DNA from: a virus
Virus record (IMG/VR): IMGVR_UViG_3300028384_000119
Span: 1 to 26,930 of that record
DNA: 26,930 bases
Direction: 5' to 3' (one strand)
Below are positions 1 through 26,930 of this stretch, one piece after another. A program made the position numbers and the translations under genes. The notes beneath the pieces are model-generated. The model worked only from the letters and a program-made list of their open reading frames with translations, was not told the origin of the DNA and did not search any database. Every line of letters starts with the position of its first letter. Position 1 is the stretch's first letter.

Positions 1-563
1 TGGAAGACCAGCATGTAATTGAAGGTTCCAGAAATACCAAGAGGCATACCATCAGAGAACGAACCCTGACCAAAGGGGTAGACCAAGAAGACGGCGCTGG
101 CGGCAGCGACGGGAGCGGAGTAAGCAACACAGATCCAAGGGCGCATACCCAGACGATAGGACAGTTCCCACTCACGACCCATGTAGCAGAACACACCAAT
201 CAGGAAGTGGAATACGACGAGTTGGTAAGGACCACCATTGTAGAGCCACTCATCGAGTGAGGCGGCTTCCCAGATGGGATAGAAGTGAAGTCCAATAGCG
301 TTGGAAGAGGGAACAACTGCACCAGAGATGATGTTGTTACCGTACATCAGAGAACCAGCAACGGGTTCACGGATGCCATCGATGTCCACAGGGGGAGCAG
401 CGATGAACGCAACGATAAAGCAGATGGTTGCTGCCAACAGTGTTGGAATCATCAGCACACCGAACCAACCGACATACAAACGGTTGTTAGTGGAAGTCAC
501 CCATTCGCAGAATGATTCCCAGGTGGATACGCCACCACGATTTGAAAGAGTAGATGAAGCCAT
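1..563 (-). CDS. psbA: Photosystem II D1 protein (PsbA), 5' part; runs off the left edge
   Basis: The D1 reaction-centre subunit of photosystem II binds the P680 chlorophylls, pheophytin, QB and the Mn cluster in the host thylakoid. The visible 187 codons start [10 protein letters not shown] and read through the D1 N-terminus and the first three membrane helices: [13 protein letters not shown] near 28-40, [15 protein letters not shown] at 129-143, and the tyrosine-Z/Mn region up to FNYMLVF, where the window cuts it. Residue 131 (130 in usual D1 numbering) is Glu, the state found in high-light D1 forms. The ATG at 561-563 gives the standard D1 N-terminus. No intron, frameshift or stop is seen in this part. 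Phage-made D1 replaces the fast-turning-over host protein during infection. It is the last visible gene of a photosynthesis block with two hli genes just upstream. Identification is certain; the C-terminal half lies outside the window. Confidence 0.98.
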
Positions 564-614
564 TTTGAATTTAACTTAAAGTAAGACCATCAGGGAAATG
601 GTGGAGTTACTATT

Positions 615-635
615 CCTCGCCACCCTTAGGCGAGG
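615..635 (-). promoter_or_regulatory. Stem-loop in the psbA leader
   Basis: On the minus strand, CCTCGCC and GGCGAGG form a perfect 7-bp GC stem around a 7-nt loop, between the stop of the upstream small gene and the psbA ATG, about 50 nt before the start. No U-run follows, so it is not a typical intrinsic terminator. An RNA processing or stability element for psbA mRNA is an inference. Confidence 0.45.
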
Positions 636-645
636 TATGAATAAG

Positions 646-930
646 TTACCCAACTTTGTCAACCCCTTCCAGGGGAACCAGTTCGGGTTCTGGACCCATG
701 TCTGTCTCGTGACAGTAGGTCTCGTAAGCATCCAGGACTTCTCGCCAAATAGCAACTTGCCCCTTCTCTTTGTAACGTTCCATCAGACCTTTACAGGCAC
801 CAGATGAGGTGAAGTCATGACAGAATTGATAAGCTTTCTTATCAATGAGGATCTTATTATAAACAAGAGCACCCAAACAAAAGCGCCTCTCTTCGAGGCG
901 CTCGGGTGTGTATCTCCAATCATCAATCAT
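646..930 (-). CDS. Conserved-looking hypothetical protein upstream of psbA
   Basis: I do not recognise a characterised family. From the ATG at 930 it is 94 residues (MIDDWRYTPERLEERRF...), rich in charged and aromatic residues, with four Cys and no membrane segment; it looks soluble and mostly helical. I chose this start because ATGA overlaps the stop of the upstream 50-residue gene, the junction style used throughout the window. An in-frame ATG at 942 would add four residues and extend the overlap. It ends about 80 bases before psbA, so it should be on the same transcript. Function unknown. Confidence 0.7.
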   Translation of the reverse strand: MIDDWRYTPERLEERRFCLGALVYNKILIDKKAYQFCHDFTSSGACKGLMERYKEKGQVAIWREVLDAYETYCHETDMGPEPELVPLEGVDKVG

Positions 931-1079
931 TGTGCAATACACCTAAGTTGTTTAGTTGTTTTCATGCGATCAATCAGATGCATTAGAAAGTCTGCTTTTG
1001 TTTTGGATAACCCAGTGTAATGTTTGAGTGTAACCCAATCATTGTTAACTCGTATCTCTAATGCGTACCGATTGTCCAT
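927..1079 (-). CDS. Small hypothetical protein, 50 residues
   Basis: A 50-codon ORF, MDNRYALEIRVNNDWVTL..., ending CIAQ. It is basic and looks like one short alpha/beta unit. It sits between the hli cassettes and the 94-residue gene; its TGA overlaps the ATG of that gene (ATGA), which supports translation. A putative late promoter and a hairpin lie just upstream (1083-1107). An ATG at 1084 is in another frame. Function unknown. Confidence 0.6.
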   Translation of the reverse strand: MDNRYALEIRVNNDWVTLKHYTGLSKTKADFLMHLIDRMKTTKQLRCIAQ

Positions 1080-1082
1080 GTC

Positions 1083-1102
1083 ATACTAGCGTACACTAGT
1101 AT
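1083..1102 (-). repeat. Perfect 7-bp stem-loop ATACTAG / CTAGTAT
   Basis: An inverted repeat (ATACTAG, 6-nt loop, CTAGTAT) lies between the end of the 43-residue membrane protein gene and the start of the 50-residue gene. It overlaps the end of a late-promoter-like octamer, so it would sit at the extreme 5' end of a transcript begun there. It is AT-rich with no T-run, so probably not a terminator. Confidence 0.4.
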
Positions 1103-1107
1103 TTATT
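1100..1107 (-). promoter_or_regulatory. Late-promoter-like octamer AATAAATA
   Basis: On the minus strand this reads AATAAATA, one base from the T4 late -10 octamer TATAAATA. It lies about 20 bases upstream of the 50-residue gene and could drive that gene, the 94-residue gene and psbA late in infection. Short AT-rich motifs occur by chance, so this is suggestive only. Confidence 0.4.
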
Positions 1108-1234
1108 GTGACGGAGCACTAGCAGGGATCATAATACCACCACCAGGACCATCATTGTCATCGTCAATATTGTCAGCAAAGATAACCGACCATAATATAA
1201 ACGATCCGATTATCGTTGCTGCTAGAACTAACAT
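1103..1234 (-). CDS. Small single-helix membrane protein coupled to hli
   Basis: A 43-residue ORF: MLVLAATIIGSFILWSVIFA forms one membrane helix, followed by an acidic DNIDDDNDGP stretch and a Gly/Pro/Ser tail. Its ATG overlaps the TGA of the preceding hli gene (TGATG), so it is probably translated by re-initiation from hli. Family not recognised. Membership of the photosynthesis block and the one-helix form suggest the thylakoid membrane; that is an inference. Confidence 0.6.
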   Translation of the reverse strand: MLVLAATIIGSFILWSVIFADNIDDDNDGPGGGIMIPASAPSQ

Positions 1235-1344
1235 CACCAGATACCAGGAATCACTTGTCCTGTGGTGAAGTATGCACCAACTGCTGCAATAAAACCAATC
1301 ATCGCTGCACGTCCGTTCCAGCGTTCAGATTTCTCGTTAAACAT
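1234..1344 (-). CDS. hli: High-light-inducible protein (Hli), very short form
   Basis: A 36-residue protein MFNEKSERWNGRAAMIGFIA... ending VIPGIW. It carries the Hli/chlorophyll-binding signature E..NGR.AMIGF in a single helix. Hli proteins bind chlorophyll and carotenoid around photosystem II and protect it from excess light. It is almost only the helix, shorter than the second Hli here. Its start is preceded by a good ribosome site (AGAGGTG, about 6 nt before ATG). It lies 13 bases after the 59-residue membrane gene and overlaps the 43-residue one. Confidence 0.88.
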   Translation of the reverse strand: MFNEKSERWNGRAAMIGFIAAVGAYFTTGQVIPGIW

Positions 1345-1357
1345 AGGAATCACCTCT

Positions 1358-1537
1358 TTAAGTTGTACGGTTTACTTCATAAATGGTGGAGTCACCATAA
1401 GTTTTGTGGTCTTTGTATCCTACTATACGACCCTTCGTGTTTTGAAGGGCAGGCATGAATACAATGAAAAAGAATACTGCTGGTGCCCCCACAAATACGA
1501 GCGCCACAATAACATAATAAGTCAGCAGTTCAAGCAT
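1358..1537 (-). CDS. Small single-helix membrane protein, possibly PsbM-like
   Basis: A 59-residue protein with one hydrophobic helix (about residues 5-29, containing VALVFVGAPAVFFFIVF) and a hydrophilic C-terminal tail. It starts on an ATG that overlaps the TGA of the upstream hli gene (TGATG). Helix residues run in a pattern resembling photosystem II subunit PsbM (its ...VPTVFLL... segment), but the phage protein has about 25 extra C-terminal residues, and the match is by eye over one hydrophobic helix. An unrelated one-helix phage protein is equally possible. The reading frame and membrane segment are well supported; the function is not. Confidence 0.65.
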   Translation of the reverse strand: MLELLTYYVIVALVFVGAPAVFFFIVFMPALQNTKGRIVGYKDHKTYGDSTIYEVNRTT

Positions 1538-1740
1538 CAGAAGATACCAAAGAAAAATTTACCAGTGATAGCATAGGAAATGAATCCAGAAATGATGCCC
1601 ATCATCGCCCAACGACCATTATACTTTTCAATATATTGTTTGGGAGAGTCTAGACCCCTGCGATTGTAGTCTTCGACTACCATCTGAGGTTCTTTGGCGA
1701 ACATATTGTTCTGCCCAAACTCGTTTGTTGTTACGGTCAT
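1537..1740 (-). CDS. hli: High-light-inducible protein (Hli)
   Basis: A 67-residue protein with a hydrophilic N-terminus and a C-terminal chlorophyll-binding helix. The signature EKYNGRWAMMGIISGF (from about residue 38) contains the conserved E..NGR.AM.G with the pigment-ligand residues. In family terms it is a one-helix photoprotective protein stabilising photosystem II under light stress. The ATG at 1740 follows a consensus-like sigma-70 promoter. Its stop overlaps the start of the 59-residue membrane protein. The N-terminal half is more divergent than the helix. Confidence 0.93.
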   Translation of the reverse strand: MTVTTNEFGQNNMFAKEPQMVVEDYNRRGLDSPKQYIEKYNGRWAMMGIISGFISYAITGKFFFGIF

Positions 1741-1763
1741 GGTGTTGTGTAAAGAACTGTTAC

Positions 1764-1793
1764 ATTATATAGGATTCCTTTACATTCTGTCAA
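1764..1793 (-). promoter_or_regulatory. Host-type (sigma-70) promoter ahead of the hli cassette
   Basis: On the minus strand a perfect TTGACA (1788-1793) is followed after 18 bases by TATAAT (1764-1769), 23 bases before the hli ATG. The -35 box overlaps the stop codon of the upstream 97-residue gene. This would let the host polymerase start the photoprotection block early in infection. Confidence 0.65.
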
Positions 1794-2083
1794 GGGTTGA
1801 ATGTGATAACATCCTGACTTCCCAGGTTCAGGTCCACAGGACCAGCTGCTTGCACGTTATATTCAGGATCATAAGGATCAGCAGGAATGTCAATGTTGCC
1901 AAATGTAAGATCCAATTCAGGTTCTTTTTCTGCGGGCAGTTGTTCATAAATGGTCAGTAGACCATTGTAATGACGCCAGACCTCAGTCAAAGGACCACGT
2001 TGAAAGGTCTCATCATCAAGTGCTGCTTTGAGGGCACCTCGCAGAGCGATGAGTGCCTTATGAAATTCATTACGAGTTGTCAT
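1790..2083 (-). CDS. Hypothetical protein, 97 residues
   Basis: Not recognised. MTTRNEFHKALIAL... is a helical N-terminal half followed by an acidic, proline-containing C-terminal half (PADPYDPEYN). No Cys, no membrane segment; likely soluble. The ATG overlaps the stop of the upstream gene as ATGA. The gene ends inside the -35 box of the hli promoter. Confidence 0.65.
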   Translation of the reverse strand: MTTRNEFHKALIALRGALKAALDDETFQRGPLTEVWRHYNGLLTIYEQLPAEKEPELDLTFGNIDIPADPYDPEYNVQAAGPVDLNLGSQDVITFNP

Positions 2084-2355
2084 TGATGGTTAGCGGGAGA
2101 AGCAATGTCTTTACGGTAGCAGGGGACGCCTGCTGGGTCAAGCCATTTGGTGTACTCGAAGTCTTCCATGGCAGTGTCTAACTGCATGACGTTATCGCAG
2201 AGGTACATGTCTTTATACTTTCCTGAATAGGAATCTACCTTCTGGATACGATAATCAGGAGTGCCGTTGTCGAGAATCCCAGACTGCACATAGCGGTAGG
2301 GGAAACGTTCGAGAAGGACAGTGGGTTTCATGAATTGCTTGTGTAACCTAGGCAT
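2080..2355 (-). CDS. Hypothetical protein, about 91 residues
   Basis: Not recognised. The body (KPTVLLERFPYRYVQSG..., ending ASPANHQ) is rich in Tyr, Asp and Lys and looks like a small soluble domain. The start is uncertain: ATG at 2355 (chosen, no overlap with the oxygenase gene), ATG at 2334 (84 residues), or a GTG at 2385 inside the oxygenase gene. It is coupled to the 97-residue gene by ATGA. Confidence 0.6.
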   Translation of the reverse strand: MPRLHKQFMKPTVLLERFPYRYVQSGILDNGTPDYRIQKVDSYSGKYKDMYLCDNVMQLDTAMEDFEYTKWLDPAGVPCYRKDIASPANHQ

Positions 2356-2366
2356 ATGATAGCAGA

Positions 2367-2987
2367 TCAAACGAAATGATACCACCCTGTTGCGATCAGT
2401 TTCTCTGATGTATCTGATTTGCGACCCTTATGATGGTAAGTCCAATCAGCAGGCCAGATTACTGTGCGTCCCTTCTTAGCAGGTACATATAGTTCCTGGT
2501 GAAACCACTCTGTGCCACCATCGGGAACGTCGTTTAGATAGGTCATCCAGACCATGTGCCGATATACATTCGACCTACTACTTGATTGACGTTCGCAATG
2601 CCACATGTGGTATCCACCACCAGGTTTGTAGTGTTGAAGGTTGAAGAACTCTTCCATCTTCCAACCATTTGTTTTAGCGCACAGGGGAAATTTATCAACA
2701 TAGTTATTCATAACACGGTTAACTTCCCCTGTGAAATCACGAACCCTTTTATCAGTGATTCCAATGAAGACAGGATTGTCTAAGGAATCTTTGATATCAG
2801 GGTTCACGAGACCACCTCCATCGTCGCTGATGGTTTCCCCTGGCCACTTCTCAAAAATAGTTTGAGTATTATAGAAATCGATGATGCCGTCAGTAATATC
2901 TTCGTCAATATCCTCCATATAAATGAAGTCTGTTCGAGGATGTGCTAAGCGACCATCATATAGTATCGGATCAGGGGAAAATTGCAT
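2367..2987 (-). CDS. 2-oxoglutarate/Fe(II)-dependent oxygenase (first of four)
   Basis: A 206-residue protein with the double-stranded beta-helix pattern of 2OG-Fe(II) oxygenases. The iron site reads YHMWHCE (His130 and Glu132, an H-x-E variant of H-x-D) with a distal His at 185 or 186 in TYHHKG. SEKLIATGWY (Lys196) fits the 2-oxoglutarate-binding basic residue, and LNDVPDGGTEWF is the family's beta-turn region. Such enzymes hydroxylate proteins, nucleic acids or small molecules; the substrate here is unknown. The start overlaps the upstream stop as TAATG. It is close in type to the prolyl-4-hydroxylase-like proteins common in cyanophages. Chemistry is likely; role unknown. Confidence 0.82.
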   Translation of the reverse strand: MQFSPDPILYDGRLAHPRTDFIYMEDIDEDITDGIIDFYNTQTIFEKWPGETISDDGGGLVNPDIKDSLDNPVFIGITDKRVRDFTGEVNRVMNNYVDKFPLCAKTNGWKMEEFFNLQHYKPGGGYHMWHCERQSSSRSNVYRHMVWMTYLNDVPDGGTEWFHQELYVPAKKGRTVIWPADWTYHHKGRKSDTSEKLIATGWYHFV

Positions 2988-3196
2988 TATGCAAGTACGT
3001 TATCGGCGACTAAGTGATCAATAAGGTAGGCGTAATCTTCTTCAATGTCGATACCCCAGAAGCGGACGCCTTTATCTTCATAAAAGCGGCAAACTTTGGA
3101 GAACAACGCTGGATACTGTACTTCCAACTGGATGTTTCCGTTGGCAGTGTCCCGAAGAATTTGCAGACTGTCTGCAAACTTAGATTGGATCGTCAT
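2987..3196 (-). CDS. Hypothetical protein, 69 residues
   Basis: Not recognised. MTIQSKFADSLQILRDTANG... is a small soluble alpha/beta-looking protein with an aromatic, acidic C-terminal half (VRFWGIDIEEDYAYLIDHL). The ATG is preceded by a strong ribosome site, GGAGG about 5 nt upstream. It is the first protein gene after the two tRNAs, and its stop overlaps the oxygenase start. Confidence 0.65.
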   Translation of the reverse strand: MTIQSKFADSLQILRDTANGNIQLEVQYPALFSKVCRFYEDKGVRFWGIDIEEDYAYLIDHLVADNVLA

Positions 3197-3220
3197 GATC
3201 GCCTCCTATTCTACTGTGTG

Positions 3221-3236
3221 TCGGCACATGTGCCGA
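3221..3236. repeat. 16-bp perfect palindrome abutting tRNA-Val
   Basis: TCGGCACATGTGCCGA is its own reverse complement. It begins at the base directly after the tRNA-Val discriminator and lies about 25 bases before the next ATG. In RNA it can form a 6-bp stem with a CAUG loop. Possible roles are a processing signal for the tRNA 3' end or a dyad protein site; no T-run follows. Confidence 0.6.
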
Positions 3237-3308
3237 TGGGAGATGAGGGGATCGAACCCCCGACCCACTCGGTGTAAACGAGTTGCTCTACCGCTGAGCT
3301 AATCTCCC
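3237..3308 (-). tRNA. tRNA-Val (anticodon UAC)
   Basis: The 72-nt cloverleaf has acceptor arms GGGAGAT / ATCTCCC, the D-loop AGCTCAGCGGTAGAGC, anticodon arm CTCGT-TTACA-CCGAG with anticodon TAC, and T-arm GGGGGTTCGATCCCC. CCA is not encoded. It reads GUA codons and lies four bases after tRNA-Arg. Confidence 0.95.
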
Positions 3309-3311
3309 ATA

Positions 3312-3385
3312 CGATCCAGGTAGGACTCGAACCTACGACCGACTGCTTAGAAGGCAGTTGCTCTAATCCACTGAGCTACTGGACC
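3312..3385 (-). tRNA. tRNA-Arg (anticodon UCU)
   Basis: The 74-nt cloverleaf has acceptor arms GGTCCAG / CTGGATC, D-arm AGCTCAGTGGATTAGAGC, anticodon arm ACTGCCTTCTAAGCAGT with anticodon TCT, and T-arm GTAGGTTCGAGTCCTAC. CCA is not encoded. It reads AGA, a codon that AT-richer phages tend to use more than their hosts. It lies eight bases after the oxygenase gene and was probably cut from a common transcript. Confidence 0.95.
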
Positions 3386-3393
3386 AAGAAAGA

Positions 3394-3912
3394 TTAGCGC
3401 CAGGCAGGACCCGACACCCAACCCACTAGTGAGAGGCGTTCACCAGATTCAACTGGTGCGACTGCGTGATAATCGTCTGAGTGAAAAAAGATCATTTGAC
3501 CAACTTTGAGAGGCACTTCCTGATTGATTAGTGAGAAGGCACCGCCTTCATAATCGTTATTCAGGATAAGAGAAAACGAGATCTTACGGATGTTATTGTC
3601 TCCTCTTTTTCCAAGATACCATTCGCTTTCATCTTGGTGCCAATCATAGCGGTCTCCTTCTTTGTACCGTGTAAGTTGAAGCGGTTCCAGATATGAAACA
3701 TCGAAGTTCCATCCTGCTGCTTCATTAACTTTCTCCACCCACCCTCGTACGACTTCGTTGAGATCGGGATCATCAACGAAGCATACATCGCTGGTACGTA
3801 CACCTTCGATTTCGGTGGGTTTGAAGTCTGTTTGTCCTGAAAGAAATGTTGATATGCCATTGAATTCGTCGTCATCTAGATCAACGGTAACGTAACGGTC
3901 ACGATAGTTCAT
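3394..3912 (-). CDS. 2OG-Fe(II) oxygenase, PKHD/prolyl-hydroxylase type (second of four)
   Basis: A 172-residue protein with clear 2OG-Fe(II) oxygenase motifs: YDWHQDES (iron ligands His92 and Asp94), the turn NDYEGGAFSL, a distal His149 in DDYHAVAPV, and Arg159 in SGERLSLVGW for 2-oxoglutarate binding. A complete compact catalytic domain with no extra domains. By family it would hydroxylate an amino-acid side chain in a protein or peptide; target unknown. The ATG overlaps the end of the upstream 46-residue gene by 14 bases, and tRNA-Arg follows directly. Confidence 0.88.
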   Translation of the reverse strand: MNYRDRYVTVDLDDDEFNGISTFLSGQTDFKPTEIEGVRTSDVCFVDDPDLNEVVRGWVEKVNEAAGWNFDVSYLEPLQLTRYKEGDRYDWHQDESEWYLGKRGDNNIRKISFSLILNNDYEGGAFSLINQEVPLKVGQMIFFHSDDYHAVAPVESGERLSLVGWVSGPAWR

Positions 3913-4039
3913 AAGTATTTCGCATCATTTCAGCAAGGTTCTCTGCTTCATGAACAGACCCCTGATCTGCTAGGTCGTGCAATTCATCAATAATGATATC
4001 AAGCACATTAAAATCGTCATCATCAAAGATGTGGTCCAT
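3899..4039 (-). CDS. Small acidic hypothetical protein, 46 residues
   Basis: MDHIFDDDDFNVLDIIIDEL... is strongly acidic and probably one or two helices, ending NTYELS. It follows a plausible promoter and overlaps the next oxygenase gene by 14 bases. Function unknown; coding status rests on composition, position and tight spacing. Confidence 0.55.
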   Translation of the reverse strand: MDHIFDDDDFNVLDIIIDELHDLADQGSVHEAENLAEMMRNTYELS

Positions 4040-4065
4040 TGAAGAGGTCTCTCAGAACTCCTAAT

Positions 4066-4094
4066 AATATATATGCACTTTGGTCCTAAGTCAA
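4066..4094 (-). promoter_or_regulatory. Putative host-type promoter
   Basis: On the minus strand TTGACT (4089-4094), a 17-base spacer and TATATT (4066-4071) resemble a sigma-70 promoter. The -35 box overlaps the end of the third oxygenase gene, and the promoter would serve the 46-residue gene, the second oxygenase gene and the tRNAs. Confidence 0.45.
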
Positions 4095-4691
4095 GGGGTC
4101 CTGTTGCAGTTGCAGGCGTGGCACAACCTTGTGTGGGACCATCTCTTTACCCATGATATTGAAAGAAATGATCGTTCGGGACACGTCAGTAAAGTTTGGT
4201 TCTTGCATGTGGGGTAGGTACGAGGGGAAGAACAAAACGTCACCCTCCTCTACATCAGGCATATAATCCACCACCTCACCATTGATGTAGTTGTGGAAGG
4301 GTGCGAAGAATGTAGTTGCCTTATGAATACTAGGATCAAAGTCCACGTATAGGACTGCTGTGATGCCCACAGGACCATGGTTGTGTACTCCATGGAACTG
4401 TCCATTCTTGGTTGTCTGGTGCCACATAGCAACGATGTTCCTGATGTCCAGGGGATAATCCTGCTGCATCTCATCCAGGATAGGTTCCAGGGCGTCCAGG
4501 ACCGTGTAGTAATACTTTGGCATGGACTTGTTTGTGACTAGATCATGATAGTCAGTGTCCATTTCATTTGTGTTGACACGTCCACCAGTTATATGTGCTT
4601 GGGGACTGTGCTCATCACACTGTTTCATGATGATAGGTTTCCATTTGTCCCAGTTAGGAACACGAAAAGATTCAATCGGAATTGTGAACAT
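4086..4691 (-). CDS. 2OG-Fe(II) oxygenase-like protein (third of four)
   Basis: From the ATG at 4691 it is 201 residues (MFTIPIESFR...). The jelly-roll signature of a distinct 2OG-Fe(II) oxygenase group is visible: FHGVHNHGPVGITAVLYVD (His103 and His105 as candidate iron ligands, so H-x-H rather than H-x-D) and FFPSYLPHMQEP with a distal His161. Arg172 in SRTIISFNIMG is the likely 2-oxoglutarate contact. This resembles the family of phage proteins with a H.H core and a C-terminal SFN strand. Another ATG at 4712 and a TTG at 4715 would add 7-8 residues and lengthen the overlap with the nuclease gene. Substrate unknown. Confidence 0.75.
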   Translation of the reverse strand: MFTIPIESFRVPNWDKWKPIIMKQCDEHSPQAHITGGRVNTNEMDTDYHDLVTNKSMPKYYYTVLDALEPILDEMQQDYPLDIRNIVAMWHQTTKNGQFHGVHNHGPVGITAVLYVDFDPSIHKATTFFAPFHNYINGEVVDYMPDVEEGDVLFFPSYLPHMQEPNFTDVSRTIISFNIMGKEMVPHKVVPRLQLQQDPLT

Positions 4692-5010
4692 GTTTAATAA
4701 ACCATTCTGCATCAACTACCACGAGAGGTTTCTTCCTGTTCTTCTTCATGAAGAGAATAGGTTCGTGGTCACCTGAGTTTGCACACGCTTGTTCGTATGC
4801 ATCCCATACATTCAGTCTTTCGACATTCTTACATTCTATACTAAAAGGGAACTTCCGACGTGCATCTCGTGCCATGATTAGATCTTCACCGCCTGCACCC
4901 ATCGATCTGGACTCAATGTCCTCAGGATGAATGTCTCTGTGTTCGATCAACATGTCACGGACCCACTTCTGGAAGTTCCGTCCTTTTGCCTTGGCACTTT
5001 GTGGTTTCAA
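4672..5010 (-). CDS. PD-(D/E)xK nuclease-like protein
   Basis: A 112-residue basic protein. MKPQSAKAKGRNFQKWV is followed by SMGAGGEDLIMA (Asp43) and FPFSIECKN (Glu59, Lys61), spaced as in the PD-(D/E)xK core: acidic residue, 15-16 residues, then E-x-K. A final strand VVVDAEWFIKH completes a minimal fold like small resolvases and VRR-type nucleases. It probably cuts DNA, for example in recombination, repair or host DNA degradation. The ATG overlaps the stop of the upstream 55-residue gene (ATGA), and its 3' end overlaps the oxygenase gene. T4-like phages usually resolve junctions with gp49; this protein does not look like gp49. Confidence 0.68.
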   Translation of the reverse strand: MKPQSAKAKGRNFQKWVRDMLIEHRDIHPEDIESRSMGAGGEDLIMARDARRKFPFSIECKNVERLNVWDAYEQACANSGDHEPILFMKKNRKKPLVVVDAEWFIKHVHNSD

Positions 5011-5174
5011 TCTGCGTACCCATCATCATCGTCCTCATATCTATAACCGATACGAGGAGATACTGGTTGGGTAGGTGTAGTGTATGCCTCAGGATCTTCT
5101 TTGATCGCATCTTCTAGACTCTGCGCTAGCAGTTTCAAGTTATGTGCGATCAGTTTTACTTTATCATAATTCAT
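5007..5174 (-). CDS. Small hypothetical protein downstream of talC, 55 residues
   Basis: From ATG 5174: MNYDKVKLIAHNLKLLAQSL... is an amphipathic helix, then a Thr/Pro-rich segment and an acidic tail (RYEDDDDGYAD). It overlaps the talC stop by 11 bases and is coupled to the nuclease gene by ATGA. A longer upstream frame exists but would lie inside talC. Function unknown. Confidence 0.6.
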   Translation of the reverse strand: MNYDKVKLIAHNLKLLAQSLEDAIKEDPEAYTTPTQPVSPRIGYRYEDDDDGYAD

Positions 5175-5853
5175 AAGATGCCTCCGTCTGCTCACTACGA
5201 ATAAACTCTTGAACTTTCTCCCAGTCCTTATTGAACTGAGCATAACCTTCACGAGTCAGTACATGATCATACATTTTCCAGAAGATCTTGGGTGGCATAG
5301 TAACAACCTTAGCACCATACATGTAGCAGCGAGATACATGATGTACGTCACGAAGACTTGCAGCAAGGATCTTAGTCTCTACTCCATGAACAGCATAGGT
5401 CTGTGCAATAGCACGAACTAGTTCCACACCACTGAATGAGTTGTCATTGCATCGTCCCACAAAAGGAGATACATAGGAAGCACCTGCTTTCGATGCAAGA
5501 ATTGCTTGTGCCACAGAGAACACAAGAGTGACGTTGACACTTACATCATCGTCAGAAAGAACCTTGCAAACTTTTAGTCCTTCGACCGTACAGGGAACTT
5601 TAATTGTGATGTTAGGATTGATTATAATATAATCATCGGCCATATCCAGCATGTCTTCTGCTGTCTCACCAGAGACCTCAGCAGATACTGAGGCATCCCA
5701 TGAGAACATCTCACAGATTTGCCCCAACACTACCCTAGGATCTTCACCAGCTTGCAGCATCAACGACGGGTTAGTAGTTACCCCATCAATGAGTCCCGTC
5801 TCTGCTGCCCTTTCGATTTCAGATACGTCCGAACTGTCTAGAAAGATCTGCAT
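5164..5853 (-). CDS. talC: Transaldolase-like protein TalC
   Basis: A 229-residue TIM-barrel protein of the short (fructose-6-phosphate aldolase-like) transaldolase group. MQIFLDSSDV gives the first strand, GVTTNPS (24-30) the substrate loop, ITIKVPCT the Schiff-base lysine (Lys85), and SPFVGR (129-134) the phosphate-binding loop. Transaldolase moves a three-carbon unit from sedoheptulose-7-phosphate to glyceraldehyde-3-phosphate; cyanophage TalC is thought to shift host carbon into the pentose phosphate pathway for NADPH and nucleotide synthesis. The ATG at 5853 matches the family start and has a ribosome site (GGAGG, 7 nt away). An intrinsic terminator and a CTAAATA motif lie just upstream, so the gene is probably transcribed independently of its upstream neighbours. 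Confidence 0.96.
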   Translation of the reverse strand: MQIFLDSSDVSEIERAAETGLIDGVTTNPSLMLQAGEDPRVVLGQICEMFSWDASVSAEVSGETAEDMLDMADDYIIINPNITIKVPCTVEGLKVCKVLSDDDVSVNVTLVFSVAQAILASKAGASYVSPFVGRCNDNSFSGVELVRAIAQTYAVHGVETKILAASLRDVHHVSRCYMYGAKVVTMPPKIFWKMYDHVLTREGYAQFNKDWEKVQEFIRSEQTEASYEL

Positions 5854-5877
5854 TTGTTGTCCTCCAAGGAACATAGA

Positions 5878-5886
5878 ATTATTTAG
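5878..5886 (-). promoter_or_regulatory. CTAAATAAT motif upstream of talC (weak late-promoter candidate)
   Basis: It lies immediately after the terminator T-run and 25 bases before the talC ATG. It differs from the T4 late octamer TATAAATA at one core position. The position between terminator and gene is what makes it plausible. Confidence 0.35.
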
Positions 5887-5911
5887 AAAAAAAGGGAGAC
5901 CGAAGTCTCCC
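5887..5911 (-). terminator. Intrinsic terminator ahead of talC
   Basis: GGGAGAC, tetraloop TTCG, GTCTCCC, then seven T on the minus strand. It lies about 8 bases after the stop of the 55-residue DUF4278-like gene, so it ends that transcript before talC. The UUCG loop adds stability. Confidence 0.92.
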
Positions 5912-5918
5912 CCTTGTA

Positions 5919-6086
5919 TCACTTAGTGTAAGTGCGACCACGATAGCAGTAAGTGCCATGCACTTCTTTCTGTTCTTGGTCTTTGCACTCGTAGGGCACA
6001 CCACGATAAGCGGCATGAAGAACTTGTGCATCGTGAAGAGCAGCTGCTTTGTTGATCTGCTTCTTGATTAAGTTGAGTGTGTTCAT
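5919..6086 (-). CDS. Small YRG-motif protein (DUF4278-like)
   Basis: A 55-residue protein. The C-terminal part has two spaced YRG elements, AAYRGVPYEC and CYRGRTYTK, which is the pattern I associate with the small domain DUF4278, common in cyanobacteria and their phages; function unknown. The N-terminal 25 residues form a basic helix (MNTLNLIKKQINKAAA). The gene ends right at the terminator before talC. The family call is from memory of the motif. Confidence 0.7.
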   Translation of the reverse strand: MNTLNLIKKQINKAAALHDAQVLHAAYRGVPYECKDQEQKEVHGTYCYRGRTYTK

Positions 6087-6154
6087 TTGTCGTTACCTGA
6101 ATAGAATGGAAAGTTAACCTTCTCTGCTTTCGCAGGATCCGTTTTCCCGTTCCT

Positions 6155-6319
6155 TCAATCGTTTGCGCCCCAGTAGCACTCTGGTACAGATTCCTTTACG
6201 GTCTCTATCAGTTCTACCACCACTTGTGGAGGTAGTTCTGATCTGTTTGCTTTGATCCTGAGCATAATAGCATCAGCATCAGCACACGCCATTTGTGAAT
6301 AGAGTAGTAACTCAAACAT
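6155..6319 (-). CDS. Small cyanophage-type hypothetical protein, 54 residues
   Basis: MFELLLYSQMACADADAIML... ends PECYWGAND. The layout (hydrophobic start, C-A-D-A, helix, conserved-looking C-W-x-A-N-D end) resembles small proteins of unknown function seen in many cyanophages. The two Cys (about residues 12 and 48) could form a disulphide if the hydrophobic start exports it. It lies 68 bases before the YRG-motif gene. A structured leader precedes it. Confidence 0.6.
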   Translation of the reverse strand: MFELLLYSQMACADADAIMLRIKANRSELPPQVVVELIETVKESVPECYWGAND

Positions 6320-6320
6320 G

Positions 6321-6373
6321 GGGTGAACGCTCCGTTCCGCGACTTACTTGCGTCCCATTCGCAGGGAATGGGA
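6321..6373 (-). promoter_or_regulatory. Structured leader of the 54-residue gene
   Basis: On either strand TCCCATTC / GAATGGGA (6353-6360 and 6366-6373) make an 8-bp stem with a 5-nt loop. A second small stem GAACG / CGTTC lies at about 6325-6337, right before the ATG. No T-run follows, so not a typical terminator. A role in mRNA stability or translation is a guess. Confidence 0.4.
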
Positions 6374-6404
6374 TGAACGTATGATCATGGTAGCATGACC
6401 AATA

Positions 6405-6412
6405 CTATTTAG
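6405..6412 (-). promoter_or_regulatory. CTAAATAG motif (weak late-promoter candidate)
   Basis: Same core as the motif before talC, about 85 bases upstream of the 54-residue gene and in non-coding sequence, just beyond the stop of the 48-residue gene. The same string also occurs inside nrdB and other genes, so its value alone is low. Confidence 0.25.
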
Positions 6413-6451
6413 CAACCTTCTCTCAGTTTTTTGGTATAAGATGATACCCTT

Positions 6452-6598
6452 TTAGAGGGTCGAACTTTCATCAGATCCCTCTTCAACCTGTGTAAAAAAT
6501 TCAAGTGGTCCATAGTACCAATTTTCAGGTCTCTCAGAGAGCCAATCAATTTCTCTTCGGTCGTCCTGACATGTGACGAGCGACTCTTCTGCTTCCAT
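6452..6598 (-). CDS. Small acidic protein downstream of nrdB, 48 residues
   Basis: From ATG 6598: MEAEESLVTC, then EIDWLSERPENWYYGPLEFF, ending ESSTL. Acidic, Trp/Tyr-rich, soluble. A purine-rich GGAAAG lies about 10 nt upstream of the ATG. An overlapping frame (6409-6615) encodes a very basic 68-residue peptide and is a possible alternative; I favour the acidic frame for its more protein-like composition. Function unknown. Confidence 0.5.
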   Translation of the reverse strand: MEAEESLVTCQDDRREIDWLSERPENWYYGPLEFFTQVEEGSDESSTL

Positions 6599-6626
6599 TT
6601 GTTTTTCTTTCCCATGGGTTAGTAAC

Positions 6627-7763
6627 TTAAAGTTGAAAACCCGCAAAAGACGTTGAATCCACATCTTGTTTGATACCTCCAACCACATAGGACTCAATCT
6701 CAGTTTCCTGAGGTGCATTCTGTTGACCTTTGCTATTTAGCCAGTGCTCTGTCCAGGGTAGAGGATTATTACTTGCGGGAATATCATATAGAGGTTTGAT
6801 TCCAATCGCTTTCATGCGACGATTAGCGACCCATTCAACATATTGTGAGAGCAGTCTTTCATTCAATCCAATCATGCTGCCTTGGGAGAAAAGATAGTTC
6901 GCCCACTCCTTCTCTTCATTGACTGCCCCAGCAAACATTGTATTTACAGTCTCCTTCTCTTCTGCTGCAATCTGCTGCATCTCAGGATCGTCACCATCTG
7001 CCCACTTCTTCAAGATCTTCTGAGTAAGTGCAAGATGTTGACTTTCATCTCTGGCGATAAGAGAGATAATCTTTGCTGATCCTTCCATAAGTTTGAGTTC
7101 ACCAAACGCAAACGAGCAAGCGAACGAGACATAGAACCTAATGCCTTCCAAAATGTTGACATTGGCAACAGCAAGGTACAATTTACGTTTCAAATCTTTC
7201 AAAATCCACTGAGAAGAGGGAGAATCTTTCCAGTCACTCTGCCACATATTTCCTTGTGCCCAGTCACCTGCTGCTGACAGGAACTCATCGTATGCTTTGG
7301 TCACAGACTGAGCACGAGAGATGATCTTCTCATCATCCAGAGCAGTGTCCAGAACCTCAGCAGGATCTGGGTATACATTCTTAATGATATGAGTATAGGA
7401 ACGAGAATGGATCTGTTCCATGAACTGCCATACACCCATAGCACCTTCCAACTCAGGAAGGGAGCAGTAAGGAGAGAATGCCATACCAGGTCCACGACCT
7501 TGCACAGAGTCCAAAAGAATCTGGTACTTCAAATTAGAAGTATAGATATGCTTCTGCTGATCATTAAGAGTTTTATAGTCTGCACGATCCTTTTGGAGAG
7601 AGACTTCCTCTGGACGCCAGAAGTAACCCAGTTGAGTTTGAGTCAGTTTATCAAAATCAGGATACTTGAAATCCACATACTGTTGCATCCCCAGGGGAGC
7701 ACCGAAGAACATCGGTTGCTTGGATGTGTTAACTTTTTTCTTGTTGAAGACTGTTACTCCCAT
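6627..7763 (-). CDS. nrdB: Class Ia ribonucleotide reductase, small subunit NrdB
   Basis: A 378-residue ferritin-like protein carrying the diiron-tyrosyl radical that starts NDP reduction in NrdA. The T4-like N-terminus (MGVTVFNKKKV...PMFFGAPLG) is followed by iron-site residues: Asp85 in ILLDSVQGR, FMEQIHSRSYTHI (Glu116, His119 and radical Tyr123), and ARDESQHL for the second E-x-x-H. The C-terminal tail ends in ...GFQL, the kind of peptide that docks into NrdA. I chose ATG 7763, with GGAG just upstream and the T4-like N-terminus; an ATG at 7793 would add 10 residues. The 5' end overlaps the 59-residue gene by 35 bases. With NrdA it supplies dNTPs for phage replication. Confidence 0.97.
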   Translation of the reverse strand: MGVTVFNKKKVNTSKQPMFFGAPLGMQQYVDFKYPDFDKLTQTQLGYFWRPEEVSLQKDRADYKTLNDQQKHIYTSNLKYQILLDSVQGRGPGMAFSPYCSLPELEGAMGVWQFMEQIHSRSYTHIIKNVYPDPAEVLDTALDDEKIISRAQSVTKAYDEFLSAAGDWAQGNMWQSDWKDSPSSQWILKDLKRKLYLAVANVNILEGIRFYVSFACSFAFGELKLMEGSAKIISLIARDESQHLALTQKILKKWADGDDPEMQQIAAEEKETVNTMFAGAVNEEKEWANYLFSQGSMIGLNERLLSQYVEWVANRRMKAIGIKPLYDIPASNNPLPWTEHWLNSKGQQNAPQETEIESYVVGGIKQDVDSTSFAGFQL

Positions 7764-7908
7764 TTTCTCCGTAGGTTCCGTAGTTTGCAACATAAAATAA
7801 AAATGAATTGATGCGAGGTTTTACTTCTAATGAAGTACAAACCTCCAAGAAGGACTCAAAGTCCTCTTGGAGTTCCTTAGATAATGTAACAGTGACTTCC
7901 CTAGACAT
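7729..7908 (-). CDS. Small protein between nrdA and nrdB, 59 residues
   Basis: From ATG 7908: MSREVTVTLSKELQEDFESF... The ATG lies in the last codons of nrdA (overlap of 8 bases), and the 3' end overlaps the nrdB start by 35 bases. An amphipathic strand-helix start suggests a small regulatory or ribbon-helix-helix-like fold, but no family is recognised. Position between the two subunits suggests translational coupling of nrdA to nrdB. The C-terminal 12 residues, inside the nrdB overlap, look less conserved in type. Confidence 0.55.
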   Translation of the reverse strand: MSREVTVTLSKELQEDFESFLEVCTSLEVKPRINSFLFYVANYGTYGENGSNSLQQEKS

Positions 7909-10201
7909 TACATGCGTCACACTCTTCTTGGTTTGCATTCATGATGTCATTAATGAGATCGTCTAGTGCTTGGGTACTGTCTTTTTCATCTTCGTCCTTC
8001 TTATTGTCATATGTATTTTGATAATAAGAAGTCTTCCATCCCAATTTATACGTGGTCAGAAAATCATTTGCCATAACAGAGACAGGGATCTCATTGTTGT
8101 CATAATTCTCAGGGTTGTATGACCAGTTACCAGAGATGGCTTGATCAAAGAACTTCTGCATTAGTGCAACAATATTGATGTATCCAGTGTTATTGGGCAT
8201 GTCCCAAAGAAGTGTGTAGGCTGGTCTAAGAGAATTGTACTGAGGTACGATTTGTTTCAGAGGACCTTTCTTCGACTTCTTAACGGACAAGTAGTCACGA
8301 GGTGGTTCGATTCCATTTGTTGCGTTTGACACAACGGAACTGCTCTCCGATGGCATTTGTGCGGACAGTGTGCTGTGTCGCAGACCGTGCTTTTGGATAG
8401 ATACCCGTAGAGAATCCCAATCATATTTGAGTGTAGAATCAACCAGTGAATCAACTTCCTTCTTATATGTATCAATAGGAAGAATTCCATCATGATACTT
8501 AGTTCTCTCAAAGGCATCACAAGGACCTTTCTCCATAGCAATTTGATTAGATGCTAGAAGAAGGTTGTATTGGAATGACTCAGTGAGATCATGAACCAGT
8601 TGCCATGCCTGTGGATCAGAGTAATTAACACCATTCTTGGCAAGGTAGTGTGCCAGACCAATGAAACCAATGCCCAGAGAGCGTCGTGCAATAGTGCTAC
8701 GACGTGCTGCGTTGACGGGATAGTCTTGATAGTCAATCAGTTCTTCTAGTCCACGAACAGCAAGATCACAAAGAGGTTTCATGTCTTTGAGGTTCTTGAT
8801 CTTACCTACATTGATAGCAGATAGAATGCACAGTGCAATCTCACCAGCATCTTCATCAATATGATTGATGGGATCAGTTGGGAGAGTAATCTCTTGGCAG
8901 AGGTTGGACATGTTTACTTTGTCCTTGAAGGACGAGTGCTCATTGCAGTGATCGATATTCATCAGATAGATACGACCAGTCTCTGCTCTCTCTTTCAGCA
9001 AGTCTAGGATCAGTTCCTGTGCCTTGACAGTAGTCTTTGGAATCGATTCGTTAGATTCATAACCTTTATAGAGATCATCAAACTTGTCAGTGCCAAAAGC
9101 ATCGTAAAGACCTGGGACATCGTGAGGACTGAATAGTGTGATGTCTCCATTGGTGATGAATCTCTCGTAGAAGATTTTAGAGAGTTGGATTGAGTAGTCG
9201 AGTTTTCTGACACGGTTATCTTCTGTTCCTTTGTTGTTCTTTAAGACAATTATATCTTGGATTTCTTGGTGCCAGATTGGAAAGTGAACCGTAGCTGATC
9301 CACCTCGGATGCCATTTTGAGTACAGCATCTGACAGTCGATTCAAATTTTTTGAGAAACGGAACAACGCCAGTGTGCTGTACTTCTCCATCTCGGATCTT
9401 ACTGTTGATGCCACGGATTCTGCCTGCGTTGATACCGATTCCTGCACGTTGAGCAACATAGTAGCCAATCGCCATGTCACTAGAAAAGATGCTATCGAGG
9501 GTGTCATCGACATCAACAAGAACACAGCTAGCAAATTGTCGAAGTGGAGTTCTAACCCCCGCCATGACAGGTGTGGGAATGTTGATTTTGTGCTGTGAGA
9601 TTGCGTCGTAGTATCGTCGGACATAATCGAGTCTCGTTTCCGCTGGATATTTCTGGAACAGAGTTGCAGCGATCAACATATACATGAACTGAGGCGTCTC
9701 ATAAATGCGCCCAGTGCTGCGATCCTGTACCAAATATTTATCTGTTACCTGACGAATTCCAGCATAAGTGAATAGATAATCACGATCATGATCGATGTAA
9801 CCATTCAATTCATCCCACTCCTCATTGCTGTAAGCGTCCAGAATGGTCTTGTCATACACACCATGACCCATTCCATTGCCAAGTTGCTCAATAATATGGT
9901 GGTGACGATCAGGATGTCCGTTATAGACTGCCTTCCGAAGAGAGAAGAGAAGAAGACGAGCAGCAACAAACTGATAGTTGGGTGCATCCAAACTGATCAG
10001 GTCGTTAGCAGACTTAATCAGGATCTCTTGAATATCGGAAGTCTTAATACCATCAAAGAATTGGAGATTGGCACTGATCTCTACTTGACTCTCAGAGACA
10101 CCAGCAAGACCCTTGCAAGCATACTCCACCATGGTATGGATCTTTTCTAGGTTAAGGGGTTCAATAGAACCGTCTCGCTTGACTACGTTGATCTCGCTCA
10201 T
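7901..10201 (-). CDS. nrdA: Class Ia ribonucleotide reductase, large subunit NrdA
   Basis: A 766-residue catalytic subunit converting NDPs to dNDPs in the cytoplasm. The N-terminal ATP-cone (VVKRDGSIEPLNLEKI...) is the usual allosteric domain. Active-site residues are present: Cys226 in RQFASCVLVD, the NLCQE loop (Asn433, radical Cys435, Glu437), and Cys458 in EIALCILSA as redox partner of Cys226. The C-terminus ends C-D-A-C-N-V, the swinging thiol pair reduced by thioredoxin or glutaredoxin. The ATG at 10201 overlaps the primase stop (ATGA). Length is normal and no intron or intein is seen. With ATP-cone and CxxC tail intact it should be regulated and re-reduced as in T4 and E. coli. Confidence 0.98.
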   Translation of the reverse strand: MSEINVVKRDGSIEPLNLEKIHTMVEYACKGLAGVSESQVEISANLQFFDGIKTSDIQEILIKSANDLISLDAPNYQFVAARLLLFSLRKAVYNGHPDRHHHIIEQLGNGMGHGVYDKTILDAYSNEEWDELNGYIDHDRDYLFTYAGIRQVTDKYLVQDRSTGRIYETPQFMYMLIAATLFQKYPAETRLDYVRRYYDAISQHKINIPTPVMAGVRTPLRQFASCVLVDVDDTLDSIFSSDMAIGYYVAQRAGIGINAGRIRGINSKIRDGEVQHTGVVPFLKKFESTVRCCTQNGIRGGSATVHFPIWHQEIQDIIVLKNNKGTEDNRVRKLDYSIQLSKIFYERFITNGDITLFSPHDVPGLYDAFGTDKFDDLYKGYESNESIPKTTVKAQELILDLLKERAETGRIYLMNIDHCNEHSSFKDKVNMSNLCQEITLPTDPINHIDEDAGEIALCILSAINVGKIKNLKDMKPLCDLAVRGLEELIDYQDYPVNAARRSTIARRSLGIGFIGLAHYLAKNGVNYSDPQAWQLVHDLTESFQYNLLLASNQIAMEKGPCDAFERTKYHDGILPIDTYKKEVDSLVDSTLKYDWDSLRVSIQKHGLRHSTLSAQMPSESSSVVSNATNGIEPPRDYLSVKKSKKGPLKQIVPQYNSLRPAYTLLWDMPNNTGYINIVALMQKFFDQAISGNWSYNPENYDNNEIPVSVMANDFLTTYKLGWKTSYYQNTYDNKKDEDEKDSTQALDDLINDIMNANQEECDACNV

Positions 10202-11187
10202 ACTTGTTTCCAATCGATAAATTTGAGTTTGGCTTCTAAACCAGAATAAGTATTATCTCTGATTATATCAGAGGGATTGTAACCTTGCAACACCATGTCA
10301 TTGATGTCTTTTTCTTTTATCTGTTTTGGCCAGATAACCACCTTCTCCTTGCTTCCGATGGCAGTGTCAATCCGTGACACGATTTGTCGATTACGGGGTT
10401 CGTTGTCGAAGACCCAGACCCTATCCTGATAAGGAAGAGTGCGGTGGTCAACATCGCTACCACACATAGCAACAGCATTGGTAACGAAAGTGGAGTCGAA
10501 TGGTCCTTCGGTGACATAAACAGTTTGCTCAGGGTTTACATTATCTTGACCGAACAGTTTAAGACGGTCATCAAACATCACTGTGATGTATCGTAACGAT
10601 GCATTTGGTGCCAAAGATCGACCCTGGCACCCAAACCAAATACCATCCTTGTCAATGAGAGGGATAATAATTCTAGGTCGGTCATTCTGTAAATTTGCAA
10701 ACGTTTGCTTTTTAGTATTCACCCACCTTTTGAAACGTTCGACATAATAAAACCTGCTCAGATCAGGTATTTGTCTTCCTTCTAAGTATTGGCGAGCGGG
10801 GTGTTCCTTATTTAGATCACTTACACACGTAACGTCTGATACATCACGCTTAGCAAAGTGAGGTTTACTATCGGGCACCTCTAATTTAGGCGTGGTTGTA
10901 GCCTTACCAGTCCGTCCCTGTCGGTAACGTTCTAGTTGATACTCTGAATACAGATCGGGCGCAATATCTTTGAGGAAGTTTGGAGTGGTCCTACCAATGC
11001 CACAGTTGTGACACTTGTAAACCATACGACCCTTCATCTCAAAGAAGTATCCTCGTGCCTTGTTCTTATGGCGTGAAGAGTCACCACAATACGGGCAACG
11101 GAAATTATACAGTCCGTCCTTTACCTTTTTGAATTTGTCCAGTCGAAAGGATGCTCTGGTGATATAATCGCAATCAACTGCTGACAT
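10198..11187 (-). CDS. gp61: DNA primase, T4 gp61-like
   Basis: A 329-residue primase that makes RNA primers for lagging-strand synthesis at the gp41 helicase. The N-terminal zinc ribbon has CPYC (Cys31, Cys34) and CHNC (Cys59, Cys62). The central TOPRIM fold has VYVTEGPFDS (Glu227), WVFDNEP (Asp261) and DINDM (Asp294) for metal binding. The pattern fits T4-type gp61 better than a full bacterial DnaG, because there is no helicase-binding DnaG C-domain. It overlaps nrdA by ATGA and the preceding small membrane gene by 14 bases. The gp41 gene lies 9 kb upstream in the same orientation. Confidence 0.95.
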   Translation of the reverse strand: MSAVDCDYITRASFRLDKFKKVKDGLYNFRCPYCGDSSRHKNKARGYFFEMKGRMVYKCHNCGIGRTTPNFLKDIAPDLYSEYQLERYRQGRTGKATTTPKLEVPDSKPHFAKRDVSDVTCVSDLNKEHPARQYLEGRQIPDLSRFYYVERFKRWVNTKKQTFANLQNDRPRIIIPLIDKDGIWFGCQGRSLAPNASLRYITVMFDDRLKLFGQDNVNPEQTVYVTEGPFDSTFVTNAVAMCGSDVDHRTLPYQDRVWVFDNEPRNRQIVSRIDTAIGSKEKVVIWPKQIKEKDINDMVLQGYNPSDIIRDNTYSGLEAKLKFIDWKQV

Positions 11188-11377
11188 AAAGTACGGTTTC
11201 CACTGGGGAAATCATACTCGTCTGTGTGCGTTCTGTCAACAGTTTAGCGAAGGGTCCTGCCACTTGTAACACTGTCACAACGGTAGTAAGAACCGCAGTA
11301 GCACCAATAACAAACTTAGTATTCCTTTCTACTTTCTTTTCAAGATCTGTAAACTTACCAGCAAGATTCTCAAACAT
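11174..11377 (-). CDS. Small one-helix membrane protein; probably the C-terminal part of a split gene
   Basis: MFENLAGKFTDLEKKVERNT is a coiled-coil-like charged helix followed by one membrane segment (VIGATAVLTTVVTVLQVAG) and a polar tail, 67 residues from ATG 11377. Such coiled-coil plus single-helix proteins recur in phages, sometimes as spanin- or holin-like or membrane-anchor proteins; no such role can be shown here. The same frame stays open upstream of the ATG and lines up with the end of the preceding ORF after removing one AG repeat unit (see the ORF at 11329-11466). Its 3' end overlaps the primase start by 14 bases. Confidence 0.65.
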   Translation of the reverse strand: MFENLAGKFTDLEKKVERNTKFVIGATAVLTTVVTVLQVAGPFAKLLTERTQTSMISPVETVLYVSS

Positions 11378-11466
11378 ACGATCATCATACTTCTCTCTTT
11401 GGACAAGTCCTCGTAGATGTCAAGTTTAGATTCTAATACTTGTAGTTTACCTAAACCGAATGCCAC
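11329..11466 (-). CDS. Small ORF (GTG start), probable N-terminal part of a frameshifted gene
   Basis: It starts at a GTG that overlaps the upstream TAG by one base (TAGTG). The first 24 residues, MAFGLGKLQVLESKLDIYED LSKE, look like a real coiled coil; after that the frame runs through the body of the 67-residue gene and reads implausible sequence to a stop at 11329. The change occurs at AAAGAGAGAAG (forward 11390-11400). With one AG fewer, translation passes in frame as ...LSKEKYDDRMFENLAGKF. So this and the 67-residue ORF may be one gene of about 92 codons, broken by AG slippage, a sequencing error or a programmed shift. Confidence 0.5.
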   Translation of the reverse strand: MAFGLGKLQVLESKLDIYEDLSKERSMMIVCLRILLVSLQILKRK

Positions 11467-11843
11467 TACTGTACCCTCATTGCTGCTTGACGTTTTTCCC
11501 AATAGAACTTGATCACCTGGGCGGGATAAAGACGCTTAACTGAGAACTTCTTCGCAACTTCTGGACGATACATCTTGCGAAGTTCTATCTTAATCTGTGC
11601 TTCCGACTTACCATAAAGGATGAAATCTTGTGAGTCCTCATACTGAACTCGGAAGGGTAGATAACCGTCAGTTTGTTCTGTGATTTCTTCTGTTTTGAGC
11701 ATGTCCGCAGTGGACTTCTCATACTTACGACGCTTCACTTTGGCACGAGTAAGCCTGGTGATGCCAGGCGGTTCATGAGACGGGGGGAGGGCAGTCTCAG
11801 CACCAGTACCAACAGAATTAGTAGGAGCGTCTTCGTTAATCAT
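11466..11843 (-). CDS. Hypothetical protein, 125 residues, possibly structural
   Basis: From ATG 11843: MINEDAPTNSVGTGAETALPP, a low-complexity N-terminus of a kind I associate with several cyanophage structural proteins, then a basic helix (LTRAKVKRRKYEKS). A compact C-terminal domain of about 60 residues follows (GYLPFRVQYEDSQDFILYGK to FYWEKRQAAMRVQ). No catalytic motif. The ATG overlaps the upstream TGA (ATGA), which decides the start over an ATG farther upstream. Function unknown. Confidence 0.65.
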   Translation of the reverse strand: MINEDAPTNSVGTGAETALPPSHEPPGITRLTRAKVKRRKYEKSTADMLKTEEITEQTDGYLPFRVQYEDSQDFILYGKSEAQIKIELRKMYRPEVAKKFSVKRLYPAQVIKFYWEKRQAAMRVQ

Positions 11844-12211
11844 AGTCTGTCTAGAACTTCTTTGACATTTCTGTCGATAGAAACGTGACATAGAGTGCCA
11901 CCGTCATGGTCATCATAATGGTTCAGGTACATAACAAAGGTCTTCATTACTGACCAGTATTCAGACTCTAATTTATACATGAGGAGAGGAAGGGTTCCCT
12001 CACCAAATACATTGAATAGAACAATCAGATGATTCAAAATCAAATTAGTACGAAGAACCCCCGTTTTAAGATATCTTTTGAGTAATCTTTTCAGATACTT
12101 AAACTTCTTCATGTCCTCCATGAAGTCATCGACTGTAACTGATTGGGGGTTCTCGTAATATTTAATAGCGAACATTAAATGATTCTTTTCATTTAATTCG
12201 TCAAAGTACAT
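11840..12211 (-). CDS. Conserved-looking hypothetical protein, 123 residues
   Basis: MYFDELNEKNHLMFAIKYYE... is mostly helical, with basic and hydrophobic stretches (KYLKRLLKRYLKTG, NLILNHLIVLFNVFG) and no clear membrane anchor. I associate this type with a conserved cyanophage family of unknown function, from its N-terminal pattern and the LNH-hydrophobic-FNVFGE segment. It begins 17 bases after the Ig-domain gene and is coupled to the next gene by ATGA. No motif suggests an activity. Confidence 0.7.
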   Translation of the reverse strand: MYFDELNEKNHLMFAIKYYENPQSVTVDDFMEDMKKFKYLKRLLKRYLKTGVLRTNLILNHLIVLFNVFGEGTLPLLMYKLESEYWSVMKTFVMYLNHYDDHDGGTLCHVSIDRNVKEVLDRL

Positions 12212-12228
12212 TACAAGTTATATAAAGA

Positions 12229-13011
12229 TCAGGTTCCGAAGGTCAGCGTTGCTGCCTCAGAGGTGACTTCCTCAGCACCCTTGCTGGTGTTGATCTTCAC
12301 TCTGTACTTATCACCATCGTTAGCAGCGAGTTGACCAGTCAGTGCGAGAGATGCACTGGTTGCACCAGACACGTTTGCATAACGGCTACTGCCAGCAGGT
12401 TTCTTCTGCCACTGATAGGTGAGAGTACCAGACTGATCCACGGTTGCAGCAACAGTGAAGGTTGCAGCACCAGAAACAGTGGTCTGGTCAGCAGGTTGAG
12501 TGCCGATCGTAATCGTTTCGAGCACGTCTGCCACGATGGTGTCATCAGCGTCGTCACCAGCAGCAGCGGCAGTAGCATGTACGAATGCAATACACTCTGC
12601 CTTGTGACGGGTGTCACCAGCAGCGGTCTGATAAGTCTCATACAACCACCAACCAGGACCCGAAATACCACGAGACTTGTTCGATGCAATATCAACCTCA
12701 GTGTCATCAACGAACACCAGGTCACGGGAGCGAGAGTCGCCACCCTTGACCACAAATTCTGCAACTGCCTTAGGGGCAGTACGACGAACAGCACCAGAGA
12801 GAGCAGCGTTAGTTGTGCCTGCGTATGCTTTGTGCAATTCGATGGAATGGGTGCTGGTGACTTGCGCTACGATATAAGCGACACCACCCAGTTCCAGAAT
12901 GTCGCCTTGTGCGACAGTATCCGCAGCATTCTTGGTAACAGTGGCGTCACCATTGGTGACCGCTACATTGTTAGCAAAGGTTGCGGCATCAATTTTACCG
13001 TAAATTGCCAT
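12229..13011 (-). CDS. Virion protein with C-terminal Ig-like domain
   Basis: A 260-residue protein starting MAIYGKIDAATF. The N-terminal 150 residues are Ala/Thr/Val-rich and beta-looking. The last 90 residues form an Ig-like domain: ITIGTQPADQTTVSGAATF, TLTYQWQKKPAG and GDKYRVKIN give the B-, C- and F-strand pattern with core Trp. Phage Ig-like domains usually decorate capsid or tail and bind surfaces (compare T4 Hoc). The start has a ribosome site (AGGGAGAAC) and a perfect late promoter 35 bases upstream, both fitting a virion protein. A longer frame to 13086 would cross the terminator and promoter and is rejected. The exact virion site is unknown. Confidence 0.85.
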   Translation of the reverse strand: MAIYGKIDAATFANNVAVTNGDATVTKNAADTVAQGDILELGGVAYIVAQVTSTHSIELHKAYAGTTNAALSGAVRRTAPKAVAEFVVKGGDSRSRDLVFVDDTEVDIASNKSRGISGPGWWLYETYQTAAGDTRHKAECIAFVHATAAAAGDDADDTIVADVLETITIGTQPADQTTVSGAATFTVAATVDQSGTLTYQWQKKPAGSSRYANVSGATSASLALTGQLAANDGDKYRVKINTSKGAEEVTSEAATLTFGT

Positions 13012-13043
13012 TGTTCTCCCTAAAAGGTTATGTTCCTGTTTAT

Positions 13044-13051
13044 TATTTATA
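13044..13051 (-). promoter_or_regulatory. Late promoter TATAAATA
   Basis: A perfect copy of the T4 late -10 octamer on the minus strand, directly after the terminator T-run and 33 bases upstream of the Ig-domain gene. This is the best late promoter in the window. Confidence 0.8.
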
Positions 13052-13075
13052 AAAATAGGGGAGGTTACCCTCCCC
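13051..13075 (-). terminator. Intrinsic terminator after the 67-residue helical gene
   Basis: GGGGAGG, loop GTAA, CCTCCCC, then TATTTTT on the minus strand. It lies 8 bases after the stop of the gene at 13083-13286 and separates that operon from the Ig-domain gene, whose late promoter begins in the T-run. Confidence 0.92.
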
Positions 13076-13082
13076 AGAAGAA

Positions 13083-13286
13083 TCATTCAGCATCACGGTT
13101 TGCGATTGCCTTGGAGACCACTTCGAGAAGTTGATCATCCATTTCGGTCTTGGTCAGTTTGACCGCCTTACCGAGAATGACTAGACAGATTTCGATGAGT
13201 TTTTCCCCGAGTTCTTCGTTGTCGGGAATCTTTGCTACGGCATCACTAATGATCTTTGATGCCAGAGGGAGAAGAAAGCCAAGCAT
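13083..13286 (-). CDS. Small helical protein, 67 residues
   Basis: MLGFLLPLASKIISDAVAKI... has a hydrophobic N-terminus and continues as amphipathic helices (EELGEKLIEICLVILGKAVKL, then a charged end). It might associate with membrane but has no long transmembrane span. A large inverted repeat sits just upstream of the ATG and covers the GGTG ribosome site. It is the last gene before the terminator. Function unknown. Confidence 0.65.
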   Translation of the reverse strand: MLGFLLPLASKIISDAVAKIPDNEELGEKLIEICLVILGKAVKLTKTEMDDQLLEVVSKAIANRDAE

Positions 13287-13289
13287 GAT

Positions 13290-13331
13290 ACACCTGATAG
13301 AGGACTACTACTATGTATGCTACTCAGGTGT
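13290..13331 (-). promoter_or_regulatory. Inverted repeat covering the ribosome site of the 67-residue gene
   Basis: ACACCTGA and TCAGGTGT are perfect 8-bp complements separated by 26 bases, and the proximal arm lies 3 bases from the ATG and contains the GGTG. Folding would hide the ribosome site; alternatively it is a dyad operator. The element fills most of the gap between this gene and the EF-hand-like gene. Confidence 0.5.
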
Positions 13332-13341
13332 AAATTTTGAC

Positions 13342-13710
13342 TTACTGCAACCCAGCACGATGACGATCATGGTCAATAGTCCGTTGCTCCATGCGGTGGC
13401 GGAGTCTTGACTTGGATTCTTCTACCTGAGAAGTAGTGTCAATAGAAGTCTCAGGTTCTACTGATTCTTTCTTGACATCTTCGCCAGGTTCATACCACTT
13501 GCCATCACCATCAGAGTCCTGCCAACGCTTACCTGCTTTGGCTGCTTTGATGTGCTTTGCTTTCTTCTTGGCATCCTCACGCAACGATTCGATGTTGCCT
13601 TGGATACGATTTCTAATGGATTCAGACATGAGATCTTCTTTCTTAGGGTTAATAGTGACTTTACCGACCTTCTTAGTCTGAGTCACTTCTTTGTTTGAAT
13701 CGGGTTTCAT
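13342..13710 (-). CDS. Basic protein with an EF-hand-like loop
   Basis: A 122-residue, highly charged protein. After a Lys-rich region (ESLREDAKKKAKHIKAAKAG) comes RWQDSDGDGKWYEPGEDV at about 82-99, with the D-x-D-x-D-G spacing and acidic end of a calcium loop. The rest is low-complexity and the end is basic (RLRHRMEQRTIDHDRHRAG). It is coupled to the upstream 537-residue gene by ATGA, and the shared Lys-rich style suggests that both are virion or DNA-associated proteins. Family name unknown; calcium binding is inferred from the motif only. Confidence 0.65.
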   Translation of the reverse strand: MKPDSNKEVTQTKKVGKVTINPKKEDLMSESIRNRIQGNIESLREDAKKKAKHIKAAKAGKRWQDSDGDGKWYEPGEDVKKESVEPETSIDTTSQVEESKSRLRHRMEQRTIDHDRHRAGLQ

Positions 13711-15320
13711 TCCTCAATACCCATTTCTTTACGCCAGGAGTATGTAGTCTCCTCACTCATGCGTCTTGCAACGCCACGAGCACCACGGGAGACGGAGCGA
13801 GCAACTTTACCCACTACCTTCTTAATACCCGACTTAATCTTATCACGAAGTCCAGGACCTTTCTTTTCAGGAGCACTGCTACTGCCACCTGAGGAGGACG
13901 AGGAGGAGGATGCAGGGGTCACACCGCTTTCACCAGACTTACGACCAGTGGAAGCACCACCTTCACCTCTTTCTTTGCCAGCGGAATACTCACGCTTAGC
14001 AGCACCCACAGCACGCTTAGCGGCACCGTGAGCATAACCTGCTGCCTTAGCGGCACCCTTGCCTGCTGCCTTAATACCTTTCTTCACCATAGAACCAGCA
14101 GACTTCAATACTGCCTTCATCTTCTCACGACGAGCACCTGCTTCGGGTTTGTCAGCAGGTTTGTCGCCCAGTCGCTTACGTGCCTCAGCACCAGCATCTT
14201 TACCAGCACTCTGCCCTTCACCAGAAGCAGCAGATTGCTTGTTCTTCATACGAAGGGAAGCAACCTTAGCAGGATTGGTAACCTCAGTCAGGAGTTCCAT
14301 GTTATCGATGGAGTCCAGTGCCTCAGTCAGTAGTTCTTCATCCAGTTCTTGAAGTGCTTCGACACAGATTTCTTCGAGTTGCTCGAAGGTAAAAGTATCA
14401 AACTCTTCGTGGAGGATGATCTCTTCGATGAACTCATCCCATGCCTCAATATTGAGAGTCTTAGGATAGTCCTTGTCACCCTTCTTAGCAGGTGCTTCAC
14501 CACGCTTACGCTTGGCATGAATGTTTGCCCAGAGACCCTTCTTCTTCTCTTCGATAGTCTCTACTTCTTCCTTGTAATTACTACGTGCTTTCTCATCACC
14601 CATCTTCTTGAAACGCTCGTTCTCTTTTTGACGAGCGATAGCAGAGACAATCTTATTAGACTTGTTCAATGCATCTTCTTTCTTCTTACCTTTGGAAGAA
14701 AGTCCTGTGCGAGCAAGATTACCAGCACGGCGGTACATCTTGTTTTCCTTGGAGCGATCAATCTCCTTGTAACCTTCTTCAACTGTCTCTTCTTCTTTGA
14801 CACAGTTGGGAACTTCCTTACCGTTCTTCTTCTTAGTGCCTTTTGCCTTGTAACCATCCCAGCAAGTGGATGCACCGACATTCTTACGAGCCTGCTTCAA
14901 CCCTTCGACCATCTGCTGGTGTAGGTCTTCAATGTCAATGTGCTCACGCTGCATGTTCAGACCGAGATCAGAAGCAGCCTTGGCAGTCTTTTCCCCTTTC
15001 TTACCAACGACCTGATAACGACCATCAGACTTCAAACCAGTGATCACCATTGACTGACCACCTTGTGAGATCACTCTACCGATATTACGATCATCTTTGA
15101 ACTTTTGCTTGTTCTTGGAGATCAGATCCTTCTCGATCGGGAACCCTGCGTAACCTTCGACAACCTCTTCATGGTTCTCGATGATCTCAGTGACCTTTGC
15201 AACTGCATCTCTAAGGCGAGAAGTTGGTGCCTCCTTACCTTCCTTGACGCAACCAAGGATAGTTCTTTGCTCTGCCTCAGTAAACCCGAGCAGGGCAGCA
15301 GATACTTTAATGTCCAGCAT
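13707..15320 (-). CDS. Large basic, modular protein, probably in the virion
   Basis: A 537-residue protein of joined modules. The N-terminus (1-130) looks folded, with KSDGRYQVVGKKGEKT near 97. Residues 153-172 hold a CWDGYKAKGTKKKNGKEVPNC motif, a Cys-bounded knuckle seen in marine phage structural proteins. GLWANIHAKRKRGEAP at about 262-277 is another recurring cyanophage motif. An acidic helix follows (300-345), then an Ala/Lys/Gly-rich tail (400-450, e.g. KGIKAAGKGAAKAAG) like histone H1, a Ser/Gly linker, and a basic end finishing SWRKEMGIEE. A late-promoter octamer lies just upstream. I infer a DNA-binding or internal head protein; no enzyme motif is seen. Confidence 0.72.
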   Translation of the reverse strand: MLDIKVSAALLGFTEAEQRTILGCVKEGKEAPTSRLRDAVAKVTEIIENHEEVVEGYAGFPIEKDLISKNKQKFKDDRNIGRVISQGGQSMVITGLKSDGRYQVVGKKGEKTAKAASDLGLNMQREHIDIEDLHQQMVEGLKQARKNVGASTCWDGYKAKGTKKKNGKEVPNCVKEEETVEEGYKEIDRSKENKMYRRAGNLARTGLSSKGKKKEDALNKSNKIVSAIARQKENERFKKMGDEKARSNYKEEVETIEEKKKGLWANIHAKRKRGEAPAKKGDKDYPKTLNIEAWDEFIEEIILHEEFDTFTFEQLEEICVEALQELDEELLTEALDSIDNMELLTEVTNPAKVASLRMKNKQSAASGEGQSAGKDAGAEARKRLGDKPADKPEAGARREKMKAVLKSAGSMVKKGIKAAGKGAAKAAGYAHGAAKRAVGAAKREYSAGKERGEGGASTGRKSGESGVTPASSSSSSSGGSSSAPEKKGPGLRDKIKSGIKKVVGKVARSVSRGARGVARRMSEETTYSWRKEMGIEE

Positions 15321-15343
15321 TGATCTAGGGGAAAGTGATAGTA

Positions 15344-16381
15344 CTATTTATTCTTGACAGATTTCCTGAACTCGGAGAACTTCTTAACTCCTTGTCCAGG
15401 GGTCATATTTTGAACTGCCTGACGGTATTTATCAGTACCAATTTTCCAGTCATTTCCGCTACCATCGTCAACAGAATAGTTGGACTGATCATTTACCTCA
15501 GTGATATGTTGCAACCATGCACGGTGCTCACCACCCAAACCATCTTCCATAATGATGTAGTTGGGACCACGGTGAACAATCTTACCTGACATACCAGTGT
15601 CATCATGCTCTACGATTGCACCGACTTTGAAGATGTGATCAAGCATATAGTAGTCACGGAAAGTATCATAATCTAACTTAGGTGCATACTCCCAAACAGA
15701 TTCTGCAACTGCTTTCTCTTTCTTCTTTGCCTTGGCAGCAGGTTTCTTCTTCTCAGGTGGTTTCATACCATCAATAACATGCTGCATGAGTTCTTTGGAC
15801 TTTTTATATCCACCAGAACCAGCATGGAACGAATCATGATCTCCACTCTGAGCATGTTTACGCATCTTGCTGGCAGAGAGAGTCTCGATAGGGTCATCAC
15901 TGTTATCATTACGAGCACCAGCAGACTTGATATTGATACTCTTAAAGTTGTAGTGCTTACCGTTGTACTTCTGAGTGAGATTTTCAAACTCTTTCACACG
16001 GTCATCACCCACAACCATAGTGACATGCTCATGTCCCTCATCATGGAGGTCACGAAGGATGTCAAAGATGTTACGGTGTTGCTCTGAGTTTTGAATAGCA
16101 TCAGCATGGTGCTTAAACATGCCACGCATGTGCTGAATCTTCTGCTCAGGATGCAGAGGATTCTTTTTATGATCTTGTGAACGAGAAGGATAGATACGGT
16201 AGTTACCAGAGTCACCAGCGTGTGACTTCACAGCATCCATCAACTTACCATGACCAGCATGGGGTGGGTTGAATCTTCCAAAGGTGATAGCAACATGCTT
16301 GTCAACTACCTCATTCTTCTTACCAGTTGCCTTCTTAGCAGCAGCTTGTGCTGCTTCGATGATAAATTGGCGGAATCTCAT
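15344..16381 (-). CDS. HxGH nucleotidyltransferase fused to a C-terminal KOW/SH3-like domain
   Basis: A 345-residue protein. Residues 30-175 form a cytidylyltransferase/NMN-adenylyltransferase-type Rossmann domain: ITFGRFNPPHAGHGKL with HAGH at 41-44, VGDDRV (125-130) and LSASKMR (168-174), the S-x-S-x-x-R-like motif. Such enzymes transfer AMP or CMP to a phosphate (NAD, CoA or lipid precursors). A Lys/Pro linker (205-225) joins a beta domain at about 250-296 (FKVGAIVEHDDTGMSGKIVH), like a KOW or SH3 fold. The first residues, MRFRQFIIEA, look like a head-associated tag. The ATG overlaps the ligase-like gene (ATGA). Substrate is not predictable by eye; NAD metabolism or protein/RNA modification are options. 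Confidence 0.8.
   Translation of the reverse strand: MRFRQFIIEAAQAAAKKATGKKNEVVDKHVAITFGRFNPPHAGHGKLMDAVKSHAGDSGNYRIYPSRSQDHKKNPLHPEQKIQHMRGMFKHHADAIQNSEQHRNIFDILRDLHDEGHEHVTMVVGDDRVKEFENLTQKYNGKHYNFKSINIKSAGARNDNSDDPIETLSASKMRKHAQSGDHDSFHAGSGGYKKSKELMQHVIDGMKPPEKKKPAAKAKKKEKAVAESVWEYAPKLDYDTFRDYYMLDHIFKVGAIVEHDDTGMSGKIVHRGPNYIIMEDGLGGEHRAWLQHITEVNDQSNYSVDDGSGNDWKIGTDKYRQAVQNMTPGQGVKKFSEFRKSVKNK
15345..15352 (-). promoter_or_regulatory. Late-promoter-like octamer AATAAATA
   Basis: On the minus strand it overlaps the stop codon of the HxGH gene and ends 25 bases before the ATG of the 537-residue gene. It matches NATAAATA and would allow separate late expression of the basic protein. Confidence 0.5.
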
Positions 16382-17571
16382 TTGCCCCAGTCTTTTGCTA
16401 CGGTGAAGTTTGCCCGAGAGAATTCAAGTCTATCAACAAGTTTGACAGCAGTGCCATCCTTGATGGCCACAAATCCTTCTGGACTAGTGACCTTGTATCC
16501 ATTTTCATCTTCAAGGAACGTACCAACTCCTTCGATACGTTTGAGTTTATTTATGATTTGTTCCTTGGCGTTGATCAGATTACTGAACCCCGACAAGGTA
16601 GCATAAATAACACTCTGATTACTATTTAGGTATTTCAAGGCGTCGTCCCTTTTCTTGGACCAGTCTTTCTTTGCTTTCTCAGTCTTCTTCTTACCAATCT
16701 CTTTCTCATAGCGATCGTTCACAAACTTCTTAAATCCAGCAGACATCTGTGCAGCACTGGAAGGGATACGACCAGTTTTGATGATGGCATTGAAGTAAAT
16801 CTTGAACATGGCAGCGTAGTCCATGGTCTTAGTGCCACCACCGATAGCATTCAGGAAGTTACGACCACGAGCAAGGTTTGTTTTAGCAACACGCATACTG
16901 TTATTCAGTCGATTCTTTTCAGAGGCACTGAGATTTGCTGCTCCATTGATGTTCTGGAATTCAGCAGAAAAGACTGCAACATCAGAGTTGCCTTGAAGAC
17001 CAGACACGTCAACACCAAAACTACTAGATAGATCCTGAATTGATGCACCAGAATAAGAAGTGTGAAAAACAATACCGAGATTAGATGCTGCAACTTTCTT
17101 ACCCATCTCTGTGTCTTTCTCTACACAATATGTGATGGTGTTTGGTTTGAACTTATAACACTTCTTACCACCCATGCTCACCAAGGGAGGAGTACCAACA
17201 TAAAGAAGATCACCTTGAAGAACACCCTTAATGGGAAGAGTCTTCAACACGTTAAATGATTGGATCAGTTTATCTTTGATCGGATGGTCTCCATAGAAAT
17301 ACTCAATCTGTTCCACAGAGAAACATGCTTTACTGTCCTTTGCAAAGACAGACTTAGTACCCACAAAGAAGTCACCAGACTCAGGATCCTTACCACAGAT
17401 CAGAGCAGGGGCACCGTCCCACTTGACAGTAACTTTGGTGTTGCCACCACCACTACCAGTGGACAACATCTCACGAAGAGATTCTAAAAAGTTAATAGCA
17501 TTCTGAGCACCTGCATATCCATTGTTAAAGATATCATCTTCCAGGTGTTCTAGGTGTGTGTTCTTTGCCAT
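16378..17571 (-). CDS. Divergent ligase-like nucleotidyltransferase (KWDG protein)
   Basis: A 397-residue protein of a family usually left as unknown in cyanophages. By eye it carries the covalent nucleotidyltransferase motifs of DNA/RNA ligases and capping enzymes in order: motif I VKWDGAPA (Lys50 as the AMP-carrying residue), FFVGTKSVF near 68-76, motif III-like VLQGDLLYV (117-125), a IIIa-like GIVFHTSYS (166-174), motif IV-like EGFVAIKDG (365-373) and motif V-like AVKLVD (375-380). A helical region of about 170 residues splits motifs IIIa and IV, which is unusual. It is coupled on both sides (TAATG from the 455-residue gene, ATGA to the HxGH gene). No OB domain is obvious. Ligase, RNA-repair or adenylating activity is an inference. 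Confidence 0.75.
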   Translation of the reverse strand: MAKNTHLEHLEDDIFNNGYAGAQNAINFLESLREMLSTGSGGGNTKVTVKWDGAPALICGKDPESGDFFVGTKSVFAKDSKACFSVEQIEYFYGDHPIKDKLIQSFNVLKTLPIKGVLQGDLLYVGTPPLVSMGGKKCYKFKPNTITYCVEKDTEMGKKVAASNLGIVFHTSYSGASIQDLSSSFGVDVSGLQGNSDVAVFSAEFQNINGAANLSASEKNRLNNSMRVAKTNLARGRNFLNAIGGGTKTMDYAAMFKIYFNAIIKTGRIPSSAAQMSAGFKKFVNDRYEKEIGKKKTEKAKKDWSKKRDDALKYLNSNQSVIYATLSGFSNLINAKEQIINKLKRIEGVGTFLEDENGYKVTSPEGFVAIKDGTAVKLVDRLEFSRANFTVAKDWGK

Positions 17572-18938
17572 TAGATTTGAATTCCAATTACGTCCTGGTA
17601 GTCGTTGAAAGAGTTCTTTTGTCTAAGTTTTGCTTTCTTCCCTGATGGGATGTTGGCATAGGTCATGATCTCACAGAGAGGCACTCCATTTCGGATTGCC
17701 ATCTTAGTATATACCACTTTTTTCAGAACAAACTCCTTGAAGAGCGGTAGGAAGTCAAGGATCCCGTCGTCATTAGCAGCGATAATCGCTTTCTCTGCTG
17801 CCCAAGAGAAGTTCTGCATCGAGTAATTCGGAGACTTCTTAGGAGCAAATTGATCAATGAACTCCCTTGCCTGCGCTTCATCCTTACCCCTCCCCAGGAC
17901 CTTCCCGATCGGATCTTTCTTATTGAAGGAAGCAGCATTGATTTTGCGAACGATGTCGTTTGGTTGTGTAAACATACTAGCGTAGGCACCCTTGAACTGG
18001 GGGTACTTCTGTGCCAGATTCAGGACTGCCACAACATGTCCAGCGTATGCTGGTTTCGTGTTGTCAATATCCTTAAAGACGTTCAGTGCCTCTTGCACCT
18101 GCTTCCTGGTGCTCCCCGCAAAAGGACCTTCCTCATACACCTCAAAGAATGTGGATGGTTTGACAGTATTAGTAGCAGCAGAGTCCAATGCTTTCACACT
18201 AAATCCATAACTATTGCTTCTGGCACTTTTCTTCATGTAAAAGTCCACTAGTGGTTCGTTACCACGAATGGGAAGATTGATCTTTGCCTTAGACTTATCA
18301 AACTTATATGGTTCTGTCTTAGATTCTTTATCGTAAAGGAAACAAATGGGAGCAATGATCTCACCAAAGTCATTGATCACATCTTTCATGTTTGGAATGT
18401 ATGGTGCTGCATTTTTATAGACTCTGGCAAGTTCACTGCCAGTGCATTCACCATCAAAATACTTCAAGATACACACAAGATAGTGTTTGAGTTGCATAGT
18501 CATGTCTTCACGACCCATGACTGCCTTCTCAACCACATCAATGTAGTCATTATATGAGAAATACTTGGTGTCATGTGCAACACCAGGGAATGATTGGGGT
18601 TTCAGATCAACTCTCCTCACCTCGCTTGGGGAGCGTTGTCCATTACCGTATGTAATCTTAGTAACATTAAATCTCTCTTCGAGATTACGTTTGTACTTGG
18701 CATCAGAGAGATCTCCATACCAAGCACGACATATGTTCCTAGCAACTTTCACTGCTGCATCTTTGTCAGCAGCAATAGCAATAGGATCTGTGTAATAAGG
18801 AACGTCTGGGGACAGTGTGTCTTGAACTTCTTGATAAACTCTTTGGAGATCGTCAATACGTTGCTTACTGACCCCAGTTTCTGTCAGCACAGTTTTAATT
18901 TCCTGTTTAGATTTTGGAATAAAAGTAAACTGTGCCAA
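17571..18938 (-). CDS. Large hypothetical protein, 455 residues, TTG start
   Basis: Not recognised. It is a soluble protein without catalytic motif that I can name. The first part is helical (KQEIKTVLTETGVSKQRIDD), followed by YYTDPIAIAADKDAAVKVARN; the middle is mixed, and the end is basic (IPSGKKAKLRQKNSFNDYQ). A TGA lies one codon after the frame's nearest upstream possibility, so no ATG is available upstream; TTG at 18938 (MAQFTFIPKS) is the natural start. A GATAAATA octamer lies 24 bases upstream. It precedes the ligase-like gene with a TAATG overlap, so the two may work together. Confidence 0.72.
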   Translation of the reverse strand: MAQFTFIPKSKQEIKTVLTETGVSKQRIDDLQRVYQEVQDTLSPDVPYYTDPIAIAADKDAAVKVARNICRAWYGDLSDAKYKRNLEERFNVTKITYGNGQRSPSEVRRVDLKPQSFPGVAHDTKYFSYNDYIDVVEKAVMGREDMTMQLKHYLVCILKYFDGECTGSELARVYKNAAPYIPNMKDVINDFGEIIAPICFLYDKESKTEPYKFDKSKAKINLPIRGNEPLVDFYMKKSARSNSYGFSVKALDSAATNTVKPSTFFEVYEEGPFAGSTRKQVQEALNVFKDIDNTKPAYAGHVVAVLNLAQKYPQFKGAYASMFTQPNDIVRKINAASFNKKDPIGKVLGRGKDEAQAREFIDQFAPKKSPNYSMQNFSWAAEKAIIAANDDGILDFLPLFKEFVLKKVVYTKMAIRNGVPLCEIMTYANIPSGKKAKLRQKNSFNDYQDVIGIQI

Positions 18939-18961
18939 GGTTCATGTGCAGTCCCACCGAT

Positions 18962-18969
18962 TATTTATC
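18962..18969 (-). promoter_or_regulatory. Late-promoter-like octamer GATAAATA
   Basis: One base from TATAAATA on the minus strand. It overlaps the stop of the 106-residue gene and ends 24 bases before the TTG of the 455-residue gene. It would open the late block of the ligase-like and HxGH genes. Confidence 0.5.
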
Positions 18970-19288
18970 AACAATCGTGGATGGGTTCGTGAGCAGGTTT
19001 GAACTCACCTTCGGCAAACGGTTGAGAAAAAACAGTGATGTTACGATTCTTGTTTTTGATAACAATGAATGCATCTTTGTTATACTTACGGGTTCCTTTG
19101 ACTGGTGCCCACTTAGTGCCAGCACCTTCAATCTCATAGATTTGACTGCCAGCAATTTGTACCTCAACATCGTCATCGATATCCCATGCCAAGGTTTCTA
19201 ATGCGATTGCAAGTTCTCCTAACATTTTGCCAGGATATGATACTGAGGGGTTCATAACTTTTTCATCTGGATCAAGACTTCCGTGCAT
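18968..19288 (-). CDS. Hypothetical protein, 106 residues
   Basis: MHGSLDPDEKVMNPSVSYPG... is a soluble protein: helix (KMLGELAIALETLAWDID), strand-rich middle (VEVQIAGSQIYEIEGAGT), then a basic strand (FIVIKNKNRNITVF). Not recognised. Start chosen at 19288, with GGAAC upstream; ATG 19255 is an alternative. It lies 30 bases after the mazG-like gene, last in that operon. Confidence 0.6.
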   Translation of the reverse strand: MHGSLDPDEKVMNPSVSYPGKMLGELAIALETLAWDIDDDVEVQIAGSQIYEIEGAGTKWAPVKGTRKYNKDAFIVIKNKNRNITVFSQPFAEGEFKPAHEPIHDC

Positions 19289-19318
19289 TTGCTGTCGTTC
19301 CTGTTTCTACTTAATCCC

Positions 19319-19969
19319 CTAGATATCGCCAGGGGCACGATTTTCAGAGTCCTCAATCGAGAACTCACCACCACTATAACGCTTTGCGAGTTTCAGTGTG
19401 TTGATGTAAAGCACCTCGTCGAGTCGGATGTCAAGTGCATGTGCTGCTTGTGCAGCATACCACATGATGTCACCGAGTTCTTTGGTCAGGTGCTCTTTGT
19501 TATCTTCATTCCATGGTTTCCCTTGGAACTTCATCTTCTTCACGATCTCCATGAACTCACCTGACTCAGCAGACAGACCAGAGGCAGCAGTATCGAGACG
19601 CTCGATGTTACAACCCTGCTCGTTCAATTCTTGGAGACGCTTAATATATGTATCAAAGTCTTTGGAGAAGTCTGAACAAGTGCTATCAGTAAACTTCAAG
19701 TACTTGTCCAGGTCAACCTGAAACTTCTTACCTTCTTTCTTAGTCTTCTCTGCTTCCTGTTTGTTCTTAACCTCAGAAGCAGCACGCCAAGCGTTGAAAC
19801 CCTTCTTATTAATGAACTCCTCAGGAGTGGTGGCAGTGTCTTCGGTTACCTTCTCTGCGTTGGCACCCATGCCATCCTTAATGTCTTGCATTTGGTTCAT
19901 GACCTCTTCTGTTGCCTTAGAAGCGGCATCAGCAGAATCATAATCGACGTTGACGTTTTCAGTACTCAT
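19319..19969 (-). CDS. mazG: MazG-type nucleotide pyrophosphohydrolase with N-terminal extension
   Basis: A 216-residue protein. The C-terminal part (about 120-205) has the all-alpha NTP pyrophosphatase pattern: SAESGEFMEIVKKM (E-x-x-E), then HLTKELGDIMWYAAQAA (E-x-x-D), with the downstream helix LDEVLYINTLKLAKRYS. MazG enzymes cut (d)NTPs to monophosphates; cyanophage MazG has been proposed to act on (p)ppGpp or on nucleotide pools. The first 115 residues are charged and helical (VDYDSADAASKATEEVMNQM), not part of the usual domain, and make this longer than most cyanophage MazG. The ATG overlaps the gp41 stop (ATGA), placing it in the replication operon. Confidence 0.85.
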   Translation of the reverse strand: MSTENVNVDYDSADAASKATEEVMNQMQDIKDGMGANAEKVTEDTATTPEEFINKKGFNAWRAASEVKNKQEAEKTKKEGKKFQVDLDKYLKFTDSTCSDFSKDFDTYIKRLQELNEQGCNIERLDTAASGLSAESGEFMEIVKKMKFQGKPWNEDNKEHLTKELGDIMWYAAQAAHALDIRLDEVLYINTLKLAKRYSGGEFSIEDSENRAPGDI

Positions 19970-21348
19970 ACCTTAAATGAATCAAATTTGTTCTGTGTTT
20001 TGATGTCAAGGATATCTTCCTTGATGTCTTGACCAGAGTCAACCAAGTCGTCTTGGGCAGACTGGTCACAATCATACAACCTCATCTTCGCTCTGTCAAT
20101 ACCCACGATGAATCTTTTGTTCATTGTTGGGTCATTGTATCTATTCTTCAACTGCTTGACCATGATCTGACCCATCTGTTCCAGATCTTCTGTACTGATG
20201 AGAGCAAACATCAGGTCAGCAGTTGCAGGTAGACCGAAGGACTCACTAGTGTCAGTGATGTCAACATCGGTACTTCCATAACCAGAGCGGGTGGTCTGTG
20301 TAGCAGTGACGATAGGAACATCACACTCAACTGCCAGACCACGAAGTTCTTCTGCGATTGCCTTGACGAAGGTGTAAGAGTTCACAATCGTACCCTTATA
20401 ACGTGCAGATGCACAGATATTCAAGTAGTCAATGAAAACAATGTCAGGAGCAAAACCACGCTTCATGCTCAACTCATTGAGAAGAGACTTGAAGTGGTTA
20501 ACATGTGCAGAAGCGGTAGGGTATTCCTTGATTACCAAACGACCACGAGTCTTCTGGGTCAGTTTGTCCATCTTGTTTCGGAACTGCTGCTTGGTGAACA
20601 GCGGATCACTCAGTTGCTTGATCGGGATGTCGAGGAGGTTGCTGTCAATTCGCTCAGCAATCTTCTCTTCTGCCATTTCAAGAGTGATATAGAGAACGTT
20701 CTTCCCCTGCAAGAGGCAGGCGCTAGCCATGTGGCACATGAATAGAGACTTGCCGACACCTGTACCAGCAAGTGCGACATTGAGAGTCTTACGAGGGAGA
20801 CCACCTTTTGTGATTTTGTTGAAATAGTCAAGGTCGAATGGGATTTTGTCTTCTTTTCTGTGATAGAAGTCGTAGCGGTCATCTGAGTCTAGTAAGTAAT
20901 CGTGTCCAACAGTATCGTCAAAGCAAGTCCCAAGTGCCTCGGACATAATATGAGGAATAGCATCCTTAGTCCGAGTCTTGTCCTGTCCATCTGCAATCTT
21001 GATGGAGTCCATCAGTGCCAAGTATATAGCACGTTCTTTACACCACTTCTCTGTGGTCTCTCTCAACCAGTCATCGTTATATTCTGTCTGATCAAGACGC
21101 TCATCCAGAAACTGACTGATCTGATTGATGATCTCTGAGGATATATCTTTACGTTTCTCTACTTCAATTTTAAGAGCAGTAGGTTCAGGAAGAGAATCAT
21201 ACGAGGTCACAAAAGAATTGACCTCAGTGAACAAAGTCCTGAGGTCAAGTGATTCAAAGTAATCCTCCCGAATGAAGGGCAAGATAGTTTTGCAATAGTC
21301 CTCATTCAAGATGAGTTTACTAAGTGCTATCTCTTCGATTCTTTGCAT
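19966..21348 (-). CDS. gp41: Replicative DNA helicase, T4 gp41-like (DnaB family)
   Basis: A 460-residue hexameric 5'-3' helicase for the replication fork; it partners with the gp61 primase encoded downstream. After an N-terminal helical domain come the RecA-like motor motifs: ALAGTGVGKSLFMC (Walker A, 195-201), YITLEMAEEKI (H1a), PDIVFIDYLNI (Walker B), ATQTTRSGYG (H3-like) and FIVGIDRAKMR near the C-terminus with an arginine-finger-like position. Length and order match T4 gp41. The ATG overlaps or adjoins the preceding oxygenase stop at 21348. The 3' end runs by ATGA into the mazG-like gene. Confidence 0.97.
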   Translation of the reverse strand: MQRIEEIALSKLILNEDYCKTILPFIREDYFESLDLRTLFTEVNSFVTSYDSLPEPTALKIEVEKRKDISSEIINQISQFLDERLDQTEYNDDWLRETTEKWCKERAIYLALMDSIKIADGQDKTRTKDAIPHIMSEALGTCFDDTVGHDYLLDSDDRYDFYHRKEDKIPFDLDYFNKITKGGLPRKTLNVALAGTGVGKSLFMCHMASACLLQGKNVLYITLEMAEEKIAERIDSNLLDIPIKQLSDPLFTKQQFRNKMDKLTQKTRGRLVIKEYPTASAHVNHFKSLLNELSMKRGFAPDIVFIDYLNICASARYKGTIVNSYTFVKAIAEELRGLAVECDVPIVTATQTTRSGYGSTDVDITDTSESFGLPATADLMFALISTEDLEQMGQIMVKQLKNRYNDPTMNKRFIVGIDRAKMRLYDCDQSAQDDLVDSGQDIKEDILDIKTQNKFDSFKV

Positions 21349-21908
21349 TAGTTGTAGTGTAAGTAAGTTCCGATAAGGTATTTGTCATTCGATATCGGTG
21401 GGAGTCCTGCATGGGGGAACATCCACATCGGTGGGAACAACACCGCACGTCCTTGACGTGCTGAGATCTTAGTGTGAGGGAACTGTGTCTCTCCACCCTC
21501 TTCAACATCATTAAGATAGAAGAACAGGGCAAGAAAACGACGGGCACTGTTGTGATCACCAACGTCAGCATGGAGATCAAACCTATCGTTCTCAGCAGCT
21601 TGATACCTTTTTAGTCTCAACTGCTCCAACATATTAGACACTGGCCATTCATTAATGCAACCAACATCTTCCATATATGCCGTAGATAATTGTTTCACTG
21701 CAACAATCATCTCATTGTGAATCTTACTCCACGGTCCACTCATAGGTGGAATTTCTGCCTTCGCTGTAACATTGAACTGATCAAACTGAGGGCGACCATC
21801 ACGATCCCACCTCTCCCATTCAATCTTCTTTGACTCACTAATAATGTTTCGGCAGACATTAATGTCAAGGGCATTGTCATATACCCTAACATACTTTTCA
21901 AGATCCAT
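21348..21908 (-). CDS. 2OG-Fe(II) oxygenase between uvsX and gp41 (fourth of four)
   Basis: From ATG 21908 it is 186 residues. Family motifs are complete: [10 protein letters not shown] (His113, Asp115), [15 protein letters not shown], a distal His166 in FPHAGLPP and Lys176 in NDKYLIGTY. This is the prolyl-4-hydroxylase-like form found in many T4-like cyanophages between uvsX and gp41. The start overlaps the uvsX stop by 11 bases; an earlier ATG 21938 would lie deep in uvsX. The target is unknown; a replication- or recombination-linked protein is a guess from its location only. Confidence 0.88.
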
Positions 21909-22911
21909 AAGTAAATTCCTGTCGTGCTGCTTCGTCAAGTTTCTCCATCACTTCGGGTGTGAAGTATTTCTCGGGATCGGCAAGAACAGACTTAGCAAAA
22001 ACAGAGGAACCACCAATCTTCCAGCGAGTTCCAACACGCTCAAAGACTCCGTGGCGTTCACCCAGTTCCAGTAGTCCGTAATATTTGTCAAGTCCACGTT
22101 CGTCATAGAAGAGTCGAGTTTCAACCTTTACATTCTCCTTAGTAAAGCGAGACTTCTTGGTCTCGCACTTGATGATGTTGCCCACCACCTGTGTGCCATC
22201 CTTCTCCTTTGACTTGCTCAAATAGATGATAGTCGATGCAGCGTATTTGAGTCCACTGCCACCGCCCATTTCTTTCATTGGCACATAGGCACCCACCACG
22301 TCATAGGTGTGGTTGGTCACAATCATCGGGATGTTTGCTTTGCCCAGTTTCAGGGTCAGCACACGGAAGATAGACTTGACCACCTGAGCACGGGTCATGT
22401 CACGAGTATCCTTACCTGCCTCAGTATCTTCCACTTCCTTGGTAGTGGATAGCATACCCAAAGAGTCCAGACAGAACATCAGGGGTTTACGTTCTGATTC
22501 TTTCTGTGCCAGATACTTGTCAACAATCTTGATCGCTTGCTGACGGAACTCCTGCACAGTGACAACAGGGACAATCATCATACGATTGGAATCGATACCA
22601 CGGCTCTCAATCATGTCCTGAGAAATTGCAGACTCGCTTTCAAAATAAATGCATCCAGCATCAGGATTATTAGCGAGGAAATTGCGAACAATACTAAGAG
22701 TATAAAAAGTCTTACCAGTGCTGGACTCCCCAGCGATGGCGGTGATCTTATTAGAAGGAATGCCTCCATAAATCGATCCAGAAACAACGGCGTTGAATAG
22801 ATAGCAACCAGTATCAACGAAAGATGAAACGTCGCCAGCAGCAACCCCTTCGCTAACAATACCTGCGTACTCATTGCCAATTTCCTTAGCTACATCTGTA
22901 AGAAAACTCAT
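21898..22911 (-). CDS. uvsX: Recombinase UvsX (RecA-like)
   Basis: A 337-residue strand-exchange ATPase for recombination-dependent replication and repair. [16 protein letters not shown] leads to the RecA core: [15 protein letters not shown] (Walker A GESSTGKT, 61-68), the catalytic Glu region [20 protein letters not shown] (Walker B) and [14 protein letters not shown]. The DNA-binding loop area includes [13 protein letters not shown]. The ATG overlaps the gp43 stop (ATGA), which decides against a start at 22953. Length is slightly below T4 UvsX (about 390). It joins polymerase and recombinase in one operon. Confidence 0.97.
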
Positions 22912-25409
22912 GCGAATAGAAACTCCAATGTAATTTGCTTTTCTGGTGTCCAACCAATAGTGTCAAGAACAACCTTGACAGGACTCAGGAACGACTTATC
23001 AAACTGCATGTCCCAATCAATACTACCATGAAGGTCAAGTTCTTTGGGCATAGTTTGGAAGAAAGAGATAACGTTCTCACCAATCTTGTTTGGTACTCGA
23101 AGATATACAAACTTGATCTTCTCACCTTCTTGGATCAGGGGATACTTGTGTGTGAGTTTCTTCTGTTTGACATAGTAATTATACATCAAAGAACCTCGGA
23201 CATGCATAGGACATCCCTTTGCATACACTGTATGGGGAGAAGAAAACTTACCAAGGTTGTTGCATGAACGTGGGAATGCAACTTCTTCTACGGGGAGTGA
23301 CTGAAACTCTTTCTTGAACTTAGCGATATACTCTTGCACATCAGATTCTGTGCCATCCATGATGAGTTTCAGTGCTTCCTTAATAGCAGAGCGACAAGGG
23401 GCAGGTGTAGAAGATTTGACTGCCTCAATACCCATGATCTTCAACTTGGGTTTCTCGTAACGGACACCCTCACTGTCCCATACGTTGAGGATGTATCTCT
23501 TCTTAGCAGTCCAAACACCACGGTCAGCGATGTTCTCCCGCTTCATTTGCATTTTCTGGTCGTACGCAGAAACGTACGTTGCCAACTCTTGATATGAACG
23601 TTCAATAAAAGGTTCCAGTTTCTCGTGGCAGATCTTATCAAGTAGTCCGACAACCGCTGCTTTATCGCCAGACTTATCACTAAGAAATTTAGTAACAAGA
23701 GGTCCAAGATGAAGATAGATTGAGTCAGTGTCAGATGCAATGACATAATCTTCTCCCTCCGTTTGCAAAATCTTATTTAGGTATTTGTTGATTTTGTCTT
23801 CGATCCAACGAATCGAGACTTGACCCGAGAGAGTGATCGCCTCAGCGTTTGCCAGATTGAAGTATCGGAAGTATTGGTTTCCGATGGCACCATAGGCGGA
23901 GTTGAGCTGGATCTTTCTTGCCATTTGGATGTTGTTGAATCGGGACACATCCTTTTGAAGTGATGAGGTCTCCTCAGGTGTGGTGGCATTTTCAAGATTT
24001 TGCTTAGCGGCAAGCATCTTGCGTTTGTAAATCTTTCTATCATCGTAGATACGCTGCATCATTTCAGGTAGAAAACCATGTATGTCCTTACGGTACTGAG
24101 CACCATTAGCACACACAGCAAAGTCGCCAGAGATGTCCACTTCTTCATTCAAAAGTTTATCAACGGTGACTGATGGGTGTCTTCTCTCCACCAGTGTCTC
24201 TGGGGAGATGTTGTACTGCATGATCAGGTGAGGATACAGAGAGTTGAGGTCAAAAGACACCACCCACTCGTACTTACCAGGTACGGGATCCTTTACATAT
24301 GCACCTGCATACTGCTCATCTTTCTTAGTGGAGATCTTAGAAGGAACAACAATGTTCCTCTCAGCAAGATCGTTGTAGATCAAAGTATCCCACATTCTTA
24401 CCTGTGAGTACACATCGCTGAGGTTAACCTTGGCGTCATAAGATAGCGTCAATGCCAACTCAATCAGTTTCATCTTGTCTTCCAAACGGTCAACAAGTTC
24501 CACGTCAACGATGTTGTACTCAACAAACTTCTGCCAATCCTTGGTGTAGAACTCTTTGAAGTTCTCATACTCACTGTGGTCGATCTTCGCCTGACCCAGT
24601 TCTACATTTGCAATGTGATCCAGACGATAAGATTCCTGAGCAGAGTACGTAAACTTCTGATAGAGATCCAGATAGTCAAGAATAGTAACACCAGAGATGT
24701 CATAGCAGAGTTGCTTACGACCCTTGATAAAGATCTCACGTTCCAACACACGGTTCCAAGGTGAGAGGGACTTCTTCCACTTCTCACCCAGAACTCTTTC
24801 CAAACGGCGACACACATACGGCATGTCATACAGGTTGCAGTTCCAACCAGTAATGATGTCGGGAGTATTGTCAGACCACCAGCGAAGGAAGTCTTCCAAC
24901 ATCTCAACTTCTTTCCAGAACACTCGGTATTCTGTGTCCTTAGGAGTAAATTCCCTCGTTCCCCAGGTGATTACTTCTTTGGTGATGAGATTCTTAATGG
25001 TGATACAAAGTATCTCCTCGGCACACGCCTCAACAGACGGGAACCCGTTGTCACATCCGACTTCGATGTCGATCGTAAAGATCTTCATCTGGGACATATC
25101 AAACTTGATCTCACCCTTGAATTTGTCGGCGATGAATTGGTACACGAATCTCTCGTATCCATGTACTTCTAGACCCTCAACGTTCTCATACTTCTGCAAG
25201 AAGTCACGTGCTTCCCTCGCACCATCAAAGCGTTTGGGATGTGCATTACGACCGTCGAGAGTCTTGTACTTCGATTCCTTGGTTTGATCCTTGGGCACGA
25301 AGAACAGGGTAGGACGAATCCTCTCACGATATTGAACGGGATTACCGTTCTCATATCCTCGGTAGAGGATATCATCACCAAGCAGGAGTACGTCCGTATA
25401 AAAATTCAT
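22908..25409 (-). CDS. gp43: Family B DNA polymerase, T4 gp43-like
   Basis: An 833-residue replicative polymerase with 3'-5' exonuclease. Exo I is FTIDIEVG (Asp114, Glu116); the region [11 protein letters not shown] holds Exo II and [10 protein letters not shown] holds Exo III. Polymerase motif A is [11 protein letters not shown] (about 385-395), motif [13 protein letters not shown] (about 500-511) and motif [12 protein letters not shown] (Asp-Thr-Asp at 560-562). The C-terminus holds a basic PIP-like end (TLEFLFA) for the clamp. It is somewhat shorter than T4 gp43 (898) but has all catalytic motifs. The ATG overlaps the TGA of the LSm-like small gene (TGATG). No intron or homing endonuclease gene interrupts it. 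Confidence 0.98.
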
Positions 25410-25651
25410 CAACCAACTGACCGTTTGTAAGCGTCTGCAATGGCAGCAGACGGGTCTAGTATAGTAAGAACCATATCAGATGTCAAGAACAAATCTCGCT
25501 GATCTGTATGGAGTGGGTAGGTTTGTAAACTGCCATCAGGAGAGACCTGAAAGCAGTTTTCAATCAAGAGAGATGGCTCCTCGTCCAACTCCGTCATCAT
25601 CCCCAGTAAGTAGAGTGACGGATCCGTCTTCAAGATCAGTAGTTTTACCAT
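25409..25651 (-). CDS. Small protein before gp43, possibly Sm-like, 80 residues
   Basis: MVKLLILKTDPSLYLLGMMT... continues with PSLLIENCFQV, TYPLHTDQRDLFLTSDMVL and TILDPSAAIADAYKRS. The strand order and the final DPS...Y helix parallel the 136-residue protein just upstream, so the two look like paralogues. The fold is five-stranded, as in small Sm-like proteins, but no RNA-binding motif can be proven. Its first 92 bases overlap the end of the upstream gene. T4 has regA next to gp43; this is not recognisably RegA. It is joined to gp43 by TGATG. Confidence 0.65.
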   Translation of the reverse strand: MVKLLILKTDPSLYLLGMMTELDEEPSLLIENCFQVSPDGSLQTYPLHTDQRDLFLTSDMVLTILDPSAAIADAYKRSVG

Positions 25652-25970
25652 GATTCAGAAGTTGTTCGTACTTTTCAATAAGTTGTTCAGATGGTTCGTA
25701 GATGAATTGAATAGCAGGCAGCGGCACAAACACATACTCCTTAGCAGAGAATGGAATGTACACAGTGAACTCTACATCCAAAGACGTGAAGTCAACAGGT
25801 GCTGCATGTTCATCTTCTTCAAACAGAACCTCGGGCGGTTGTTGTACTGTGACCGTATAGGGTTGAGTCAACTTGTACGCCATAGCAGGTCCGTCTTCTT
25901 TTTGACGAACTTCTTTGATATCAGCGATTACGTCCTCGCCGTTTAGCATTCTTGCGACTCTTACGGTCAT
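25560..25970 (-). CDS. Small protein before gp43, possibly Sm-like, 136 residues
   Basis: MTVRVARMLNGEDVIADIKE... is a strand-rich start ending in a Gly-Glu turn; then YKLTQPYTVTVQQPPEVLFE, an acidic insert, VEFTVYIPFSAKEYVFVPLP and the end FIYEPSEQLIEKYEQLL. The N-terminus (short strand, N-G-E-D-V-I-A turn, acid strand) is a hallmark of small phage Sm-like proteins. The last 30 residues (acidic, Gly-rich) lie in the region overlapped by the next gene and may be less constrained. It overlaps the upstream 80-residue gene by 50 bases. Role unknown. Confidence 0.7.
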   Translation of the reverse strand: MTVRVARMLNGEDVIADIKEVRQKEDGPAMAYKLTQPYTVTVQQPPEVLFEEDEHAAPVDFTSLDVEFTVYIPFSAKEYVFVPLPAIQFIYEPSEQLIEKYEQLLNHGKTTDLEDGSVTLLTGDDDGVGRGAISLD

Positions 25971-26163
25971 AGTCTTTTTCCATTAGGTTATCAAAAGTGT
26001 ACCTCACCATATCAGTGAAGGCACGACGGGCAGTAATGTTTTTCTCCTCCGACAAAACGTGGACATACTGCATGAATAGTTCCATCTTATCAGGTGGAAC
26101 ATCAATAGTTAGGGTTTCACTTTTATCTGTGTATGGAGGACACAGATTTACATACATGTTCAT
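25921..26163 (-). CDS. Small basic-ended protein, first gene after pstS, 80 residues
   Basis: MNMYVNLCPPYTDKSETLTI... has a strand-rich start, a helical middle (DKMELFMQYVHVLSEEKNIT, AFTDMVRYTFDNLMEKD) and a very basic end (RKSRKNAKRRGRNR). The layout suits a small DNA- or RNA-binding or ribbon-helix-helix-like regulator, but no family is recognised. The ATG has a strong ribosome site (GGAGG, about 4 nt). It lies directly behind the terminator and is the first gene of the gp43 operon. Confidence 0.65.
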   Translation of the reverse strand: MNMYVNLCPPYTDKSETLTIDVPPDKMELFMQYVHVLSEEKNITARRAFTDMVRYTFDNLMEKDYDRKSRKNAKRRGRNR

Positions 26164-26174
26164 AGAACCTCCAA

Positions 26175-26200
26175 TAAAAAGAGACCCCCTAGGGGTCTCT
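26175..26200 (-). terminator. Intrinsic terminator between pstS and the gp43 operon
   Basis: AGAGACCCC, loop TAG, GGGGTCTCT, then TTTTTATT on the minus strand, 25 bases after the pstS stop. The T-run abuts the ribosome site of the 80-residue gene, so the downstream operon needs read-through or antitermination, since no clear promoter is left in the 12-base gap. Confidence 0.93.
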
Positions 26201-26225
26201 TCTGTTGTATAACTATGTATACAAC

Positions 26226-26930
26226 TTACTTCAAAGTATCAACAGCAGCGAGTGCTTTCTGACGAAGTTCCTCGGGAAGAGGAACATAACCAAGGGAGTC
26301 TGCCTTCTGTTGCTGAGTAGGTGTCAGCATCCAGCGAAGCATATCCTTCACGTTATCATTCTTTTCATACTCAGGGTATGCAAGAATCCAGGTCAGAGAA
26401 ACGATGGGGTATGCATTAGCACCAGAAGGGTTAGCATCAGCGCCACGCAGTTGATCATCAAGGATGATCTCACCAAGACCAGCAGATGCAGTCGAAGCAG
26501 ATGCCTTCACGAAGTTACCTGCCTTGTTCTGAATGGCAACCTGTTGAAGATCACCCTTCACATAACCATAGTTTACATAACCAATAGAACCAGGAGTGTT
26601 GGTGATAGTAGCAGCGACACCGCTGTTACCCTTAGATCCAACACCAACAGGCCACTTCACAGACTTACCTGTGCCGACTGTTTTCTTCCACTCAGGAGAG
26701 AATGCTGACAGGGAGTTCGTGAAACCCTTCGTAGTGCCGCTGCCATCGGATCGATGGACGGTAGCAATACGCTTATCAGCACAACCGAAGTAAGACCAGT
26801 TGTTAATCTTGCCCAGGAAAACATCAGCGAGATCAGTTTGGGTCATCTTGACTTCACAACCAGGATAGTTATAAGTCGGGACGATCGCACCGCCCGTCAT
26901 AGGAATGTGGACCATTCCCTCAGCAGGTTG
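26226..26930 (-). CDS. pstS: Phosphate ABC-type binding protein PstS, 3' part; runs off the right edge
   Basis: The C-terminal 234 residues of a periplasmic phosphate-binding protein. The visible part has TYNYPGCEVKMTQTDLADVF (lobe core), HRSDGSGTTKGFTN (phosphate-contact motif R-S-D-x-S-G-T), SGVAATITNTPGSIGYVNYG and the C-terminal closing helix LRQKALAAVDTLK. PstS captures phosphate for the host Pst transporter; cyanophages carry it to support phosphate uptake in P-limited cells. The frame is open to the window edge, so the signal peptide is not seen. A strong terminator follows. Identification is firm; start is outside the window. Confidence 0.95.
   Translation of the reverse strand, partial: QPAEGMVHIPMTGGAIVPTYNYPGCEVKMTQTDLADVFLGKINNWSYFGCADKRIATVHRSDGSGTTKGFTNSLSAFSPEWKKTVGTGKSVKWPVGVGSKGNSGVAATITNTPGSIGYVNYGYVKGDLQQVAIQNKAGNFVKASASTASAGLGEIILDDQLRGADANPSGANAYPIVSLTWILAYPEYEKNDNVKDMLRWMLTPTQQQKADSLGYVPLPEELRQKALAAVDTLK

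What the first reader, a model, noticed from the sequence alone, without database searches (positions are those of the whole stretch)
16378..18938. A ligase-like KWDG nucleotidyltransferase translationally coupled to a HxGH nucleotidyltransferase and an unknown 455-residue protein
Three genes overlap stop to start (TAATG, then ATGA). The middle product has, in the right order, motifs matching covalent nucleotidyltransferases: KWDG (50-53), QGDLLYV (119-125), EGFVAIK (365-371) and VKLV (376-379). The last product has HAGH and a S-x-S-x-x-R-like motif of adenylyl/cytidylyl transferases, plus a KOW-like domain. A late-promoter octamer precedes the group. Families like these are usually listed as unknown in cyanophages. 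Hypothesis: a late nucleotide-transfer system, such as RNA/DNA end repair, or NAD-linked or AMP-linked modification of a virion or host component. Order and motifs are seen; activity is inferred.
Basis: partly seen in the sequence, partly recalled or inferred. Interest (0 to 1): 0.75.

Follow-up and report, generated by a model that had tools for sequence, protein, structure and literature searches.

The report
Ligase-like protein beside packaged phage nucleotidyltransferase
Ocean viruses of cyanobacteria carry a conserved late gene set: an uncharacterised protein that looks like a very divergent RNA/DNA ligase, next to a nucleotide-transferring enzyme that bears the address label used to pack proteins into the virus head, which suggests a nucleic-acid end-repair kit partly delivered with the viral DNA.

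Summary
The middle protein is Pfam DUF6267, for which no paper was found in the library searched. AlphaFold gives a confident model (pLDDT 91). Foldseek against the PDB gives no significant match, but 17 of the 50 best are ligases or capping enzymes. Ligase-like is therefore likely, but activity is unshown. The second Lys of motif V (KxK) is missing.

The downstream HxGH nucleotidyltransferase is always the next gene in three cyanophage clades (203/203 loci) and is sometimes fused to DUF6267. Two of these clades (134/134) carry an N-terminus matching T4's capsid-targeting sequence (MKTYQEFIAEA; window MRFRQFIIEA). Homologues were found in virions of several cyanophages, including S-SZBM1 (79.6% identical). 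In other marine phages it is fused to a polymerase-beta nucleotidyltransferase, a kinase or PAP2.

The 455-aa protein belongs to one of several unalignable families directly upstream of DUF6267 that share an invariant D...SxK (one ExK) pattern. It is nuclease-like at best.

Best reading: a late nucleic-acid end-repair-type module with at least one enzyme packaged in the head. Substrate and activity are inferred.

The parts
17571..18938 (-). 455-aa protein, first gene of the late operon; TTG start; D...SxK type, PD-(D/E)XK nuclease-like at best
   Evidence: no Pfam/NCBIfam family; AF2 pLDDT 84.8; E193, D232, S247, K249, K412 invariant in 28 homologues; Foldseek PDB not significant
18192..18245 (-). 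D232...S247-x-K249 segment of the 455-aa protein
   Evidence: same pattern in the other upstream families
16378..17571 (-). 397-aa DUF6267 protein (PF19782, E 2.4e-125), ligase-like covalent nucleotidyltransferase candidate
17413..17424 (-). motif I KWDG (residues 50-53), candidate adenylylated lysine K50
   Evidence: invariant in 118 homologues
17344..17367 (-). FVGTKSVF (69-76), motif Ia-like; F69 and K73 invariant (cf. FKSKGSI of T4 Rnl1)
17206..17217 (-). motif III-like QGDL (119-122); D121 in place of the usual E
   Evidence: on strand 117-125 of the model
16468..16479 (-). motif IV EGFV (365-368)
   Evidence: E365, G366 invariant; cf. EGYVAVMKDG of T4 Rnl1
16435..16443 (-). motif V KLV (377-379); K377 invariant, second Lys of KxK replaced by Val
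15344..16381 (-). 345-aa HIGH-superfamily nucleotidyltransferase (CTP_transf_like PF01467, E 1.7e-7; phrog_395)
   Evidence: 79.6% identical homologue found in the S-SZBM1 virion by MS (PMC9146016 Table 1)
16352..16381 (-). N-terminal capsid-targeting-like sequence MRFRQFIIE|A, predicted prohead-protease cut after E9
   Evidence: T4 IPII/IPIII MKTYQEFIAEA
16250..16261 (-). HAGH (41-44), HIGH-type nucleotide-binding motif
   Evidence: G43, H44 invariant in 9 diverse homologues
15860..15877 (-). SASKMR (169-174), SxSxxR motif of NMNAT/cytidylyltransferases
   Evidence: S169, R174 invariant
15485..15667 (-). C-terminal KOW/SH3-like domain (about residues 239-299), a separate small gene in S-CAM4 and S-PM2 types
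   Evidence: phrog_4808 match
18962..18968 (-). ATAAATA late-promoter core 24 nt upstream of the 455-aa start
15345..15351 (-). ATAAATA late-promoter core 25 nt upstream of the next gene (537 aa)
13707..15320 (-). 537-aa neighbour; homologue S-SZBM1_139 is a virion protein

Best explanation
The genes form a late module whose likely job is to heal or join broken nucleic-acid ends (RNA, for example cleaved tRNA, or DNA), with part of the kit carried in the virus head. (1) The 397-aa DUF6267 protein most likely has the nucleotidyltransferase fold of ligases and capping enzymes: K50 would take AMP from ATP or NAD+ and pass it to a 5' phosphate end. (2) The 345-aa HIGH-type nucleotidyltransferase is targeted into the prohead by a T4-type capsid-targeting sequence, probably trimmed after E9 by the prohead protease, and would enter the cell with the DNA; it works with DUF6267, to which it is fused in some phages. 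(3) The 455-aa protein is a nuclease-like D...SxK protein that could process ends first. Shown: sequence, motif invariance, gene order, fusion, late promoter, targeting-like N-terminus, virion presence of homologues (literature). Inferred: fold assignment, adenylylation, ejection into the host, end repair as the function, and the substrate.
For: DUF6267: catalytic-motif residues invariant in 118 homologues; AF2 pLDDT 91.4 with motifs I, III, IV and V on or at strands in canonical order and a helical insert between III and IV; 17 of the top 50 PDB fold matches are covalent nucleotidyltransferases (NAD+ DNA ligases, vaccinia capping enzyme, T4 Rnl2, TbREL1, human LigIV), whereas the 455-aa model searched the same way shows no such clustering; first annotated BFVD hits after the family's own members include two RNA ligases; T4 Rnl1 EGYVAVMKDGSHFKIK against EGFVAIKDGTAVKLV. 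Partnership: phrog_455 spans both proteins; S-PM2 fuses them in one 591-aa protein; HIGH gene directly downstream in 203/203 loci; 23/25 long DUF6267 records carry it. Packaging: targeting-like N-terminus in 68/68 and 66/66 loci of two clades, 186/316 HIGH ORFs against 23/907 controls; positions 4, 7, 8 and 10 are those that matter in T4 (PMC9026906); in S-CREM2 5 of 6 ORFs with the T4-spaced pattern are MS-detected virion proteins (hypergeometric p 0.003); HIGH homologues reported in virions of S-SM1 (T4-GC190, PMC3037559), S-SZBM1, S-CREM2, S-SCSM1 and S-CBWM1. Repair context: HIGH homologues elsewhere are fused to a polymerase-beta nucleotidyltransferase (26/75 ORFs) and in one case to an AAA_33/polynucleotide-kinase-like domain; some DUF6267 proteins carry their own targeting-like N-terminus.
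Against: No significant fold match (best PDB E 0.59) and no significant profile match to Rnl1, Rnl2, DNA ligase or LigA; the profile test is uninformative, since Rnl1 against DNA ligase or LigA scored no better. Motif III has D instead of E and motif V lacks the second Lys. DUF6267 and the 455-aa homologue are not in the S-SZBM1 virion list, nor is DUF6267 in that of S-CREM2. The S-CAM4 clade (0/69) has no targeting sequence on the HIGH protein. In S-SZBM1 two other annotated genes with the pattern (_191, _192) are not in the virion list. The HIGH enzyme's substrate is unknown; none of the NMNAT models that hit it reached its cut-off. CsCl-purified virions can carry contaminants, as the cited authors note.
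Confidence: 0.5

Rival explanations
1. Metabolic reading (published): the HIGH enzyme is an NMN adenylyltransferase that raises host NAD+; a variant is that DUF6267 is an NAD+-dependent ligase whose released NMN is turned back into NAD+ by its neighbour.
For: GRFNPPHAGH and SASKMR motifs; weak NadD/NadR model hits and phrog_3462 NMN adenylyltransferase on homologues; several papers call it NMNAT; NAD+ ligases are the commonest ligase type among the fold matches; DUF6267 has an invariant His/Glu-rich N-terminal segment, placed where LigA carries its NMN-binding domain (own knowledge).
Against: NCBIfam NMNAT models far below cut-off (23 against 112 bits); best profile hit in the PDB is UPF0348/MJ0951, not an NMNAT; explains neither the constant pairing with DUF6267 nor the polymerase-beta fusions by itself.
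Confidence: 0.2
2. Late morphogenesis factor: DUF6267 is made late and acts in virion assembly or DNA packaging, as T4 gp63 (Rnl1) also promotes tail-fibre attachment, without a repair role.
For: Late promoter and late-operon position; neighbours are virion proteins; DUF6267 itself not detected in virions; T4 gp63 is dual-function (annotation).
Against: Invariant catalytic residues imply an enzyme; compact forms lie far from structural genes in other phages; does not explain fusions to end-processing domains.
Confidence: 0.15
3. Counter-defence by capping or adenylylation: the module modifies host or phage RNA 5' ends or proteins rather than joining ends.
For: The fold class includes capping enzymes (vaccinia capping enzyme ranks 2 and 5); HIGH enzymes make adenylylated products; packaging suits action in the first minutes of infection.
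Against: No methyltransferase or OB-fold capping domain found; polymerase-beta and kinase-like fusions fit end healing better.
Confidence: 0.1
4. DUF6267 only resembles a ligase in its motifs and is a different, possibly inactive fold used as a scaffold or chaperone for packaging its partner.
For: No significant fold or profile match; incomplete motif V.
Against: Strict invariance of Lys, Asp, Glu and Lys over 25-76% identity; ligase enrichment among the fold matches.
Confidence: 0.15

Closest known systems
T4 RNA ligase 1 (gp63, Rnl1) and Rnl2; covalent nucleotidyltransferase superfamily
   Same: KxDG, a K-containing motif Ia, EG[YF]VA motif IV followed 12-13 residues later by the motif V Lys; late phage context
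   Different: No Pfam ligase model among the best-matching families of 118 members; D for E in motif III; V for the second Lys of motif V; about 130-residue helical insert between motifs III and IV; paired with a HIGH enzyme; activity unknown
T4 internal proteins IPI-IPIII and Alt (capsid-targeting sequence)
   Same: N-terminal MK[x][FY]xxF[IL]xEA pattern and virion presence of homologues of the 345-aa protein
   Different: The cargo is a nucleotidyltransferase, not a small basic protein or ADP-ribosyltransferase; cleavage and ejection not shown
Phage NMN adenylyltransferases (NadM, NadR; HIGH superfamily)
   Same: HIGH fold and motifs; already annotated as cytidylyltransferase or NMNAT in cyanophages
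   Different: No Nudix or kinase NAD-salvage architecture; NMNAT models below cut-off; capsid-targeting N-terminus and KOW-like tail
Phage RNA-repair sets (Pnkp, Rnl, RNA-ligase-associated Pol-beta, as in T4 and jumbo phages, PMC7824862)
   Same: Ligase-like protein linked with a polymerase-beta nucleotidyltransferase and a kinase-like domain in related phages
   Different: Different ligase-like family; includes a HIGH enzyme; partly packaged in the head; Pfam labels the Pol-beta domain NTP_transf_2/Polbeta, not RlaP

Membership tests
Covalent nucleotidyltransferase superfamily (DNA/RNA ligases, capping enzymes) | Motif I KxDG | tested here: met
   K50, D52, G53 invariant in 118 homologues
Covalent nucleotidyltransferase superfamily (DNA/RNA ligases, capping enzymes) | Motif IV EGxV | tested here: met
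   E365, G366 invariant, V368 nearly so
Covalent nucleotidyltransferase superfamily (DNA/RNA ligases, capping enzymes) | Motif III acidic residue on a strand | tested here: inconclusive
   QGD with D121 nearly invariant, but D rather than E
Covalent nucleotidyltransferase superfamily (DNA/RNA ligases, capping enzymes) | Motif V KxK | tested here: not met
   K377 invariant, but the second Lys is V379
Covalent nucleotidyltransferase superfamily (DNA/RNA ligases, capping enzymes) | Adenylation-domain fold | tested here: inconclusive
   Confident model; 17 of top 50 PDB matches are ligases or capping enzymes but none significant
Covalent nucleotidyltransferase superfamily (DNA/RNA ligases, capping enzymes) | Lysine-nucleotidylate activity | not testable with these tools
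   needs purified protein
T4 Rnl1 / Rnl2 / RNA_ligase Pfam families | Match to the family model or profile | tested here: not met
   No ligase model among the 25 best-matching Pfam families for 118 members; hhalign P 0.04 for Rnl1, 0.38-0.51 for Rnl2
HIGH-superfamily nucleotidyltransferase (345-aa protein) | HxGH and SxSxxR motifs, CTP_transf_like match over the curated cut-off | tested here: met
   31.9 bits against 21; motifs conserved
NMN adenylyltransferase (NadD/NadM/NadR) | Match over an equivalog cut-off | tested here: not met
   TIGR00482 23.4 against 112.45 bits, TIGR01526 18 against 341
T4-type capsid-targeted internal protein (345-aa protein) | N-terminal targeting sequence | tested here: met
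   MRFRQFIIEA, one residue shorter than T4; conserved in 134/134 loci of two clades
T4-type capsid-targeted internal protein (345-aa protein) | Presence in the virion | not testable with these tools
   shown for homologues by published MS, not for this phage
T4-type capsid-targeted internal protein (345-aa protein) | Cleavage by the prohead protease and ejection into the host | not testable with these tools
   needs N-terminal peptide mass spectrometry and ejection assays
PD-(D/E)XK nuclease-like (455-aa protein) | E...D...(D/E)xK core | tested here: inconclusive
   E193, D232, S247xK249 invariant; Ser in place of D/E as in Cfr10I-type enzymes (own knowledge)
PD-(D/E)XK nuclease-like (455-aa protein) | Fold match | tested here: inconclusive
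   no significant Foldseek match; Wolbachia CinA/CinB complex ranks 1 (E 0.54), R.SwaI ranks 41

The most novel reading that the evidence does not exclude
Marine T4-like phages carry a virion-delivered nucleic-acid repair kit built on a previously unrecognised ligase family (DUF6267): a nuclease-like protein, a ligase-like protein and a packaged HIGH nucleotidyltransferase (elsewhere fused to a polymerase-beta nucleotidyltransferase and a kinase-like domain) that act on tRNA or DNA ends broken by host defence in the first minutes of infection.
Probability: 0.3. Interest if true: 0.85.

Novelty: new variant of a known kind. Interest (0 to 1): 0.66.

Why it matters
The HIGH gene is in the core genome of 16 sequenced T4-like cyanophages (PMC3037559), and DUF6267 sits beside it in the clades examined here, yet DUF6267 has no assigned function. 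Reading DUF6267 as ligase-like gives a concrete residue (K50) to test. Recognising the T4-type targeting sequence in cyanophages offers an explanation for why 'metabolic' enzymes keep appearing in cyanophage virion proteomes, and predicts which proteins are injected; in S-CREM2 it picks out the SAM hydrolase, the APH-like kinase and the nucleotidyltransferase.

Tried and rejected
Profile-profile comparison of DUF6267 with Rnl1, Rnl2, RNA_ligase, ATP DNA ligase and LigA profiles: not significant; reversed profiles and known-homologue controls showed the test to be uninformative. Pfam scan of 118 DUF6267 members up to E 10: no ligase model among the 25 best-matching families shown. PDB sequence searches of all three proteins: nothing useful, except HIGH profile to UPF0348/MJ0951, E 1.9e-5. 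Literature search for DUF6267: no papers. A regular expression for Pol-beta motifs missed the fused domains and was replaced by an HMM. Considered and set aside: host-derived auxiliary metabolic gene as the whole story; DUF6267 as a cellular family (the bacterial contigs that hit it are mostly MAG contigs and look like phage); RlaP membership of the Pol-beta domain (no RlaP Pfam hit).
Full report
Observation. Three - strand genes overlap as described: 455 aa at 17571-18938 (TTG start, no in-frame ATG upstream), 397 aa at 16378-17571 (TAATG junction), 345 aa at 15344-16381 (ATGA junction). All quoted motifs are present. The third gene lies outside the given interval.

Families. The 397-aa protein is Pfam DUF6267 (E 2.4e-125) and phrog_455; the 345-aa protein is CTP_transf_like (E 1.7e-7) and phrog_395; the 455-aa protein matches no Pfam or NCBIfam family. 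phrog_455 is 764 positions long: its columns 22-341 match the 397-aa and its columns 403-720 the 345-aa protein, the trace of natural fusions such as S-PM2d138 (591 aa) and others in BFVD. No paper in the library names DUF6267.

Distribution and order. DUF6267 is found in 468 phage records, mostly T4-like cyanophages, but also Pelagibacter, Methylophilales, Vibrio, Pseudoalteromonas and Stenotrophomonas phages and a Xanthomonas jumbo phage. The HIGH gene has nearly the same organism spread plus other large phages. In three cyanophage clades the HIGH gene starts within 150 nt of DUF6267 in all 203 loci with enough sequence. 23 of 25 long DUF6267 records carry it; the two without are 146 and 92 kb records that may be fragments. 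In compact forms (about 300 aa; ACG-2014f, S-SCSM1, S-CREM2) the two genes are far apart.

Is DUF6267 ligase-like? In 118 diverse homologues the invariant residues are H6 H9 E11 K50 D52 G53 G60 F69 K73 Q119 N144 Y148 T171 N261 K336 E365 G366 K377; D121 is nearly invariant. K50/D52/G53, E365/G366 and K377 are the ligase motif positions, and K73 falls where T4 Rnl1 has its SKG motif Ia. None of 19 control families shows an invariant KxDG...EG...K. AlphaFold2 with this alignment gives pLDDT 91.4, pTM 0.87; strands 45-50, 56-61, 68-71, 117-125, 165-174, 366-371 and 374-378 carry or flank the motifs, and a helical block at 216-344 lies between motifs III and IV. Foldseek against the PDB finds nothing at E <= 0.001, yet 17 of the 50 best matches are covalent nucleotidyltransferases of several distinct families; the 455-aa model searched the same way shows no such clustering, so it serves as a rough control. 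In BFVD the first annotated hits after the family's own members include two RNA ligases. Profile comparisons are not significant, but known ligase families mostly fail to find one another with the same profiles. Differences from known ligases: D in motif III, V in place of the second Lys of motif V. I therefore call it ligase-like and do not file it as a member of Rnl1, Rnl2 or any named ligase family.

The HIGH protein is capsid-targeted. T4 IPII and IPIII begin MKTYQEFIAEA; residues 4 and 7 drive targeting and 8 and 10 processing (PMC9026906). P-SSM4 MKKFSAFLKEA, S-CREM2 MKNFSSFLTEA and S-CRM01 MKLFNQFFKEA match at exactly these positions; the window's MRFRQFIIEA matches with one residue fewer. 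The pattern is in 68/68 and 66/66 loci of two clades, 0/69 of the S-CAM4 clade, and 186/316 HIGH ORFs against 23/907 controls; it is the only such ORF in the window. Published mass spectrometry finds the HIGH protein in virions of S-SM1 (T4-GC190; PMC3037559), S-SZBM1 (S-SZBM1_140, 79.6% identical; PMC9146016), S-CREM2 (PMC10665884), S-SCSM1 and S-CBWM1 (PMC9602691). None of the passages I read explains how it gets there. As a test, the whole S-CREM2 genome has six ORFs with the T4-spaced pattern and five are in its virion list: SAM hydrolase gp6, gp13, APH-like kinase gp14, gp136 and the HIGH protein gp154 (p 0.003). In S-SZBM1 only one of three annotated genes with the pattern is in the list, so replication is partial. 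DUF6267 homologues are not in either list; in other phages DUF6267 itself often bears the pattern.

What surrounds it elsewhere. In non-cyanophage marine phages the HIGH domain is part of 750-1131-aa proteins with a polymerase-beta nucleotidyltransferase (GSILTKxYRxDADLDINILFD; 26 of 75 ORFs), an AAA_33/polynucleotide-kinase-like domain (L272) or PAP2, some starting MRFKDFIKES. S-CREM2 gp156, two genes after the HIGH gene and in the virion list, is a polymerase-beta protein (PF01909, E 3.4e-4). These partners suggest nucleic-acid end healing.

The 455-aa protein. Its homologues share invariant E193, D232, S247xK249 and K412; the model (pLDDT 84.8) places E193 in a helix followed by three strands, as in PD-(D/E)XK folds, but no fold match is significant. 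Directly upstream of DUF6267 sit other families that do not align with it; all eight with at least three non-redundant members have an invariant D-x(n)-SxK or, once, ExK, against 1/19 (SxK) or 3/19 ([SED]xK) control families. A nuclease-like role is a guess with some support.

Expression. The ATAAATA late-promoter core lies 24 nt upstream of the 455-aa gene and, across loci, upstream of the first gene only.

Verdict. A real, conserved late module with one head-packaged enzyme and one unrecognised ligase-like protein. That the HIGH protein is in virions was known; the targeting sequence, the ligase-like reading of DUF6267, the D...SxK partner and the repair context are what this analysis adds. 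Activity, substrate and ejection are untested.

Noticed in passing
S-CREM2 OR473000: 3837-5081, 10310-10546, 10579-12846, 107301-108014, 124608-125468: T4-type capsid-targeting-like N-termini on virion-detected SAM hydrolase, gp13, APH-like kinase, gp136 and cytidylyltransferase; this may explain why these enzymes occur in the virion and predicts they are ejected.
   Followed up: partly
S-SZBM1 OL473597: 122311-122628 and 122628-123125 (SSZBM1_191, _192): Two small genes next to a virion structural gene begin MKSFKSFLSES and MKTFKQYITEA, targeting-like, but are not in the published virion list.
   Followed up: no
window 13707-15320 and homologues (S-SZBM1_139, S-CAM4 gp095, S-PM2d142, P-SSM4 156): A recurring motif like [ST]CWxGYKxxGxKxKxGKxVxNCVK appears in several different proteins just downstream of the module, at least one of which is a virion protein.
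   Followed up: no
S-CAM4 NC_031900 149014-149271; metaG-MbCM1 NC_019443 145359-146258: Misannotations: the KOW-like small gene is labelled ribonucleotide reductase alpha subunit, and a DUF6267 protein is labelled NrdB.
   Followed up: partly
loci L266, L306, L308, L416, L421: Long HIGH-domain proteins also carry DUF5824 and, in places, PAP2 and DUF7417 domains, like multi-domain injected polyvalent proteins.
   Followed up: partly
NC_000866 73952-74410 (T4 gene 57B): The T4 RefSeq record labels the 152-aa 57B product 'RNA ligase', next to ipI; basis unclear.
   Followed up: no
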